DNA from: Curtobacterium sp. MCSS17_008
Lineage (GTDB): Bacteria > Actinomycetota > Actinomycetes > Actinomycetales > Microbacteriaceae
Assembly (NCBI RefSeq): GCF_003234185.1
Contig: NZ_QKSM01000005.1
Span: forward strand, 1-64,000
Direction: 5' to 3'
DNA: 64,000 nucleotides
Positions 1-64,000 of the stretch are shown one piece after another (position 1 is the stretch's first letter; each line of letters opens with the position of its first letter). The position numbers and the translations under genes were made by a program. The notes under the pieces are model-generated. The model was not told the origin of the DNA and did no database searches. It saw only the letters and a program-made list of their open reading frames with translations.

Positions 1-42
1 AATCACATCACGGCGGAACTCTTCCGGATACGCCTTCACCAT
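1..42 (-). CDS. IS3-family transposase OrfA, N-terminal end only
   Basis: The minus strand from 42 reads MVKAYPEEFRRDVI and then runs off the window. This is the usual start of the helix-turn-helix OrfA protein of IS3-family elements, which binds the element ends and is normally joined to the DDE OrfB by frameshifting. The ATG at 42 is preceded by GGAAGG at a spacing of about 9 nt; another in-frame ATG at 51 sits directly against that Shine-Dalgarno sequence and is less likely. Whether the element is intact cannot be seen. Confidence 0.75.
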   Translation of the reverse strand, partial: MVKAYPEEFRRDVI

Positions 43-91
43 GGCGCACATCCTTCCAGCAGGAGCCAACGCTCCTACCTGTCAGGAGTCA
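1..91 (-). mobile_element. Left-edge fragment of an IS3-family insertion sequence
   Basis: Contains the first codons of an OrfA-like transposase, a short hairpin upstream of it (AGGAGC/GCTCCT, 61-66 and 71-76), and a plausible terminus where the minus strand reads TGACTCCTGACA from about position 91. The rest of the element lies outside the window, so the second end and target duplication cannot be checked. The outer boundary is inferred. Confidence 0.45.
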
Positions 92-180
92 ACCGAACCT
101 GCAGCAGTCCCATAGAGCAGCCGGGAGGCGCAACGAACGATCGTCTATCGGTCCCGATCAGCCACGCACGTTCGCTTCGT

Positions 181-414
181 TCACTCACGCCCGGGTCGGG
201 CGGGGCCATGGAGTGCAAAACCAATCGCTCCCACGACCGCGAGCAGCAATCCCAACGCGGCGATGACCAGCCCGGCCGCCACGAGCCCGAGGTAGTCCGC
301 ACCGTGGACGGCGCCGAGAAGCGCCATGACGAGGCCCGCTGCCAACGCCCCTGCGCCGATCGCAAGGCCGAGTACGCGAGGCGGGAGGCGGGAGGCGGGA
401 CAGCATGCTTGCAT
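181..414 (-). CDS. Small membrane protein, two predicted helices
   Basis: A 77-residue protein starting MQACCPASRLPPR, with two hydrophobic segments (about residues 14-34 and 40-64) and a short polar tail. No family recognised. The ATG at 414 has GTGGAG about 4-5 nt upstream. An alternative GTG at 522 would overlap the stop of the upstream gene as GTGA, giving 113 residues and translational coupling, but its GGAG is only 1-2 nt away. Either way it sits directly downstream of the other membrane protein gene and probably shares its transcript. Confidence 0.55.
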   Translation of the reverse strand: MQACCPASRLPPRVLGLAIGAGALAAGLVMALLGAVHGADYLGLVAAGLVIAALGLLLAVVGAIGFALHGPARPGRE

Positions 415-518
415 CCAACTCCACACGATCGGCGTCCGATCATCGACCGGCTGAACCCAAGATCGGCTACCGGACACCCCGACGGTGCTCGGCCGCTGGC
501 CTCGCGCCGTTGCAGTCG

Positions 519-1040
519 TCACTCTCCACCATGTCGTGCGCTCTCACGTCGATCGAGGGCCGCAAGCATCGCGCTTGTGTTGTGGAGCACTCGAGGTGTC
601 GTGACAGCGGTGAGGACGAACACGGCGACGAAGAAAGCTGCACCGAACCAGAACAGCGGCTGACTCGTGACAGCAAGCCAGATGGCAAGCGCTGTCATCG
701 GCGAGTACAGCGCCGGCACCGACCATCGCAGCGGGCGGTGCTGCGCTCGATGATGCTGCAACGCGCGACGCCACTCGTCGATTTTCACCTCTGCCGGGAC
801 GGTGCCGCTTCGAACAGCTCGATCGAAGTCCGGGCGTCGTGCGGGGCCGCTGTATCCACGTCGTGTGCGGCCGAGCCAAATCCCCATGAAGGTGCCGTAG
901 AACGCGCCAGCGATGGCTGACACGAGCGCGCGAGCTCCGATACCGAGTTCCGGCGTCGTGATGAAGGTCGCCCCGAACCACGCGGCGGCGAACCTGACCA
1001 CCATGATGCCCCCGGCCGTCCAGGTCGGTATCTTCCGCAT
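519..1040 (-). CDS. Membrane protein of unknown function
   Basis: A 173-residue protein with four hydrophobic stretches: about residues 10-28 and 35-57, then after a charged loop (about 60-105) 107-124 and 127-147. No known family is evident. It ends in TGA at 519-521, overlapping a possible GTG start of the next small membrane protein, so the two are likely one operon. The stretch is less GC-rich than the rest of the window and lies beside an insertion sequence, which would fit accessory DNA. Confidence 0.65.
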   Translation of the reverse strand: MRKIPTWTAGGIMVVRFAAAWFGATFITTPELGIGARALVSAIAGAFYGTFMGIWLGRTRRGYSGPARRPDFDRAVRSGTVPAEVKIDEWRRALQHHRAQHRPLRWSVPALYSPMTALAIWLAVTSQPLFWFGAAFFVAVFVLTAVTTPRVLHNTSAMLAALDRRESARHGGE

Positions 1041-1173
1041 CCACCCCGTGAGACGAGCTTCCCGTGACCAGTTCGATCAACGGCAGTCGTCATGTACCCA
1101 GGGCTCGCCGCCCGCAGGAGGCGGCACGACCGATGACCGATGGGTTGGCGGACGCTTTCGCTAGGGTCAGAGC

Positions 1174-1398
1174 ATGGGACCGACCAAAGCCGAGCGGCGG
1201 CTGCGCAACGCGCAGACCCGACTTCTCATCGTCGCTCTCTTCGCCGCGGTCCTCGCGGCCTTGTTGCTCGGGATGGTCGGAGTGCCGCAACCGCTCGCCC
1301 TAGCAATCAGTGGCGTGGTGTACCTCGCCTGCTGGTGGGCAGTCCTTCGAGCGATTCGCCGACGCCGAGACGCGACAGTAGACATGGACGTCCGTTAG
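1174..1398 (+). CDS. Small two-helix membrane protein
   Basis: A 74-residue protein, MGPTKAERRLRNAQTRLLIV at the N-terminus, with two hydrophobic segments (about 17-37 and 41-60) and an RRRR cluster after the second. No family is recognised. TAGGGT at 1162-1167 lies 6 nt upstream of the ATG, a spacing shared by many genes here, so the mRNA is probably leaderless. It stands alone; the following 247 bp up to the AraC gene show nothing else convincing. Confidence 0.55.
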   Translation: MGPTKAERRLRNAQTRLLIVALFAAVLAALLLGMVGVPQPLALAISGVVYLACWWAVLRAIRRRRDATVDMDVR

Positions 1399-1645
1399 CC
1401 GATCTCGAGTTCAGCTGATCGTTGCAACACCACCGTGATCCGGAGCGTTGCAGATGCGACCCGGCTGGCGCAGCGTGCCCGAGCGGCGCGGCTGTGGGAG
1501 CTACCCGGACAGGGCACGAGCGGGCCAGCGGCTTGTGATGCTGCCCGCGTGCATCCACGTCATGGAACCGATGGTCCCGAGCAGCTCGTGGGCAGGACCC
1601 TGAAGAGCGAACGTCTCGTCCGGCTGCGCATCCTCTGTCGGAGCC

Positions 1646-2617
1646 TCAGCGGCGGAGGGTGTCCTTGGGGTACTCGCCGTAGCGGGCGAGGTAGAGCCCG
1701 GAGAACCGTCCGAGGTGGGTGAAGCCCCATCGGCGTGCGACCTCGGCGACGGTGGTGGCGGCGGGGTCGAGTTGCAGGAGTTCGTCGCGTACCCGGGTGA
1801 GGCGGACGTCGCGCAGGTACGCCATCGGGGTGGTGTCGAAGACCCGCTGGAACGAGTCCTGCAACGCTCGGATGCTCAGGTCGGCGACGGCCGCGACGTC
1901 GGCGACCGTCATCGGCAGGTGCGGGTTCGCGTGCAGGTGGTCGACGGCTCGGCGCAGTCGTGCGTTCTTCGGCAGCAGCAGCGCCGGCGGGAGCGGCTCG
2001 GACAGGATCGGCGGGTAGAGGGCCAGGAACGCCGCCGCCGTCTGTCGGGTGACTTCGTGCCACGCGAGCGAGCCGAGCTCCGCGTCGCGGAGCGTGGACG
2101 ACGCGGTTGCGAGGGCGCGCCGCCACCGCAGGACGGCGTCGTGCGAGGGCGGCTGCCGGTGGTCGAACCGGAGGTCACGGTCATCGACGTCGTACTGTTC
2201 GGCGGCGACGTCGTGCACGAGGTCCCGGTCCAGGTGGACGAGCCGTTGGTCGTAGTCGGCGAAGGTGAAGACGAAGTCGCGGTCCGGTGGGAAGAGCAGC
2301 GGTTGGTGCAGTGCTTGCGGGATGGGTTCGCCGTGCACGTCGACGACGGACTCGCCGGCGTCGATCCACTGGACCACGTAGTCCTCGCTCGGTGGGATGT
2401 TCCCGCGGAGGAACCCCGTCATCTGCGATCGGCGCAGCGACAGGCGGTGGTCTCCGGCGGCGCCGTACCGGTAGCGGTACGGCGCGTCCGTGTGCTGGGT
2501 GTGCCAGTGCTTGCCGGCGTACAGCCCGGGCAGCGTTCCCATCGCTGATCCGGAGTCCGCGCCGCTGAGCTGCAGTCGTACGGGCTCCGGCACCGGTCGG
2601 TCGGGTGGGTCGATCAT
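1646..2617 (-). CDS. AraC/XylS-family transcriptional regulator (copy 1)
   Basis: A 323-residue regulator. The N-terminal ~200 residues form an AraC-type ligand-sensing region; the C-terminal ~100 carry two helix-turn-helix units, with the family-typical TVAEVARRWGFTHLGRFSGLY followed by YGEYPKDTLRR. ATG at 2617 has GGAGG about 6 nt upstream. It is divergent from a MarR gene and has a clear paralogue 1 kb away (3587-4540), sharing DYDQRLV, RALQ and RYGEYP blocks. The ligand is unknown; regulation of an adjacent gene is only a guess. Confidence 0.9.
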   Translation of the reverse strand: MIDPPDRPVPEPVRLQLSGADSGSAMGTLPGLYAGKHWHTQHTDAPYRYRYGAAGDHRLSLRRSQMTGFLRGNIPPSEDYVVQWIDAGESVVDVHGEPIPQALHQPLLFPPDRDFVFTFADYDQRLVHLDRDLVHDVAAEQYDVDDRDLRFDHRQPPSHDAVLRWRRALATASSTLRDAELGSLAWHEVTRQTAAAFLALYPPILSEPLPPALLLPKNARLRRAVDHLHANPHLPMTVADVAAVADLSIRALQDSFQRVFDTTPMAYLRDVRLTRVRDELLQLDPAATTVAEVARRWGFTHLGRFSGLYLARYGEYPKDTLRR

Positions 2618-2736
2618 CGTTGCGCCTCCCCGGTGCAGCGTCCGGTGTCCCCATCGTGGACCGGAAACGCCGAGGTGTTCGGCTTCCCATCGGAAGCGTG
2701 GTGTGCTGGGTGTCGACGTTCGAGGGAAGCACGGTG

Positions 2737-3228
2737 ATGGTGGGCATGGGTGACAGTGGCGGGGACGGCGGCACCGACCTCGACGTGATCGGCGCGCTGA
2801 CGCGGATGGAAGCAGCAGACGCAGCGCTGCGACACCGGCTCCGGGAGCGTCTGCACGTGTCGGGGAGCGACGTGGTGCTGCTGCAGTTCGTCGGTCGGGC
2901 CGAAGCCGGCGGCCGGACCGTGCGTGTGGCCGACCTGGTGCGCCACCTCGGTGTGAGCAGCCCCGCCGTGACCGCGACGACGCAGCGGCTCGAGCGCGCC
3001 GGGTACCTCGAGCGCTCGCCGCACCCGGAGGACCGGCGCAGCCGCATCATCCGTCTCACCGCGGACACCCGCGCGGCCTTCACCGCGGCCCTGGACCACA
3101 CCAACGAGCAACTCCACGAGCTGCTGTCCTCCTTCTCCGATGACGAGCGTGCCCGGTTCGTCCACATCATCGAACGCGTCACCACCGCCCTCGACGACGG
3201 CGCGCCGCCCTCACCCGGAGGACACTAG
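2737..3228 (+). CDS. MarR-family transcriptional regulator
   Basis: About 163 residues from the ATG at 2737, with a winged helix: VRVADLVRHLGVSSPAVTAT is the recognition region, followed by QRLERAGYLERSPHPEDRRS, the wing with the conserved D-x-R-S motif. GAGGGAAG lies 7 nt upstream of this ATG; an ATG at 2746 is also possible and longer upstream readings lack a Shine-Dalgarno sequence. Divergent from the first AraC gene, so the 120 bp between them is likely a shared regulatory region. The ligand is unknown. Confidence 0.88.
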   Translation: MVGMGDSGGDGGTDLDVIGALTRMEAADAALRHRLRERLHVSGSDVVLLQFVGRAEAGGRTVRVADLVRHLGVSSPAVTATTQRLERAGYLERSPHPEDRRSRIIRLTADTRAAFTAALDHTNEQLHELLSSFSDDERARFVHIIERVTTALDDGAPPSPGGH

Positions 3229-3350
3229 CCGCCGCCTGTCGACCACAGCGCCACTGTCCAAGATACGTCGATCGGTCACGACGTGACCGTTCTGGTTGGT
3301 GGGGGGAACCGCTGCTCCGTACCGTCGTCGTCGATGCGAGGAGGGTTGTT

Positions 3351-3539
3351 GTGATCACGATGTCGTTCAGCCACGGCGGGAGTTGCCACGGAGCTCCCCA
3401 GGGAGAGCTCCGTGCAGAGTTCGGGATCCGCAGCCAGGTGTGCCGTCGTGTCCACACGCACGTGCACCGCGCGCGTCGGGAGGGAGCGCCCCTCGCCGAG
3501 GTGGAAGACGGGGCCTTCTCCGCGTTCGACGATCACTGA
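3351..3539 (+). CDS. 62-residue hypothetical protein with strong ribosome binding site
   Basis: GTG start preceded by AGGAGGG (3339-3345) at a 5-nt spacing, one of the best Shine-Dalgarno sequences in the window. The protein is Arg/His-rich (HTHVHRARREG) and resembles no family I know. A perfect 9-bp inverted repeat (3390-3398 and 3407-3415, ACGGAGCTC/GAGCTCCGT) lies within its early codons and could fold in the mRNA. It sits alone between the MarR gene and the second AraC gene; it could be a regulated small protein or a leader peptide. Confidence 0.45.
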   Translation: MITMSFSHGGSCHGAPQGELRAEFGIRSQVCRRVHTHVHRARREGAPLAEVEDGAFSAFDDH

Positions 3540-3554
3540 CCGTACGGCGCCCTG

Positions 3555-3571
3555 CCGGTCGGACCGACCGG
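3555..3571. terminator. Hairpin between convergent genes
   Basis: CCGGTCG and CGACCGG are separated by three nucleotides in the 47-bp gap between the 62-residue ORF and the convergent AraC gene. It probably ends transcription in both directions. No T-tract is present. Confidence 0.45.
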
Positions 3572-3586
3572 GCGGCGCTCTCGTGA

Positions 3587-4540
3587 TCAGGTGCTGCGGA
3601 GCGTCTCGCTCGGGTACTCGCCGTACCGGGCGGCGTACACGGCGGAGAACCGCCCGGCGTGCGCGAACCCCCAGTACCGGGCGACGTCGGCGACGTTCGT
3701 CGTCGCGGGGTCTGCACGGAGCAGTTCGGTGCGGATCCGGTCGAGGCGTACCTGTCGGATGTAGGCGTTCGGGGACATCCCGAGGACACGGCCGAACGCG
3801 GTCTGCAACGCGCGGAGGCTGAGGTTCGCCAGGGCGGCGAGGTCGGTGCTGGTGATCGGCAGGTGCGCGTGTTCGTGGACGTACTCGGCGACGTGCTTCA
3901 GTCGGGCGTTCCCCGGTAGCAGCAGCTCCGGTGGCAGGTCCGCGGTCGCCTGCGGGTACAGCTCGAGCAGTGACACCGCCGCGAGGCGGCTCATCTCGGC
4001 TTGGAGGAGCGGGGAGGCGTTCCGGTCCATCGTCGTCGCGGAGATCAGGTGCACGGTCTGCCGCCACCGCCGCAGTGCTTCGTCGTCGGGGCGGGCGGTG
4101 TGGTCGAAGTTCGCACGGGAGACCGCGAGACCGCGCTCGGCGGCGATCTCGTCGACGGCCCTGCGGTTGACCTGCACCAGGCGTTGGTCGTAGTCCGCGA
4201 ACGCGAACTCGAAGGCATGGCCCGGCCACAGCTGCGGTCGGCCGGGCTGGAGGTGGATCGCGTGCGGACCGACGTCGAGGATGCCGGTCCCGCGGGTGAT
4301 CCACTGCATGACGAAGTCGTCGCCGGCGGGCATCTCGCCGGTCAGGCGGCCGTCGAACTGCACCGCGCGCAGCGTCATCGCCGCATCCCCGGCAGATGCG
4401 TACCGGTAGGAGAACGCGGTGTCGGTGGTGTCCGCTTCCCAGGCGACGCCGGCGTAGGCGGTGGCGAGGGTCCGGCGTGCGTCGGCGATGTCGTCGCCGC
4501 GCTCGTCGACGCGGATCGGGGCGGGTGTCTGCTCAGTCAT
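3587..4540 (-). CDS. AraC/XylS-family transcriptional regulator (copy 2)
   Basis: A 317-residue regulator with an N-terminal sensing region and a C-terminal double helix-turn-helix (LPITSTDLAALANLSLRALQ then TNVADVARYWGFAHAGRFS). The last residues RYGEYPSETLRST nearly match those of the AraC protein at 1646-2617, and the shared block FADYDQRLV indicates common ancestry. ATG at 4540 has no clear Shine-Dalgarno sequence. It lies 64 bp downstream of a TetR gene on the same strand. Which genes it controls is unknown. Confidence 0.9.
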   Translation of the reverse strand: MTEQTPAPIRVDERGDDIADARRTLATAYAGVAWEADTTDTAFSYRYASAGDAAMTLRAVQFDGRLTGEMPAGDDFVMQWITRGTGILDVGPHAIHLQPGRPQLWPGHAFEFAFADYDQRLVQVNRRAVDEIAAERGLAVSRANFDHTARPDDEALRRWRQTVHLISATTMDRNASPLLQAEMSRLAAVSLLELYPQATADLPPELLLPGNARLKHVAEYVHEHAHLPITSTDLAALANLSLRALQTAFGRVLGMSPNAYIRQVRLDRIRTELLRADPATTNVADVARYWGFAHAGRFSAVYAARYGEYPSETLRST

Positions 4541-4604
4541 CGTGCTCGAGCAGAAGTGTCACATCCCGACGGAGTCCACCGGGGAAGGTGTACGGAATAC
4601 GCCG

Positions 4605-5207
4605 CTAGAAGCGTTCGGCGTCGATGTCGTACACGGCGATCAGCATCGCTGCGGCCGTCCGGGCGGTGCGAGCGGGCTGCACGGTGTCGTGGATCGCAGC
4701 CTCGACCTGTGCGCCCCGCAGCAGCAGCGTCAGCGCCGGCGCGAGGTGCGCGGGCAGGGCTGCGGCGTCGCACAGCATCGCGACGTGCTGCTCGACCTGT
4801 CGGAGGTGGTCGTCGGCGAGCTGGCGGATGACCGGGTCCTGCCGTCCGAGTTCCCCGTACCCGTTGATGAACGCGCATCCCCGGTAGGAGTCGTCGGCGA
4901 AGCACTGTTCGAGGTAGGTGAAGACCGTGAGGAGGCGGTCCCGCGGGTCCGCCGCGACCTGCTCGGCGGCGGTCAGGCCTGCCATCCAGTGCTGGTGGCG
5001 GTTCTGGAGCGCGGCGACGACGAGCTCTCGCTTCGTCGGGAACGCCGCCCGGAGCGCGATCAGCGGCACGTGCGCGTCCGAGGCGATGCGCTCCATCGAG
5101 ACGGGTGTGACACCTTCCACGGCGAACAGGGTGTCCGCGGTCGCGACGATCGCCTCCTCGTCCGCAGTGCGGGCGGGAGGAGCAGCGATCAGTACAGGAG
5201 ATGTCAT
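4605..5207 (-). CDS. TetR-family transcriptional regulator
   Basis: A 200-residue protein. Residues about 18-62 form the TetR helix-turn-helix (VSMERIASDAHVPLIALRAA), followed by the usual all-helical ligand domain with CAFINGYGELG, a pattern of TetR C-terminal domains. It begins 30 bp after the last of four tiny overlapping ORFs on the same strand and may be co-transcribed with them, in which case it is a candidate regulator of that cassette. No effector can be inferred. Confidence 0.85.
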   Translation of the reverse strand: MTSPVLIAAPPARTADEEAIVATADTLFAVEGVTPVSMERIASDAHVPLIALRAAFPTKRELVVAALQNRHQHWMAGLTAAEQVAADPRDRLLTVFTYLEQCFADDSYRGCAFINGYGELGRQDPVIRQLADDHLRQVEQHVAMLCDAAALPAHLAPALTLLLRGAQVEAAIHDTVQPARTARTAAAMLIAVYDIDAERF

Positions 5208-5237
5208 GGAGGTGCGCGACAGGTGTCGGACGTGAGC

Positions 5238-5381
5238 TTACGCGTCAGCCTTCCGGTCGACGGCGTGTGCCGCGGGGAGGGCGTGCCTGGCGGCGTCTCC
5301 CAGCCGGCTGAGCCTGCGCCACACGTCCTGGTGACGTGTGGTGAGTTCGGGGATGGTGATGTCGGTCATCGGTGCGTTCAC
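5238..5381 (-). CDS. Small ORF 4 of an overlapping cassette
   Basis: Reads MNAPMTDITIPELTTRHQDV and ends ...AVDRKADA, 47 residues from the GTG at 5381 or 43 from the ATG at 5369. The GTG overlaps the stop of the preceding small ORF as GTGA. No family is recognised and it has no transmembrane segment. Its presence at the end of a chain of four overlapping reading frames, all in the same direction and just upstream of a TetR gene, is the main reason to believe it is translated. Confidence 0.5.
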   Translation of the reverse strand: MNAPMTDITIPELTTRHQDVWRRLSRLGDAARHALPAAHAVDRKADA

Positions 5382-5548
5382 GCGGCGAAGAAGTCGGCGT
5401 AGGACGGCTCCGCCGGGACGGACACGTGCTCGTGCTCGCCCACGCGGGCGGCGACGATCTGCGCGAGCTCGGTCGGCGGGGTCAGTCCACGCCGGCGCCA
5501 CTCGGTCGGGTGGCGGCGGAGGACGTCGAGGGGGATCGTGTCACGCAT
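5378..5548 (-). CDS. Small ORF 3 of an overlapping cassette
   Basis: A 56-residue protein starting MRDTIPLDVLRRHPTEWRRR and ending SYADFFAA. The ATG at 5548 lies inside the end of the previous ORF (ATGCGTGA overlap), and its own stop overlaps the next start as GTGA. Soluble and charged with a hydrophobic/aromatic tail; no family recognised. The composition (conserved-looking Trp, Pro-Thr-Glu-Leu) looks like real protein rather than a random frame. Confidence 0.5.
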   Translation of the reverse strand: MRDTIPLDVLRRHPTEWRRRGLTPPTELAQIVAARVGEHEHVSVPAEPSYADFFAA

Positions 5549-5636
5549 CGGTGCGGTCCTGTTCGACGATGAGGTCGAGGATGTCGATCGGCTGCGTCGT
5601 CGCCAGCTCGAGTGCGGGGGCGGCGGCGGCGTTCAC
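5541..5636 (-). CDS. Small ORF 2 of an overlapping cassette (31 residues)
   Basis: Starts at GTG 5636 overlapping the stop of ORF 1 as GTGA, and ends inside the start of ORF 3. The peptide begins MNAAAAPALELATTQPIDIL and is acidic at its C-terminus (DLIVEQDRTDA). No cysteine and no obvious secretion signal. It is too short for family recognition; support comes from the chain of overlaps. Confidence 0.4.
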   Translation of the reverse strand: MNAAAAPALELATTQPIDILDLIVEQDRTDA

Positions 5637-5848
5637 GCGGACAGTCCCAGGACGACCGCGGCGGACGCGGCGACGGTGACCGAGACGATGCCGGTGGCGG
5701 TCGCGGCGAGCATGAGGGTGCGCTGACGGGCCTGCTCGCGGACCTCCGAGAACGGGCTGCGCTGCGCGGAGCGACGGGTCCGCGGTGCCAGGGCGGCACT
5801 CGCAGATGAAGCGTTCAGGAGTGCGTCGGGGGTGGTGAACGTGGTCAC
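5633..5848 (-). CDS. Small ORF 1 of an overlapping cassette; C-terminal membrane segment
   Basis: A 71-residue protein, MTTFTTPDALLNASSASAAL at the start, then a basic stretch (PRTRRSAQR) and one hydrophobic helix at about residues 44-70, ending VVLGLSA. That topology suggests a tail-anchored or small single-pass protein. The GTG at 5848 has GGGAGGG 4-5 nt upstream, so translation of the whole cassette probably enters here. A perfect 7-bp inverted repeat lies about 80 bp upstream. Function unknown. Confidence 0.6.
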   Translation of the reverse strand: MTTFTTPDALLNASSASAALAPRTRRSAQRSPFSEVREQARQRTLMLAATATGIVSVTVAASAAVVLGLSA

Positions 5849-5925
5849 GGTGCCCTCCCTCTCTGAGCCGTCAGCGGCCCGGTCTGGTCCGGAACGTCCG
5901 GACGAGATGACCATAGGAAGGAAAC

Positions 5926-5942
5926 CGTTCACGGTGTGAACG
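5926..5942. promoter_or_regulatory. Perfect dyad upstream of the small-ORF cassette
   Basis: CGTTCAC and GTGAACG are separated by GGT. On the minus strand a TATGGT (5914-5919 region) follows it at a distance that could make this an operator overlapping a promoter for the cassette. The neighbouring TetR protein is a candidate binder, by position only. Confidence 0.45.
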
Positions 5943-6000
5943 ATCCGGCGGAGACAGCGAAACCTGGACAGCGGCACACGGACCGGCGTCCGAAAGTGGA

Positions 6001-6510
6001 TCACATCGATCGTTCCCCCGGCGGTGTCGGCCGAGGAGTGTCGAGGACCCGGCTGAAGCAGACCGACTCCGTCGAGCCCTGGTACGAGCCGAACAGCGGT
6101 ACCGGCTGGTACCCCTCGCGCTGGTAGAAGCGGATGGCATCCGGTTGACGGGTACCCGTCTCGAGCACGAGGCGCCGCGTGCCGAGTCCAGCGGCTGCGA
6201 CCTCGAGCGCGCGGAGCACTGCGACGGCGACACCGGTACCGCGTGCGGCGGGATCCACGTACATGCGCTTGATCTCGACCACTGCCGGACCGAGCACGTC
6301 CTCCGGCAGTGGCCGGAGCCCGCCGCAGGCGATCGCAGCGCCCACTCGATCGCGAGCGACGAGGAACACCGGCACGTCGGCGGCCGAAGGGGCTGCGCCC
6401 GGCTCGTGGTCGTCGCTGCCGTACCGCTCGGCGAGTTCTCGGCGTTGCGCCACCCGGAGCGTGTCCGCGTCGGGGTGGTCGTAGGGCGTGGTCTCGATGG
6501 TCCAGTCCAT
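6001..6510 (-). CDS. GNAT-family N-acetyltransferase
   Basis: A 169-residue acetyltransferase. The acetyl-CoA binding motif A is visible as VEIKRMYVDPAARGTGVAVA (about residues 83-102, R-G-x-G-x-A/V), followed by LVLETGTRQPDAIRFYQREG and YQPVPLFGSY near the C-terminus, typical of the family. The ATG at 6510 follows GAAAGGAA at 5 nt. It is divergent from a TetR gene, and the shared 50-bp region holds two copies of a dyad, so the TetR protein probably represses it. Substrate unknown. Confidence 0.88.
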   Translation of the reverse strand: MDWTIETTPYDHPDADTLRVAQRRELAERYGSDDHEPGAAPSAADVPVFLVARDRVGAAIACGGLRPLPEDVLGPAVVEIKRMYVDPAARGTGVAVAVLRALEVAAAGLGTRRLVLETGTRQPDAIRFYQREGYQPVPLFGSYQGSTESVCFSRVLDTPRPTPPGERSM

Positions 6511-6523
6511 GGCATTCCTTTCG

Positions 6524-6552
6524 GTAACACTCGTTACGGTAACGCATGTTAC
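6524..6552. promoter_or_regulatory. Tandem dyad operator between GNAT and TetR genes
   Basis: Two identical-armed dyads: GTAAC-N4-GTTAC at 6524-6537 and again at 6539-6552, 15 bp apart. They lie between the divergent GNAT (start 6510) and TetR (start 6562) genes. This is the classic layout of an autoregulated TetR operator; binding itself is inferred. Confidence 0.75.
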
Positions 6553-6561
6553 GGTTGCCTC

Positions 6562-7176
6562 GTGCCCCGGTACCGGAACGACGAAGCGCAACGCGAGCGC
6601 CTGTCCGAAGCGGTCTTCACCACGCTCGCCGATCTCGGGCCGGCGGGGCTGACGCTCCGGTCGGTCGCCGCGAGGGCGGGCTGCACGACCGGTCTGGTGC
6701 TGCACACGTTCTCCGACAAGCGGGCCCTCCTGCTGCACGCTCGTGACGTCCTGCACGAGCGGACGAAGCAGCGTGCCGACCTGCTCGAGTCGGGTGCGGC
6801 CGGCCCGGGTGCTGCAGTCCGTGCGGTGACGCTCGGCGCGCTCCCGACCGACGCGGAGACGCTCGCCGAGGCGCGGGTGTGGGTCGGGTTCCTGGCCGCG
6901 GCGCTCGGTGACCCGGTGCTGCGCGAGCACCACGCCCGGAAGAGTCGCGCGTTCACCGAGCGCCTGACACGCCTGCTCGCAGTGGCTGCGGACCTGTCGG
7001 TGGTGGTCGCCGCGGAGCGCGCATCCGCCCTCGCGGCGGCGGTGGAGGGGATCGCGACCCTCGCTGCGGGTGATCCGCAGCAGTGGTCCGCACCCAGGCA
7101 GCGCGCCGCGCTGGACATCGTCCTGGACGCCGTCCTGGCGGCGAGCGAACCCGAGACGAGGACGCGACCCGTCTGA
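6562..7176 (+). CDS. TetR-family transcriptional regulator
   Basis: A 204-residue protein. Residues 8-55 hold the DNA-binding domain (RLSEAVFTTLADLGPAGLTL, then SVAARAGCTTGLVLHTFSDK), followed by a C-terminal helical domain of the TetR_C type. The GTG at 6562 is 10 bp from the second operator dyad and fits the start of the conserved domain. Divergently arranged with the GNAT acetyltransferase, which it probably controls together with itself. Confidence 0.88.
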   Translation: MPRYRNDEAQRERLSEAVFTTLADLGPAGLTLRSVAARAGCTTGLVLHTFSDKRALLLHARDVLHERTKQRADLLESGAAGPGAAVRAVTLGALPTDAETLAEARVWVGFLAAALGDPVLREHHARKSRAFTERLTRLLAVAADLSVVVAAERASALAAAVEGIATLAAGDPQQWSAPRQRAALDIVLDAVLAASEPETRTRPV

Positions 7177-7460
7177 GCCGACGCGGACGGCGGGCTCGGG
7201 CGCCGCGGACCTCCCGGAGTCGCTCGGCAGTCGTCGGTGCGGGACCTCCCGTCACAGGTCCTCTCGTCACACCGGTCGGGTCCCGCTGACCACCTGGACG
7301 ACCACAGAGCTGAACGGTCTCACAGGTCGCAGTCAACCCCCAGCGTTGGGGCCGGGCCTCCTGCGGACGACGAGTGAACAATCTGGGAACACCTGTCCGA
7401 CGTGCTCCCGGAACCGCAGGAGATCCGAGAGCAGCTCCACCGCATCGAGGGATGGCGACG

Positions 7461-8519
7461 ATGACCGTTCTGGAAACCCCACTCCTGCCCACCCGCTCGC
7501 GCTCGACGCGGGTCGTCACCGCCTCGGCGAGCGGCCCGGACCCCGACCGGATCCTCGTCTTCGGGGACGCGGTCTTCGCACCCGAGCACCCCCTGCACGC
7601 CGCTGCAGGTCTGATGGCGGAGGCCGTGGCTGCACGGTCCGGACGCGGCGCCGACGTCACCGCCGTGCCGTGGTCGAGCTGGTCCGGCCAGACGCTGCTC
7701 TCGGCCGGGAACGGGATCCACTTCGCCAACCACGACGTCGTGGTGGTCTGCCTGTCCGGCAGCGTCGTCCACAGCCGCACGACGAACACCGCGGTCGTCG
7801 GTGCCGCCGAGGAAGCGCTCGTCCTGGTCGATCAGCTGCGCCCGCAGCTCGCGCCGACCGCCGAGATCGTGCTGGCCCTCGCGCACAGGGAGGACCAGAC
7901 CGCCCTCGTGACGGCACTGCACCAGGCGCGACCGGACCTGATCGTGCTGCGCATCGACGCCGACACGGTCGCGAGCGCACCGCCGCTGCTCCTCGAGGTC
8001 ATGCAGCTGCTGCTCGAACAGCAGCGTGCCCGTGCCGGGAGCCCGCAGTGGCTCCGCTCGACCCCGCAGCCGTTCGACCACCGGTACGACGCGATCCGGC
8101 GCCTGGGCATCGTGGACGCGCCGGCGGATGCTGCCCTCGACCGGATGGTTCAGCGCATGTCGGAGCTCTTCCACACGAAGGGGGCCGCGATCACGTTCCT
8201 GCCGGAGGGCCGACAGTGGTCCGCCGCGAGCACCTGGTTCCCGCGTGGGAGCCGAGCGCTGCAGGACTCGTTCTGCCGCTCCACCGTGCTGGGCTCCGGA
8301 CCGATGGTCATCGGGGACGCGTGGGCCAGGAACGGCCGGCAGGTAGCGCGACGCGGACGGATCCGCTTCTACGCCGGCCATCCGCTCGAGAGCGTGGACG
8401 GTGTGCGGGTCGGCGCGGTCTGCGTGTTCGACCCTGCTCCCCGGCGCGAGGACGCCGTGGAGCTCGACCTCCTGCGCGACTTCGCCGTCCTGGCACGCGA
8501 CACCCTGTACCGCTCGTAG
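7461..8519 (+). CDS. GAF-domain protein with SGNH-like N-terminal domain
   Basis: 352 residues. Residues about 30-170 form an alternating beta/alpha domain starting ILVFGDAVF and containing DVVVVCLSGSVV, which resembles blocks I and III of SGNH hydrolases, but the block I serine is alanine and no C-terminal D-x-x-H is seen, so it would be catalytically dead. Residues about 195-352 are a GAF domain (FCRSTVLGSGPMVIGD, RFYAGHPL, VGAVCVFD). Start ATG 7461 has GAGGG 9 nt upstream. A similar GAF domain occurs in the protein at 45638. Role unknown; likely a soluble sensor. Confidence 0.7.
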   Translation: MTVLETPLLPTRSRSTRVVTASASGPDPDRILVFGDAVFAPEHPLHAAAGLMAEAVAARSGRGADVTAVPWSSWSGQTLLSAGNGIHFANHDVVVVCLSGSVVHSRTTNTAVVGAAEEALVLVDQLRPQLAPTAEIVLALAHREDQTALVTALHQARPDLIVLRIDADTVASAPPLLLEVMQLLLEQQRARAGSPQWLRSTPQPFDHRYDAIRRLGIVDAPADAALDRMVQRMSELFHTKGAAITFLPEGRQWSAASTWFPRGSRALQDSFCRSTVLGSGPMVIGDAWARNGRQVARRGRIRFYAGHPLESVDGVRVGAVCVFDPAPRREDAVELDLLRDFAVLARDTLYRS

Positions 8520-8521
8520 AC

Positions 8522-8578
8522 CTCCACCAGGTTCGGGTCTGGTGGAGCGCACGGCGCGCCGATCGGCGCGCCGTGCGC
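8522..8578. terminator. Two consecutive strong hairpins after the GAF gene
   Basis: CTCCACCAG/CTGGTGGAG (8522-8530 and 8539-8547) starts three bases after the stop codon. It is followed at once by a perfect 32-bp palindrome centred on GATC (8547-8578). A third palindrome of the family described elsewhere starts seven bases later. Confidence 0.7.
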
Positions 8579-8584
8579 AACGAA

Positions 8585-8626
8585 GGACGGGAGGCGCGGT
8601 GTCGGGTACCGCCGCGCCTCCCGTCC
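8585..8626. terminator. GACGGGAGGC-family palindrome
   Basis: Arms GGACGGGAGGCGCGG and, after an 11-nt loop, the complementary arm ending CCTCCCGTCC. It is the third hairpin in a row after the GAF gene and precedes a leaderless promoter. Confidence 0.7.
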
Positions 8627-8708
8627 GGCACACCGATCGTCCGTACCGGGCTCGGGTGCTCGTCGGCGTCGAGCGCCGCACCGGTCGCGGACGACCTACC
8701 CTGGACCG

Positions 8709-9071
8709 ATGCTCTCCCGACGTGACGCCGCCATCCGGCTCGACATCCCCCTCGAGATGGCCGCCCGCCACGGCGTCCCGTCGCACATCAGCGAAGCCGA
8801 CCTCGCGCAGCTCGAGCAGGACCCGCCCGCGTGGCTCGTGCAGTCCCGCGCGAACCGGACCGGCGCGAAGAAGGTCTGGGCGCGGCTCGAGTGCGCGGTG
8901 TGCGGCTTCGCGGAGCAGGAGCGGCCGAAGAAGTGGTGGCCGGACTGGACCGTGCTCGTCTGCGACGACCACGACCTGGACGAGGCACCGCGTCCGGCGA
9001 CCGGGACCACCCGGCACCGGGTGCACGGCGTCGGCAGCCGCTTCACCGCACTCGTCGACCAGCGCTCCTGA
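8709..9071 (+). CDS. Conserved hypothetical protein with possible zinc site
   Basis: A 120-residue soluble protein. The N-terminus (RRDAAIRLDIPLEMAARHGV, then LAQLEQDPPAWL) looks like the layout of DUF5997-type actinobacterial proteins, while the middle carries CAVCGF and then VCDDHD, four Cys/His that might bind zinc. No enzymatic motif. TACCCT at 8697-8702 lies 6 nt before the ATG, so a leaderless transcript is likely. Convergent with terC, 16 bp between stops. Confidence 0.65.
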   Translation: MLSRRDAAIRLDIPLEMAARHGVPSHISEADLAQLEQDPPAWLVQSRANRTGAKKVWARLECAVCGFAEQERPKKWWPDWTVLVCDDHDLDEAPRPATGTTRHRVHGVGSRFTALVDQRS

Positions 9072-9087
9072 CGACCCACCGCCGGGG

Positions 9088-10071
9088 TCAGCGCCGGCTG
9101 ACGGGGCTGTCGTGCCGCATCCGCACCAGGCTCGCCCCGGTGGCGCCGGCCATCGCGACGAGGATCACCACGAGCGACACCCACGTCGGGATCTCCGGCG
9201 CCCACGAGAAGCCCTCGCCACCGTTGACGAACGGCAGCTCGTTCTCGTGCAGGGCGTGCAGGACGAGCTTCACCCCGATGAACGCGAGGATGAGCGCGAT
9301 GCCGTACTTCAGGTAGACCAGGCGCTCGAGCAGTCCGCCGAGCAGGAAGTAGAGCTGCCGCAGCCCCATCAGGGCGAAGACGTTCGCGGTGAAGACGATG
9401 AAGGCGCTCTCGGTGATGCCGAAGATCGCCGGGATCGAGTCGAGCGCGAACAGCAGGTCGGTGGTGCCGATGGCGATCAGGACGATGAGCAGCGGCGTGA
9501 AGTGCCGGGCGCCGTCGTGGGTGACACGGAACTTCATGCCGTCGAACTCGTCGGTGATCCGCACGCGTCGGCGGAGCAGCCGGACGAGCGCGCTGTCCTG
9601 CTGTTCCTCGTCGTCGTCCTCGCGCAGCTGCTGGATCGCGGTCCAGATGAGCCATGCGCCGAACAGGTAGAAGATCCAGGTGAAGTCCTCGATGAGCTGT
9701 GCGCCCACCAGGATGAACACCCCGCGCAGCACCAGGGCGATGATGATGCCGAGCATCAGCACCTCCTGCTGGATCGCCTTCGGCACGCTGAACCGCGCCA
9801 TGATGATGACGAAGACGAACAGGTTGTCGATGCTCAGGCTGTACTCGGTCAACCAGCCGGCGACGAACTGTCCGGCGGCGTCACCGCCCGCGAACACGAG
9901 CATGAGCACGGCGAACACGAGCGCCAGCCCGACGTAGACGCCGACCCACGCACCGGACTCCCGGAGGGTCGGCACGTGCGGCCGGCGGGCGACGATGAGC
10001 AGGTCGACGAGCAGGATCGCGACGAGCGCGATGATCGAGCCGACCTCGAAGACGACGGGGAGCTGGGGCAT
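9088..10071 (-). CDS. TerC-family integral membrane protein
   Basis: About 327 residues with roughly nine hydrophobic segments. The TerC signature is clear: acidic residues in the membrane in LTEYSLSIDNLFVFVII and again TDLLFALDSIPAIFGITES. The family is associated with tellurite resistance and with metal (manganese) export or metalation of secreted enzymes. ATG 10071 has GGAA upstream; an in-frame ATG at 10089 would add six residues. It lies 67 bp downstream of the oxidoreductase gene, separated by a hairpin. No Mn riboswitch is visible in that gap. Confidence 0.9.
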   Translation of the reverse strand: MPQLPVVFEVGSIIALVAILLVDLLIVARRPHVPTLRESGAWVGVYVGLALVFAVLMLVFAGGDAAGQFVAGWLTEYSLSIDNLFVFVIIMARFSVPKAIQQEVLMLGIIIALVLRGVFILVGAQLIEDFTWIFYLFGAWLIWTAIQQLREDDDEEQQDSALVRLLRRRVRITDEFDGMKFRVTHDGARHFTPLLIVLIAIGTTDLLFALDSIPAIFGITESAFIVFTANVFALMGLRQLYFLLGGLLERLVYLKYGIALILAFIGVKLVLHALHENELPFVNGGEGFSWAPEIPTWVSLVVILVAMAGATGASLVRMRHDSPVSRR

Positions 10072-10095
10072 CGTTCCAGTCTGGGGCATGCGGGA

Positions 10096-10117
10096 GGGCA
10101 GCGGTCGCCCGCTGCCC
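10096..10117 (-). terminator. Hairpin downstream of the oxidoreductase gene
   Basis: GGGCAGCGG and CCGCTGCCC separated by four nucleotides, 21 bp past the stop of the oxidoreductase gene and upstream of terC. Confidence 0.6.
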
Positions 10118-10138
10118 CCGGAAGGCCGTCCTGCGCGC

Positions 10139-11068
10139 TCAGACCGTCACGACGACCTTTCCCGCGATGCGACCGGCCTCGGCCTCGGCGTGCAGCGCGG
10201 GCAGGTCGTCGAGCGCGATCCGCCGGGTGACCTCGACGTGGAGCTCCCCCGCGTCGACCAGCGAGACGAGCTCGGCCAGGCGCTGCCGGTCGGGCCGGAC
10301 GAACACCGTCGCCGCGCGGACGTCGCGGTCGTCGTCGCCGGGCGTCGCCAGGAACGCCGTGGTGCTCACGACGGTGCCGCCGTCGCGCACGAGCGAGACG
10401 AGTCGCGCGAACGTCTCGGGCTCGATCGGCGCGAGGTTGAGCAGCACGTCGACCTGCTCGTCGACCGCCCCGTGCAGGTCGGTGGTGGTGTGGTCGACGA
10501 CCTGGTCGGCCCCCGCCGCACGCACGGCCTCGGCGCTGCGCGGGCTGGCGGTGGCGACGACGTGCACGCCGAGGCGCTTGGCGAGCTGCACCGCGTACTT
10601 CCCGACGACGCCACCGGCGCCGTTGACCAGCAGTCGCTGACCGGCGGTCAGGTGGCCGTCGTCGACGAGCGCCTGCCAGGCGGTGAGGGCGACCGACGGC
10701 AGCGCGGCAGCGTCGGTGAGCGGGATGCTCGTGGGTGCCGCGACCAGGGCCTCGGCCGGCGCGACGACGTACTCCGCCGCGCCGCCGTCCCGCTCCATGG
10801 GCAGGAACCCGACCACCGCGTCGCCCACGGCGAGGTCCGCGACGCCGTCACCGAGGGCGTCGATCGTGCCGGAGACGTCGTACCCGGGGACGTGCGGCAG
10901 GACCACGGGGATCGGCAGGAACCCGCCGCGCATCCCCCCGTCCGCCGCGTTGTACGCGGAGGCGGCGACCCGCACCCGCACCTGCCCGGCGCCCGGCTCG
11001 GGACGCTCGACGTCCTCGATGCGCAGGACCTCGGGTCCGCCGACCTCGTGGAACCGTACTGCCTTCAT
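10139..11068 (-). CDS. NADPH:quinone oxidoreductase / zinc-type alcohol dehydrogenase-like protein
   Basis: 309 residues of the medium-chain dehydrogenase superfamily, QOR branch. N-terminal GroES-like domain starts MKAVRFHEVGGPEVLRIEDV; the Rossmann nucleotide site is GQRLLVNGAGGVVGKYAVQL (AxGGVG-type). No structural-zinc cysteines, as usual for quinone oxidoreductases. Likely reduces quinones or enones with NADPH. Two near-perfect TGCTTCGA dyads lie 20-75 bp upstream of the start, suggesting tight repression, plausibly by the MarR protein encoded just upstream on the same strand. Confidence 0.9.
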   Translation of the reverse strand: MKAVRFHEVGGPEVLRIEDVERPEPGAGQVRVRVAASAYNAADGGMRGGFLPIPVVLPHVPGYDVSGTIDALGDGVADLAVGDAVVGFLPMERDGGAAEYVVAPAEALVAAPTSIPLTDAAALPSVALTAWQALVDDGHLTAGQRLLVNGAGGVVGKYAVQLAKRLGVHVVATASPRSAEAVRAAGADQVVDHTTTDLHGAVDEQVDVLLNLAPIEPETFARLVSLVRDGGTVVSTTAFLATPGDDDRDVRAATVFVRPDRQRLAELVSLVDAGELHVEVTRRIALDDLPALHAEAEAGRIAGKVVVTV

Positions 11069-11087
11069 GGTGTGCCCCTTCGTCTTG

Positions 11088-11143
11088 TGCTTCGATTTCG
11101 AAGCATCTGGACACGACGCTACACCTGCTTCGGATTCGAAGCA
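11088..11143. promoter_or_regulatory. Two TGCTTCGA dyads upstream of the oxidoreductase gene
   Basis: Box 1 (11088-11105) is TGCTTCGA-TT-TCGAAGCA, perfect 8-bp arms; box 2 (11126-11143) is TGCTTCGG-AT-TCGAAGCA, one mismatch. They are 38 bp apart, close to integral helical turns. Probable operator pair for a dimeric regulator such as MarR or HxlR. Confidence 0.65.
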
Positions 11144-11160
11144 ACAGGGAGAGCGGAAAC

Positions 11161-11202
11161 GGACGGGAGGTACGTGGCGGAGCCGCCACGTGCCTCCCGT
11201 CC
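11161..11202 (-). terminator. GACGGGAGGC-family palindrome after the MarR gene
   Basis: GGACGGGAGGTACGTGGCGG, two loop bases, then a complementary arm with a single mismatch. It lies 25 bp past the MarR stop codon and before the oxidoreductase regulatory region. Confidence 0.7.
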
Positions 11203-11226
11203 GCCTGTCGGATCGGTGCTGACCGG

Positions 11227-11679
11227 CTACTCGCGCTCGGCGACCGTGTCTGCCGCCTGCTCGTAGAGGCCCGTCGCCAGGGCGTTGAGCACCTGGTGCA
11301 GCCCGCCGCCGTGCGCGCCGTCGACGGCGCGGAGCATGGCGCCGTAGCGCGCGCGGTAGTCCTCGACCACGGCCTCGCCCGGCGGGAGCAGGCGGAGCAG
11401 GGAGCCCCGTCGGTCGGCGGGGTTCGGGGCGCGCTCGAGCAGGCCGGCGCTCGTCATGCGGTCGATCATGTTCGTCACCGCGCCGGAGGTCAGCCCGAGG
11501 TACCCGGCGACCTCGGTCGGCGTCGAGTACCCGGTGTCGCTCACGAGCACGAGTGCGCGCAGGGCGTTCTCGTGGATGCCGGCGCGAGCGCTCAGCTGGC
11601 CGACGAGGCTCGTGTTCGCGCGGACGACCGCGGCGAACGCCGCCATGAGGTCGGCGTCGTCGTCGGTGGTGGGGGCCAC
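11227..11679 (-). CDS. MarR-family transcriptional regulator
   Basis: 150 residues from the GTG at 11679 (AGCAGG 4-5 nt upstream). Winged helix: STPTEVAGYLGLTSGAVTNM, then IDRMTSAGLLERAPNPADRR with the wing D-R-R. The C-terminal half is helical for dimerisation. Its promoter (-10 TATACT at 11732-11737, -35 TGGTTC at 17 bp) overlaps a GTGGT/ACCAC dyad that also overlaps the divergent promoter of the TasA-like operon, so it probably represses itself and that operon; this is inference. Downstream lies the quinone oxidoreductase, another possible target. Confidence 0.85.
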   Translation of the reverse strand: MAPTTDDDADLMAAFAAVVRANTSLVGQLSARAGIHENALRALVLVSDTGYSTPTEVAGYLGLTSGAVTNMIDRMTSAGLLERAPNPADRRGSLLRLLPPGEAVVEDYRARYGAMLRAVDGAHGGGLHQVLNALATGLYEQAADTVAERE

Positions 11680-11731
11680 GGGACCTGCTTCCGTCGAAAG
11701 GGGGACACGGGGCGTCCCCCGCTCTGGGGTA

Positions 11732-11771
11732 AGTATACGAGTGGTCAAATTGGTGAACCACTGACTATCTT
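11732..11771. promoter_or_regulatory. Divergent promoters sharing an operator dyad
   Basis: Minus strand: TGGTTC-17-TATACT toward the MarR gene. Plus strand: TGGTCA (11742-11747), 18 bp, TATCTT (11766-11771) toward the TasA-like operon. The dyad GTGGT-N11-ACCAC (11741-11761) covers both. A regulator bound here would control both directions. Confidence 0.6.
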
Positions 11772-11852
11772 GATGATTGAAGCAATTCGGCCCGAACGTC
11801 TTGCTCCCGAGCCTTCCCGAACCCGAACGACCACCGAACGACGAGGTACACC

Positions 11853-12506
11853 GTGTCCACCAAGCTCCGCACCTCCGCACTGAAGCGGATCCGTTTCGCC
11901 CCCGTGGCGCTCCTCGCCGGCATCTTCGCCGCCGTCCTGCTGTCGCTGTCGCTCACCGGCACGCTCTCCGGGTTCGCGGCGAGCATCACCAACTCGAGCA
12001 ACACCGCCGCCACCGGCACCCTCGTCATGCAGGAGCAGAACGCGGGCGCGACCGTCACGTGTCTCAGCACCGACGGCGGCTCGGTCTCCACGAACTCGGC
12101 GACCTGCTCGACGATCAACAAGTTCGGTGGCAGCACGACGATGACGCCGGGCAACACGGTGAACACCCCCATCTCGATCAAGAACACCGGCACCGCGAAC
12201 GCCGCGACCTTCACGCTCACGCCGGGCGCGACCTGCACGCAGTCGGCCAACGGCACCCAGAACGGCACCGCCACGGACCTGTGCGCGAAGATGAACCTCG
12301 TCATCACCTCGGGCTCGACCACGGTCTTCAGCGGCACCCTCGCCAGCTTCAAGGGCGCGCCGGCCTCGGCCTTCACGATGCCCGCCGCACCGGCCGCCGG
12401 TGCGAGCGTCCCGTTCAACTTCGCGGTCACCCTCGACCAGTCGGCGGGGAACGCCTACCAGGGCCTCGCGGCCTCCGTCCCGATGACCTGGACCTTCACC
12501 GCCTGA
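11853..12506 (+). CDS. TasA/camelysin-like secreted surface protein
   Basis: 217 residues. N-terminus has basic residues, a hydrophobic helix (about 17-42) and then the pattern FAASITNSSNTAATGTLVM, typical of SipW-dependent TasA and camelysin precursors. The mature part is Thr/Ser/Ala/Asn-rich beta-type sequence with four cysteines, consistent with an exported filament-like or matrix protein. GTG start 11853. It heads a locus with a SipW-type peptidase (12788) and a LamG protein (13666). In Bacillus such proteins form biofilm fibres; that function here is inference. Confidence 0.75.
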   Translation: MSTKLRTSALKRIRFAPVALLAGIFAAVLLSLSLTGTLSGFAASITNSSNTAATGTLVMQEQNAGATVTCLSTDGGSVSTNSATCSTINKFGGSTTMTPGNTVNTPISIKNTGTANAATFTLTPGATCTQSANGTQNGTATDLCAKMNLVITSGSTTVFSGTLASFKGAPASAFTMPAAPAAGASVPFNFAVTLDQSAGNAYQGLAASVPMTWTFTA

Positions 12507-12584
12507 TCCGCGGCCACTGCTCCGGCGGGACGTGCCGATCCCGTCCCGCCGGTGTCCACCTCCACCACCTCGAGTCCCCCGAAC

Positions 12585-12676
12585 CGACGCCTCCCGACCG
12601 GCCTCCCCCTTCCGGCCGGGCGACGTCCCCCGCGACGCCTCCCGACCGGCCTCCCCCTTCCGGCCGGGCGACGTCC
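12585..12676. repeat. Two 44-bp direct repeats between TasA-like and SipW-like genes
   Basis: 12585-12628 and 12633-12676 are identical 44-mers, 48 bp apart, in the non-coding gap. Each contains the pair GGCC...GGCC flanking a pyrimidine run (CCTCCCCCTTCC). Together with the following hairpin they may set the ratio of structural protein to peptidase. Confidence 0.75.
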
Positions 12677-12681
12677 ACCCC

Positions 12682-12719
12682 GGCGGCGCTCGGTCGGCCC
12701 CCCACGACCGAGCGCCGCC
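12682..12719 (+). terminator. 15-bp-stem hairpin in the TasA-SipW gap
   Basis: GGCGGCGCTCGGTCG (12682-12696) pairs perfectly with CGACCGAGCGCCGCC (12705-12719) around an 8-nt loop. It follows the structural gene by 175 bp and precedes the peptidase ATG by 68 bp; it probably acts as a partial terminator or RNA-stability element. Confidence 0.7.
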
Positions 12720-12787
12720 ACCCCTTCCCACGCACCGACCCGCACCCCCGTCGCCCCCGGAGGCGGCCGAACCCACCGGAGCAGCAG

Positions 12788-13669
12788 ATGAGCCAGACGG
12801 CGGCGATCCCGCTCAGCGGCACGCTGGACCGGCCGATCCTGCGCGGGCGGGCCGTCAGCCGCTCCGAGACCGTCCTCGCCTGGACGGTCGCCGCGCTCGC
12901 CGCCGTCCTGCTCGGCGCCGCGGTCCTGTTCCTCTCGGCCGGCGGACGCTGGTTCGTCGTCGAGACCCCCTCGATGGGCGTGGCCGCCCCCGTCGGCACC
13001 CTCGTGCTGGACATGCCGGTCGACGTCGCCACGCTCGACGTCGGCGACATCGTCTCCTTCGAGACCGACGCCAACCCCGGCGTCGTCTACACGCACCGCA
13101 TCATCGCGATCGACGCCGACGGCCTGCACACCCGCGGCGACATCAACGGCGCCACCGACCCGTGGACCCTCACGCAGCGCGACGTCATCGGCGCTCCGGT
13201 GCTCCTCGTGCCGCACCTCGGCTGGCTGTTCCGCGCCGCCCCGATCCTGCTCGTCGGCACCCTGCTGATCTGGACCTTCACCAACGCCTTCACCGACCGC
13301 GTCACCCGTACCTGCCTCCGCATCGCCGGCGGTGCGCTCACCACGTCGTACGCCGCGTTCGTCCTCAAGCCGTTCGTCAACGTGACCACGATCACGAACA
13401 CGTCGAGCCCGCGGGGCGTCGAGGCGACGATCGTCTCGTCCGGCATCTTCCCCGTCCGCGTCGAGGCGCACGGCGGCACCACCGCCCACCTGGTCGACGG
13501 CGAGGTCGGTCGGGTCGTCATCCACGAGCTGACCGACAACGGGCACTACCAACTGACCTCGAACATCGACCTCGACCCGGTCGGCTGGGCCGCCCTCATC
13601 GCGGTGTGCCTCGTGCCGCTCGTGCTCTGCCTGGCCGTCGGCCGCGTCGAACCGGTGCGTGCGTCGTGA
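12788..13669 (+). CDS. SipW-type (S26B) signal peptidase I with extended C-terminal region
   Basis: 293 residues. Membrane helix at about 27-50, then the catalytic serine in ETPSMGVAAP (Ser62) and YTHRIIAIDADG (His103), so the Ser/His dyad of ER-type and SipW peptidases rather than Ser/Lys. A second helix (about 151-165) follows. Unusually, about 120 more residues add another helix (about 178-192), an exoplasmic beta-rich stretch, and a final helix (about 266-284). Its stop overlaps the GTG of the LamG gene. It likely processes the TasA-like protein and the LamG protein. Confidence 0.8.
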   Translation: MSQTAAIPLSGTLDRPILRGRAVSRSETVLAWTVAALAAVLLGAAVLFLSAGGRWFVVETPSMGVAAPVGTLVLDMPVDVATLDVGDIVSFETDANPGVVYTHRIIAIDADGLHTRGDINGATDPWTLTQRDVIGAPVLLVPHLGWLFRAAPILLVGTLLIWTFTNAFTDRVTRTCLRIAGGALTTSYAAFVLKPFVNVTTITNTSSPRGVEATIVSSGIFPVRVEAHGGTTAHLVDGEVGRVVIHELTDNGHYQLTSNIDLDPVGWAALIAVCLVPLVLCLAVGRVEPVRAS

Positions 13670-14517
13670 CCGTCCGCACCCTGCGCGACGGCAGGGTCGT
13701 CGCCGCCCTCCTCGTCGTCGCCCTCGCCGTGGTCGTCCTGCTCAACCAGTTCGCCCCGACCCGATCCGCCTACAGCGCGACCGTGCGGAACCCGGGCAAC
13801 ACCGCGGCCACCGCGCCGTACTTCACCTGTGCCGCCGCCGCGCGCGCCGACGCCTCGGGCGCCCTGTTCGCCTACGACCTCGACGAGGCGTCGGGCTCCC
13901 GCACCGCGGCGGACTCGTCCGGCAAGGGGAACGCCGGCACCTACCAGGGCACGATGACCGCGACCGCGAACCCCGGTGCCTGCGCACGCGACGGCGGCCC
14001 GGCGTACACGCTGAACGGGTCGAACAGCTTCGTCTCGACGCCGCGCTCCTACGCCAACCCCACGACGTTCAGCGAGGAGGTCTGGTTCCGGACCACCGTC
14101 GCCGGCGGTCTGCTCATCGGCTTCGGCAGCAACCAGGTCGCCGTCTCCGGGCAGCACGACCGGCAGATCTACATCAACACCGCGGGGCAGCTGGTGTTCG
14201 GCGCGTACAACGGCACCACGCAGGTGATCACCTCGCCGAGGGCCGTCACGGACGGTGGATGGCACCACGTGGTGTCGACGATGTCCCCGACGAACGGCAT
14301 GCGGCTGTACCTCGACGGCACGCTCGTCGCCTCGAACAGCGCGTTCAAGGCCGCCGAGAACTACACCGGGTACTTCCGCATCGGCTACGACACGATCAGC
14401 GGGTGGCCCGGTGCTCCTGCCAACTACTGGTTCACCGGCTCGATGCGCTTCGCCGCCGTCTACTCGATGGAACTGTCCGCGACGCAGGTCGCGAACCACC
14501 ACGCGGCCGGTCGCTGA
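13666..14517 (+). CDS. LamG-domain secreted protein with SipW-like leader
   Basis: 283 residues; GTG start overlaps the peptidase stop as GTGA, indicating translational coupling. N-terminal helix (about 11-28), then SAYSATVRNPGNTAATAPYF, the same pattern as the leader/mature junction of the TasA-like protein. Residues about 60-280 form a LamG/concanavalin-like jelly roll (TFSEEVWFRTT, GGWHHVVSTMSPTNGMRLYL, MRFAAVYSMELSATQV). Such domains bind glycans or matrix proteins. A likely partner or decoration of the fibre, by context. Confidence 0.8.
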   Translation: MTVRTLRDGRVVAALLVVALAVVVLLNQFAPTRSAYSATVRNPGNTAATAPYFTCAAAARADASGALFAYDLDEASGSRTAADSSGKGNAGTYQGTMTATANPGACARDGGPAYTLNGSNSFVSTPRSYANPTTFSEEVWFRTTVAGGLLIGFGSNQVAVSGQHDRQIYINTAGQLVFGAYNGTTQVITSPRAVTDGGWHHVVSTMSPTNGMRLYLDGTLVASNSAFKAAENYTGYFRIGYDTISGWPGAPANYWFTGSMRFAAVYSMELSATQVANHHAAGR

Positions 14518-14518
14518 C

Positions 14519-14560
14519 GGACGGGAGGCGCGTGGCGGCGCCGCCACGCGCCTCCCGTCC
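14519..14560 (+). terminator. Perfect 42-bp GACGGGAGGC-family palindrome
   Basis: Begins two bases after the LamG stop codon. Arms GGACGGGAGGCGCGTGGCGG are perfectly complementary, leaving no loop beyond the central GC. No T-tract. Confidence 0.75.
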
Positions 14561-14646
14561 GACCGTGCTCGGGTGGGGGAAACCCCCACCCGATCGTGCG
14601 GGCACCACCGTCGAGGCCCGCTCGCGTCCGCCCCTACTGTGAAGCC

Positions 14647-15855
14647 GTGCAGAAAGCGACCGCCCTCTGGAGCTCCGCCGTGGACCTCCTCCTCGACGCG
14701 TTCCTCGGCATCGTCTGGCTCGTCCTCCTCGTCACGCTCCTCGCCACCTCGATCGGCAGCATCCCCGCGGCCGGCGTGGGGGTGCTCCTGCTGGTGGGCA
14801 CCACCCTGACGGCCCGGTGGGTCGCCGAGGTCGAGCGCCGCCGCGCGGCGGCCCTCCACGACGTCGACATCACCCGTCCCGTCCGCAGGGCGACCCGCGT
14901 CACCGGGCCCTGGCGCGCCGTGGTGCAGGCGTTCGTCGACCTCGCCGACCCCGTGACCTGGCGGGCCCTGGCGCACCACCTGGTGTCCACCGTGCTCGGC
15001 TGGGGCTTCCTCGCGCTCGTGACGCTCGCGCCGTTCCTCGTGACGACGGCCCGCTCCGGTCCGCTGCTGGGGCTGCTGCCCGGGGGAACGGCGGGTGGCG
15101 TCGTCGCGGCCGTGGTGCTCCTCGTGGTGACGGTGCTGTACGTCTGGGGAGCCGGCCGACTCGACCGCGCGCTCGCCCCGGTGCTCCTCGGGTCGAGCCG
15201 GACCGCGGCGCTCCAGGACCGCATCGACACCCTCGCCGACGCCCGGCAGGGTGCGGTCGACGCCGCCACCACCGAACGACTCCGCATCGAGCGCGACCTG
15301 CACGACGGCGTGCAGCCCCGGCTCGTGGCGCTCGCGATGACGCTCGGCATGGCGCGGTCGCGGTTCGACAGCGACCCCGCGGCGACCAGGGAGCTCCTCG
15401 ACCAGGCGCACCGCGACGCGAAGGACTCCATCACCGAGCTCCGGCAGCTCGCCAGGGGCATCCACCCCGCGATCCTCACCGACCGTGGTCTCGACGCCGC
15501 GCTCTCCGCCGTCGCCGCCCGCAACGCGGTCCCGACGACCGTCGACGTGGCGCTCACCGCCCGTCCGCGGCCCGAGATCGAGGCGGTCCTCTACTTCGCC
15601 GTGGCCGAGGCGCTGACGAACGTCGCCAAGCACTCCGGCGCGACCCGGTGCACCGTCAACGTCGACCAGGTCCCGGACGGCGTCCGGACCGTGGTGTGGG
15701 ACGACGGGAACGGCGGCGCCGGGGCCGACGGACACCCCGGCGGCGGCCTGAGCGGCATGCGTGACCGCGTCCGCGCCGCCGGTGGCACCCTGCAGACCGA
15801 GAGCCCCGTCGGCGGCCCGACCCGAGTGACCGTGGAGGTCCCGTGCGCATTGTGA
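14647..15855 (+). CDS. NarL-type two-component sensor histidine kinase
   Basis: 402 residues. Two membrane segments at about 14-32 and 40-56 and two more at about 110-125 and 141-157 form the sensor part; little lies outside the membrane, so it probably senses membrane stress. The HisKA_3 box is ERDLHDGVQPRLVALAMTLG with His219, followed by the HATPase domain (EALTNVAKHSGATRC, GGGLSGMRDR). TACTGT at 14635-14640 lies 6 nt before the GTG start (leaderless). The response regulator gene overlaps its end by 13 bp. Confidence 0.92.
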   Translation: MQKATALWSSAVDLLLDAFLGIVWLVLLVTLLATSIGSIPAAGVGVLLLVGTTLTARWVAEVERRRAAALHDVDITRPVRRATRVTGPWRAVVQAFVDLADPVTWRALAHHLVSTVLGWGFLALVTLAPFLVTTARSGPLLGLLPGGTAGGVVAAVVLLVVTVLYVWGAGRLDRALAPVLLGSSRTAALQDRIDTLADARQGAVDAATTERLRIERDLHDGVQPRLVALAMTLGMARSRFDSDPAATRELLDQAHRDAKDSITELRQLARGIHPAILTDRGLDAALSAVAARNAVPTTVDVALTARPRPEIEAVLYFAVAEALTNVAKHSGATRCTVNVDQVPDGVRTVVWDDGNGGAGADGHPGGGLSGMRDRVRAAGGTLQTESPVGGPTRVTVEVPCAL

Positions 15856-16505
15856 TCGCCGAGGACGCCGTCCTCCTCCGTGCCGGACTCGTCCGCCTGC
15901 TCACCGACGCGGGACACGAGGTCGCGGCCGCCGTCGACACCGCCCCGGCACTGCTCGACGCCGTCGCGGCCGATCGTCCCGACCTGGCGATCGTCGACGT
16001 CCGGATGCCCCCGACCTTCACCGACGAGGGGGTGCGCGCCGCGGTCCTCATCCGGGCGCAGCACCCCGGGGTCGCCGTGCTCGTGCTCTCCCAGTACGTC
16101 GAGGAGCGCTACGCCGCCGACCTCATCACGAGCAACACGGCCGGGCTCGGGTACCTGCTCAAGGACCGCGTGGTCGAGGTCGACGAGTTCCTCGGCGACG
16201 TCGCCCGTGTCGGTGCGGGTGGCACCGTGTTCGACCCCGAGGTGGTGGCGCAGATCCTCGCCCGCTCGCGCCGCACCGACGGCATCGACACCCTGTCCCC
16301 GCGGGAGCTCCAGGTCCTGCAGCTCATGGCCGAGGGGCGGTCGAACAGCGCCGTCGGCGCCGAGCTGCACATCACCGAGAGCTCGGTCGAGAAGCACGTG
16401 TCCGCCGTCTTCACGAAGCTCGGCGTCCCGGCCGAGGGCACCGGCAACCGCCGTGTGCTCGCCGTCCTCCGCTACCTGTCCGAAGCCGCCGGTCGCGGTC
16501 GCTGA
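15843..16505 (+). CDS. LuxR/NarL-family response regulator
   Basis: 220 residues. Receiver domain with IAEDAVLLRAGL and phospho-acceptor Asp52 in LAIVDVRMPP, Lys in GYLLKDRV; C-terminal LuxR helix-turn-helix LSPRELQVLQLMAEGRSNSA plus SSVEKHVSAVFTKLGV. Phosphorylated by the kinase encoded in the overlapping upstream gene. The DUF4097 gene 65 bp downstream is a probable target or co-transcribed partner. Confidence 0.95.
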   Translation: MRIVIAEDAVLLRAGLVRLLTDAGHEVAAAVDTAPALLDAVAADRPDLAIVDVRMPPTFTDEGVRAAVLIRAQHPGVAVLVLSQYVEERYAADLITSNTAGLGYLLKDRVVEVDEFLGDVARVGAGGTVFDPEVVAQILARSRRTDGIDTLSPRELQVLQLMAEGRSNSAVGAELHITESSVEKHVSAVFTKLGVPAEGTGNRRVLAVLRYLSEAAGRGR

Positions 16506-16570
16506 CCGTAGCACCGAACCGGCAGCCCCAGCACCGCACCCACACCAGTACCCGAAGGAACGAGGTCCCC

Positions 16571-17359
16571 GTGACGACGACCGCCCCACCTCCCAGCACC
16601 ACGCCCCCGCCCGCCCCCCGACGTCCCCGGACCCTGCGGACCGTGCTGCTGGTCGTCGGCTCGGTCCTGCTCGTCGCGCTGCTCGGTCTCGTCGTGGTGC
16701 AGTCCGTCTCGGCGTCCGACCGACAGGACCACTCGCTGACGAGCACCGTCGGCGAGTCGTTCGACCGCATCCGGATCGACGTCGGCGCGACCGACGTCCG
16801 GGTCGAGCGGGCCGACGTAGGACGGCCCGTGATCGCGTTCACCGCCGGCGACACACGGCTCCGTGAGCGGCACGAGGTCCGCGACGGCGTGCTCGACCTC
16901 ACGGTCTCCGGGCCCGCGTGGAGCATCGTCGACCTGTCCGTCGGGGTGCGGCAGGGCGCGCACCTGACCGTCCGCGTGCCGGAGGACGCCGCCGACGCCG
17001 TCCCGGTCGAGGTCACCTCCACCGCCGGTGACGTCCTGCTCGCCGGCAGCTGGGGCGACGTCACGCTGACCAGCACCGCCGGGGACGTCACGCTCGACGG
17101 TCGCGCCGATGCCCTGACCGTCGAGGCGACCTCGGGCGACGTGGACCTCGCCCTCGGGGCGGCGCCGCGGAGCATCTCGGTGGAGACCACCTCCGGCGAC
17201 CAGGAGGTCCGTCTGCCGGACGGCGACTACGCGATCACCGCGGAGGCGACGGTCGGTGACGTCGACAACGCCCTCGGCACCGACCCCGGTTCCGCGCAGC
17301 GGTACCGGTTCACGGCGGTGGCCGGCGACATCGAGATCGAGCGCGGGTCCGGTCGCTGA
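16571..17359 (+). CDS. Membrane-anchored DUF4097-type beta-repeat protein
   Basis: 262 residues: Pro-rich cytoplasmic N-terminus, one membrane helix (about 25-47), then a long extracytoplasmic region of short repeats such as VTSTAGDVLLAGSWGDVTLT and TSTAGDVTLDGRADALTVEA, the right-handed beta-helix pattern of DUF4097. Such proteins often sit with NarL-type two-component systems and may modulate the kinase or act at the envelope. Starts 65 bp after the response regulator and probably forms one operon with it. Confidence 0.82.
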   Translation: MTTTAPPPSTTPPPAPRRPRTLRTVLLVVGSVLLVALLGLVVVQSVSASDRQDHSLTSTVGESFDRIRIDVGATDVRVERADVGRPVIAFTAGDTRLRERHEVRDGVLDLTVSGPAWSIVDLSVGVRQGAHLTVRVPEDAADAVPVEVTSTAGDVLLAGSWGDVTLTSTAGDVTLDGRADALTVEATSGDVDLALGAAPRSISVETTSGDQEVRLPDGDYAITAEATVGDVDNALGTDPGSAQRYRFTAVAGDIEIERGSGR

Positions 17360-17369
17360 CGGGCCCGCA

Positions 17370-17421
17370 GGACGGAACGCCAGGCGCGTGGCGGGGTCGC
17401 CACGCGCCTGGCGTTCCGTCC
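17370..17421 (+). terminator. Large palindrome (24-bp arms) after the DUF4097 gene
   Basis: GGACGGAACGCCAGGCGCGT begins the left arm; loop GGGT; right arm fully complementary. It is a variant of the recurring terminator family with different arm sequence (GAACGCCAGG instead of GAGG). Confidence 0.7.
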
Positions 17422-17523
17422 CCCGCGTTCGCGGAGCGGACACCTGTACCTCGGACGCCCCGGTGCCTCGGTGGTGCACGGCGTAGTCAGGACGCTCACC
17501 GTCCGACCACGGGAGGAACCCAC

Positions 17524-17961
17524 ATGACCAAGGACGCGAACGCCGCCACGCAGGAGAAGCTCGGCGGGATCCTCGAGGCCCGCGACTGGAGCCGCATGCA
17601 CGAGGCCTGGCACGAGGACGTCGTCGACCACGACCCCGCGCCCGGTCAGGCGCCGGGACTCGCCGGCATCGTCGACTTCTGGACCGAGTTCACCACGGCC
17701 TTCCCGGACGTCACGCTCGAGGCGGACCCGCTCGTCGTGACCGACGAGTACATCACCGCGGTCTTCACCATCCGCGGCACCCACACCGGGCCGTTCCAGG
17801 GCCACGAGCCGACCGGCCGCTCGTTCACGGTCCGCGGCATCCAGGTGTCGAGGTTCGTCGACGGCAGGATCGCCGAGCGCTGGGGCTCGACGGACCAGAA
17901 GGGCATCGAGGAGCAGCTGCAGCTCGGCTCGTCGAACGCGCAGTTCGTCAGCGAGGCCTGA
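17524..17961 (+). CDS. SnoaL-like ester cyclase / NTF2-fold protein
   Basis: 145 residues with the SnoaL polyketide-cyclase-like pattern: HEDVVDHDPAPGQAPGLAGI, then FPDVTLEADPLVVTDEYITA and RGIQVSRFVDGRIAERWGST. These small alpha+beta barrel proteins act as cyclases, isomerases or have no known substrate; in genomes like this they are usually uncharacterised. Good GGAGG ahead of the ATG (AGGAACCCACATG context). Single-gene unit. Confidence 0.8.
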   Translation: MTKDANAATQEKLGGILEARDWSRMHEAWHEDVVDHDPAPGQAPGLAGIVDFWTEFTTAFPDVTLEADPLVVTDEYITAVFTIRGTHTGPFQGHEPTGRSFTVRGIQVSRFVDGRIAERWGSTDQKGIEEQLQLGSSNAQFVSEA

Positions 17962-18041
17962 CCCGGGCCGCTCGGTCGGGCGCCCCGGGTACGCTCGGGG
18001 CGTCCGGTACCAGCCGGGTCAGCAGCCGATGAAAGGCACCC

Positions 18042-18737
18042 GTGCGTCTCCGAGCCCTCCTCGCCACCGTCGTCGTCGCAGCGCTCGCACCGATCGTGCT
18101 CCTCGCCGGCCCGGCGTCCGCGCACGACTCGCTCGTGTCCGCGGACCCGGCCGCCGACTCGTCCGTACCCGGCGACCTCGACCACGTCACGCTGACGCTC
18201 TCCGAGGCGCCGCTGTCCGGGCTGCAGACGGGCATCGTGATCAGCATCACCGACGGCGCCGGAACCGAACGCACCACCGGTGACGTCCGGATCGAGGGCA
18301 ACACCATCGCGAAGGACGTCGACCTCGCCGCCGCCGGCACCTACCGGGTGCAGTGGCGCAGCGTCTCGGTCGACGGACACCCGATCTCCGGCGAGTACCG
18401 GTTCACCTCGACGGGAGCGACCGCGCCGACACCGACGCCGACCACGGCGCCGGACCCTGCCGCGACGCGTGCCGCAGCGCCTTCGCCCACCGCGACTGCG
18501 GTCGCTGCGACGGGGACGTCCGAGGGTGTGTCCGCGACGCAGGTCGCCGCACCCGCGGGTGACCACCGGCACCACACCGTCCTGCTGCTGCTCGTCGCAC
18601 TGGCCGTCGTCGCCTTCGCCGCCGTCGTCGGCATCCGCGCCCTGCGGGACCGTCGGAACGGCGTGCCCGCCGAGGGCGCCGAACTCGACCGTGGCACGGA
18701 CGAGCACGGCGCGGACGAGGACGGCACGCACAGGTGA
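18042..18737 (+). CDS. CopC-domain copper-resistance-like protein
   Basis: 231 residues. Signal peptide ends at ASA|HDSLVSADPAAD, so the mature protein begins with the His of the CopC copper site; the CopC fold follows (LTLSEAPLSGLQTGIVISIT, YRVQWRSVSVDGHPISGEY, with the second conserved His-containing motif DGHPISG). Then a Pro/Thr/Ala linker, a membrane helix (about 185-204) and a charged tail. Likely a membrane-anchored periplasm-side copper chaperone. Its stop overlaps the start of the Nudix gene (GTGA). Confidence 0.9.
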   Translation: MRLRALLATVVVAALAPIVLLAGPASAHDSLVSADPAADSSVPGDLDHVTLTLSEAPLSGLQTGIVISITDGAGTERTTGDVRIEGNTIAKDVDLAAAGTYRVQWRSVSVDGHPISGEYRFTSTGATAPTPTPTTAPDPAATRAAAPSPTATAVAATGTSEGVSATQVAAPAGDHRHHTVLLLLVALAVVAFAAVVGIRALRDRRNGVPAEGAELDRGTDEHGADEDGTHR

Positions 18738-19450
18738 CCCGCGCGGACCAGGCCCGGTCGGCCGACGCTGCACGCGCGGCGCTCGCCGCTGTCGCCGCAC
18801 CCGGAGCCGGTCCGCTCGTCCCCGCGATGCCGACGACCGCCGACCCGCGCGCGGCGGCCGTGCTCATGCTCTTCGGCGTCCTCGACCGCACCCCGGCCGA
18901 CCGTGCAGCCGCAGCCGAGGCCGTCCACCGCGACCTCGACGTCCTGCTGCTCGCCCGCGCGTCGACCCTCCGCTCGCACCCGGGCGAGGTCGCCTTCCCC
19001 GGCGGCCGCATCGACCCCGGCGACCACGACGCCGCAGCGGCCGCCCTGCGCGAGGCCCGCGAGGAGACCGGACTCGACCCGACCGGCGTCGAGGTCCTCG
19101 GCACCCTGCCCGCCGTCCCGCTCGCCCACTCGAACCACCTGGTGCGACCGGTGCTCGGCTGGTGGCGGGACCCGACGCCGGTGCGGGTCGTCGACGAGCG
19201 GGAGTCCGCCGCCGTGTTCCGCACCCCGGTCGCCGACCTGCTCGACCCGGTGAACCGCGGGGTGACCGTGCTGCGTCGCGGGGGTCAGGAGTGGCGGGGA
19301 CCGGCGTTCACGGTACGGTCGGACCAGGGAATGCACACGCTCTGGGGGTTCACCGCGATGCTCCTCGACGCGCTCTTCGACCGGCTCGGCTGGTCCGAGC
19401 CGTGGGACGCCGCACACGAGCTGCCCCTCCCTGCGCAGCGAAGGGGCTGA
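18734..19450 (+). CDS. Nudix hydrolase, CoA-pyrophosphatase type
   Basis: 238 residues. The CoA-specific signature LRSHPGEVAFPGG runs straight into the Nudix box (GGRIDPGD...REAREETGL, about residues 90-113), which binds Mg and hydrolyses CoA or related dinucleotides. Translationally coupled to the CopC-type gene by a 4-bp overlap, an arrangement without an obvious functional link. Confidence 0.9.
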   Translation: MTRADQARSADAARAALAAVAAPGAGPLVPAMPTTADPRAAAVLMLFGVLDRTPADRAAAAEAVHRDLDVLLLARASTLRSHPGEVAFPGGRIDPGDHDAAAAALREAREETGLDPTGVEVLGTLPAVPLAHSNHLVRPVLGWWRDPTPVRVVDERESAAVFRTPVADLLDPVNRGVTVLRRGGQEWRGPAFTVRSDQGMHTLWGFTAMLLDALFDRLGWSEPWDAAHELPLPAQRRG

Positions 19451-19453
19451 CCG

Positions 19454-19588
19454 CTGCTCTCCACCCTGCTCGTCCAGGTGCCGTGGCTCACCTTCGGTGT
19501 GCTCGTCGCGGTCGTCGTCGTCGCCCCCTTCCTCGGGGTCCTGCTGGCGCGGGCGCCGCGGGCCACGACGGCACTCGCGCTGGTCTAG
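19454..19588 (+). pseudogene. Possible truncated membrane-protein remnant
   Basis: Directly after the Nudix stop the frame LLSTLLVQVPWLTFGVLVAV continues hydrophobically for about 44 codons and stops at TAG 19586-19588, inside the end of the convergent arsC-like gene. No standard start codon precedes it (CTG at 19454 or GTG at 19478). It resembles the first helix of VanZ-like membrane proteins and may be the remains of a truncated gene. Confidence 0.3.
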
Positions 19589-19986
19589 AGCAGCTCGTCG
19601 AGCAGGGTCTCGACCCGGCGGCGGACCTCGTCACGCACCGGGCGGACCTGTTCGATCGGCAGTCCGGCCGGGTCGGTGAGCGCCCAGTCCTCGTAGCGCT
19701 TGCCCGGGAAGACGGGGCACGCGTCCCCGCAGCCCATCGTCACGACGACGTCCGCCTGCCGGACCGCGTCGGTGGTCAGGACGGCGGGCTGCTCCCCGGC
19801 GATGTCGATGCCCTCCTCGGCCATCGCCTGCACCGCGACGGCGTTGATCCGGTCCGCGGGCTCGGAGCCGGCGGAGAACACGTCGACACGGTCGCCGGCG
19901 AGGTGCCGGAGCCACCCGGCTGCCATCTGGGAGCGGCCGGCGTTGTGGACGCAGACGAACAGGACGGCGGGCTTCTGGTCGGGCAC
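19585..19986 (-). CDS. Arsenate reductase of the low-molecular-weight phosphatase type
   Basis: 133 residues from the GTG at 19986 (GGAG 5 nt upstream). P-loop FVCVHNAGRSQ gives the CX5R motif with Cys12 and Arg18; a second cysteine pair lies in MGCGDACPVFPGK and the catalytic Asp in ALTDPAG. That pattern matches thioredoxin- or mycothiol-coupled ArsC proteins that reduce arsenate to arsenite. No arsenite efflux gene or ArsR regulator is nearby, so it may be constitutive. Confidence 0.9.
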   Translation of the reverse strand: MPDQKPAVLFVCVHNAGRSQMAAGWLRHLAGDRVDVFSAGSEPADRINAVAVQAMAEEGIDIAGEQPAVLTTDAVRQADVVVTMGCGDACPVFPGKRYEDWALTDPAGLPIEQVRPVRDEVRRRVETLLDELL

Positions 19987-20043
19987 GGTGACTCCGGGGG
20001 ACGTCGGGACGGGGCCTGGCCATCCTGCCGCACCGTGGTGAAC

Positions 20044-20088
20044 GGACGGGAGGCGCGTGACGGGTTCGCCACGCGCCCCCCGTCGGTC
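20044..20088 (-). terminator. Imperfect GACGGGAGGC-family palindrome after nei
   Basis: GGACGGGAGGCGCGTG...CACGCGCCCCCCGTC with mismatches, 16 bp past the stop of the glycosylase gene. Decayed or diverged copy of the family. Confidence 0.55.
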
Positions 20089-20104
20089 CCACGGTGCCGG
20101 AGGG

Positions 20105-20905
20105 TCAGCGCGCCGCGGGCTGACAGCGGGGACACCACCAGACCCGGCGAGGCGGGGACCCGACCACCTCGACGTCGTCACGGGCGCGGACACGCGTGCC
20201 GCAGCGCAGGCACGGCCGACCCGCTCGTCCGACGACCCAGTGGCGCTCGCCGCGGCGCAGGACGCCCGTCGTCACCTGGTACGCCTCCGGCACCGTCGCC
20301 GAGTGCCGGAGCATCCGCTGCGCGGTGTCGAGCAGTGCCCCGACGTCGACGGTGCCGATCGGGCGGTCGGGGTGCACCCCGCGGACGAAGCCGAGCTCGT
20401 TCGCCCAGAGGTTGCCGAGCCCGGCGAGCCGGCGCTGGTCGAGCAGGACCGTGCGAACGGGCAGGTCCGGTTCGGCGGTGCAGCGGCGGACGGCATCGTC
20501 GCGGTCGAAGTCGTCGTGGAGCAGGTCCGGGCCGAGGTGCCCGACCGCCAGGTGCTCGTCGCGCGTCGGGAGCAGTTCGACCACGGGCAGCGCGAGCCCC
20601 CACACGGTGCGGCCGTCGTCGAGGGCCATGCGCACCCGGGCGTCCTGCGCGGCGTGCACCGGCAGACGCTTCCCGGGGCCCGTCGTCGTCCACGAGCCGG
20701 TCATCCGCATGTGGGTGTGGAGCGTCGTACCGTCGTCGAACCGGGTCAGCAGGTGCTTGCCGTGCGTCGCGTGCGCGACGATGCGTCGGCCGCCGAGCGG
20801 GGTGCCGGCGTCCGCGCCGCCGCGGAGCTCACCGCGCGTGACCAGGGCCCCGTCGACGGCACGGAGCCGTGCTGCCAGACGGTGGACGGAGTCACCCTCG
20901 GGCAT
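20105..20905 (-). CDS. Fpg/Nei-family DNA glycosylase (endonuclease VIII type)
   Basis: 266 residues. The mature N-terminus PEGDSV supplies the catalytic Pro2 and Glu3; HMRMTGSW, then the helix-two-turn-helix (LAGLGNLWANELGFVRGV) and the C-terminal zinc finger (CLRCGTRV...WWCPRCQ) follow. The enzyme removes oxidised bases and cuts the strand. The PEGDSVH start fits the actinobacterial Nei2 group. TAGCGT lies 6 nt upstream of the ATG, so probably leaderless. Confidence 0.92.
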   Translation of the reverse strand: MPEGDSVHRLAARLRAVDGALVTRGELRGGADAGTPLGGRRIVAHATHGKHLLTRFDDGTTLHTHMRMTGSWTTTGPGKRLPVHAAQDARVRMALDDGRTVWGLALPVVELLPTRDEHLAVGHLGPDLLHDDFDRDDAVRRCTAEPDLPVRTVLLDQRRLAGLGNLWANELGFVRGVHPDRPIGTVDVGALLDTAQRMLRHSATVPEAYQVTTGVLRRGERHWVVGRAGRPCLRCGTRVRARDDVEVVGSPPRRVWWCPRCQPAAR

Positions 20906-20948
20906 GTGGTCACGCTAGGCGGCGCCACCGACAGCGTCGGTGTGCTCC

Positions 20949-21335
20949 TCAGGCCGCGGCGGCGTGCTCCCGCAGCGCCGGGCAGTGCTCCGGTGTCGGG
21001 TGCTCGGAGATCGCGATGACCTCGTCGAGTCGGTCGCGGGTGGCCTCGAGCTCGGCGAGCTGCGCGGTGATCCGGTCGCGCTCGGCGACCAGCAGTGCGA
21101 ACGACTCCGGCGTCGCGACCCCCGCGTCGACGCACGGCAGCAGCTGCACGATGGTCCGGCTCGCCAGGCCGGCGGCGAAGAGCTGCTGCACGAGCTGCAC
21201 CCGCTCGACGGACGTGTCGGCGTACGACCGCTGGCCGCCCGCGGTCCGCTCCGCCGTGAGCAGGCCCTGCTCCTCGTAGTACCGCAGCGAGCGGACGCTC
21301 GCCCCGGTCGCCGCCGCGAGGTCACCGATCCGCAT
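20949..21335 (-). CDS. MerR-family transcriptional regulator
   Basis: 128 residues. MRIGDLAAATGASVRSLRYY is the MerR helix-turn-helix, followed by EEQGLLTAERTAGGQRSYAD, the wing, and a coiled dimerisation helix (LLVAERDRITAQLAELEATR). C-terminal Cys/His (PEHCPALREH) could sense metal or redox. Divergent from an SDR gene; the shared region contains a dyad inside an overlong -35/-10 spacer, the MerR mode of activation. Confidence 0.9.
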   Translation of the reverse strand: MRIGDLAAATGASVRSLRYYEEQGLLTAERTAGGQRSYADTSVERVQLVQQLFAAGLASRTIVQLLPCVDAGVATPESFALLVAERDRITAQLAELEATRDRLDEVIAISEHPTPEHCPALREHAAAA

Positions 21336-21353
21336 GTCGTCTCCGATCCGCAC

Positions 21354-21385
21354 TTGCACCTGACACCGATGTGAGGTCCTACCGT
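21354..21385 (+). promoter_or_regulatory. MerR-type promoter of the SDR gene
   Basis: TTGCAC (21354-21359) and TACCGT (21380-21385) are separated by 20 bp, longer than usual. The dyad ACCTGACA-CCGA-TGTGAGGT (21358-21377, one mismatch) fills the spacer. MerR regulators twist exactly such promoters. Confidence 0.65.
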
Positions 21386-21428
21386 AGCCGAGCCGCAGCG
21401 GGAAGTGCCTGCTCGGCAGGAGGACACC

Positions 21429-22130
21429 ATGGACATCGCCGGATCCGTCGCGCTCGTCACCGGGTCGAACCGGGGCATCGGTCGCCGCTTCGTCACGCAG
21501 CTGCTCGAGCGGGGTGCCGCCAAGGTCTACGCGACCGCGCGTCGCCCCGAACTCGTCGACGTCGAGGGTGTCGAGGTGCTCCCGCTCGACATCACCGACG
21601 AGGCATCCGTCACGGCAGCGGCAGCCGCCGCGCAGGACGTCACGTTGCTCGTCAACAACGCGGGGATCTCCGCGGGCGGTTCGCTCCTCCGCGACGACCT
21701 CGCCGACGCGCACCGGCTGCTCGACACGCACCTGTGGGGGACCCTGTCGATGCTGCGGGCGTTCACGCCGGTGATCGAGCGCAACGGGGGCGGGGCGGTC
21801 GTGAACGTGCTGTCCGCGCTGTCGTGGTTCGCCCACCCGGGCGCCGGCGGGTACGCGGTCGCGAAGGCCGCCGAGTGGAACATGACGAACGCCGTCCGGC
21901 TCGAGCTGCGCGACGCCGGGATCACGGTCCAGGGGCTGCACCTCGGCGCGGCCGACACCGACATGATGGCCGGGTACGACGGCCCGATGACCGACCCGGC
22001 GGACGTCGTGCGTGCCTCCCTGGACGGGGTCGAGCAGGGCCTCACCGAGGTCGTCGTCGACGAGTGGAGCGCGATGGTGAAGGCCTCGCTCCAGCAGTCG
22101 CCGGACGTGCTCGCCGCGCAGCTCGTCTGA
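21429..22130 (+). CDS. Short-chain dehydrogenase/reductase
   Basis: 233 residues. Rossmann motif VALVTGSNRGIGRRF near the N-terminus, NNAGISAGG in the middle; the catalytic region reads SALSWFAHPGAGGYAVAKAA (S...Y-x-x-x-K). AGGAGG 5 nt upstream decides the ATG at 21429. Under probable control of the divergent MerR protein. Substrate unknown. Confidence 0.9.
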   Translation: MDIAGSVALVTGSNRGIGRRFVTQLLERGAAKVYATARRPELVDVEGVEVLPLDITDEASVTAAAAAAQDVTLLVNNAGISAGGSLLRDDLADAHRLLDTHLWGTLSMLRAFTPVIERNGGGAVVNVLSALSWFAHPGAGGYAVAKAAEWNMTNAVRLELRDAGITVQGLHLGAADTDMMAGYDGPMTDPADVVRASLDGVEQGLTEVVVDEWSAMVKASLQQSPDVLAAQLV

Positions 22131-22151
22131 CGGTCACCGAGCGCGGACCCG

Positions 22152-22199
22152 GACGGACGGGAGGCGCGGTGCCAGCCGGCACCGCGCCTCCCGTCCGTC
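22152..22199. terminator. GACGGGAGGC-family palindrome (22-bp arms)
   Basis: Left arm starts GACGGACGGGAGGCGCGGTG; loop AGCC; right arm perfectly complementary. Lies between the convergent SDR and BCCT genes and can serve both. Confidence 0.75.
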
Positions 22200-22210
22200 A
22201 CCCGGTCGCG

Positions 22211-24073
22211 TCAGGACCCGGGACGCTCGCCGTTGCCGGTCGACTGCCCGTCGGTGCCGTCCGGCTGCTCGCCGGCGGCGGGTGCGGGGTCGAGGCTCGC
22301 GTCGATGCCGGGGTCCGGTGACACGGTGTCGACGCGGACGGGGAACGCGTCCGGCGAGGTGTCGACCACCGTCGCGCGTCCGGTCCCACGTCCACGGAGC
22401 CGACGGACGATGTCCCAGGGGCGGCTGCCCGCACGCTCGGCCGGTGCGTCGACCTCGAGACCGTAGTAGGCGCCGACGTGCTCGAGCAGCACCTCACGCT
22501 CCGCCTTGTCGTACGCCCGTCGCTCGCGGTTGAACGCGATCACCGTCGACCAACAGGTCATCAGGAGCACGATGCTGAACGGCAGCGCGGTCGTGATCGC
22601 CGCCGTCTTCAGCGCGTTGAGCCCGCCGGTGAGCAGCAGCGCCACGGCGAGGAGCGCGGCGACGATCGCGAAGAAGACACGGAGCCAGTTCTTCGGCTCG
22701 ATGTCGCCGCCCGACGCGATCATCGCCATCACCAGCGAACCGGAGTCGGACGACGTGACGAAGAACACGCCGATGAGCAGGATCGCCCCGAAGGTCAGCA
22801 CGACGCCCGCGGGCAGGTCGCCGAGCAGGGTGAACAGCGCACTCTCCACGTCCACCGCGCCGTCGGCGCCGATGAGCCCGCCCGAACCGTCGGTCTCCTG
22901 GTGGATGGCTGCACCACCGAGGACGGCGAACCACAGGAAGGTGAGGGCGGTCGGCACGAGGAGGACGCCGAAGACGAACTCGCGCACCGTGCGGCCCTTC
23001 GAGATGCGGGCGATGAAGATGCCCACGAAGGGGGCCCAGGACATCCACCAGCCCCAGTAGAACGTGGTCCAGGCGCCCTGCCACTCCTCGCCGGCGGCGC
23101 CCTGCTGCGCCGTGACGTTGAAGGAGAGGCCGACGACGTTCTGCAGGTACGCCCCGATCGACTGCACGAAGTCGCGCAGCAGGAACTGCGTGGGACCGAC
23201 GATCAGGATGAAGAGCAGCAGCGCCGCCGCGAGGATGAGGTTGAAGTTCGACAGGATCTTCATGCCCTTCGTCACACCGGTGACGAGGGAGACGATGGTC
23301 ACCGCGGTGATCACGGCGATGATGGCGATCTGAGTGACGGTGCTGCTCTCCGCGATGCCGGCGCTCTCCAGCCCGGCACCGATCTGGATGACACCGAGGC
23401 CGAGGGAGGTCGCGACGCCGAACAGCGTGCCGATCAGGGCGATGACGTCGATGAGGTTGCCCCACCCGCCGCGGACCCGACGGCCGAGCAGCGGTTCGAG
23501 TGCCCAGCGGATCGAGACCGGACGGCCCCGGCGGTGGATCGCGTAGGCGAGCGCGAGGCCGAGGACGACGTAGATCGCCCACGCGTGCAGGCCCCAGTGC
23601 AGGAACGTCTGGGTCATCGCCTGCTGGGCGAGCTGGTTCTCGGTGCCGCTCACGCCGGGTCGGGGCGATGCGAAGTGGCTGAGCGGCTCGGAGACGCCGT
23701 AGAAGACGAGGCCGATGCCCATGCCTGCGGCGAAGAGCAGCGCGAACCACGACCCCGTCGAGAACTCCGGCTCGTCCTGGTCCTTGCCCAGCTTGATGTC
23801 GCCGTACTTCGAGAAGCCGACGAACAGTGAGAACCCGACGAAGAACGCCGCGATGAGCACGTAGTACCAGCTGAAGTTGCGGACGATCCCACCCTGCAGC
23901 GCGTTGAAGACGGCCTCGGCCGACGAGGGCGCGACGAGCGTCCACGCGACGAAGCCGAGCACGATGACGGCGGCGGGCCAGAAGACCCAGGTGGCGAGGT
24001 TCGGGGTGGTCCGGACGGGCTCGCCGGGCCGGAGGCGGTCGGCGGAGGATGCGGGGGGTCTCGTCGTGGCCAT
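22211..24073 (-). CDS. BCCT-family betaine/choline/carnitine transporter
   Basis: 620 residues with twelve hydrophobic segments. Signature blocks: AAGMGIGLVFYGVSEPLSHF (the G-x-G-x-x-x-Y-G-V-x-E-P motif), the substrate-pocket Trp region FYWGWWMSWAPFVGIFIARI followed by SKGRTVREFV. An acidic/Pro-rich C-terminal tail of about 90 residues follows the last helix, as in osmosensing BCCT carriers. Likely Na+-coupled uptake of glycine betaine-type osmolytes. A second osmolyte system (50029-53777) is in the same window. Confidence 0.93.
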   Translation of the reverse strand: MATTRPPASSADRLRPGEPVRTTPNLATWVFWPAAVIVLGFVAWTLVAPSSAEAVFNALQGGIVRNFSWYYVLIAAFFVGFSLFVGFSKYGDIKLGKDQDEPEFSTGSWFALLFAAGMGIGLVFYGVSEPLSHFASPRPGVSGTENQLAQQAMTQTFLHWGLHAWAIYVVLGLALAYAIHRRGRPVSIRWALEPLLGRRVRGGWGNLIDVIALIGTLFGVATSLGLGVIQIGAGLESAGIAESSTVTQIAIIAVITAVTIVSLVTGVTKGMKILSNFNLILAAALLLFILIVGPTQFLLRDFVQSIGAYLQNVVGLSFNVTAQQGAAGEEWQGAWTTFYWGWWMSWAPFVGIFIARISKGRTVREFVFGVLLVPTALTFLWFAVLGGAAIHQETDGSGGLIGADGAVDVESALFTLLGDLPAGVVLTFGAILLIGVFFVTSSDSGSLVMAMIASGGDIEPKNWLRVFFAIVAALLAVALLLTGGLNALKTAAITTALPFSIVLLMTCWSTVIAFNRERRAYDKAEREVLLEHVGAYYGLEVDAPAERAGSRPWDIVRRLRGRGTGRATVVDTSPDAFPVRVDTVSPDPGIDASLDPAPAAGEQPDGTDGQSTGNGERPGS

Positions 24074-24160
24074 CCGTCCATGGTGCCTGATCGACTGTGG
24101 GCGCGCTCAGGCGGGGGGTGCCCCCGGCCTCGTGGGACCGTCCGGCACCCCCGGGCCCGG

Positions 24161-24802
24161 CTACGACCGGAGGAAGTCGGCGATCGGCGTCGAGCCGCCG
24201 TTGAACCGGAGCGTCCGACCAGCCGTGGACGGGTCCTCGAGCACGTCCGCGACGACGTGCGCCACGTCGCCGCGGGGCACCTGCGACGCCGAACCGTCCC
24301 AGTCGACGGAGCCGGTCGGCTCGTCGTCGGTCAGCGTGCTCGGCGCCACGACGGTCCACTGCAGGCCGGAGTCGCGGAGCACGGCGTCGGCGATCATCTT
24401 CGACTGCGCGTACGCGAAGAAGTCCTGGTCCTGCGGGATCCCGTGGTCGAGCTGCGAGCCGGACCAGGAGACCATCACGTACCGGTCCACACCTGCCTGT
24501 GCAGCGCCCTGCACGGACAGGACCGCCGCGTCTCGGTCGATCGCCCACGTGCGGTCCGCGGAGCCGCCACCGGCACCGGCCGACCAAACCACGGCGTCGT
24601 GCCCGCGGATCAGGTCGGCGAAGTCGGTGAGGGACTGTTCCTGCACGTCGGCGATCCGCGGTTCCCCGCCGTGCGCACGTACCTCGTCCTGCTGGTCCGG
24701 GTTGCGGATCACGGAGGTCACGCGGTGCCCCCGGTCGGTGAGGATGCGGGTGGCCAGCAGTGCGACCTTGCCGTGGCCGCCGAACAGGATGATGTCGCTC
24801 AT
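24161..24802 (-). CDS. NAD(P)-binding protein, NmrA/atypical SDR type
   Basis: 213 residues. IILFGGHGKVALLATRILTD is the nucleotide-binding G-x-x-G-x-x-A motif of atypical short-chain dehydrogenases; VVWSAGAGGGS, then YVMVSWSGSQ and FAYAQSKMIAD (Y-x-x-x-K-like) follow. TACCGT (24810-24815) is 7 nt upstream of the ATG, a leaderless layout. Related enzymes include quinone-sensing and flavin-reductase-like proteins; the exact role is unknown. Confidence 0.82.
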   Translation of the reverse strand: MSDIILFGGHGKVALLATRILTDRGHRVTSVIRNPDQQDEVRAHGGEPRIADVQEQSLTDFADLIRGHDAVVWSAGAGGGSADRTWAIDRDAAVLSVQGAAQAGVDRYVMVSWSGSQLDHGIPQDQDFFAYAQSKMIADAVLRDSGLQWTVVAPSTLTDDEPTGSVDWDGSASQVPRGDVAHVVADVLEDPSTAGRTLRFNGGSTPIADFLRS

Positions 24803-24900
24803 GCGGCGGACGGTACGCGGGCCGGCTCCGAGCGAGCGCAAGCGTCTGCCACCCCCAGCGGCCCCCGAGTACCGTCCGACCCGACACGACGGGAGAACCG

Positions 24901-25386
24901 ATGAGCAAGCAGAACGAGCAGCACACCCTGGTCCGCACCCTGGCACTCGGGGTCCTCAGCGGTGGACGGAGCGGCACCCCGCTCGCCGTCCTCGCCCTGA
25001 ACCACGACAACAAGGCCCTCAAGGGCGACTGGCAGCAGTGGAAGGCCTTCAGCACCCCGCTCGGCCGCGGGCTGCTCGTCGCCTCCGCGATCGGTGAGCT
25101 CATCGGCGACAAGTCGTCGAAGGTCCCGGCCCGCATCTCCCCCGCCGGCCTGGTCGGCCGGATCGGTGCCGGCGCGCTCGCCGGTGCCGCCCTGGGCACC
25201 ACCGGTCGCCGTGACCTCCGCATCGAGGGCGCGATCCTCGGTGGCATCGGCGCGGTCGTCGGCAGCTTCGTCGGCTGGGCCGCCCGCAAGGCCCTCAGCG
25301 GTGCCGGTCTGCCGGACGCCGTCGGCGCGCTCGCCGAGGACGGGGCCGTCATCGCGGGCTCCGTGAAGGCGGTCGGCAGCGTCTGA
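24901..25386 (+). CDS. DUF4126-like membrane protein
   Basis: 161 residues. LALGVLSGGRSGTPLAVLAL at the N-terminus matches the start of DUF4126-type proteins; the rest has glycine/alanine-rich hydrophobic helices (GLVGRIGAGALAGAALG, EGAILGGIGAVVGSFVGWAA). Function of the family is unknown. Starts at ATG 24901 with GGAG upstream; single gene followed by a family palindrome. Confidence 0.7.
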   Translation: MSKQNEQHTLVRTLALGVLSGGRSGTPLAVLALNHDNKALKGDWQQWKAFSTPLGRGLLVASAIGELIGDKSSKVPARISPAGLVGRIGAGALAGAALGTTGRRDLRIEGAILGGIGAVVGSFVGWAARKALSGAGLPDAVGALAEDGAVIAGSVKAVGSV

Positions 25387-25449
25387 CGTGACCACCTGCC
25401 GGACGGGAGGCACGGGTCGGCGACGATCCGTGCCTCCCGTCACGTCAGG
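25383..25449 (+). terminator. GACGGGAGGC-family palindrome with outer second stem
   Basis: Inner arms GACGGGAGGCACGG/CCGTGCCTCCCGTC; outer arms CTGACGTGA/TCACGTCAG enclose it. The left outer arm overlaps the stop codon of the DUF4126-like gene. Confidence 0.65.
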
Positions 25450-25501
25450 GGGTACCGACGGTGCCTGCCGCGCCCGGTGGGACGCGCCTAGCGTCGCCAC
25501 C

Positions 25502-26473
25502 ATGGACATCGTCGTCATCGGAGCCACCGGCCACATCGGCACCTTCCTGGTCCCCCGCCTCGTGCGGGCCGGGCACCGCGTCACCGTCGTGACGCGCGGC
25601 ACCAGCACCCCGTACGCGGACGCTCCCGAATGGGAGCAGGTCGAGCGGGTCACCGCCGACCGTGAGCGGGAGGACCGCGACGGGACCTTCGGCGACCGCG
25701 TCGCCGCGCTGGGTGCCGACGCCGTCGTCGACCTCGTGTGCTTCACCCTCGAGTCGGCCGAGCAGCTCGTCCGTGCCCTCCGCGGCAGCGCCACGCACCT
25801 GGTCCACTGCGGCTCGATCTGGCGCGCGGGCGTCTCCCACGTCCTGCCGATCACCGAGGAGACGGCGACGCCGCCGTTCGGCGAGTACGGCACGCAGAAG
25901 GACGCGATCGCCCGGATGCTCCAGCAGGAAACCGCTCATGGTGGTGTCGTGACGACGTCGATCCACCCCGGTCACATCAGCGGTCCGGGCTGGTTGCCGA
26001 TCGGCCCGCTCGGCAACCTCGACCCCACGGTCGTCACGCGGCTGTCCGCCGGCGAGGTCGTCGAGGTCCCCGGCCTCGGCGCCGAGTCGATGGCGCACGT
26101 GCACGCCGACGACGTCGCGCAGCTGTTCCAGCTCGCGGTCGAGCAGCGGAACGCTGCCGCCGGTGAGGACTTCTTCGCCACGGCCCGGACCGCCCTCACC
26201 GTGCGCGGGTACGCCCACCTGGTCGCGTCCTGGGCCGGCCTGGAGGCACGGCTCGAGTCCGTCAGCTGGGACCGCTTCCGCGGGACCACGGACCCCGAGC
26301 ACGCCGACGCGAGCTGGGAGCACCTGTCCCGCAGCCAGGTCTTCAGCACCGAGAAGCCGGAGCGCCTGCTCGGGTACGTGCCGCGGTACACGGCGTCGGA
26401 GACGGTGCGCGACGCGCTGCGCTGGCAGGTCGAGCACGGCGACCTCGACGTGGCGGACGCCTTCCGCCCCTGA
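25502..26473 (+). CDS. NAD-dependent epimerase/dehydratase-family protein
   Basis: 323 residues of the extended SDR class. MDIVVIGATGHIGTFLVPRL is the G-x-x-G-x-x-G nucleotide motif; then HLVHCGSIWRAG and FGEYGTQKDAI (Y-x-x-x-K), followed by SIHPGHISGPGW. TAGCGT (25489-25494) sits 7 nt before the ATG. Such proteins modify sugar nucleotides or reduce aldehydes; no sugar pathway is adjacent. Confidence 0.85.
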   Translation: MDIVVIGATGHIGTFLVPRLVRAGHRVTVVTRGTSTPYADAPEWEQVERVTADREREDRDGTFGDRVAALGADAVVDLVCFTLESAEQLVRALRGSATHLVHCGSIWRAGVSHVLPITEETATPPFGEYGTQKDAIARMLQQETAHGGVVTTSIHPGHISGPGWLPIGPLGNLDPTVVTRLSAGEVVEVPGLGAESMAHVHADDVAQLFQLAVEQRNAAAGEDFFATARTALTVRGYAHLVASWAGLEARLESVSWDRFRGTTDPEHADASWEHLSRSQVFSTEKPERLLGYVPRYTASETVRDALRWQVEHGDLDVADAFRP

Positions 26474-26481
26474 GGGGCCCG

Positions 26482-27696
26482 TCAGGCCGGGCCGCGCTCG
26501 TCCCGCCCGGGCAGGGCGAGCGCGCGGTGACGGTGCACGGCCCAGACCGTCGTCGCGAAGCCGATGAGCACGGCGGCACCGATCGTGACCGCGGTCCAGC
26601 CGCCGGCGTCCCAGAGCACGGCGGCGACGGCGGACCCGACCGCGCCACCGACGAAGTTGCCCGTCACGAAGGCGGTGTTCAGGCGGCTGCGGGCAGCGGG
26701 GTCGATCGCGAAGAGCCGCGTCTGGTTGAGCACGTTCGCCGCCTGCACGCCGACGTCGAGCAGCAGGACGGCGACGAGCACCACGACGATGGACCGGGCG
26801 CCGAGCCCGGCGACGACGAGCGACAGGAGCACCAGGACCAGCGCGCCGCCGATCACGGGCACCGACCAGCCGCGGTCGTGCAGCCGCCCGACCCGCTGCG
26901 CGGCCACCGCGCCCGCCAACCCGACCAGTCCGACGGCACCGATCGCGGTCGTCGAGTACCCGAACGGAGCGCTGCTCAGCAGGAACGTCAGCGCCGTCCA
27001 GAACATCGTGAACACGGCGAAGACCGACGCGCTGATGACGAGCGTCACCCGGACCGCACGGTGCGCCCGGACGACCCCGAAGACGGACCCGATCAGCCGC
27101 GGGTACCCGAGGCGCTCCCGTGGTGGCAGCTGTGGCAGGGCACGGTGGAGCAACACCGCGAGGACCACAGCGACGACCGCGGCGACCACGTACACCGAGC
27201 GCCACCCCGCCGCGCCCGCGATCACGCCGCTGACCGTCCGGGACAGCAGGATCCCGGTGAGCACACCCGATGCGATCGTCCCGACCACACGTCCGCGCTG
27301 CGCCGGGTCGGCGAGGTCGCCGGCGAGCGGGATGAGCAGCTGCCCGGCCACCGTCGTCGTGCCGACCAGTGCGAGCGCGACGAGCAGCGTCGTGAACCCC
27401 GGAGCCAGTGCGGCGGCCAGCAGCGCGACGGCCGAGGCGGCGAGCACGCCGGGCACCAGCCGGCGCCGGTCCGCGACGTCGCCGAGCGGGACGAGCAGCA
27501 GGATGCCGAGCGCGTAGCCGACCTGCGTCAGGGTCACGAGCAGCCCGGCCGTCGCCGGTGCGACCCCGAGGTCCGTCGCGATGTCGTCGAGCAGTGGCTG
27601 GGCCCAGTAGAGGTTGCCGACCGCCGCACCACCGGCGACCGCGAAGAGCAGGGTCCGGCCGCGACCCATGCCCCCGGCGTCACCGACGCCGGTCAC
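26482..27696 (-). CDS. Major facilitator superfamily transporter, drug-efflux type
   Basis: 404 residues, twelve hydrophobic segments. PLGDVADRRRLVPGVLAASA is the A-type MFS motif between helices 2 and 3 (G-D-x-x-D-R-R/K). Related to the arabinose-efflux/Bcr-type permeases. Translation may begin at GTG 27696 or ATG 27669; the GTG overlaps the stop of a 25-codon upstream frame. Substrate unknown. Confidence 0.88.
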   Translation of the reverse strand: MTGVGDAGGMGRGRTLLFAVAGGAAVGNLYWAQPLLDDIATDLGVAPATAGLLVTLTQVGYALGILLLVPLGDVADRRRLVPGVLAASAVALLAAALAPGFTTLLVALALVGTTTVAGQLLIPLAGDLADPAQRGRVVGTIASGVLTGILLSRTVSGVIAGAAGWRSVYVVAAVVAVVLAVLLHRALPQLPPRERLGYPRLIGSVFGVVRAHRAVRVTLVISASVFAVFTMFWTALTFLLSSAPFGYSTTAIGAVGLVGLAGAVAAQRVGRLHDRGWSVPVIGGALVLVLLSLVVAGLGARSIVVVLVAVLLLDVGVQAANVLNQTRLFAIDPAARSRLNTAFVTGNFVGGAVGSAVAAVLWDAGGWTAVTIGAAVLIGFATTVWAVHRHRALALPGRDERGPA

Positions 27697-27770
27697 CGGG
27701 TCGGGTCCTCGTGGTGGTCCGGGGCAGGACGGCTCGACAGGGAGTCTCGGGCTTCGTCACGGTGGTCCAT
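27693..27770 (-). CDS. Possible 25-residue leader peptide upstream of the MFS gene
   Basis: MDHRDEARDSLSSRPAPDHH and five more residues; the ATG at 27770 has GGAG a few nt upstream, and its TGA overlaps the MFS GTG as GTGA. Coupled translation or attenuation is possible. Too short for independent support. Confidence 0.3.
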   Translation of the reverse strand: MDHRDEARDSLSSRPAPDHHEDPTR

Positions 27771-27867
27771 GCGCTCCACGGTACGTGCGCGCCGTGGCGG
27801 CGACGAGGTGCTGGCGGAACCCCTGTCCGCGGTACGTCGTCAGCGCTGTGTCGTCAGCGGCTCGTCG

Positions 27868-29022
27868 TCAGTGGCTCGTCGTCAGTGGCACCGACACGAT
27901 CCGGTCGTCGCCGTCCCGGGGGTCGCCGCGCCCGTCGGTGTTGTTCGTCACGAACCACAGCGTGTCGTCGGGGCCGGGCAGCACGGCACGGATCCGCCCG
28001 AGGTCCCCGGCGAGGTACACCGTCGACGTGGAGGGGTCCGACACCGGTACGCCGCGGACGGACTCCCCCTTGAGGTTGGCGACGAAGACGGTGTCCCCGA
28101 TCACGGTGAGCCCGCTCGGTGACGCCTCGTCGGTGGTCCACTGCTGCACGGGATCGACGAACCCGCGGTCCTCGCCGCCGGTGCCCTCGACCTCGGGCCA
28201 GCCGTAGTCCTCGCCGGGTTCGACGACGTTGAGCTCGTCCCACCGGTCCTCACCGAACTCGGCGGCGAACATCGTGCCGTCCGCGGCCCAGCCCAAGCCC
28301 TGCACGTTCCGGTGTCCGAGCGACCAGACCGGGGAGCCGTCGAACGGGTTGTCGTCCGGCACGTCGCCGTCCGGGGTGAGCCGGAGGATCTTGCCCGCGA
28401 GCGAGTCACGGTCCTGCGCCTCGGAGCGCTCGCCCGCGTCGCCGACGCTCGCGTAGAGCATGCCGTCGGGACCGAACGCGATCCGACCGCCGTCGTGGAA
28501 GGTGTTCGCCGGCAGGCCGTCGATGACCGTGGTGGACTCCCCGAGCCCGTACGAGCCGGTCTCCCCCGTCAGGTCGTACCGCTCGATCCGGTTGCCGTCG
28601 TCGGCCGTCGAGTACACGAACAGGTCGTCGTCGTGCAGCGCGAGGCCGAGCAACCCGCCCTCACCGCCGTGCCGCACTCCGTCGACGACGCCGACCTCGC
28701 GCACGGAGCCGTCCGTGCGGAGTTCGAGGACGCGGGCGGAGTCCCGTTCGCTGACGAAGGCGTCGCCGTCGTCCCCGATCGGGACGACCGACCACGGGGC
28801 CTCGAGCCCGGTGACGACGTCGGTCGTGGCACCGTCCGGAGCGACCTGCCCGGCGGCGAGGTCGGCGGGCGGGCTGGCGGTGCTGCGCTGCTCGGCGGAG
28901 CCGGAGGGGTCCGCGCCCGGTCCGTCGTCGGAGCAGGCGGTCACGGCGAGGGCAGCCGCGGCGGCCAGTCCGACGGCGGACCAGGTGCGGCGGCTGCGGC
29001 GGGTGCTGCGGGTGGTGTCCAC
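27868..29022 (-). CDS. PQQ-dependent sugar dehydrogenase-like lipoprotein
   Basis: 384 residues. Lipoprotein signal with lipobox AVTAC (Cys30). The rest is a six-bladed beta-propeller of the soluble aldose/glucose-sorbosone dehydrogenase family: GLEAPWSVVPIGDDGDAFVS, HGGEGGLLGLALH, DGGRIAFGPDGMLYASVGDA, GHRNVQGLGWAADGTMFAAE. These oxidise sugars outside the membrane using PQQ and calcium. No PQQ synthesis genes are in view, so the cofactor must come from elsewhere or the enzyme is idle. GGGAGGAA precedes the GTG start. Confidence 0.88.
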   Translation of the reverse strand: MDTTRSTRRSRRTWSAVGLAAAAALAVTACSDDGPGADPSGSAEQRSTASPPADLAAGQVAPDGATTDVVTGLEAPWSVVPIGDDGDAFVSERDSARVLELRTDGSVREVGVVDGVRHGGEGGLLGLALHDDDLFVYSTADDGNRIERYDLTGETGSYGLGESTTVIDGLPANTFHDGGRIAFGPDGMLYASVGDAGERSEAQDRDSLAGKILRLTPDGDVPDDNPFDGSPVWSLGHRNVQGLGWAADGTMFAAEFGEDRWDELNVVEPGEDYGWPEVEGTGGEDRGFVDPVQQWTTDEASPSGLTVIGDTVFVANLKGESVRGVPVSDPSTSTVYLAGDLGRIRAVLPGPDDTLWFVTNNTDGRGDPRDGDDRIVSVPLTTSH

Positions 29023-29158
29023 GGTGTTCCTCCCGGTTCGTGCCGTGAGTCCACACGTTCCGGTCGGGAAACCCCTGGGGGTCCCCGCCGGTGCCCCTCA
29101 CCGCCGCGCACAGCGGCCTACCGTCGGCGGCACACCGTCCCGGTCGGAAAGGACCACC

Positions 29159-29824
29159 ATGACCACCATCGCCATCGTCGGCGCCGGCAAGGGCCTCGGG
29201 CTCGCCGTCGCGGACCGCTTCGGCCGCGAGGGCTTCGACATCGCGCTGATCTCCCGCAACCAGGACCGGCTCGACTCCCTCGCCGCAGGACTCCGGGCAT
29301 CCGGGTACCGCGCCCAGGGCTTCGCCGCGAACGTCCGCGACGGCGACTCCCTGCGCAGCGCGCTCGAGGCCGCGACCGAGCAGCTCGGCCCGATCGAGGT
29401 GCTGCAGTACAGCCCGCTGCCGGCGAAGGAGTACATGCGCCCGGTGCTCGAGACCACCGCAGAGGACCTCGTCGGCCCGATCGAGTTCTCGGTCTACGGC
29501 TCGGTGAACGCCGTGCGACAGGTGCTGCCCGGCATGCGGGCGATCGGGACGGGCACGATCCTCTTCGTCAACGGTGGCAGCGCCGTGCGCCCCGGCGCCC
29601 GGGTGACCGGCACCTCGGTCGCGTTCGCGGGTGAGAGCGCCTACGCGCAGCTCCTGCACGACGCCGTCGCCGCGGAGCAGGTGCACGTCGCCCAGCTCAT
29701 CATCCCGTTCGGCATCGACGACGGGCAGGACGACCACTCGTCGGCGGCGATCGCCGAGCGCCTCTGGACGATCCACACCGAGCGCGGGGACTTCCGGACG
29801 TACGCCGAGCCGCTGCCCGAGTGA
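29159..29824 (+). CDS. Short-chain dehydrogenase/reductase, divergent
   Basis: 221 residues. TIAIVGAGKGLGLAVADRFG is the nucleotide motif with GAGKGLG. The catalytic segment is unusual: instead of S-Y-K, the region reads NGGSAVRPGARVTGTSVAFA with no Tyr-x-x-x-Lys, so it may not be a classical reductase. GGAAAGGA upstream of the ATG. Divergent from the sugar dehydrogenase gene and convergent with the SGNH hydrolase. Confidence 0.8.
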   Translation: MTTIAIVGAGKGLGLAVADRFGREGFDIALISRNQDRLDSLAAGLRASGYRAQGFAANVRDGDSLRSALEAATEQLGPIEVLQYSPLPAKEYMRPVLETTAEDLVGPIEFSVYGSVNAVRQVLPGMRAIGTGTILFVNGGSAVRPGARVTGTSVAFAGESAYAQLLHDAVAAEQVHVAQLIIPFGIDDGQDDHSSAAIAERLWTIHTERGDFRTYAEPLPE

Positions 29825-29830
29825 CGGGCG

Positions 29831-29860
29831 ACGGACGGGCGAGGCCCGCCCGTCCGTCCG
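29831..29860. terminator. Hairpin between convergent SDR and SGNH genes
   Basis: CGGACGGGCG and its complement CGCCCGTCCG-type arm surround a short loop. A shortened relative of the recurring palindrome, usable in both directions. Confidence 0.55.
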
Positions 29861-29868
29861 GGGACGCG

Positions 29869-30630
29869 TCAGCGCGCGGTGCGCTCGATCGCATCGGCCA
29901 TCGCCGTGGCAACGGCACCGTTCGCCTCCGCCGTCGGGTGGATGCCGTCACGCGAGGTGCCCGGGACGTACGCACCGTCGGCGGCGCGGATCGACCGGAA
30001 GGGGTCGACGAAGGCCCAGCCGTGCTCGTCGGCGACGGCGTGCAGCGCGTCGGTGAGCACGAGCTGGCCGGAGCGGCGGTCGGCTCCCCACCGGCTCCAC
30101 GTCCGGTCGGACGGCGGGCCGGCGACGACGAGCACCCGCTCTGCGCCCACCCTGCGGACGATCGCGTCGACGTCGGCGATGGTCCGCTCGGTCGCGACGG
30201 CCTGGTTGACGTCGTTCGTCCCGACCTCGACCACGAGCACGCGTGCCTGCGGCACCGGGCCGATCTCGGCGAGGACCTGGTCGGCGCGGTAGCCGCTGTG
30301 GGCGTAGCCGCCGACGGCGCGCAGCCGGTCGTCCGTCGCGAGCTGGTGGAGCCAGGAGTCCGGTCGTGCCGTGATGGAGTCGCCCGCGTAGGCGAACGGG
30401 ACCGCGTCCGTCAGCGCCGGGGTGTCGAGCGCACCCGAGACGACGTTCGGCGTGCTCGGACGGGCGACGTTGGTCGTGCCCCGCTCGACGCGGGTGTCGC
30501 CGAACACGGCGACGGGGCGGTCCCCGGCGCTCGCGGTGTGCGTGGAGGAGACGACGAACACGCCGGCGCCGACGAGGCAGGCTGCGGAGACGAGGCTCGT
30601 GACGAGGGCGAGGCGGGTGGTACGGGACAC
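29869..30630 (-). CDS. SGNH/GDSL-family secreted hydrolase
   Basis: About 253 residues from the GTG at 30630. N-terminal signal or anchor helix (about 8-29). Block I AYAGDSITARPDSW with the catalytic Ser, block III VEVGTNDVNQ, and block V DGIHPTAEAN with the Asp-His pair, so the catalytic set is complete. A lipase, esterase or carbohydrate deacetylase acting outside the membrane. No strong Shine-Dalgarno sequence marks the start. Confidence 0.82.
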   Translation of the reverse strand: MSRTTRLALVTSLVSAACLVGAGVFVVSSTHTASAGDRPVAVFGDTRVERGTTNVARPSTPNVVSGALDTPALTDAVPFAYAGDSITARPDSWLHQLATDDRLRAVGGYAHSGYRADQVLAEIGPVPQARVLVVEVGTNDVNQAVATERTIADVDAIVRRVGAERVLVVAGPPSDRTWSRWGADRRSGQLVLTDALHAVADEHGWAFVDPFRSIRAADGAYVPGTSRDGIHPTAEANGAVATAMADAIERTAR

Positions 30631-30687
30631 GGGGACAGCGTGGCTCGCGATCGGTCTCCGGGGCCAGCCCCCAGACCTGGGGAACGT

Positions 30688-30732
30688 GCGGACGGGAGGC
30701 GCGTGCCCGCTGGCACCGCGCCTCCCGTCCGC
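30688..30732 (-). terminator. GACGGGAGGC-family palindrome after the aldo/keto reductase gene
   Basis: Arms GCGGACGGGAGGCGCG and CGCGCCTCCCGTCCGC around a loop with a second short GCC/GGC pair. Twenty bp past the stop codon. Confidence 0.75.
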
Positions 30733-30752
30733 ACCGGGTCGCGGGAGCGACC

Positions 30753-31634
30753 TCAGCTCCCGAGCTTCGACAGCTCCTCGAACTCCTCGTCGGTGAGCTC
30801 GACCGTCGCGCCCTGCAGGTTGTCCTCCAGGTGGTCGACGCTCGACGTGCCGGGGATCGGCAGCATGACGGGCGAGCGCCGCAGCAGCCAGGCGAGCGCG
30901 AGCTGCGCCGGGCTGGCGCCCTTGCGCTGGGCGATCTCGGTGAGCGGGGAGTCCTCGCCGGTCAGGCCGCCCGTCGCGAGCGGGAACCACGGGATGAACC
31001 CGATGCCCTGCTGCTCGGACCAGTCGAGGAGTTCCTCGGCGTCGCGCTTCTGCAGGTTGTAGAGGTTCTGGACGGAGACGATCGTCGCGACCTCCTGGGC
31101 GGCCTTCACCTCGTCGACCGAGACCTCGGAGAGCCCGATGTGGCGGATCTTGCCCTCGTCCTGCAGCTTCTTCAGCTCGCCGACCTGGTCCTCGAGCGGG
31201 ACCTTCGGGTCGATGCGGTGGAGCTGGAACAGGTCGATGCGCTCGAGGCCGAGGCGGCGGAGGCTCATCTCGGCCTCCTGGCGGAGGTACTCCGGACGGC
31301 CCACCGGCGGCCACTCGTTCGGGCCGGTGCGGGTGAGGCCGGCCTTGGTCGCGATGACGATGTCGTCGCCGTACGGGTGCAGTGCCTCGCGGAGCAGGTC
31401 CTCGGCGACGTACGGGCCGTACGAGTCGGCGGTGTCGAAGAAGTCGACGCCGAGCTCGACGGCGCGCTTGAGCACGCGGATCGCCTCGTCGTGGTCCTTC
31501 GGCGGACCCCAGACGCCCGGGCCGGTGAGCTGCATGGTGCCGTAGCCCAGACGGTGGACCTCGAGGTCGCCTCCGATGCGGAACGTGCCCGAGGCGGCGG
31601 CAGGACGGTTCGTGGTGTCGGTACCAGTGGTCAT
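30753..31634 (-). CDS. Aldo/keto reductase
   Basis: 293 residues of the AKR barrel. Catalytic tetrad visible in order: FDTADSYGP (Asp, Tyr), IATKAG (Lys), FQLHRID (His). [14 protein letters not shown] at the start and [14 protein letters not shown] near the C-terminus bind the nicotinamide cofactor. Reduces aldehydes or ketones with NADPH. A second, different AKR lies at 32508. Confidence 0.92.
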
Positions 31635-31684
31635 GCGCCCGGTCTACGCCCGGGGCGTGACCCGTTCCTGAGTCGGTGTCCCCC

Positions 31685-32263
31685 TCACGCGCGGCGGGGG
31701 TCCCCATCGGGCCGCGGGTACGGGGTGTCTCCGCTGCTGATCCGCACCGCGTCGGCCCACTCGTGCACCCAGGTCGGCAGTGTCAGGTCGCGCGGGGCCC
31801 CACCAGCCGCCGCCACGAGCTCGTCGGGGGTCACCGGACCGCCCTCGCGCCGCAGGAACCGGGCCTGCACCACGGCTCGGGCCACGACGGCGCCGTCGCG
31901 GACGAACGTCTGCTCGATGTACACCGCACGCTCGTCGACGCCGAGCACCTTCGTCAGCAGGGCGAACCGCTGTCCGAGCGTCAGCGAGCGCTTGTACGTG
32001 ATCGTCTGCGCCGCGACGACGGCGTACCAGCCCCGGCGCGAGGCCTCCTGCCAGAACCCGGACCGGGCGAGCAGGTCGTACCGGCCGAGGTCGAGCATCG
32101 ACAGGTACTTGCCGTTGTTCACGTGCCGCAGCGGGTCGAGGTCGGTCGGCGCGACGCGGAACGGCGTGCGGGCCTCGTCCCACAGCGACGGCCGACGCCC
32201 GGGCCGCGCGGCGGCCAGTCGGACACGCAGGGTGAGCAGGAGCAGCCGCAGGTACAGGTTCAC
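31685..32263 (-). CDS. Acyl-CoA thioesterase-like hotdog protein (FadM type)
   Basis: 192 residues from the GTG at 32263 (TGTGAT 6 nt upstream suggests a leaderless start). Hydrophobic N-terminus, then the hotdog domain: DLDPLRHVNNGKYLSMLDLG with the Asp and the H-V-N-N-G-K-Y helix, TITYKRSLTLGQRF, and YIEQTFVRDGAVVARAVVQA. The family hydrolyses acyl-CoAs; the actual chain is unknown. Divergent from an AKR gene across a structured 240-bp gap. Confidence 0.85.
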   Translation of the reverse strand: MNLYLRLLLLTLRVRLAAARPGRRPSLWDEARTPFRVAPTDLDPLRHVNNGKYLSMLDLGRYDLLARSGFWQEASRRGWYAVVAAQTITYKRSLTLGQRFALLTKVLGVDERAVYIEQTFVRDGAVVARAVVQARFLRREGGPVTPDELVAAAGGAPRDLTLPTWVHEWADAVRISSGDTPYPRPDGDPRRA

Positions 32264-32289
32264 GAGCCGATCACACCAGCGACCGGGCC

Positions 32290-32365
32290 GTGCAGTCGAC
32301 TGTGTTGGAGGAACCGCACGGCTCGCCCGGTGCGGAGTGCAACAGCGTGCAGTCGACCCTCCAAC
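32290..32365. other. Structured intergenic element, nested stems and direct repeat
   Basis: GTGCAGTCGAC occurs at 32290-32300 and again at 32347-32357. Between them GTTGGAGG (32304-32311) pairs with CCTCCAAC (32358-32365), enclosing an inner hairpin CCGCAC/GTGCGG. Could be a small RNA or 5' leader structure for either divergent gene; no coding potential is seen. Confidence 0.4.
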
Positions 32366-32507
32366 CGGGTCAGCCCGGCGCCGGTCAGCCCGGGACGGCG
32401 CCGCCGGCTCAGCTCGTGCCCGGGTGGGCGGACTCCCCGAGCCCCTCGGTGAGCGTGGCCGTGGTGGTACCTCCCTGGCGAGCGTGCTCCGGGAGTAGAC
32501 CTGCACC

Positions 32508-33494
<987 letters not shown>

Positions 33495-33512
33495 CGCGAC
33501 CAGGAGGCGTCC

Positions 33513-33547
33513 TGGAGGCTCGTGGCGACCCCGCCACGGGCCTCCCG
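33513..33547 (+). terminator. Degenerate GACGGGAGGC-family hairpin after the AKR gene
   Basis: GGAGGCTCGTGGC and GCCACGGGCCTCC pair around a short loop with one mismatch; the right flank ends CCTCCCGTCCG like the rest of the family, while the left flank has diverged. Confidence 0.6.
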
Positions 33548-33689
33548 TCCGTTCCGCGGCCACGCACCCGCGGGAACGCACGTTCCGCCAGGACCTCGCG
33601 TGACCCGCGCGACCCGTGCTCGTCACGGGGCGGAAACAGGGGCTGCATAGCGTCGTCGTGACACGGAACCGGCGACGCAAGGGGCAGGC

Positions 33690-35114
33690 ATGAGCACGAC
33701 GGGGACACGACGGACCACCGAGGGACGACCCGACGGGGTCGATGCCGTCCCGCCGCTCGCCAGGCTGTTGCCGCTCGGTCTGCAGCACGTCCTGGCCATG
33801 TACGCGGGTGCCGTCGCCGTGCCGCTCATCGTCGGCGGCGCGCTCGGGTTCAACCGGGCCGACCTGGCGTTCCTCATCAGTGCCGACCTGTTCGTCGCCG
33901 GCCTGGCCACGATCGTGCAGTCCGTCGGCTTCTGGCGGTTCGGGGTCCGGCTGCCGCTCGTGCAGGGCGTCACCTTCGCCGCCGTCGGCCCGATGATCGC
34001 GATCGGATCGGCACACGGCATCACCGCGGTCTACGGCGCGACCATCGCCTGCGGGGTCTTCATGGTCCTCGTCGCACCGTGGTTCTCGCAGCTCGTCCGG
34101 CTCTTCCCGCCGATCGTCACCGGCACCGTGATCCTCATCATCGGCGTCTCGCTCACGAGCGTCGCGGCCGGGTGGATCACCGACGGCGGGGAGGACGGCG
34201 CGGCGGACCCGGTCGACGTTGCCTTCGCGGCCGGCGTGCTCCTGGCGATCGTGCTGGTCGAACGCTTCGCACCGCGCGGTCTGGCGCGGGTGTCGGTGCT
34301 CCTCGGGCTCGTGCTCGGCACCGTGGCGGCGCTGTTCGTCCCCGGCATGGTCGACGGGTCGGGCATCGGCGACGCCGCCTGGTTCGCGGTCGTCACGCCG
34401 TTCCACTTCGGGCTGCCGACGTTCGACCTCGCGTCGATCGTGTCGATGCTCGTCGTCGGGCTCGTCATCATGACCGAGACCACGGGCGACATGGTGGCCG
34501 TGGGCGAGGTCGTGGGCCGACCGGTGTCGAAGCGGACGCTCGCGGACGGTCTGCGGGCCGACGGGCTCGGCACCGTCGTCGGCGGGGTGTTCAACACGTT
34601 CCCGTACACGGCGTTCGCGCAGAACGTCGGTCTCGTGGCACTCACCGGCGTGCGCTCCCGGTACGTGGCGACCGCCGCGGGGGCGATCCTCGTCGTGCTC
34701 GGCCTGGTGCCCAAGGTCGCCGCGGTCGTCGAGGCGGTGCCGCACGCGGTGCTCGGCGGCGCCGGGGTCGCCCTGTTCGGCATGGTCGCGGCGAGCGGCG
34801 TCCGGACGCTGTCGACGGTGCGGTTCGACAACCGGAACGTGCTCGTCGTGGCCATCCCGCTCGCGATCGCCCTGCTGCCCACCGTGGCGCCGGAGATCTA
34901 CGGGGCGTTCCCGACGTGGTTCACGCTGGTGTTCGACTCGGGGATCTCGTCCGGGGCGGTCGCGGCGATCCTGCTCAACCTGCTGCTCGGGTCGCGCGGG
35001 GTGCGGGAGCGGTACGGCGACGACCCCGTGGTCGGCTCGTACGACGCCGTGCGGTCGACGGCGCCGGTCGCGACCGTGCCGGACGGAGCGGACGCCGGTC
35101 AGCTGCCGCGGTAG
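33690..35114 (+). CDS. NCS2-family nucleobase (uracil/xanthine/urate) permease
   Basis: 474 residues, about twelve to fourteen hydrophobic segments. Family blocks: LGLQHVLAMYAGAVAVPLIV (QHVLAMY), TGDMVAVGEVVGRPV with the conserved TGD, and QNVGLVALTGVRSRYVATAA (the Q-N-x-G-x-x-x-x-T-G-V-x-S-R substrate motif). The neighbour, a urate-degradation fusion gene, points to urate or xanthine as substrate. Promoter with TAGCGT about 33 nt upstream and AGGGGCAGG ahead of the ATG. Its last 16 bp overlap the convergent gene. Confidence 0.92.
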   Translation: MSTTGTRRTTEGRPDGVDAVPPLARLLPLGLQHVLAMYAGAVAVPLIVGGALGFNRADLAFLISADLFVAGLATIVQSVGFWRFGVRLPLVQGVTFAAVGPMIAIGSAHGITAVYGATIACGVFMVLVAPWFSQLVRLFPPIVTGTVILIIGVSLTSVAAGWITDGGEDGAADPVDVAFAAGVLLAIVLVERFAPRGLARVSVLLGLVLGTVAALFVPGMVDGSGIGDAAWFAVVTPFHFGLPTFDLASIVSMLVVGLVIMTETTGDMVAVGEVVGRPVSKRTLADGLRADGLGTVVGGVFNTFPYTAFAQNVGLVALTGVRSRYVATAAGAILVVLGLVPKVAAVVEAVPHAVLGGAGVALFGMVAASGVRTLSTVRFDNRNVLVVAIPLAIALLPTVAPEIYGAFPTWFTLVFDSGISSGAVAAILLNLLLGSRGVRERYGDDPVVGSYDAVRSTAPVATVPDGADAGQLPR

Positions 35115-35896
35115 GTGCTGTAGGCGAAGGGGCTGAGCAGCAGCGGTACGTGCAGGTGCTCGGTCCCGGCCACCGTGAACGCCACGACGACGTACGGGTG
35201 GAAGGTCGGCGTGCCCGCAGCGCGGTGGTGGGCCCCGGTGTCGAACCGGAGCTCGAGATCACCCCGCGGCAGCACGTCCGGACCGAGGCCGGCGCGACCG
35301 TCCGCGTCGGTCTCCCCCGTCGCCAGGACCTCGCCGGCGGGTGTCCGCAGGGTCAGTGCGACGCCGGACGCCGGGGTCCCGGTGCGGGCGTCGAGCACGT
35401 GCGTGGTGAGGTGCGGGACGCCGAAGGTCGCCCGGATGCGGTGCACGGCGATGTCGGCGAGCGCGGCGGTGGCCTCGGCGACCTCCGTGTCCGGGTCGCC
35501 GGCCAGTCGCCGCTCGAGCTCGGCCAGCAGCTCGTCGGGGGTCCGCCCGGCCGCACGCACGAGGAACACCCGGCCGAACCGTTCCTCGTACGCGGCGTTC
35601 CCGCGCGCGACGGCCGCTGCGACCTCGTCTCGTGCGGCGGCCATCGCCCCCTGCTCGCGGGCCGAGCTCGGCTCGGTCGTGCGCTCGCCGATGCGGGGGT
35701 GCTCGGCGAGGGCGGCGTCGAGGTCCTCGGCGGTCCACCCGGCCGCGGCCTCGGTCGCCGCCGCGATCAGCGCCGCGACCGTGCGGTGGGGTCGGGCGGC
35801 CACGAGGGCGTCGGCCCACGCCGGCACGGCAGCCCAGTGCAGGGCGGTCCGGCGGGCGTCGGCGGCGGGCGCGGTGTCGAAGTCGCGGAGGTCCAC
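35099..35896 (-). CDS. UraD-UraH fusion: OHCU decarboxylase plus 5-hydroxyisourate hydrolase
   Basis: 265 residues. Residues about 1-155 are OHCU decarboxylase (LAEHPRIGE, with the catalytic His, and EYEERFGRVFLVRAAGRTPD-type segment); about 160-265 is the transthyretin-like hydroxyisourate hydrolase (HLTTHVLDARTGTPASGVAL, TFHPYVVVAF, and the C-terminal YSTYRGS signature). The two enzymes act after urate oxidase to give allantoin. In most bacteria they are separate. GTG 35896 is chosen because TAGGGT lies exactly 7 nt upstream. No urate oxidase is in the window. Confidence 0.92.
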   Translation of the reverse strand: MDLRDFDTAPAADARRTALHWAAVPAWADALVAARPHRTVAALIAAATEAAAGWTAEDLDAALAEHPRIGERTTEPSSAREQGAMAAARDEVAAAVARGNAAYEERFGRVFLVRAAGRTPDELLAELERRLAGDPDTEVAEATAALADIAVHRIRATFGVPHLTTHVLDARTGTPASGVALTLRTPAGEVLATGETDADGRAGLGPDVLPRGDLELRFDTGAHHRAAGTPTFHPYVVVAFTVAGTEHLHVPLLLSPFAYSTYRGS

Positions 35897-35928
35897 GCGC
35901 CTCACCCTAGGGACCGCTCGTTACATCG

Positions 35929-36053
35929 GCGTTTCCGCGGCGCGACCCGCTGGCTCCTTCCGCGAAACGCAACGTCGGCGGTTCCTCGCAGCGGTACATC
36001 GCTGCGAGGAACCGCCATGGTTGCGTCCTGCGGACCGGACCGGACCGGACCGG
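35929..36053. repeat. Large cruciform-like element followed by GGACC tandem repeat
   Basis: Stem 1: GCGTTTCCGCGG (35929-35940) with CCGCGAAACGC (35960-35970). Stem 2: GGCGGTTCCTCGCAGCG (35977-35993) and its perfect 17-bp complement (36000-36016) around a 6-nt loop, extended by GCAAC/GTTGC beyond a 3-nt internal bulge. Then about four units of GGACC (36031-36053). Between the UraD-UraH start and the FBP stop; no gene. Confidence 0.75.
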
Positions 36054-36083
36054 TCAGGGCAGGGCAGGGCGGGACGGGCAGGC

Positions 36084-36566
36084 TCAGAGCCCGGCGGCGA
36101 AGGACACCACGCGCAGCTGCAGGTCCTCGATCCGCCGCACCCGCGCCGCCTCGACGTCGTAGCCCTCGTACGCCGGCGGCACCGGTCGCCGGACGTTCCG
36201 CGAGCACTGGAAGTCCTGGCACACGAGCGTGCCGACGGTGTTGCCGTTCCGACCGGCCTTCCCCGAGCGCTTGGCGGCGGAGAACACGACGTCGTTCGGC
36301 AGCGTGACGTCCTGGCACCACGAGCACTGCGCCCGTGCGCGGGGTGCGGCCTCGGCCTGCCGGAAGAGGATGCCGACGAGGTCGCCCTCGAGCGTGGGCA
36401 CGACGACGTACGCCCGCCGGGCGGTCCTCGGGTCGCGCCACCCGAGGAAGTCCCGCGACTCCCAGTCGAGGGTCTCGAGGTCGGTGGGCAGGGTGAGGTC
36501 CGAGACCTCCTTGCGGGAGGCGTTGACGAACGAGGATCGGATGGTGTTCTCGCTGATGGGCAGCAT
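36084..36566 (-). CDS. FBP-type protein with treble-clef zinc finger (EF-G-binding FusB-like)
   Basis: 160 residues. N-terminal helical part (MLPISENTIRSSFVNASRKE), then a beta domain and a zinc site made of CSWC (Cys81, Cys84) and CQDFQC (Cys116, Cys121). That is the FBP C-terminal fold shared with FusB, which binds elongation factor G and rescues it from fusidic acid. In actinobacteria the housekeeping role is unclear. Confidence 0.8.
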   Translation of the reverse strand: MLPISENTIRSSFVNASRKEVSDLTLPTDLETLDWESRDFLGWRDPRTARRAYVVVPTLEGDLVGILFRQAEAAPRARAQCSWCQDVTLPNDVVFSAAKRSGKAGRNGNTVGTLVCQDFQCSRNVRRPVPPAYEGYDVEAARVRRIEDLQLRVVSFAAGL

Positions 36567-36746
36567 GGTGTGGTCGCTCTCGACAGGGCCCGGGCGCGGG
36601 GACGCGCCGCACGGGCGGAGGTGTGGTCAGGGTTCGACGAACGCGGCCGTGCCGGACGGCACAGCCGGGGGCGTCACGCCCTGATGCCGGCGCTCAGCGC
36701 GCCGACCACCTCCTGCTGACTCACGGCTCCAGCCTACGACGAGGTG

Positions 36747-37421
36747 TCAAGCCGGGCGTGTCGGATCCTGTTCCGCCGGGGTCCGCAGCAGTACGACCGA
36801 GCCGTCGAGGGTCGGTCGGCGGCGCAGCGCCCCGTGCCGGGCGTCCCACTCGCCGGACTCGAGCGCCGCACGGAGCGCGGCGACGGACCGCCGTGCGGTG
36901 AGGTCGTCGACGCCGCTCCACGCGGGGTCCGCCGATCGGGCACCCGGGTCCAGCAGCCGTTCGGGTCGGGCGTAGTACGCCTCGGAGAACCCGTCGACGC
37001 AGGTGAACGGCACGGGCAGGCGGGTGGGCCCGTCTGCCGTGCCCAGCGCGGCGGCGATCTCGTCGAGGGTGGGCAGGGCGGACGCCTCGGTCTCGACGAC
37101 CTCGGCCGCGTACTCGGCGAGCCAGCCGTTCCGCAGGCCTTCCGGGTCCCGTGCCAGCACGACCACTGGTCCGGTGGTGCGTGCACGGAGCCCGGCGAGG
37201 TCGTCCGCGCGGGTCGGGAAGGTCACGAGCACCGCGTCGGCCGTCCCGCCGGTCGACGGTGTCGTGGTCGAGCGGTCTGCCGGCACGTAGGACACCGGAC
37301 CGGAGCGCAGTTCGAGCACCGTGCGAGCGCTGCCGAGGACCTTCGCGACAGCCCGCACGAACACGGGCTCCGGCCGGCGGTACCGACGCAGGGCCTCGTC
37401 GGGGTTCTCGGTCCTCGTCAC
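36747..37421 (-). CDS. Degenerate SAM-methyltransferase-like protein
   Basis: 224 residues. Layout resembles class I methyltransferases (RYRRPEPVFVRAVAKVLGSA, then VLELRSGPVSYVPADRSTTT where motif I normally reads LDxGxGxG; later PVPFTCVDGFSEAYYARPER), but the glycine-rich motif I is lost. It may no longer bind S-adenosylmethionine. TAGGGT lies 6 nt before the GTG at 37421 (leaderless). The 180 bp between it and the FBP gene shows no convincing gene. Confidence 0.6.
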   Translation of the reverse strand: MTRTENPDEALRRYRRPEPVFVRAVAKVLGSARTVLELRSGPVSYVPADRSTTTPSTGGTADAVLVTFPTRADDLAGLRARTTGPVVVLARDPEGLRNGWLAEYAAEVVETEASALPTLDEIAAALGTADGPTRLPVPFTCVDGFSEAYYARPERLLDPGARSADPAWSGVDDLTARRSVAALRAALESGEWDARHGALRRRPTLDGSVVLLRTPAEQDPTRPA

Positions 37422-37552
37422 GGGCCCACCCTACGGAGCCGCCCTGCCAGCGTCGTCGCATGTTCTCCGGGGGTGCACCCCTCGGCCCGACGCATCAGGG
37501 GGACCGAGCGTCTCCTGACGACGCCAGCGGGCGCCCGCGGACGCCCGGCCGC

Positions 37553-38458
37553 TCAGTCGTCCTGCTCGGCCTCGCCGGCGCGCACGGCGGCCAGCCGCTC
37601 GGAGCGCTCCGTCGCGGCCCAGGTCCCGAGCAGCGCGAGCGACCGCTCGGACTCGCTGCCCGGTTCGGCCGAGTACGTGAACATCGTCAGGCCCGGGTCG
37701 GCGACGAGTTCGAGCGCCTCGAAGTCGAGCTGCAGCTCGCCCACGATCGGGTGCGCGATCCGCTTGCCGCCGCGGCGGTGCATCCGCACGTCGTGCGCGG
37801 CCCACCAGGCGCGGAACTCCTCGCTCCGCGTCGAGAGCTCGCCCACCAGGGTCACCAGACCCGGCTCGCAGGGGTTCGCCACGGCGGCTGCACGCAGGAC
37901 GGCGACCGCCTCACGCGCGGTGTTCGCCCAGTCCGGGAAGAACTCGCGGGCGGCCGGGTCGAGGAACGTGAAGCGTGCGGTGTTCACCGGACGGCCGGGG
38001 CCCGCGAACATCGGCGCGTACAGCGCACGGCCGAGCTCGTTCGTCGCGACCACGTCACCGCGCTCGTTCCGCACCCACGCGGGAGCGCCGGTGATGGCGT
38101 CGAGCAGCCGCTGGACGCCCGGTCGCACGCGCGTCGGGACGTTCCGGTGCATCACCTTGACGCCGGCGTTCGCCAGACGTGCGAGGTCGAACAGGTGGAC
38201 GCGCTCGTCCTCGTCGAGCTGCAGCGCGCCCGCGAGGCCCTCGAGCACGCTGTCCGAGACGCCCTTGAGCGAGCCCCGCTCGAGCCGCGTGTAGTAGTCG
38301 ACGCTCACGCCGGCGAGCATGGCGACCTCGTGCCGACGGAGCCCGGGCACCCGCCGGACGCCGCCGCCGAACGACGGCATGCCGACCTCGTCCGGGGTGA
38401 GCCGTGCCCGCCGCGAGGACAGGAAGTCACGGATCTCGTTGCGCACGTCGATACCCAT
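37553..38458 (-). CDS. XRE-family regulator with MmyB-like ligand-binding domain
   Basis: 301 residues. Helix-turn-helix at about residues 30-85 (VPGLRRHEVAMLAGVSVDYY, then TRLERGSLKGVSDSVLEGLA), followed by the MLTR ligand-binding domain (VMHRNVPTRVRPGVQRLLDA, GRALYAPMFAGPGRPVNTAR, FRAWWAAHDVRMHRRGGKRI). Members bind fatty-acid-like ligands. Often divergent from a dehydrogenase; here the upstream 260 bp holds four GAGACGCC motifs but no divergent gene. Confidence 0.9.
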   Translation of the reverse strand: MGIDVRNEIRDFLSSRRARLTPDEVGMPSFGGGVRRVPGLRRHEVAMLAGVSVDYYTRLERGSLKGVSDSVLEGLAGALQLDEDERVHLFDLARLANAGVKVMHRNVPTRVRPGVQRLLDAITGAPAWVRNERGDVVATNELGRALYAPMFAGPGRPVNTARFTFLDPAAREFFPDWANTAREAVAVLRAAAVANPCEPGLVTLVGELSTRSEEFRAWWAAHDVRMHRRGGKRIAHPIVGELQLDFEALELVADPGLTMFTYSAEPGSESERSLALLGTWAATERSERLAAVRAGEAEQDD

Positions 38459-38527
38459 GGGACGAGCGTACGTGGCGGCACCGGCACGCGACAGGCACCG
38501 GCGGTACCCGCCACCCAGGCGGCCGAC

Positions 38528-38612
38528 GAGACGCCGGCAGGGCGCCGGGACGCCGCGGAACGACCGAGACGCCGCCGGAACCGGCGGCGTCTCGTGGACA
38601 GCAGGGCGTCTC
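38528..38612. promoter_or_regulatory. Four GAGACGCC motifs, two forming a 28-bp palindrome
   Basis: Direct copies at 38528-38535 and 38566-38573, inverted copies at 38586-38593 and 38605-38612. The central pair forms GAGACGCCGCCGG-AA-CCGGCGGCGTCTC. It lies upstream of the XRE gene (start 38458), outside coding sequence, so a cluster of operator sites is plausible. Confidence 0.5.
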
Positions 38613-38662
38613 GCCCGGCGGGCCCCGTCGGGAACCGCCGGGAACCGGCGCGATCGGGTGAC

Positions 38663-38705
38663 GGACGGGAGGCGCGGGTGCGGACCGGCACCGCGCCTCC
38701 CGTCC
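38663..38705 (-). terminator. GACGGGAGGC-family palindrome after the CNNM/CorC gene
   Basis: GGACGGGAGGCGCGG, 13-nt loop, CCGCGCCTCCCGTCC; 14 bp past the stop codon. Confidence 0.75.
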
Positions 38706-38718
38706 GGCGGGGACGCGG

Positions 38719-40029
38719 CTAGGCGACGGGCGGGGCGGCGTGCGCCGGCTCGGCCGTCGTCGCCGGCTGCTCGGTGATCCGCACCCGCGCGACGCGGTGG
38801 CCGTCCATCTCGGTCACCTCGAGCCGGTGCTCCCCCACGTCGACGACGTCACCGACCTCCGGGACCCGGTCGAGGTGGACCTGCACGAGCCCGCCGACGG
38901 TCTCGTAGTCCCCGTCGGGCAGGTGCGGACCGCCGTCGACCGCCAGGTCCTCGAGGACCGTCGCACCGTCGATGCCGCCCGACCGCGCGGCGGTCTCGTC
39001 GTACTCGGCGGTGTCCCACTCGTCCCTGATGCGTCCGACCAGGTCCTCGAGCAGCGCCTCGAGCGTGACCATGCCCGCGCTGCCGCCGTACTCGTCGACG
39101 ACGAGCGCGATCTGGTGGCCGTCGGTGCGCATGTCCGCGATGGCGCTCGACAGCGACTTCGTCTCCGGCATCGCGAGCACCGGGCGCACGAGCGTCGACA
39201 CGGGGGCCGCCGGGTCGGTCGGGCGGAGGAGGTCCCGCAGGTGCACGAACCCGGCGACGTCGTCGCGCGACCCCTCGGTGACCAGGTAGCGGGAGTGGCC
39301 CTCCTCGATGGCGTGGTCGGTCGCGTCGGCGATGGACAGCGAGGCGTCGATGGTGGCGACGTCGTACCAGGGCCGCATCGACTCGCGGAGGATCCGGTCC
39401 CCGGCGTCGAGCGCGCTCCGGGCGATCCGGCGGCCCTGCGCGTCGATGGCGTCGTGCTCCTCGACCAGGCCGCGGAGCTCCTCGGTGCTCATCGACTCGC
39501 TGCGGGCGTGCGGGTCCCCACCGAGCAGGCGCACCACGGCGTCCGTGGTCTTCGAGAGCACCCAGATCACCGGGCGCATCAGGGTGGCGAAGCGGTCGAG
39601 CGTCGGTGCCACCGCCATCGAGAAGCCCTCGGCGCGCTGCAGGGCGAGGCGCTTCGGCACGAGCTCGCCGAACACGAGCGACAGGTAGGCGATGACGAGC
39701 GTCATGAGCACGAGCGCGACGGCCTCGGCGGCGCCCCGGTCGAGCCCGAGGCCCGTGAGCAGCGGCGCGACGTCCGGTGCGATCGAGGACGCACCGTAGG
39801 CGGCCGAGAAGAAGCCGGCGACGGTGACGCCGATCTGCACGGCGGACAGGAAGCGGTTCGGGTCGCGGCCGAGCGCGGCGACACGGGCGCCACGCGACCC
39901 GCGACGTTCGAGCTGCTGCAGCTGGGACTCACGGAGCGAGACGAGGGCGATCTCCGCTGCGGCGAAGACACCGCCGACGAGCACGAAGAGGATGACGAGC
40001 CCGAAGGCGATCCAGGTGTCGGCGTCCAT
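38719..40029 (-). CDS. Hemolysin-family CNNM/CorC transporter-like protein
   Basis: 436 residues. Three to four N-terminal helices form the DUF21 domain (VLVGGVFAAAEIALVSLRES start; YLSLVFGELVPKRLALQRAE is its conserved E-L-x-P-K motif), then two CBS domains (about 195-320; MRPWYDVATIDASLSIADAT and VSTLVRPVLAMPETKSLSSA) and a CorC_HlyC C-terminal domain (HLPDGDYETVGGLVQVHLDR). Family members move or regulate magnesium and other divalent cations. Single gene. Confidence 0.92.
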   Translation of the reverse strand: MDADTWIAFGLVILFVLVGGVFAAAEIALVSLRESQLQQLERRGSRGARVAALGRDPNRFLSAVQIGVTVAGFFSAAYGASSIAPDVAPLLTGLGLDRGAAEAVALVLMTLVIAYLSLVFGELVPKRLALQRAEGFSMAVAPTLDRFATLMRPVIWVLSKTTDAVVRLLGGDPHARSESMSTEELRGLVEEHDAIDAQGRRIARSALDAGDRILRESMRPWYDVATIDASLSIADATDHAIEEGHSRYLVTEGSRDDVAGFVHLRDLLRPTDPAAPVSTLVRPVLAMPETKSLSSAIADMRTDGHQIALVVDEYGGSAGMVTLEALLEDLVGRIRDEWDTAEYDETAARSGGIDGATVLEDLAVDGGPHLPDGDYETVGGLVQVHLDRVPEVGDVVDVGEHRLEVTEMDGHRVARVRITEQPATTAEPAHAAPPVA

Positions 40030-40191
40030 CAGCGGGACACCGCCGCGGATCGACGACGGGCGGGCGGTCTGTGGTGATCGTCCATGCTGTGATCCTGCAC
40101 AGGTCAGCTGGGACGTCGCCGCGGCAGTGCTGCGCGAGCGCTGTGGGTCCGGGGTGCGGGGCGCTCGACGACGACCGCTGCCCGGACTCGC

Positions 40192-41109
40192 TCAGATGGT
40201 GAGCGAGCGGCCGATGCGCGCCTCGAGCCAGGCCTCGGGATCGATCGGGGTCACGCCGTCCATGAGGACCTCGAGGTGCAGGTGCGCACCCGTCGAGACC
40301 CCGGACGACCCGACGCTGCCGATGAACTGGCCGGCCTCGACGGTGTCGCCGGCCTGCAGCGGCGAGGACCCCGGGATCATGTGCCCGTAGAGGGTGGAAA
40401 CGCGGCGGCCCTCGATCACGTGGTCGATGATCACGGTCGTGCCGTAGGAGAAGTACGTGCCCGAGACCCGGACGGTGCCGGAGGCGACCGCGCCGATCGG
40501 AGCGCCCATGCCCGGGTTGAAGTCCAACCCCTGGTGGAGCGAGGAGCACGCGGCGCAGGGGGCGGAGCGGTACCCGAAGCCGGAGCTCATGCGCACCGGG
40601 CCGGGGAACGGCGAGCGGACCTCGCCGCCGTAGGACACGGCGCCCTCGGCCGCCTCGCCGTCGGACGCGACGACGACCTGCTGCCCGCCGCCGACCGTGA
40701 AGTCGTCGCGGTCGAGTGCGGCCGCGGTGACCGCCTGGGTCACCGCGTAGTCCTGGGTGCGGACCTGGGGTGCGAGCGTGGAGGTCGCGAGCGAGGTGCC
40801 CGCGCTGGCGTGCGCGGGCATCGCCGACGCGGCGAACATCGCGAGGGCGGCTGCGGCACTGGTGAGCGTGATGCGGCTGGCCCGGTGCGAGCGGCCCGGA
40901 CGAGCGGCACGTGCGGCGGTCGCCGTGGCTGCCGGCAGCGCGGCGCTGCGGCGGCGGACGACACGCGTGATGCGTGCGTCGACGTGCTCGGTGGTGGCAC
41001 GGGCCGGCTTCCGGGCCGCGGCGCGTTCGGCCTCGAGGGCCGCGCGACGGGACAGGTGCACGACCGGGGTCTCCGGCTGCTGCTGGTCGGTGTCGTGTGT
41101 CGTCGTCAT
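40192..41109 (-). CDS. M23-family peptidoglycan endopeptidase
   Basis: 305 residues. Charged cytoplasmic N-terminus, one membrane/signal helix (about 85-105), then a linker and the LytM/M23 domain: SSGFGYRSAPCAACSSLHQG then LDFNPGMG (first zinc His and Asp) and TGAHLHLEVL (the H-x-H). A 6-bp dyad GTCTGT/ACAGAC (41132-41151) lies just upstream. Cuts peptide crosslinks in peptidoglycan. The gene lacks the long leader in which c-di-AMP riboswitches usually sit. Confidence 0.9.
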   Translation of the reverse strand: MTTTHDTDQQQPETPVVHLSRRAALEAERAAARKPARATTEHVDARITRVVRRRSAALPAATATAARAARPGRSHRASRITLTSAAAALAMFAASAMPAHASAGTSLATSTLAPQVRTQDYAVTQAVTAAALDRDDFTVGGGQQVVVASDGEAAEGAVSYGGEVRSPFPGPVRMSSGFGYRSAPCAACSSLHQGLDFNPGMGAPIGAVASGTVRVSGTYFSYGTTVIIDHVIEGRRVSTLYGHMIPGSSPLQAGDTVEAGQFIGSVGSSGVSTGAHLHLEVLMDGVTPIDPEAWLEARIGRSLTI

Positions 41110-41131
41110 GGCCGCAGACCATTCTGCACGA

Positions 41132-41151
41132 GTCTGTCGCTTTGTACAGAC
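41132..41151. promoter_or_regulatory. Dyad upstream of the M23 peptidase gene
   Basis: GTCTGT and ACAGAC around 8 nt, 23 bp ahead of the peptidase start and near the divergent gene. Operator or leader hairpin; not distinguishable by sequence alone. Confidence 0.4.
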
Positions 41152-41270
41152 CCTTTCGTGATCTTCTCGTTACCGAACTGCTGGGAGCCCGCTGACGCGT
41201 CACCCGGGTCGCGTGCCGGCCGGGCGTCCGGTCGGTAGTGTCCGAACCCAGCGACCGGAAGGACCTGCGC

Positions 41271-41759
41271 ATGGCCCGAACGCCGCGGGAACGGCACGAA
41301 CCCATCGACCTCGCGACCGCCGAGGTCGTGCTCGCGGGCACGCAGGAACTGCTGCCCGTGCTCCGCGCCTCGGCCGTGCGCGCGGGTGTCGACGCGGCGC
41401 GGATGCGGGTCGTCGGGGTCGACGACCTGCCCGATCCGCACGAGCACGCGGACGCGGACCTGGCCGTGATCGCGATCCGCCGCCCCGGCGACGACCCCGC
41501 CTTCCACCGGGCGCAGGAGGCCGCCGAGCTCATCGCCCCGCTGCTCGCCCCGAACGCGGTGCGCGTCGTCATCACCGTCTCCGGCGTGACCCGCCTCGCC
41601 CCCAGGGTTGAGCGCACCCTGACCTCCGAGGTGCTGCACCAGATCGGTGTCGCCTCGTCCCGCTCCGGGTTCACGCGACCGTTCCGGAGCCTGCGGACGC
41701 GGCTCGGCACGGCGGGCCTGCGGGCGGCCGGGGTGCGGGTGTTCCGGATCACCGTCTGA
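41271..41759 (+). CDS. Hypothetical protein with Rossmann-like core
   Basis: 162 residues. Alternating strands and helices (EVVLAGTQELLPVLRASAVR, ADLAVIAIRRPGDDP, AVRVVITVSGVTRLAP) suggest a small alpha/beta fold; no nucleotide motif or catalytic residue can be named. ATG 41271 has GGAAGG 8 nt upstream. Lies upstream of the isocitrate dehydrogenase gene, from which it is separated by a likely promoter. Confidence 0.6.
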   Translation: MARTPRERHEPIDLATAEVVLAGTQELLPVLRASAVRAGVDAARMRVVGVDDLPDPHEHADADLAVIAIRRPGDDPAFHRAQEAAELIAPLLAPNAVRVVITVSGVTRLAPRVERTLTSEVLHQIGVASSRSGFTRPFRSLRTRLGTAGLRAAGVRVFRITV

Positions 41760-41873
41760 CCACCGCGGGCGCCGGGACGGGTGTCGGACGGAGCGGGTAT
41801 CTTGATGTCGAGACATCCCGCGCCGCGAGTAGCGTGGACGTACCGACGGTCGAACAAGGGAGTACCCGCCAGC

Positions 41874-44084
<2,211 letters not shown>

Positions 44085-44094
44085 GCGACCCCAC

Positions 44095-44142
44095 GACGGA
44101 CGGGAGGCGCGGTGCCGGCTGGCACCGCGCCTCCCGTCCGTC
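44095..44142 (+). terminator. GACGGGAGGC-family palindrome (22-bp arms) after icd
   Basis: Left arm begins GACGGACGGGAGGCGCGGTG; loop GGCT; perfect complement on the right. Ten bp past the stop codon and nearly identical to the copy at 22152. Confidence 0.8.
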
Positions 44143-44151
44143 TTCGGTGCC

Positions 44152-44191
44152 GCCCGCGTGCCCGCCTGCCCGCCTGCCCGCGTGCCCGCCT
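44152..44191. repeat. Octamer tandem repeat (GCCCGCST x5)
   Basis: Five head-to-tail copies of GCCCGCGT or GCCCGCCT, adjacent to the icd terminator. Confidence 0.8.
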
Positions 44192-44227
44192 TCCGGTCGC
44201 AGAACACGCCGTCCGTACCGGAGATGA

Positions 44228-44320
44228 GCGGCGGGTCGTGCGACCGGAACGACCGCGCGCGGCGGGTCGTGCGACCGGAACGTCCGCGCGCGGCGGGTCG
44301 TGCGACCGGAACGACCGCGC
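44228..44320. repeat. 31-bp tandem repeat, three copies
   Basis: Units start at 44228, 44259 and 44290, each reading GCGGCGGGTCGTGCGACCGG and continuing AACGNCCGCGC with a single A/T difference in the middle copy. Each unit contains the dyad GGTCG-TG-CGACC. The array ends three bp before the stop of the DUF3817 gene. Confidence 0.85.
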
Positions 44321-44323
44321 GGG

Positions 44324-44776
44324 TCAGCCCTTCGGGACCGGCGGGCCGACCACGAGCAGGCCGGAGAACACCAGGGCGACGGCGACGGCCCCGATGCCGA
44401 CGGACACCGCGGGCCGACGCACCACGAAGAAGAGCAGGCGGTCCCAGAGGCCCGATCGTCCGTCGGGTGTGCGGCGCCAGGGGCCCTCGAGCATGCCGCG
44501 CCGGGCGACGACGACCTCGAACGGCACCGTCGCGTAGGGCACCACGGCGCTCGCCCACCCGAGCACGAGTGCGCCGACGGACCAGCGCTGGTTCACGGCG
44601 ACGACCGTGGTCACCACGAGGTACGCCAGGAACACGAACCCGTGGATGCTCCCGCCGATCCGGACGCCCCACTCGCCGGCGTCCAGCCCGTACTTCAGCA
44701 CCATCCCGGCGATGAGCAGTGTCCAGGTCACGAGTTCGGCCACCGCGGCGGCCCGGAACAGGGAGCGAGGAGTCAT
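44324..44776 (-). CDS. DUF3817-family membrane protein
   Basis: 150 residues with four helices. RAAAVAELVTWTLLIAGMVL starts the DUF3817 domain and GGSIHGFVFLAYLVVTTVVA carries its conserved H-G-F. The tail has one extra helix after a Trp/Arg-rich loop. Common in actinobacteria, function unknown. Single gene, divergent from the ThuA gene. Confidence 0.85.
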   Translation of the reverse strand: MTPRSLFRAAAVAELVTWTLLIAGMVLKYGLDAGEWGVRIGGSIHGFVFLAYLVVTTVVAVNQRWSVGALVLGWASAVVPYATVPFEVVVARRGMLEGPWRRTPDGRSGLWDRLLFFVVRRPAVSVGIGAVAVALVFSGLLVVGPPVPKG

Positions 44777-44864
44777 GCCGACATCGTCGCGCACCCATCC
44801 GGGAGAAGCCCCGACACACCGGCGGTCGTATCGATTCGACCCCGGAGCGGGTAGCGTCGGGGGC

Positions 44865-45641
44865 ATGTCAGCGCCGACCGAGGACCGTCCCCTGAACATC
44901 GTCGTCTGGAACGAGAACGTGCACGAGAGCCGCGGCGACGCGACCGTGCTCGGGCACTACCCCGACGGCATGCACACCGTGATCGCCGCCGCGCTCCGCG
45001 AGCACCACCCGGAGGCGAGGGTGAGCACCGCCACGCTGCAGGAGCCCGAGCACGGCCTGACCGCCGAGCGTCTGGCCGCGACCGACGTGCTGTTCTGGTG
45101 GGGTCACATCGCGCACCAGGACGTCTCGGACGAGGTCGTCACGCGCGTGGTCGAGGCCGTGCACGCCGGCATGGGTCTCGTCGTCCTGCACTCGGGGCAC
45201 TACTCGAAGCCGTTCACGCGGCTGATGGGCACGACCTGCTCCCTGAAGTGGCGCAACGACGGGGAGCGCGAGCTGGTCTGGACGATCGCGCCCGAGCACC
45301 CCATCGCCGCCGGGGTCCCGCACCCGATCGTCATCGACCGCCAGGAGATGTACGGCGAGTACTTCGACATCCCCCGCCCCGACGAGGAGGTCTTCCTGTC
45401 GACCTTCGCCGGCGGCGAGGTGTTCCGCTCGGGCGTCGCGTACCGCCGCGGCCTCGGCCGGGTCTTCTACTTCTCGCCGGGCGACCAGGAGTACCCCGTG
45501 TACCACCACGCGGACGTCCAGCGGGTGCTGGCGAACGCCGCCGCCTGGGCCGCCCCGACCGCCGAGCGCCGTCAGCTCACCGCCGACCCCCACCCGCGGG
45601 ACTGGTTCCTCAGCGAGGGTGCGCGTACACAGGAGGGGTGA
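44865..45641 (+). CDS. ThuA-domain protein (trehalose-utilisation-like)
   Basis: 258 residues. ThuA glutamine-amidotransferase-like fold: LNIVVWNENVHESRGDATVL, LFWWGHIAHQDVSDEVV, GMGLVVLHSGHYSKPFTRLM and YRRGLGRVFYFSPGDQEYPV. The classical amidotransferase Cys is absent, as normal for ThuA. TAGCGT is 7 nt before the ATG (leaderless). Its stop overlaps the next gene's GTG start. Confidence 0.88.
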   Translation: MSAPTEDRPLNIVVWNENVHESRGDATVLGHYPDGMHTVIAAALREHHPEARVSTATLQEPEHGLTAERLAATDVLFWWGHIAHQDVSDEVVTRVVEAVHAGMGLVVLHSGHYSKPFTRLMGTTCSLKWRNDGERELVWTIAPEHPIAAGVPHPIVIDRQEMYGEYFDIPRPDEEVFLSTFAGGEVFRSGVAYRRGLGRVFYFSPGDQEYPVYHHADVQRVLANAAAWAAPTAERRQLTADPHPRDWFLSEGARTQEG

Positions 45642-46789
45642 CCAACCATCTCGACGGTGCGGACCGCCGCACCGCGGTGATCGAGGCGCTCGAGGTACTC
45701 GGATCAGGGCCCGAGGAGCGCTTCGACCGCATCACCCGCATGACCCACGAGGCGTTCGGCGTCCCGCTGACCTTCCTCAACCTCGTCCACCACGACCTCG
45801 TCACCACGCAGTCCACGTACGGGTTCCAGCAGGGGACGAGCGTGCCCGCGAGCGAGCAGTTCTGCGCGACCACGGTGCTGACCCCCGGGCCGATGGTGAT
45901 CCCGGACACCGCGCTCGACGTCCGGTTCGCCCACACGCCGGCCGTGACCGAGTACGGGGTCCGGTTCTACGCGGGCGCCCCGCTCACCATGCCGGACGGC
46001 ACCCGCGTCGGCACGCTGTGCGTGATGGACGCCCAGCCGCGCGAGTTCTCGGACGAGGACCTCGCGCTCCTCGGCGACCTCGCGCGCTGGGCGGAGCGCG
46101 AGCTCGGCCGCGTGATCGAGCGTGGCCGGGTGCAGCGGGTGCTCGCCGGCCTGGTGCCCGAACCCGTCACGGTGCCCGGGGCGTCGCTCGACGGCCTCCT
46201 GGTGCCGAACGAGGACGGCGGCGACCTGGTCGACTGGCGGGTCGCTGCCGACGGCTCGGTGCACGTCACCGTGGGCGCGGTGACCGCGGCGGGGCGTGCC
46301 TCGGCGCTCCTCGCAGCCTCGGTGCGCGCTGCCGTCGTCGCCCAGACGGACGTCCCGCTCCGCGACGCGATCGCCGGCCTGGAGGCGCAGCTCACCCCCG
46401 ACCTGACGACCGCGGGAGCCGTCGGGTCGCTCCTGCACCTGCGGTTCGACCCGAGGTCGGGTCACGCCGAGTGGGTGGACGCCGGCCACGGCCCGGCGCT
46501 GCACGTCCGCGCCGACGGCTCCGTGACCCCGCTGCGCTCGACCGACCTGCCGATCGGCCTGCAGCCCGCCGGCGTCGCCCGCACCGTCGGAGCGACCGAC
46601 CTCGCACGCGGTGACCGGGTCGTGCTCGTGACCGACGGCATCCTGGCCCTCGACGGGGTCCGCGACGCGGTGGGGCTCGCGGGACTGGCCGCGGCGCACC
46701 CCGACGACCTCGTCGACCACGTCCGGACGCTCGTGCCGACCGGCGGACCCGAGGCCGACGTCTCGCTGGTGGTGCTCACCAGGCGCTGA
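45638..46789 (+). CDS. GAF plus SpoIIE/PP2C-like protein, probably impaired phosphatase
   Basis: 383 residues; GTG overlaps the ThuA stop and has AGGAGG just upstream. GAF domain about 15-160 (QFCATTVLTPGPMVIPDTAL, RFYAGAPLTMPDGTRVGTLC). SpoIIE-type phosphatase domain about 185-383: GGD (194-196), DAGHGPALHV (Asp281), VLVTDGI (Asp333), ADVSLVVL (Asp374). Where active enzymes read G-D-V the sequence is VGAVTAAG (Ala214), so one metal-binding Asp is missing. It may act as a pseudophosphatase in a sigma-factor or anti-sigma switch; that role is inference. Confidence 0.85.
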   Translation: MTNHLDGADRRTAVIEALEVLGSGPEERFDRITRMTHEAFGVPLTFLNLVHHDLVTTQSTYGFQQGTSVPASEQFCATTVLTPGPMVIPDTALDVRFAHTPAVTEYGVRFYAGAPLTMPDGTRVGTLCVMDAQPREFSDEDLALLGDLARWAERELGRVIERGRVQRVLAGLVPEPVTVPGASLDGLLVPNEDGGDLVDWRVAADGSVHVTVGAVTAAGRASALLAASVRAAVVAQTDVPLRDAIAGLEAQLTPDLTTAGAVGSLLHLRFDPRSGHAEWVDAGHGPALHVRADGSVTPLRSTDLPIGLQPAGVARTVGATDLARGDRVVLVTDGILALDGVRDAVGLAGLAAAHPDDLVDHVRTLVPTGGPEADVSLVVLTRR

Positions 46790-46799
46790 CCAGCGGGGT

Positions 46800-46866
46800 C
46801 AGGGCCAGGGCCAGGGCCAGGGCCAGGGCCAGGCCCAGGGCCAGGGCCGGTGTCGGTGTCGGTGTC
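46800..46866. repeat. CAGGGC hexamer array (x8) followed by GGTGTC (x3)
   Basis: Eight tandem CAGGGC units (one is CAGGCC) then three GGTGTC units, in the gap between convergent genes; the last unit reaches the stop codon of the membrane-protein gene. Confidence 0.85.
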
Positions 46867-47296
46867 AGCGTCCGCGCGGCGACGGTCGTCCCGTTGCGGC
46901 GGCGACCAGCAGCGTGGCCAGGAGGCCGAACCCGGCGAGCTCCACCCCGAGTCCCGCCGTCTTCCAGTAGGCACTGGCCACGACCTGCGGCTGCGTGATC
47001 GCGTCGGGCCACCACGGGTCGAGGAGCGGCAGCGTCCCGGGGAACGGGTCGAGCCCGAGCACGACGAGGCCGGCGAGCAGCAGCACGACACCGAGACCCG
47101 CCATCGCCCCGCGGGAGCGGTGCAGCATCCGGACGACGAGTGCGGCGGCCATGCCGACCAGGCCGAGCACGGCCACCAGGAACGCGATGACGACGACCGG
47201 CTGCGGCGCGAGGGCCACCCAGTCGAGCACGGCGATCGGCAGCAGCAGCCACCGCCCGGCTCGTGCCCAGCGCTGCGGGTTCCGCCATGCGTCCAT
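46865..47296 (-). CDS. Four-helix membrane protein of unknown function
   Basis: 143 residues, hydrophobic segments at about 14-30, 33-55, 67-82 and 113-131. No family recognised. TACGGT 7 nt ahead of the ATG makes a leaderless mRNA likely. Divergent from the TetR gene at 47378, which may regulate it. Its stop codon touches a hexamer repeat array. Confidence 0.65.
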   Translation of the reverse strand: MDAWRNPQRWARAGRWLLLPIAVLDWVALAPQPVVVIAFLVAVLGLVGMAAALVVRMLHRSRGAMAGLGVVLLLAGLVVLGLDPFPGTLPLLDPWWPDAITQPQVVASAYWKTAGLGVELAGFGLLATLLVAAATGRPSPRGR

Positions 47297-47377
47297 GCCG
47301 GTCACCGTACGACAGCGCTCCGGGGGGTCCCCTGAGGGCCTCCCCGCGCACGGGCGCTCCTGGTTACGATCGAGCGC

Positions 47378-48088
47378 ATGGCGCAGGACGGCCGGGTCAG
47401 GCAGGAACGGGCGGTGGCGACCCGTGCGGCCCTCATCGAGGCGGCGGCGGCCGAGTTCGACGAGCGGGGCTACGTCGGGGCCTCGATGGACGGGGTCGCC
47501 GAGCGCGCGGGGATGACCAAGGGGGCGCTGTACTTCCACTTCCGCTCGAAGGCGGACATGGCCAGCGCGGTGATCGCGCGACAGGACGAGATCTCCCGGC
47601 GATACGCCGAGGTCGCCGCCACCCGTGCGACGTCGCCGCTCGAGTCGCTCATGTGGATGTCGCAGGGCGTCGCCACCCAGATGGCGCAGGAGGTCGTGGT
47701 CCGCGCGGGGCTCCGGCTCGCTGCGGACCCGAACGCGCGGGAGATCCCCCGCGACCACCCGTACGAGCGCTGGGTGGAGCACACGGCGGACATCATCCGC
47801 CGGGCGATCGACGCGGGCGAGGTCGACCCGTCGTGGGACCCGGAGCTCGTCGGGCACGTGGTGAGCCCGGCGGTCGCGGGCGTGCAGATGGTGTCGGACA
47901 TGCTGCACGACCGCGCCGACCTGTACGAACGGCTGCAGGAGCTCTGGACGATGCTCCTGTCGGCGATCGCCACCGAACGGACCCGGACGCAGGTCCCCCG
48001 ACTCGTGGCGATCATCCGGCCCGAGGGGCCCGAGGGGCCCGGGGGGCCCGAGGGGCCCGAGCCGCCCGAGGGGCCCGCGGACGTCTGA
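47378..48088 (+). CDS. TetR-family regulator of the gamma-butyrolactone-receptor (ScbR) type
   Basis: 236 residues. RQERAVATRAALIEAAAAEF followed by RGYVGASMDGVAERAGMTKG and ALYFHFRSKADMASAVIA matches the N-terminus of ScbR/ArpA-type autoregulator receptors closely. The C-terminal ligand domain is of similar size. The tail is unusual: six 9-bp units encode a Pro-Glu-Gly repeat (PEGPEGPGGPEGPEPPEGP). TACGAT is 7 nt before the ATG. No butyrolactone synthase gene is in view, so the ligand is open. Confidence 0.8.
   Translation: MAQDGRVRQERAVATRAALIEAAAAEFDERGYVGASMDGVAERAGMTKGALYFHFRSKADMASAVIARQDEISRRYAEVAATRATSPLESLMWMSQGVATQMAQEVVVRAGLRLAADPNAREIPRDHPYERWVEHTADIIRRAIDAGEVDPSWDPELVGHVVSPAVAGVQMVSDMLHDRADLYERLQELWTMLLSAIATERTRTQVPRLVAIIRPEGPEGPGGPEGPEPPEGPADV
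48020..48073 (+). repeat. 9-bp tandem repeat within the TetR C-terminus
   Basis: Six copies of CCCGAGGGG (two with substitutions) encoding collagen-like P-E-G triplets at the end of the ScbR-like regulator. In-frame length change is possible without loss of function. Confidence 0.85.
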
Positions 48089-48205
48089 GCGACGCGGGTC
48101 CCCCCAGGGACACCCACGTCGCTGTGCTTGGAGGATACCAAGGAGTACGTTTCCGACAGCAGCCCCACTTCGTGGGGACCCGGAGGACGTCGCTACCCTG
48201 TGCCG

Positions 48206-49084
48206 ATGGGCACCCCGGCAGCCGAGTTCCACGTCGACGTCGACCTCGTCGCCGCACTGCTGCGGGACCAGCACCCGGACCTCGCCGACCTGCCGCTGCG
48301 GGTCGTCGCGAACGGGTGGGACAACGTCGTCCTGCGCGCAGGCGACACCCTGGCCGTCCGGTTGCCCCGACGTGCCGCGGCGGCCGCGCTCGTCGAGCAC
48401 GAGCAGCGGTGGCTCCCGTCGATCGCCGCCCGGGTCGGGGACGTCGTGCCGGTGCCCGAACCCGTCCGCACCGGCCGGCCCGCACTCGGTTACCCCTGGG
48501 CCTGGAGCGTCGTGCCGTGGCTGCCGGGCCGTCCGGCGGGCGAGCGGTCACAGGGTGGACGGGTGGCTCGGGACCTCGCCGCGTTCGTCACGCGCCTGCA
48601 CGTCCCGGCGCCGGCGGACGCTCCCGTGAACCCGGTCCGCGCCGTCCCGCTGGCCACACGCCGCGATGCCGTGCTGACGCGACTGGCGACGGCCGACGTT
48701 CCCCGGGCGGTGGAGCTGGCGGCGCTCTGGCAGGTCGCGGCCGCCGCACCCGCTCACGCCGGGCCTGGCGTCTGGGTGCACGGCGACCTGCACCCGTTCA
48801 ACCTGCTCGTGGAGTCGTCCCCCCTCGGTGACCGCCGCTTGTCGGCGGTCGTCGACTTCGGCGACGTGACCGCGGGGGACCCCTCGGTCGACCTGGCGAC
48901 CCGCTGGCTGACGCTGGACGGCACCGGTCGCCGGACGTTCGCGGAGCTCGTCGCCGTGGACGACGCCACGTGGACGCGGGCCCGCGGGTGGGCCGTGTCC
49001 ATCGCGTCCGCGCTGGCGACCACCGACGACGACGCCTTCCGGACGGTCGCCGCCCGTGCGATCGACGCGGTGCTGGACGACTGA
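48206..49084 (+). CDS. Aminoglycoside phosphotransferase (APH)-family kinase
   Basis: 292 residues. ANGWDNVVLRAGDTLAVRLP includes the small-lobe Lys/Arg region; the catalytic loop is VWVHGDLHPFNLLV (H-G-D-x-x-x-x-N) and VVDFGDVTAGDPSVDLATRW carries the metal-binding Asp. These enzymes phosphorylate aminoglycosides or small hydroxylated metabolites; the true substrate cannot be told. TACCCT sits 6 nt before the ATG (leaderless). Confidence 0.9.
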   Translation: MGTPAAEFHVDVDLVAALLRDQHPDLADLPLRVVANGWDNVVLRAGDTLAVRLPRRAAAAALVEHEQRWLPSIAARVGDVVPVPEPVRTGRPALGYPWAWSVVPWLPGRPAGERSQGGRVARDLAAFVTRLHVPAPADAPVNPVRAVPLATRRDAVLTRLATADVPRAVELAALWQVAAAAPAHAGPGVWVHGDLHPFNLLVESSPLGDRRLSAVVDFGDVTAGDPSVDLATRWLTLDGTGRRTFAELVAVDDATWTRARGWAVSIASALATTDDDAFRTVAARAIDAVLDD

Positions 49085-49142
49085 GCCCACCGGGGCTTAT
49101 CGTTCCCTCACCTGTCCGTGCACTGGAGATCGGAGGGGCCTG

Positions 49143-49766
49143 ATGACCCTCGAGTTCCGCGTCCCGCACGACGTCGACACCGACGCCTCTCCTGCCCCGT
49201 CCACCCGACCCGTCACCCCCGGCCGCGCCGGCCTGCGTGGTCTGCGCGACCGGATCGCCGCCCGCAGGGCCGCGGCTCGCGACCGACGGCTGGTCGCGCA
49301 CCTGCACGAGCTCGACGACGCGCAACGGCTGCTCACGAACGCCCGCGGAGTCGTCGAACGCGGTTGGATCCAGCACTCCTGGTTCGCGTACCTCGACGAG
49401 CACGGCCGGGTGCGGAAGGCATCGAGCGCCGCCGCGATGGACGTGCAGGGACGGCCCCTGGTCGCCGCGTGCCTGGTCGGCGCCGTCGTGTCGGCCGCGG
49501 GTGGGCCGCAGGTCGTCCACTCGCAACAGGTGCAGCGGGCGCTCGACCTGGTGTGGCACGCCCTCGCCGCCGACGAGGGCCAGCCGGTCGTCTGGTGCCC
49601 CGCGCCGGACGTCCGGACGGCCCGGGTCCGGGACCTGACGAGCTGGAACGACGGTCCGTCCCGGGACGCGGCCGAGGTCGCCTCGCTGCTGCTCACCGCC
49701 GAGCGGGTGGCGGTGCACGAGACCCGACGCGTCGCCGCGCGACGGGTGGTGCCGACGTCGACGTGA
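49143..49766 (+). CDS. DUF6197-like hypothetical protein
   Basis: 207 residues. The middle reads LLTNARGVVERGWIQHSWFA then YLDEHGRVRKASSAAAMDVQ, similar to the DUF6197 pattern (G-W-x-Q followed by D-x-x-G-R). Flanked by a Pro/Arg-rich start and an Arg-rich tail. GGAGGGG lies 6 nt upstream of the ATG at 49143. Function unknown. Confidence 0.7.
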   Translation: MTLEFRVPHDVDTDASPAPSTRPVTPGRAGLRGLRDRIAARRAAARDRRLVAHLHELDDAQRLLTNARGVVERGWIQHSWFAYLDEHGRVRKASSAAAMDVQGRPLVAACLVGAVVSAAGGPQVVHSQQVQRALDLVWHALAADEGQPVVWCPAPDVRTARVRDLTSWNDGPSRDAAEVASLLLTAERVAVHETRRVAARRVVPTST

Positions 49767-49837
49767 GCGGTCCGGCCCGCCGTGCGACCGCGGCGGGCGG
49801 CGGGCGGAGGATCCCCGCGTAGCCGACTCCTGCTCGG

Positions 49838-50028
49838 CATCGTTACCGTTCTCCCAGGTGGGCGTGGGGGACGGCGGCCTGACCGGGGGTTTCCTGCTGG
49901 CGGAATCCGCAGGAAGTGGATGTTCCGAGGGGTTCGGGTTCGCCAGGACCGGCCCTCCTGCGTACGGTCGGTGAGGTTCGTGCCCCGTCGTGTGGGGCGT
50001 TCGGCCGACCAGGGAGGAGCACCCACCC
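49838..50028 (+). promoter_or_regulatory. Promoter and roughly 170-nt leader of the osmoprotectant operon
   Basis: CGTTACCGTT near 49843-49852 supplies a TACCGT -10 box; the transcript would have a leader of about 170 nt containing inverted repeats (TCCTGC...GCAGGA around GCGGAATCCGC near 49890). Such a leader could hold a regulatory structure, but it matches no riboswitch I can name. GGGAGGAGC precedes the operon start. Confidence 0.4.
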
Positions 50029-50676
50029 GTGTTCCAGTACGTCGTGGAGCGATGGGACCAGATCTGGTTCTCGTCGTGGCAGCACTTCTCACTGGTGGTC
50101 CAGTGCACCGTGCTCGCCACGCTCATCGCCGTGGTGCTCGCCGCACTCGTCTACCGCAGTCCACAGCTCACCTCGATCGCGAACGGGGTGTCCGCCATCG
50201 GCCTGACGCTGCCGTCGTTCGCCGTCATCGGTCTGCTCATCGTGCCGCTCGGCTTCGGCGTCGTGCCGTCCGTCGTCACGGTCGTGTTCTTCGCCACGCT
50301 GCCGATCCTGCGGAACGCCGTGGTCGGTCTCGCCGAGATCCCGCCGGCCGTCGTCGAGTCGGCGCGGGGGATCGGCATGAGCCGGATGCGCACCCTGCTG
50401 CAGGTCGAGCTGCCGATGGCGTGGCCGATCATCCTCAGCGGCGTCCGGGTGTCGGCGCAGATGGTCATGGGCATCGCCGCCATCGCCGCCTACGCACTCG
50501 GCCCCGGTCTCGGCGGCTTCATCTTCTCCGGCCTGTCCCGGCTCGGCGGCGCGAACGCCCTCAACTCCGTCGTCGTCGGCGTGATCGGGGTCGTCCTGCT
50601 CGCGTTCGTCCTCGACCTGCTCCTCATCGGCCTCGGCCGCCTGACCACCCCGAGAGGTATCCGTGTCCAGCACTGA
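50029..50676 (+). CDS. Osmoprotectant ABC transporter permease (OpuCB/ProW-like)
   Basis: 215 residues, GTG start. Six hydrophobic helices; the BPD_transp_1 EAA-like loop is PPAVVESARGIGMSRMRTLL and the segment GLTLPSFAVIGLLIVPLGFG is typical of OpuC permeases. First gene of a four-gene operon. Together with the second permease it forms the membrane channel for betaine-type compatible solutes. Confidence 0.93.
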   Translation: MFQYVVERWDQIWFSSWQHFSLVVQCTVLATLIAVVLAALVYRSPQLTSIANGVSAIGLTLPSFAVIGLLIVPLGFGVVPSVVTVVFFATLPILRNAVVGLAEIPPAVVESARGIGMSRMRTLLQVELPMAWPIILSGVRVSAQMVMGIAAIAAYALGPGLGGFIFSGLSRLGGANALNSVVVGVIGVVLLAFVLDLLLIGLGRLTTPRGIRVQH

Positions 50677-51967
50677 CCACGCCACCACCACCGTCCCCGA
50701 CGGGGACGTCACCGGCCGCAGCATCCTGCTCGACGAGGTCACCAAGCGGTACCCGGGCCAGCAGAAGCCCGCCGTCGACGGCATCACGCTCGAGATCCCG
50801 GCCGGCAAGGTCGTCATGCTCGTCGGTCCGTCCGGCTGCGGCAAGACCACCACGCTGAAGATGATCAACCGGCTCATCGAACCCACCGAGGGGCGGATCG
50901 TCGTCGGTGACGAGGACGTCACCGGCATCGACGGCGACGAGCTGCGTCGACGCATGGGCTACGTGATCCAGGCGGGCGGGCTGTTCCCGCACATGACCGT
51001 CGCGGCGAACATCGCGATCGTGCCGAAGATGCTCGGCTGGTCGAAGGAGAAGATCGCCGCCCGCGTCGACGAGCTGCTCGACCTGGTGTCGCTCGACCCG
51101 GACGCCTACCGCGACCGGTTCCCCCGGGAGCTCTCCGGCGGGCAGCAGCAGCGCGTCGGCGTCGCCCGGGCGCTCGCCGCGGACCCGCCCGTCCTGCTCA
51201 TGGACGAGCCGTTCGGCGCCGTCGACCCGATCACCCGCCAGCGGCTGCAGGACGAGCTCCTGCGCATCCAGGAGGAGCTGCACAAGACGATCGTCATCGT
51301 CACGCACGACTTCGACGAGGCCGTGAAGCTCGGCGACTGGATCGTGATCTTCACCGAGGGCGCGCACATCGTGCAGTACGACACCCCGGAGCGGATCCTG
51401 GCCGAACCGGCCAACGAGTTCGTCGAGAACTTCATCGGCTCCGGTGCCGGCCTCAAGCAGCTGACGCTCAACCGCGTGCGGGACGTCGAGCTCGCCGCCG
51501 CCGTCACGTGCTCGGCGGGCGAGGAGACCCGCGCCGTGCTGCAGCGCATGGACGAAGCCGGCGGGCACCAGCACGCCGTGGTCGTCGACCGCCGGCAGCG
51601 CCCCGTGCAGTGGCCGTCGCGCCGGCAGCTCGAGCGCCTGACCCGCGTGCCCGAGGGGACCGAGCCGGACCTGCCCGTCGTCGGCGAGGCCGCGACCCTG
51701 AACGACGCGCTCGACACCATGCTCGTCTCGAGCGCCGGCGCCGCCCTGGTGACGGGTCGCGGCGAGGCGTTCCGCGGCGTCATCACCGTCGAGACCGTGA
51801 TGGACGCGATCACGCGATCGCGTGCAGCGGCGGCGTCCGACCACGCGCACGCCCCGGTCGGCACGAACACGAACCCGATCGAGACCCTGCCGTCGTCGCC
51901 CGCCACCGTGGAGGAGCGGAACGACGAGCACGAGGCGCAGGCCGGAGCGGGCGAGGAGGTCCGGTGA
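50663..51967 (+). CDS. Osmoprotectant ABC transporter ATP-binding protein (OpuCA-like)
   Basis: 434 residues, start GTG overlapping the permease by 14 bp. Walker A GPSGCGKTT (about 55-63), signature LSGGQQQRVGVARALA, Walker B VLLMDEPFGAVDPITR, switch His in IVIVTHDFDEAVKLGD. The C-terminal ~130 residues (MDEAGGHQHAVVVDRR, VSSAGAALVTGRGEAFRGVI) are a CBS-like regulatory region that in related transporters senses ionic strength or nucleotides. Ends with GGTGA overlap to the next permease. Confidence 0.95.
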   Translation: MSSTDHATTTVPDGDVTGRSILLDEVTKRYPGQQKPAVDGITLEIPAGKVVMLVGPSGCGKTTTLKMINRLIEPTEGRIVVGDEDVTGIDGDELRRRMGYVIQAGGLFPHMTVAANIAIVPKMLGWSKEKIAARVDELLDLVSLDPDAYRDRFPRELSGGQQQRVGVARALAADPPVLLMDEPFGAVDPITRQRLQDELLRIQEELHKTIVIVTHDFDEAVKLGDWIVIFTEGAHIVQYDTPERILAEPANEFVENFIGSGAGLKQLTLNRVRDVELAAAVTCSAGEETRAVLQRMDEAGGHQHAVVVDRRQRPVQWPSRRQLERLTRVPEGTEPDLPVVGEAATLNDALDTMLVSSAGAALVTGRGEAFRGVITVETVMDAITRSRAAAASDHAHAPVGTNTNPIETLPSSPATVEERNDEHEAQAGAGEEVR

Positions 51968-52737
51968 GCACCGCCGTCGCCGGTCGCGGCACCGGTCCCG
52001 CCACCGCCGAGCGGACCCCCTGGAAGGGCCTGCTCGTCCAACCGATCGCGATCCTCGTCGTGCTCGCCGGGTTCGCGGTCTGGCTCGCGACCGCCGACCT
52101 GTCCGCGACCGAGCGGTCGACGCTCAACCCGTCGGGCATCCTCGAGCTGACCGGGCAGCACCTCGTCCTGACGCTGCAGGCCACCGTGCTCGTGCTCGTC
52201 ATCGGCATCCCGCTCGGCATCGTGCTCACCCGGGGCCCGTTCCGCCGGGCGAGCACCGCCGTCATCGCCGTCGCGAACTTCGGTCAGGCGGCACCCGCGG
52301 TCGGGCTCATCGTGCTGCTCGCGGCGTGGCTCGGGCTGAACAGCTGGTCGGCCGTCGTCGCGCTCGTGCTCTACGCGATCCTGCCCGTGCTCCGGAACAC
52401 CATGCTCGGCGTGCAGAGCGTCGACAGCCGGCTCGTCGAGGCCGGACGGGGGATGGGCATGAGCGCCCTCAGCGTGCTGCTGAAGGTCGAGCTGCCCCTG
52501 GCCGTGCCGGTCATGCTCTCCGGCATCCGGACCGCCCTGGTGCTGCTCGTCGGCACCGCCAGCCTGGCGACCTTCGTCGGCGCGGGCGGCCTCGGCCTCC
52601 TCATCACCACGGGCGTGAACCTGTTCCTGCCGAAGGTGCTCGTCTCCGGGGCGCTCCTCGTCGCGCTCCTCGCCCTGACCATCGACTGGATCGGCCGCGT
52701 GGTCGAGACGGTCGCACGACCGAAGGGACTCCGATGA
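51964..52737 (+). CDS. Osmoprotectant ABC transporter permease (OpuCD-like)
   Basis: 257 residues. Extra cytoplasmic start, then helices; EAGRGMGMSALSVLLKVELP is the ATPase-contact loop and TASLATFVGAGGLGLLITTG a family stretch. Coupled to both neighbours by 4-bp overlaps, so the operon is translated as a unit. Confidence 0.95.
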   Translation: MSTAVAGRGTGPATAERTPWKGLLVQPIAILVVLAGFAVWLATADLSATERSTLNPSGILELTGQHLVLTLQATVLVLVIGIPLGIVLTRGPFRRASTAVIAVANFGQAAPAVGLIVLLAAWLGLNSWSAVVALVLYAILPVLRNTMLGVQSVDSRLVEAGRGMGMSALSVLLKVELPLAVPVMLSGIRTALVLLVGTASLATFVGAGGLGLLITTGVNLFLPKVLVSGALLVALLALTIDWIGRVVETVARPKGLR

Positions 52738-53777
52738 CGCACGCCGAACCGCGCGACGCGAGCCGCGCCTCCCGTCCGTCCGCCGGCCGCCGCTGGGTGA
52801 CCGCCGCCGCCGTCGCGGGGGCGAGCGCCCTCGTCCTGTCCGGCTGCGGGCTGCAGCCGGCGGCGTCCTTCGTGCCCGGTGCCGCACCCGGTTCCATCCA
52901 GCGGATCGACGACCTGCCCGACGACGCGCAGCTGACGGTCACGTCGAAGAACTTCACCGAACAGCTCGTGCTCGGGAAGATCGCCGTGCTCGCCGCGAAG
53001 GCGGCCGGGTTCGACGTCACCGACGAGACGAACGTGCCAGGGTCGGTCGCGGTGCGTGAGTTGATGACCTCGCACAGCGCGGACTTCACGTACGAGTACA
53101 CGGGGACCGCCTGGCTGACGTTCATGGCGCACGAGCAGGGGATCCCGGACAAGACCGAGCAGTGGCAGGCGGTCAAGGACGAGGACGCAGGCAACGGGCT
53201 GACCTGGCTCGAGCCCGCGCCGATGAACAACACCTACGCGTTCGCGGTGCGTGACGAGGCGGTGTCCGAGCTCGACGACGTCGCGACGCTCTCGGACATC
53301 ACGAAGCTGCCGGTCGACCAGCGCACGTTCTGCGTCGAGTCGGAGTTCAACTCGCGCGCCGACGGCTTCAAGCCGATGCTCGAGAAGTACGGGCTGGAGC
53401 TCGGCGGGTCCGGCGACAACGGTGTGCCGACGTCGAACGTCAGCATCCTCGACACGGGTACCGTCTACACGGCCACCGACCGGGGCAAGTGCAACTTCGG
53501 TGAGGTCTTCACGACCGACGGCCGCATCAAGTCGCTCGGCCTGACGGTGCTCGAGGACGACCGCGGGTTCTTCCCGGCCTACAACGTCGCGCCCGTGATC
53601 GACTCCGAGACGCTCGAGGAGTACCCGCAGCTCCGCGACGTGTACGACCAGATCTCGCCCGCGCTCACCGACGAGGTGCTGCAGGAGCTCAACCGGCAGG
53701 TGGACGTCGAGGGGCGCGAGCCCGCCGACGTCGCGTTCGACTGGATGGTCGACGAGGGCTTCATCACGGCACCCTGA
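52734..53777 (+). CDS. Osmoprotectant-binding lipoprotein (OpuCC/ProX-like)
   Basis: 347 residues. Lipoprotein signal with lipobox LSGC (Cys38). QAC-type binding domain: LTVTSKNFTEQLVLGKIAVL, the F-T-E-Q motif, and ADFTYEYTGTAWLTFMAHEQ with the aromatic Tyr cage; C-terminal VDEGFITAP. The n-region of the signal (RDASRASRPSAGRR) is encoded by a stretch that contains GCGCCTCCCGTCCGTCC, the right arm of the recurring palindrome. Last gene of the operon. Confidence 0.95.
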   Translation: MTHAEPRDASRASRPSAGRRWVTAAAVAGASALVLSGCGLQPAASFVPGAAPGSIQRIDDLPDDAQLTVTSKNFTEQLVLGKIAVLAAKAAGFDVTDETNVPGSVAVRELMTSHSADFTYEYTGTAWLTFMAHEQGIPDKTEQWQAVKDEDAGNGLTWLEPAPMNNTYAFAVRDEAVSELDDVATLSDITKLPVDQRTFCVESEFNSRADGFKPMLEKYGLELGGSGDNGVPTSNVSILDTGTVYTATDRGKCNFGEVFTTDGRIKSLGLTVLEDDRGFFPAYNVAPVIDSETLEEYPQLRDVYDQISPALTDEVLQELNRQVDVEGREPADVAFDWMVDEGFITAP

Positions 53778-53789
53778 GCGGGGCCGACG

Positions 53790-53837
53790 GACGGACGGGA
53801 GGCGCGGTGCCGGTCGGTACTGCGCCTCCCGTCCGTC
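53790..53837 (+). terminator. GACGGGAGGC-family palindrome after the osmoprotectant operon
   Basis: GACGGACGGGAGGCGC and its complement, with two mismatches in the upper stem. Twelve bp past the operon's last stop. Confidence 0.75.
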
Positions 53838-53910
53838 ACGACACGCGGGTCCGGGCCGTCCGCCGCGCCACGGCGGACGGCGACACGCATGCGTGCATAG
53901 TGTCGGACGC

Positions 53911-54438
53911 GTGGCGGCTTCGGGACGGGACCTCGGCGACGGGTGCGCACTCACCCTGCGCGACCTGAGCACCGTCGACGCCGTGCACGACCTCGTCCAG
54001 CGCAACCTCGGGCGGCTCCGCGCCGCCGAACCGTGGGCGTGGGCGTCGGTGTCGCGGGACTCGCTCGTGCTCCACACCGAGCAGCTCCTCGCGCAGTACG
54101 CGATGGACCGTGCCGTGCCGTGCGTCATCCGGGCGGACGACCGGGTGGTGGGGTGCGCGTCCCTCGCGCTCGACGCCTACCTGGGCCAGGCGTCGCTCGG
54201 CTACTGGGTGGACGCGGAGCACGAGGGCCGGGGGATCGTCCGCCGCGCGGCCACCGCACTCGTGGAGGTCGCGTGGGAGCGCGGGAGTGCCCGTGTCGAG
54301 ATCCGGACGGGGGTCGACAACGTGCGGAGCCGCGGGCTGGCGGAGCGGCTCGGGTTCCGGCACGAGGGCACGCTGCGCTCCGCGCTGCCGCTCGGACCCC
54401 GGCGGACGGACGTGGCGGTGTACGGCCTGGTGCGCTGA
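53911..54438 (+). CDS. GNAT-family acetyltransferase, RimJ/RimL type
   Basis: 175 residues. ALDAYLGQASLGYWVDAEHE, then GRGIVRRAATALVEVAWERG (motif A Q/R-x-x-G-x-G/A) and NVRSRGLAERLGFRHEGTLR, the RimL pattern for acetylating protein N-termini or aminoacyl groups. TAGTGT (53898-53903) is 7 nt before the GTG at 53911, deciding that start over the GTG at 53893. Single gene. Confidence 0.85.
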   Translation: MAASGRDLGDGCALTLRDLSTVDAVHDLVQRNLGRLRAAEPWAWASVSRDSLVLHTEQLLAQYAMDRAVPCVIRADDRVVGCASLALDAYLGQASLGYWVDAEHEGRGIVRRAATALVEVAWERGSARVEIRTGVDNVRSRGLAERLGFRHEGTLRSALPLGPRRTDVAVYGLVR

Positions 54439-54476
54439 CGGCGCGAGGACGCGTCGTCGGATCGTCGGTCGCGGCG

Positions 54477-55539
<1,063 letters not shown>

Positions 55540-55575
55540 CCGCTCGCCGGGGCTCCGGTCCCTAGGCTCGTGCAC

Positions 55576-57021
55576 ATGGTGGATGCGGTGGTCGTCGGTG
55601 CCGGACCGAACGGGCTCGCTGCGGCGGTGACGCTCGCGCGGGCCGGTCTCTCGGTCGAGGTCGTCGAGCGGAACGACACGATCGGCGGCGGTGCGCGCAC
55701 GGCGGAGCTCACCCTGCCCGGGTTCCACCACGACGTCTGCTCCGCCGTCCACCCGATGGCGCTGCAGTCCGAGTTCTTCCGGCGGTTCCGCATGGAGGAC
55801 CGCATCGAGCTCCGGTTGCCCGAGGTGCAGTACGGCCACCCGCTCGACCGGGGCCGGGCCGGCATCGCGTACCGCGACCTCGAGCGCACCGCCGAGGGCC
55901 TCGGCCTCGACGGCCGGGCGTTCCGGAACCTCATGGCGCCGCTGTCCGGCAACGCCGACCAGGTCGCCGACTTCGCCACCGACGCGCTCCTGCACGTCCC
56001 GCGACACCCGCTGACGGTGCTGCGGTTCGGCCTCCGGGCGCTGGAGCAGGGCAGCGTGGCCTGGAACGCTCGCTTCCGGGACGAGGTCGCGCCCGCGATG
56101 GTGTCCGGCGTCGCAGCGCACTCGATCCAGCACATGCCGTCGCTGTCGACCGCCGCCGCGGCCCTGTCGCTCGGCTCGTACGCGCACGCCCGCGGATGGC
56201 CGGTGCCGATCGGGGGCAGCCAGGCGATCGTCGACGCGCTCGCCGCCGACCTGGTCGCGCACGGCGGCACGATCGAGACCGGTCGCGAGGTCCGCTCCCT
56301 GGGCGACCTCACCCCGGCCAAGGCGGTGCTGTTCGACACGAGCGTGCCCGGGATGCTCGGGATCGCCGGGAATCAGATCCCGACGCCGAAGCGCGGGGCG
56401 CTGCGGCGCTTCCGGTTCGGCAACGCGGCGGCGAAGGTCGACTTCGCCCTCTCCGACCCGGTGCCGTGGACGAACGCCGAACTGCGCCGCGCGGGCACGG
56501 TGCACATCGGCGGTACCCGGGCGGAGATCGCCGAGGCGGAGCAGGCGGTCGCCCGCGGCCAGCACGCCGAGCGCCCCTACGTGCTCGGTTCGGAGCCGAC
56601 CGTGGTCGACCCGAGCCGCGCGCCCCGCGGGAAGCACGTCTTCTGGGCGTACGCACACGTGCCCGCAGGCTCCGACGTCGACCCGACGGACGCGGTCGTC
56701 CGGCAGATCGAGCGGTTCGCCCCGGGCTTCCGCGACACGATCCTCCGGTCGAGCAGCCGCACCGCGGTGCAGATGGGGGAGTACAACCCGAACTACGTCG
56801 GCGGCGACATCGCCGCCGGGGCCGCCAGCTTCTGGCAGCTCGTCAAGCGGCCCGTCCTGTCGTCGGACCCCTGGCGGATGGGTGGCGGCATGTACCTGTG
56901 CTCGGAGTCGTCCGCGCCCGGCCCGGGTGTGCACGGCATGGCCGGTTGGCACGCGGCCCGGAGTGCGCTGCGGCACACGTTCGGGATGTCCGAGCACGTC
57001 GAACTCGCACCGGAGGACTGA
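55576..57021 (+). CDS. FAD-dependent oxidoreductase, phytoene-desaturase-like
   Basis: 481 residues. Dinucleotide motif [20 protein letters not shown], then [20 protein letters not shown] (second FAD contact) and a C-terminal [20 protein letters not shown] where the flavin ring is held. This is the carotenoid desaturase/amine oxidase fold, but no crt genes are present, so a lipid or small-molecule oxidase is possible. TAGGCT at 55563-55568 is 7 nt before the ATG at 55576. The SRPBCC gene follows after 3 bp. Confidence 0.88.
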
Positions 57022-57024
57022 ACC

Positions 57025-57468
57025 ATGGCCAAGAACGTCCGCATCCTGCACTGCAGCCCGGAGGACGTCTTCGACGTCCTCCGTGACGGCTGGCTCTACC
57101 CGACGTGGGTCGTCGGCGCCTCACGCATGCGGGGGCAGGAGAAGGGGTGGCCGGCGGTCGGCGCTGCGCTGCACCACTCGTTCGGCGTCTGGCCGTTCGT
57201 CATCAACGACACGACGACGGTGCTCGAGTACGCCGAGCCCCGGCGGATGGTCACCCAGGCGCGCGGCTGGCCGGTCGGTGAGGCCCGCGTCGAGATCGAC
57301 GTCGAGCCGCACCCGCGCGGGTGCAAGGTCACGATGCGCGAGAACCCCGTCGAGGGCCCGGGGACCCTCGTGCCCGGGTTCATCGCACAACCGGGCATCT
57401 GGGTCCGCAACCGCGAGAGCGTCCGCCGGCTCGGCTGGGTCGCGACCGGTCGCGCACGGAACGGCTGA
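57025..57468 (+). CDS. SRPBCC-family (START-like) protein
   Basis: 147 residues. VRILHCSPEDVFDVLRDGWL and YPTWVVGASRMRGQEKGWPA start the helix-grip fold, followed by VLEYAEPRRMVTQARGWPVG and VEIDVEPHPRGCKVTMRENP. Such proteins bind hydrophobic ligands in a deep cavity. The 3-bp spacing to the oxidoreductase gene strongly suggests one operon and a shared lipid or polyketide-like substrate. Confidence 0.85.
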   Translation: MAKNVRILHCSPEDVFDVLRDGWLYPTWVVGASRMRGQEKGWPAVGAALHHSFGVWPFVINDTTTVLEYAEPRRMVTQARGWPVGEARVEIDVEPHPRGCKVTMRENPVEGPGTLVPGFIAQPGIWVRNRESVRRLGWVATGRARNG

Positions 57469-57474
57469 CGTGAC

Positions 57475-57516
57475 GGCCGGGAGGAGCGGGGCGGCGCCGC
57501 CCCGCTCCTCCCGGCC
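57475..57516. terminator. Perfect 42-bp palindrome between convergent genes
   Basis: Left arm GGCCGGGAGGAGCGGGGCGG, continuing to a centre with no loop; right arm exactly complementary. A sequence variant of the recurring family (GCCGGGAGGAGC for GACGGGAGGCGC). Confidence 0.75.
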
Positions 57517-57534
57517 GGCACGCGGTCGCGCTCG

Positions 57535-58353
57535 TCACTCCGCGCGGCTGAACTCGCTGGCGCGCCGGACCTGGTCGTCCGTCAGGGCGACGCCCGTGTA
57601 GCGCTCGAACTGCCGTGCGGCCTGCAGGGCGATGACCTCGGCACCCGTGATGACCCGCGCACCCGCTCCACGGCCGGCCCGCACGAGCGGGGTCTCCGAG
57701 GGGAACGCGACGACGTCGAACACCGTGGCCGCGGCGTCGACGCGGTCCTGCTCGAAGGCGAGCACGTCCTCGTCCGCGCCGCGCATCCCGAGCGGCGTGA
57801 CGTTCACCAGGACGTCGGCATCCGGCGCCTCCTGCTCGGTCGCGACCCAGTCGAACCCGTACTGCTCCGCCAGTGCCGGGCCGGTGTCGGTGTTCCGCGC
57901 GACGACCGTCAGCTGCTCGAAGCCCGCGCCGCGGAAGGCCGCCGTGACCGCCTTCGCCATGCCGCCGGACCCGCGGAGCACCACGCGGGCGGCCGGGTCG
58001 ACCTCGTGGGTACGGAGCAGGGAGGCCACGGCCTCGTAGTCGGTGTTCGAGGCGGTGAGCACGCCGTCGTCGTTCACCACGGTGTTGATCGACTGGATCG
58101 CGGCCGCGGAGTCCTCGACCACGTCGACGAGGGGGATGATCGCCTCCTTGAAGGGCATCGACACCGAGCAGCCGCGGATCCCCAGGGCGCGGATGCCGGT
58201 GACGGCTCCGGGCAGGTCGGTCGTCGTGAACGCCTTGTACGCGAAGTTCAACCCGAGCTCGTCGTACAGGAAGTTGTGGAAGCGCGTGCCGATGTTGCTC
58301 GGCCGGGCCGCGAGCGAGATGCAGACCTGCATGTCCTTGTTGAGGATGGGCAT
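57535..58353 (-). CDS. Shikimate dehydrogenase-like protein (HI0607/SdhL type)
   Basis: 272 residues. Substrate-domain MPFKEAIIPLVDVV holds the catalytic Lys; ASNTDYEA holds the paired Asp. The nucleotide site is VVLRGSGGMAKAVTAAF (G-x-G-G-x-x-x-A). The N-terminus NKDMQVCISLAARPSNIGTR differs from true AroE (S-x-S replaced), as in the HI0607 group whose physiological substrate is unclear. Monocistronic. Confidence 0.87.
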   Translation of the reverse strand: MPILNKDMQVCISLAARPSNIGTRFHNFLYDELGLNFAYKAFTTTDLPGAVTGIRALGIRGCSVSMPFKEAIIPLVDVVEDSAAAIQSINTVVNDDGVLTASNTDYEAVASLLRTHEVDPAARVVLRGSGGMAKAVTAAFRGAGFEQLTVVARNTDTGPALAEQYGFDWVATEQEAPDADVLVNVTPLGMRGADEDVLAFEQDRVDAAATVFDVVAFPSETPLVRAGRGAGARVITGAEVIALQAARQFERYTGVALTDDQVRRASEFSRAE

Positions 58354-58450
58354 GGCACGAGTCTCCCACGACCTCGCCGATGGAGCGGTCCATCCCGGTC
58401 CGGCTGGCGGCGCTGGTCGCCACCCCGTCTGGACGGGTTAGTGTGGCGTG

Positions 58451-59824
58451 GTGCCGGTCTCCGTCTTCGATCTGTTCAGCGTCGGGATCGGCCCGTCGAG
58501 TTCCCACACCGTCGGGCCGATGCGTGCCGGAGCGGCGTTCGCCGCCGGGCTGACCGGCGTTCCCGTCGTCGGGCTCGACGTCCACCTGTACGGCTCGCTC
58601 GCGTCGACCGGGCAGGGGCACGGCACGCTCGGCGCGGTGCTCGCCGGCCTGATGGGCTCCGACCCCGAGACCGTCGACCCGGACGCCATGGCGGCGGCAC
58701 TCGACGACCTCGAGCGGACGGGGACGCTGCGGCTCGCGGGAGGCACCTCCGTGCCCTTCCGGCAGGCCGACATCGTCCTGCACCCGCTGACCATGCTGCC
58801 CCGCCACCCCAACGCCATGCGGCTGGCCGCGACCGCCGCGGACGGCACGGTGCTGGCCGAGGAGACCTACTACTCGATCGGCGGTGGGTTCATCACGAGC
58901 GACACCGAGGGCGCCGTGTCCGAGGCCGCGATCCCGGTCGACGACGCCGTGCCGCACCCGTTCTCGAGCGGTGCCGAGCTCCTCGCGGCCTGTGCGGCGA
59001 CCGGCCTGCCCGTCAGCGGCGTCGCGATGGCGAACGAGACCGTCACCCGGAGCGTCGAGGACGTCCGCGCGGGCCTCCTCCACGTGCACGACGTCATGCA
59101 GGAGAGCGTCGAGCGGAGCATCCGCCGCACCGGCACCCTGCCCGGCGGCCTGACCGTGCGGCGCCGCGCGGCGGACTGGTACGGGCAGCTCACGCGCGAC
59201 GACCCGCACCACGACCCGCTCTTCGCCATGGAGTGGGTGAACCTCACCGCGATGGCGGTCAACGAGGAGAACGCCACCGGCGGCCGTGTCGTGACGGCGC
59301 CGACGAACGGCGCCGCCGGCATCATCCCCGCCGTGCTCTTCTACGCGCTCACCTACGTGTCCGAACTCGCTCCGGAGGACCACGACGACGCCGTGGTCCG
59401 CTTCCTGCTCACCGCCGGCGCGGTCGGGTCGATCTACAAGGAACGGGCGTCGATCTCCGGCGCCGAGGTCGGCTGCCAGGGCGAGGTCGGTTCTGCGGCG
59501 TCGATGGCGGCGGCCGGGCTCGCCGAGGTGCTCGGCGGGACGCCGGAGCAGGTCGAGAACGCCGCCGAGATCGCGATGGAGCACAACCTCGGGCTGACCT
59601 GCGACCCGATCGGCGGTCTCGTGCAGATCCCGTGCATCGAGCGGAACGCCATCGCGGCGAACAAGGCGATCAACGCCGCCCGGATGGCCATGCGTGGCGA
59701 CGGCGTGCACCACGTGTCGCTCGACCAGGTGGTCGAGACGATGCGGCAGACGGGTGCCGACATGTCGACGAAGTACAAGGAGACCGCGATGGGTGGTCTG
59801 GCGGTCAACGTCCCGCTCTGCTGA
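58451..59824 (+). CDS. sdaA: L-serine ammonia-lyase, single-chain iron-sulfur type
   Basis: 457 residues, typical size. [20 protein letters not shown] is the N-terminal substrate motif; iron-sulfur cysteines sit in [20 protein letters not shown] and QIPCIERN (about residues 341, 384 and 395). Converts L-serine to pyruvate and ammonia. TAGTGT (58439-58444) is 6 nt before the GTG at 58451, which favours that start over the GTG three bp upstream. Confidence 0.95.
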
Positions 59825-59848
59825 TCCGCGTCAGGGCGAGGGGGACGG

Positions 59849-60070
59849 TCAGCCGACCTGCATCTCCAGCGTCGTCGAGCACGGTGCGACGTGGTGCTGT
59901 CCGTCGTCGGCGCGGACGACGAGCGACGGGCGGCCGTGCGCGTCGAGCACGTCGACCGCCGTCCCCGAGACGAGCCGACCGCGGTCCTCGTAGCGCACGA
60001 CGGCGTGCATCGGGACGTCGTCCGGCGCCACCGATCGCCACCGCGGTGCTCCTGCGTGTTCCGTTGCCAT
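59849..60070 (-). CDS. Small hypothetical protein (about 73 residues)
   Basis: Starts MATEHAGAPRWRSVAPDDVP, then VVRYEDRGRLVSGTAVDVLD and ADDGQHHVAPCSTTLEMQVG, a probable small beta-barrel. Four in-frame ATG codons between 60070 and 60082 make the start uncertain. No family recognised. Confidence 0.5.
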   Translation of the reverse strand: MATEHAGAPRWRSVAPDDVPMHAVVRYEDRGRLVSGTAVDVLDAHGRPSLVVRADDGQHHVAPCSTTLEMQVG

Positions 60071-60171
60071 GCGCATCATCATGGCGGTTGTCCGATTCGC
60101 GCACGAATCGACGAGTCTGGCTCAGCTGCTCCACCGGGTGCCGTGCGCGCGACGCGGGTAGCGTCGTGACC

Positions 60172-60420
60172 ATGAGCGACACGGACCACGACCACCTCGA
60201 CGACGGCGTCGACATGAGCTTCGAGGAGCGTCGGCAGGACACCTTCCGCAGGATGTCCGGCTCGGACGAGCACGACGCGGACCGGCGGATCGAGGTCTCG
60301 GAGGGCTCGGACGGCGACGTCCGCATCGACGTCGCCGACACCGCCGCCGTGCGCCCGGGCGACGCCGCCGGCACCGACCCCCGCACGGACGCGACGCAGG
60401 ACGCCCACTCCGACCGCTGA
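60172..60420 (+). CDS. Small acidic hypothetical protein
   Basis: 82 residues, over a third Asp/Glu/Arg: MSDTDHDHLDDGVDMSFEER, then RRMSGSDEHDADRRIEVSEG. Probably disordered. TAGCGT (60159-60164) is 7 nt before the ATG, which supports expression. No family recognised. Confidence 0.5.
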   Translation: MSDTDHDHLDDGVDMSFEERRQDTFRRMSGSDEHDADRRIEVSEGSDGDVRIDVADTAAVRPGDAAGTDPRTDATQDAHSDR

Positions 60421-60465
60421 CGGGTCGGCCGCCCCGCCGACGGTGGTGCACGGCATGATCGTCTG

Positions 60466-62151
60466 GTGCACCTCGTCCTCCACCGCGTCGACGGCGGCGT
60501 CACCGCGACGCCCCTGACCGACGCGGGGGAGCCGCTGGGCGACCCGAGCCGCCTGGACGAGCAGCGCCTCCCGGCCTTCGTCGCCGCACACGACGGACCG
60601 GACGTGCGCTGGGTCTGGGACGACACCGCCCGGTGGTACCCGGCGGTCCTCGCCGCCGGCGGACGCGTCGCCCGGTGCGTCGACCTCCGGCTCTGCCGCC
60701 GCATCCTGCGCGGTGCGCTCGCCGCGCGGGGCACCGCGCTGGCCGCCGCCCCACAGGACGCGTGGGACGCCCCCGGCCAGGAGGCCCGCCCCACCCGCCC
60801 GACCCAGGCCCGCCTCTTCGACGACGCGCTCTTCGCCGTCGCACCCGCCGACGACGCCGCGGACCCGGTCGCCGAGTTCCGTCGCCAGCTCGATGCGATC
60901 GCCGGATCGACGACCCCGGGCGCGCTGCGCCTGCTGACGACCGCGGAGTCGGCGGGGGCGCTCGTCGCCGCCGAGGTCCTCCACGCCGGGCTGCCCTGGC
61001 GCGCCGACGTGCACGAACGGCTGCTCGAGGAGGCCCTCGGCCCGCGGGTGCCCGCCGGGGTGCGCCCGCGACGGCTCGAGCAGCTGGCGGGCGAGATCCG
61101 CGCGCACCTGGGGGACCCCTCCCTCAACCCGGACTCGCCGGCCGACGTGCTGCGGTCGCTCCGGGCAGCCGGACTGGTCGTGTCGTCGACGCGGAAGTGG
61201 GAGCTGCAGGAGCTCGAGCACCCGGTGATCGCGCCGCTGCTCGAGTACAAGCGCCTGTCCCGGCTGCTCACCGCGAACGGCTGGGCCTGGCTCGACGAGT
61301 GGGTCGTCGACGGGCGGTTCCACCCGAGGTACGTCGTGGGCGGGGTGGTCACCGGGCGCTGGGCGGCGGACGGCGGCGGCGCCATGCAGCTGCCGAAGAC
61401 GGTCCGCAGCGCGGTGGTCGCGGACGACGGCTGGGTCTTCGTGGTCGCGGACGCGGCGCAGCTCGAGCCGCGGGTCCTCGCCGCGATGGCGGGCGACCGG
61501 GCGATGGCGTCCGCCGGTGACGGGCGCGACCTGTACGACGGCGTCGTGGCGTCCGGGGCGGTCGAGACCCGGCAGCAGGCGAAGGGCGCGATGCTCGGGG
61601 CGATGTACGGGGCGACCCAGGGTGACGCCGGGCGGCTCGTGCCCCGGCTGGCGCGGGCGTTCCCGGCGGCGCTCGGGCTGGTCGACCGGGCTGCACGCGC
61701 GGGGGAGCGCGGAGAGCCGGTGACGACGCTGCTCGGGCGGACGTCACCGGTCCCCGACGAGTCCTGGTCCGCCGCCCGCAGCCGCGCGTGGTCGGTGGAC
61801 GGCACCCCGGCGCAGCAGCGGGCGGTCGAAGCACGTGCCCGGAGCTGGGGACGGTTCACGCGCAACTTCGTCGTGCAGGGGACCGCCGCCGAGTGGGCGC
61901 TGGCGTGGATGGGGTCGCTGCGCACGCGGCTCGCGACGAGGTTCCCCGGTCCCGTGACGGCGGGCCCGCACCTGGTGTTCTTCGTGCACGACGAGATCGT
62001 GGTGCACACCCCGGTCGAGCACGCGGCGTTCGTCGCCGAGCAGGTCCGGGCCGCGGCGGCGGACGCCGGACGCCTGCTGTTCCGCGACTTCCCGGTGGTG
62101 TTCCCGCTGACCGTGTCGACGGTGCGTGACTACGGGGCCGCGAAGGACTGA
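60466..62151 (+). CDS. PolA-like DNA polymerase without 5' nuclease domain
   Basis: 561 residues, about two-thirds of polymerase I. Family A motifs: motif A ADAAQLEPRVLAAMAGD (about 328-344), motif B RQQAKGAMLGAMYG (about 367-380), motif C FFVHDEIVVH (about 504-513). The N-terminal ~250 residues replace the exonuclease domain with a degenerate version and no 5' nuclease is present. Such paralogues occur in many actinobacteria as bifunctional 3'-5' exonuclease/DNA polymerases and may act in repair. CATGAT is 6 nt before the GTG. Confidence 0.9.
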   Translation: MHLVLHRVDGGVTATPLTDAGEPLGDPSRLDEQRLPAFVAAHDGPDVRWVWDDTARWYPAVLAAGGRVARCVDLRLCRRILRGALAARGTALAAAPQDAWDAPGQEARPTRPTQARLFDDALFAVAPADDAADPVAEFRRQLDAIAGSTTPGALRLLTTAESAGALVAAEVLHAGLPWRADVHERLLEEALGPRVPAGVRPRRLEQLAGEIRAHLGDPSLNPDSPADVLRSLRAAGLVVSSTRKWELQELEHPVIAPLLEYKRLSRLLTANGWAWLDEWVVDGRFHPRYVVGGVVTGRWAADGGGAMQLPKTVRSAVVADDGWVFVVADAAQLEPRVLAAMAGDRAMASAGDGRDLYDGVVASGAVETRQQAKGAMLGAMYGATQGDAGRLVPRLARAFPAALGLVDRAARAGERGEPVTTLLGRTSPVPDESWSAARSRAWSVDGTPAQQRAVEARARSWGRFTRNFVVQGTAAEWALAWMGSLRTRLATRFPGPVTAGPHLVFFVHDEIVVHTPVEHAAFVAEQVRAAAADAGRLLFRDFPVVFPLTVSTVRDYGAAKD

Positions 62152-62221
62152 GCAGCGCGGCGGTGGAGCGGGGCGTCCGCCGTGGCGGGTGTTCGCAGGG
62201 TCCGGCGGGCAGGGTGGGTCG

Positions 62222-63112
62222 ATGGATCGAGACCACCACGACGAGAGCGGCGCGGCCGACACGGCTGCGACCGCGGCACGGCAGGTCGACCGTGCCGAGC
62301 GCGCCGCCGTCACCGAGGACCGGCACGTCGGCGACCTCGACCTGACGTCGTGGCGCTCACGTGCGGGCCACGCCGCCGCCGAGGGCTGGGCGGCGCTCGG
62401 TCGTCGGTACGGCGCGCTGCCGCTGCTCGTCGTGACCCTGCTCGTCGGCATCGGGATCGCCGCCACCGCGACCTGGGCGGCGTCCGAGGTGTACGACGCC
62501 GTCCGTGCGTCCGACGACGTCGCCGTGCTCGACCGTCCCGTCCTGGACTGGATGCTCACGCTGCGTTCCCCGTTCGCCGACCAGGCGGTCACGTGGTGGA
62601 CCGACATCGCCGGCACGATCGGCATGCCGATCGTCGCCGTCTGCTTCCTGGTCGGCTTCACCGTGCAGCGACGGGCGTGGACGCCCCTGGTGCTGCTCGT
62701 GGCCGCGAGCGGCGGATCGCTCCTGATGACCGTCGCGGGCAAGGACCTGATCGGCCGCGCCCGTCCGCCGTTGTCCGACGCGGTGCCGCCCTACGAGCAC
62801 TCGCCGTCGTTCCCGTCCGGGCACACGCTCAACGCCACCGTGATCGTCGGCACGATCGTGTACCTGCTCATCCTGCGGCAGTCGCGCGTGGTCACGCGGG
62901 TGTGGACCATCGCGCTCGGGACGCTCTTCGTCCTGTCGGTCGGGGTGTCGCGGGTGTTCCTCGGACACCACTGGACCACGGACGTCCTGGCCGCGTGGGC
63001 CCTGGGGCTGGCGTGGCTCGCACTCGTGGTCACCGCGCACCGGTTGTACCTGACGGCCCTGGACCGCGGAGCGCACCCGGTGCAACGCGGTCCGGCCCCG
63101 GCGATCCGGTGA
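62222..63112 (+). CDS. PAP2-family membrane phosphatase
   Basis: 296 residues, five to six helices after a charged cytoplasmic N-terminus. The three phosphatase motifs are KDLIGRARPP, PSFPSGHTLNA and SRVFLGHHWTTDV, with the catalytic His residues in place. Dephosphorylates lipid phosphates such as phosphatidate or undecaprenyl pyrophosphate. Single gene. Confidence 0.92.
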   Translation: MDRDHHDESGAADTAATAARQVDRAERAAVTEDRHVGDLDLTSWRSRAGHAAAEGWAALGRRYGALPLLVVTLLVGIGIAATATWAASEVYDAVRASDDVAVLDRPVLDWMLTLRSPFADQAVTWWTDIAGTIGMPIVAVCFLVGFTVQRRAWTPLVLLVAASGGSLLMTVAGKDLIGRARPPLSDAVPPYEHSPSFPSGHTLNATVIVGTIVYLLILRQSRVVTRVWTIALGTLFVLSVGVSRVFLGHHWTTDVLAAWALGLAWLALVVTAHRLYLTALDRGAHPVQRGPAPAIR

Positions 63113-63193
63113 GCGCGCCGCCGGGGCGTCGGGACCGCGCACAGCAGACGACACCGGCATGCCCGGTCAGGTCGCCACGGTAGGTTTCCCGGC

Positions 63194-64000
63194 ATGGCAG
63201 AACGGGTCTTCGGCGGCAGGTACCGCGTCACCGGCACGCTCGGGCACGGCGGCATGGCCTCCGTCTACCGCGCCGTGGACGAGCAGCTCGGCCGCGAGGT
63301 CGCCGTCAAGGTCTTCCGCATCGGTGCCGTCGACAACGGCGAGCGTGCCCGGGCAGAGGCCGAGATCCACACCCTCGCCGCGCTCCGCAGCCCCTCGCTC
63401 GTCACCCTGTACGACGCCGCACTCGACGACGTCGACGGCGACTCGTACCTCGTCATGGAGCTCGTGCCGGGCAGCGACCTGGACACCCGACTGCGCGAAG
63501 GCCCGCTCGACACCACGACCACGGCCCGTGTCGGTGCGCAGGTCGCCGAGGGGCTCGCCGCCGTGCACGCGCAGGGCATCGTGCACCGGGACGTGAAGCC
63601 GGCGAACGTGCTCCTCGAGAGCGACGGCGAGCACGTCAAGCTCGCCGACTTCGGCATCGCCCTGCTCCGCGACGCCGCGCGCGTGACCGGCACCGGCACC
63701 GTGATCGGCACCGCCGCGTACATCTCCCCGGAGCAGGTCCTCGGCCGCGAGGTCACCGGCCAGGCCGACGTCTACGCCCTCGGGCTCGTGCTGCTGCAGT
63801 GCCTGACCGGCGAGCGGCCGTTCCCCGGCAGCGCCGTCGAGTCCGCCACGGCGCGGCTCACCCGGGGCCCCGAGATCGACCAGCACCTGCCCACCGCGTG
63901 GCGGACGCTGCTGCACGTCATGACGGCGCAGGACCCGGGCGAGCGGCCGACCGCCGCCGAGGCGGCACGACGCCTGCGCGCGCTCGAGCGTGACGGCACC
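63194..64000 (+). CDS. Serine/threonine protein kinase, truncated by window end
   Basis: 269 codons visible, open at the end. Hanks-type kinase: glycine loop GTLGHGGMASVY, AVKVF (Lys), catalytic loop IVHRDVKPANVLL, DFGIALL, activation segment GTAAYISPEQ, then helix ADVYALGLVLLQCLTGERPF. The kinase domain is complete; the region after about residue 265 is cut, so any transmembrane or sensor part is unseen. TAGGTT is 7 nt before the ATG. Confidence 0.93.
   Translation, partial: MAERVFGGRYRVTGTLGHGGMASVYRAVDEQLGREVAVKVFRIGAVDNGERARAEAEIHTLAALRSPSLVTLYDAALDDVDGDSYLVMELVPGSDLDTRLREGPLDTTTTARVGAQVAEGLAAVHAQGIVHRDVKPANVLLESDGEHVKLADFGIALLRDAARVTGTGTVIGTAAYISPEQVLGREVTGQADVYALGLVLLQCLTGERPFPGSAVESATARLTRGPEIDQHLPTAWRTLLHVMTAQDPGERPTAAEAARRLRALERDGT

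Follow-up and report, generated by a model that had tools for sequence, protein, structure and literature searches.

A candidate TasA-type fibre module with a four-helix signal peptidase and a LamG-domain protein in Curtobacterium

Introduction

TasA and SipW make biofilm fibres in Bacillus, and TasA-type fibres formed by donor-strand exchange are understood from work on Bacillus and on archaea. Among the tapA-sipW-tasA genes of B. subtilis is one for a minor subunit whose N terminus resembles that of TasA, and the stop and start codons of tapA and sipW overlap (PMC10151520). TapA serves as the precedent for a minor subunit of such fibres (PMC10151520; PMC9674648). The fibre proteins of the TasA/camelysin type share a conserved proline at the protomer interface, referred to as the "proline box" (PMC10151520). 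Searches of the openly accessible literature turned up no account of a TasA/SipW/LamG locus in actinobacteria, and searchable papers describe no donor-strand TasA-type fibre in this group.

In this study, we analyzed a 64,000-nucleotide window of Curtobacterium sp. MCSS17_008 (contig NZ_QKSM01000005.1), in which three adjacent genes encode a TasA-like protein, a SipW-type signal peptidase, and a LamG-domain protein. We consider it probable that the locus is a TasA-type donor-strand-exchange fibre module, with the LamG protein as the terminal or initiator subunit, an analogue of TapA. To the first-pass annotation of this DNA we add the MarR gene, a promoter element shared with a second locus, the hairpin, and a donor-strand view of the LamG protein.

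Results

The features of the locus are listed in Table 1. The three adjacent genes recognized by the first-pass annotation were recovered at 11853-14517; the position it gave as the start of the locus, 11679, is the start codon of the divergent MarR gene. Its coupling of the peptidase and LamG genes is in line with the 4-bp overlap, which is retained in 33 of 37 loci.

Table 1. Positions of the genes and elements of the locus in the window; protein segments are given as residues.
Feature	Position	Strand	Description
MarR-family regulator gene, divergent from TasA-like gene	11227..11679	-	Pfam MarR_2, 9.5e-11
Dyad CCCC-N6-GGGG, upstream of promoter	11716..11729	+	Upstream-region comparison
TATCTT, putative -10 box	11766..11771	+	Position and sequence conserved upstream in Curtobacterium
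Near-palindrome CTTGATGATTGAAG, candidate MarR operator	11769-11782	+	Just after TATCTT
TasA-like gene	11853..12506	+	GTG start, 217 aa
Putative donor-strand segment, TasA-like protein	about residues 41-60		Conserved, behind SipW-type leader
Two tandem 48-bp repeats, TasA-like/peptidase gap	12585..12680	+	
Perfect stem-loop, 15 bp, TasA-like/peptidase gap	12682..12719	+	Covariation
SipW-type peptidase gene	12788..13669	+	ATG start, 293 aa
Exoplasmic beta domain of peptidase, TM3 to TM4	13376..13576	+	Codons 197-263, ~65 aa, AlphaFold model
GTGA overlap, peptidase stop/LamG start	13666..13669	+	4 bp
LamG gene	13666..14517	+	GTG start, 283 aa
Donor-strand-like segment, LamG protein	about residues 36-54		Between SipW-type leader and LamG domain

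Both the TasA-like and the peptidase genes were present at all 18 full-length Curtobacterium loci and at all 8 loci from other genera. Flanking genes other than MarR were variable, each occurring at no more than 3 of the 18 Curtobacterium loci. Of the 250 genomes of Microbacteriaceae surveyed, 25 encoded the TasA-like protein; the same 25 encoded the extended peptidase, and no genome had just one of the two (Fisher 6e-35, phylogeny ignored). LamG adjoined 26 of the 29 TasA-like/peptidase loci in this survey, and the trio, for which a search of the family had been suggested, is co-conserved. The same gene set was also found outside the Microbacteriaceae (loci L068-L073). The exceptions were L074, from which the third gene is absent, L075, whose third gene has a different ConA-like domain, and L076, with the LamG gene 5' of the peptidase gene. 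In relatives, the third gene can instead encode LamG together with CBM6, or a different ConA-like domain. Peptidase and LamG were fused in a single open reading frame in 15 proteins of one genus, and a TasA-like gene lay upstream in all 14 fused loci examined. As read from the sequence, the module is a self-contained kit that is conserved in many actinobacteria.

A MarR homologue was present upstream in 32 of 33 loci, and the module is probably under MarR control. The dyad, in the form CCCC-N3-7-GGGG, was found in 26 of 33 orthologous upstream regions versus 2% of random 250-nt windows. Joined with TATCTT, it has only two genome-wide occurrences (3.25 Mb), one in this locus and the other at a further TasA/SipW locus. 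A sigma-70 promoter scan gave no match, and no terminator-like site was found on the plus strand. Within Curtobacterium, 94-305 nt separate the TasA-like gene from the peptidase gene, and compensatory changes were seen at 3 pairs of the stem-loop in this gap (9 loci).

When the predicted fold of the TasA-like protein was compared with solved chains, the top match was the TasA fibre 8aur (Foldseek E 4.0e-5; Z 9.8, rmsd 2.6 across 135 aa), which outranked the unrelated entries. The next matches were TasA crystals (Z 7.9), the Pyrobaculum bundling pilus (7.6), and self-complemented FimA (7.5). Confidence in the model was modest, with a mean pLDDT of 62 and about 45-55 in the donor-strand region. 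Orthologues from four genera had a mean column identity of 78%. Pro99-Gly100 is invariant in the motif MTPGNTV, and its possible correspondence to P62 of TasA was judged by eye.

By profile, the TasA-like protein aligned with TasA-like proteins encoded at further SipW loci of this genome (P 3.3e-5, probability 72%); the latter show a weak match to the camelysin model PF12389, and one passes TIGR04088. PF12389 gave no match in this genome at E 0.001, and the score of the protein against TIGR04090 was 12.7 bits (cut-off, 60). No curated cut-off of the TasA/camelysin sequence models was reached. Because no TasA, BsaA, or PF12389 cut-off was passed, the protein is named TasA-like and is not assigned to those models. 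Direct sequence searches against solved structures yielded nothing useful, whether the query was the peptidase, the TasA-like protein, or the TasA-like alignment. The predicted fold and the co-occurrence with a SipW-type peptidase support the first protein as a TasA relative; together with the SipW-type catalytic motifs of its neighbour, they uphold the TasA/SipW relationship proposed in the first-pass annotation.

In 14 peptidase orthologues, Asp118, Asn120, Asp124, and the previously noted dyad of Ser62 and His103 were invariant. The peptidase scored below the cut-offs of TIGR02228 (E 2e-10; 40.8 bits, cut-off 51.85) and PF10502 (22.3 bits, cut-off 22.9). Judged by these motifs and scores, it is a divergent relative of SipW and ER-type signal peptidase I, and the best structural match of the catalytic part of its model was SEC11 (human SEC11A/C). 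It co-occurs with the TasA-like protein and may cleave the cognate TasA-type leader.

The extension (TM2-TM3, exoplasmic domain, TM4) was modeled by AlphaFold as helix-helix-beta domain-helix. It aligned without large gaps in all 14 orthologues and is under purifying selection (pN/pS 0.31 vs 0.27 for the catalytic part). The unusual length described earlier is no prediction artefact, with TM3, the exoplasmic domain, and TM4 conserved in the homologues, but relative to the 189 positions of the Bacillus SipW model NF046067 the peptidase is longer by about 105 residues rather than 120. A leader-like SYAAF...ITNTSS in the exoplasmic segment was considered as a sign of a third substrate; this reading was rejected because orthologues outside Curtobacterium lack the motif.

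The exoplasmic domain gave weak Ig-like structural matches (Z 5.4-6.9), one of them the FimC chaperone (Z 5.4), and two peptidase paralogues in the same genome have an Ig-like domain behind TM3. These similarities, the conservation of the domain and TM4 under purifying selection, and the fusion to the cap in relatives would fit the scaffold role suggested in the first-pass annotation, with the peptidase also serving as a chaperone or fibre base that keeps the cap or newly processed subunits membrane-bound. We regard this as rather unlikely: the Ig-like matches are no better than a common arrangement would give, the orthologue alignment shows no conserved donor-strand motif in the domain, and the domain was modeled only as part of the whole peptidase. 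Such a role is compatible with a donor-strand fibre.

Pfam Laminin_G_3 matched residues 117-276 of the LamG protein (2.2e-20). A 25-residue leader HMM, trained on TasA-like leaders only, was searched against 4787 open reading frames. LamG-type leaders ranked immediately beneath the TasA-like proteins, and unrelated frames appeared from E 0.5 up. At the level of this profile, the leader common to both proteins is above chance, in agreement with the shared pattern reported before. It could mean recognition by the peptidase alone, without a donor-strand function. The shared leader, the gene overlap, and the natural fusions make the LamG protein a likely second substrate of the peptidase, as the first-pass annotation held.

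The two substrates might also be separate, the TasA-like protein acting in a fibre or matrix and the LamG protein as a free or wall-bound lectin outside it. A common leader suffices for common processing, and LamG-type domains are frequent in the Microbacteriaceae, with a strong match in 89 of 250 genomes. We nevertheless think this unlikely, as overlap, synteny, and fusion bind LamG to the module, and its similarity to the TasA-like protein does not stop at the cleavage region but also covers the donor-strand segment.

Discussion

In the fibre module that we propose, the TasA-like protein would be exported by Sec as the repeating subunit. The dedicated peptidase would cut off its leader, and the freed N-terminal strand would enter the open beta-sandwich of a neighbouring subunit. 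The LamG protein would combine the same leader and a donor-strand segment with an unrelated, complete lectin-like domain. Since it would donate a strand and could not accept one, it would be located at one fibre end only. There it would start or cap the fibre and provide a carbohydrate- or surface-binding head, with LamG (in relatives, LamG together with CBM6, or a different ConA-like domain) replacing the Ig domain of TapA. Joint production of the peptidase and the cap, as a single polypeptide in relatives, would tie processing to initiation. The hairpin 3' of the TasA-like gene may help to maintain an excess of the major subunit.

Like tapA-sipW-tasA of B. subtilis, the locus would combine a beta-sandwich major subunit, a peptidase of the SipW type, and a minor protein that resembles the major subunit in its N-terminal strand and whose gene overlaps the peptidase gene. 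It differs in that the minor subunit carries LamG whereas TapA carries an Ig (V-set) domain, in the two extra helices and exoplasmic domain of the peptidase, in the order tasA-sipW-lamG, in the adjoining MarR gene, and in the peptidase/minor-subunit fusions of relatives. With its predicted TasA-like strand, a different complete fold, and the overlap, the LamG protein has the sequence features of TapA; it is not TapA, though it may work like TapA. Given the TasA-like N terminus of TapA and the tapA/sipW overlap (PMC10151520), the "different design" claimed for the locus was somewhat overstated. The sipW-calY1-bc_1280-calY2 locus of Bacillus cereus likewise has a dedicated SipW and camelysin-type fibre proteins; it differs in its two camelysins, and PMC10151520 describes no lectin-domain partner.

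An improbable, more elaborate version would be a single-protein fibre factory, in which the four-helix peptidase cleaves subunits, retains them through its exoplasmic domain, and itself provides the initiator (in one genus its own C-terminal LamG domain, self-cleaved), yielding one fibre per peptidase. A non-fibrous surface layer or a protease-like activity is very improbable, as the top structural matches are donor-strand fibre proteins, even though Pfam PF12389 labels TasA relatives camelysin metallo-endopeptidases.

With the proposed module, a large group of actinobacteria would have a defined, testable fibre that ends in a lectin-type domain, and the natural fusions of peptidase and cap would open membrane initiation of TasA-type fibres to direct tests. 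The bundling pili of Pyrobaculum (7ueg, Z 7.6) and the threads of Sulfolobus (7pnb, Z 5.6) are of the same donor-strand fold class; they differ in being archaeal, and the likeness is one of fold. Membership of the LamG protein in the NCBIfam TafC family fimbrial protein (NF052521), on which no literature was found, was rejected at 29.9 bits (cut-off, 410). The C-terminal third of this family partly matches the LamG domain (E 3e-7).

Results

Gene content and distribution of the module

The TasA-like, peptidase, and LamG protein genes lie where the first-pass annotation placed them; the start it gives, 11679, falls on the start codon of a divergently transcribed MarR gene, which it did not mention. 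The window is Curtobacterium DNA; among named members of the genome collection, C. caseinilyticum is nearest (peptidase identity 92%).

Coordinates of the module genes and other features
Position	Feature
Window 11853-12506	TasA-like protein gene
Window 12788-13669	Peptidase gene
Window 13666-14517	LamG protein gene
Window 11163-11200, 14521-14558, 20046-20083	Dispersed palindromic element ACGGGAGGCNCGTGGCG...
Window 33532-33548	Half-site of the palindromic element
Window 14643-16505	Histidine kinase and response regulator pair
L041:6870-8532 (C3)	TasA-like/SipW pair, same genome
L043:6606-8455 (C10)	TasA-like/SipW pair, same genome
L043:2835-6269	1144-aa repeat protein
L042:5442-7668 (C23)	Fourth TasA-like/SipW locus, same genome
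L040:5854-7129	Apparently decayed module copy, Subtercola boreus P27479

Full-length matches to the extended peptidase were found in 25 of 250 Microbacteriaceae genomes, spanning nine genera (two more matches were partial and weak). The TasA-like protein occurs in the same 25 genomes (Fisher p 6e-35, a value inflated by genome relatedness), and both are absent from two of five sampled Curtobacterium. A LamG match stands alongside in 26 of 29 full-length loci; the exceptions are L076 (LamG upstream of the peptidase), L075 (a ConA-like protein), and L074 (without a third gene). The proposed trio is co-conserved. The 4-bp peptidase/LamG overlap is retained in 33 of 37 loci. In genus g85, peptidase and LamG form one stop-free ORF of ~570-600 codons (15 loci in 14 genomes), with a SipW-type leader between the two parts in most, and a TasA-like gene lies upstream in 14/14 fetched loci. 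These fusions argue strongly for functional linkage. In S. boreus P27479, an intact TasA-like gene is accompanied by peptidase and LamG ORFs that are both truncated, apparently a decayed module copy; this strain has another copy (L035).

A divergent upstream MarR-family gene, supported by Pfam, is present in 32 of 33 loci, and each of the other genes next to the reference locus recurs in at most three of 18 full Curtobacterium loci. Since MarR is nearly constant and other neighbours vary, the unit comprises four genes in changing neighbourhoods. The two-component pair directly downstream is not conserved with the module.

The TasA-like protein resembles donor-strand fibre subunits

A Pfam search with the TasA-like protein gave no significant match, and sequence searches alone fail to place it. 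Among solved structures, its AlphaFold model (14 orthologues; mean pLDDT 62) best matches 8aur, the TasA fibre solved by cryo-EM (Foldseek E 4.0e-5, probability 1.00; VIA Z 9.8, rmsd 2.6 over 135 residues). Next come crystal structures of TasA (Z 7.9), the Pyrobaculum bundling pilus (7.6), and FimA in self-complemented form (7.5); all are fibre proteins of the donor-strand type. When its profile was compared with three TasA-like proteins encoded at other SipW loci of this genome, P was 3.3e-5 (probability 72%); all three match camelysin PF12389 weakly, and one passes the SipW-leader model TIGR04088. Conservation within the trio is highest in the TasA-like protein (mean column identity 78%, four genera), whose leader is near-invariant in Curtobacterium (pN/pS 0.03).

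The peptidase carries a genuine extension

Matches of the peptidase to Pfam Peptidase_S26 (22.3 vs 22.9 bits) and to the archaeal/ER-type NCBIfam model TIGR02228 (2e-10) fall below the cut-offs; Ser62, His103, Asp118, and Asp124 are invariant. In the structural model (pLDDT 71), helices are predicted at 23-50, 144-165, 171-193, and 264-284, and the catalytic domain is nearest to human SEC11A/C (Z 8.4 and 7.8). Six predicted strands at 199-260 would, from the helix count, lie on the exoplasmic side. This putative outer domain weakly resembles Ig-like domains (designed Ig, Z 6.9; FimC chaperone, Z 5.4), values that can arise from common arrangement alone. The extension described in the first-pass annotation is no artefact: it can be aligned between Curtobacterium, Subtercola, Frondihabitans, and Rathayibacter, is present in further actinobacterial families (L068-L073), and experiences purifying selection similar to that on the catalytic part (pN/pS 0.31 and 0.27). 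The suggestion that the peptidase also scaffolds the fibre has two observations in its favour, the conserved outer domain and the peptidase-LamG fusions, and we consider it unlikely.

In the paralogous loci L041 and L043, the peptidase runs on past TM3 through a stretch resembling a leader to an Ig-like domain at the C terminus; this may be a different kind of peptidase-cap fusion. The 1144-aa protein adjoining the L043 pair combines IPT/TIG-like repeats with a LAYTG-type sorting signal at its C terminus.

The LamG protein shares the TasA-like leader

The LamG protein contains Laminin_G_3 (Pfam, 2.2e-20). A 25-residue HMM built from TasA-like leaders only and run on 4787 ORFs ranked LamG-type leaders (F/Y-x-A-x-I/V-x-N-x-x-N/D-T-A) directly under the TasA-like proteins, with unrelated ORFs only at E >=0.5; because single LamG E-values are modest (0.0065 upward, verified set), the evidence is the ranking and no single match. 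The shared stretch includes the segment equivalent to the TasA donor strand. Relatives keep the leader and swap the domain behind it: CBM6 plus LamG (L078), two ConA-like 3-keto-disaccharide hydrolase-type domains (L075), or two LamG domains (L070 and L073).

In B. subtilis, TapA joins the TasA N terminus to a complete Ig domain, is confined to the filament beginning, starts the filament, and is encoded by a gene overlapping sipW (PMC10151520; for donor-strand exchange, PMC9674648). The LamG protein is arranged alike, with its LamG domain taking the place of Ig.

A probable TasA-type fibre module

The observed gene content, conservation, fusions, predicted folds, and common leader most likely reflect a module, probably MarR-controlled, for a fibre assembled by donor-strand exchange. 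The module peptidase would cleave both the TasA-like and LamG leaders, the module would form a fibre with the LamG protein at a terminal position, and the LamG protein may bind a carbohydrate. Such a form of the TasA-type system is apparently undescribed for actinobacteria in the literature accessible to search; its new features are a lectin-type cap, a four-helix peptidase with an outer domain, a four-gene unit with MarR, and natural peptidase-cap fusions.

Upstream and intergenic elements

CCCC-N3-7-GGGG occurs in 26 of 33 upstream regions; for random windows the share is 2%. In combination with TATCTT spaced 28-40 nt from it, it occurs at two places in the whole 3.25-Mb genome, the window locus and upstream of TasA/SipW locus L043, and the reversed control at none; the joined pattern was defined after sight of both sites, so the evidence is its rarity, not its discovery. 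A MarR gene is adjacent or near in 4/4 TasA/SipW loci of this genome (adjoining the L041 and L043 pairs; near L042, which has a TIGR04088 leader). MarR may repress the module.

A hairpin without a T tract stands between the TasA-like and peptidase genes (15-bp perfect stem; whole-gap z -5.3) and was found again in many Curtobacterium loci, with compensatory changes at three pairs among rows picked for a long stem, a choice favouring pairing. It may help keep the major subunit in excess. One copy of the palindromic element lies on either side of the MarR/TasA/SipW/LamG unit, and the element's half-sites number seven against 0.02 expected.
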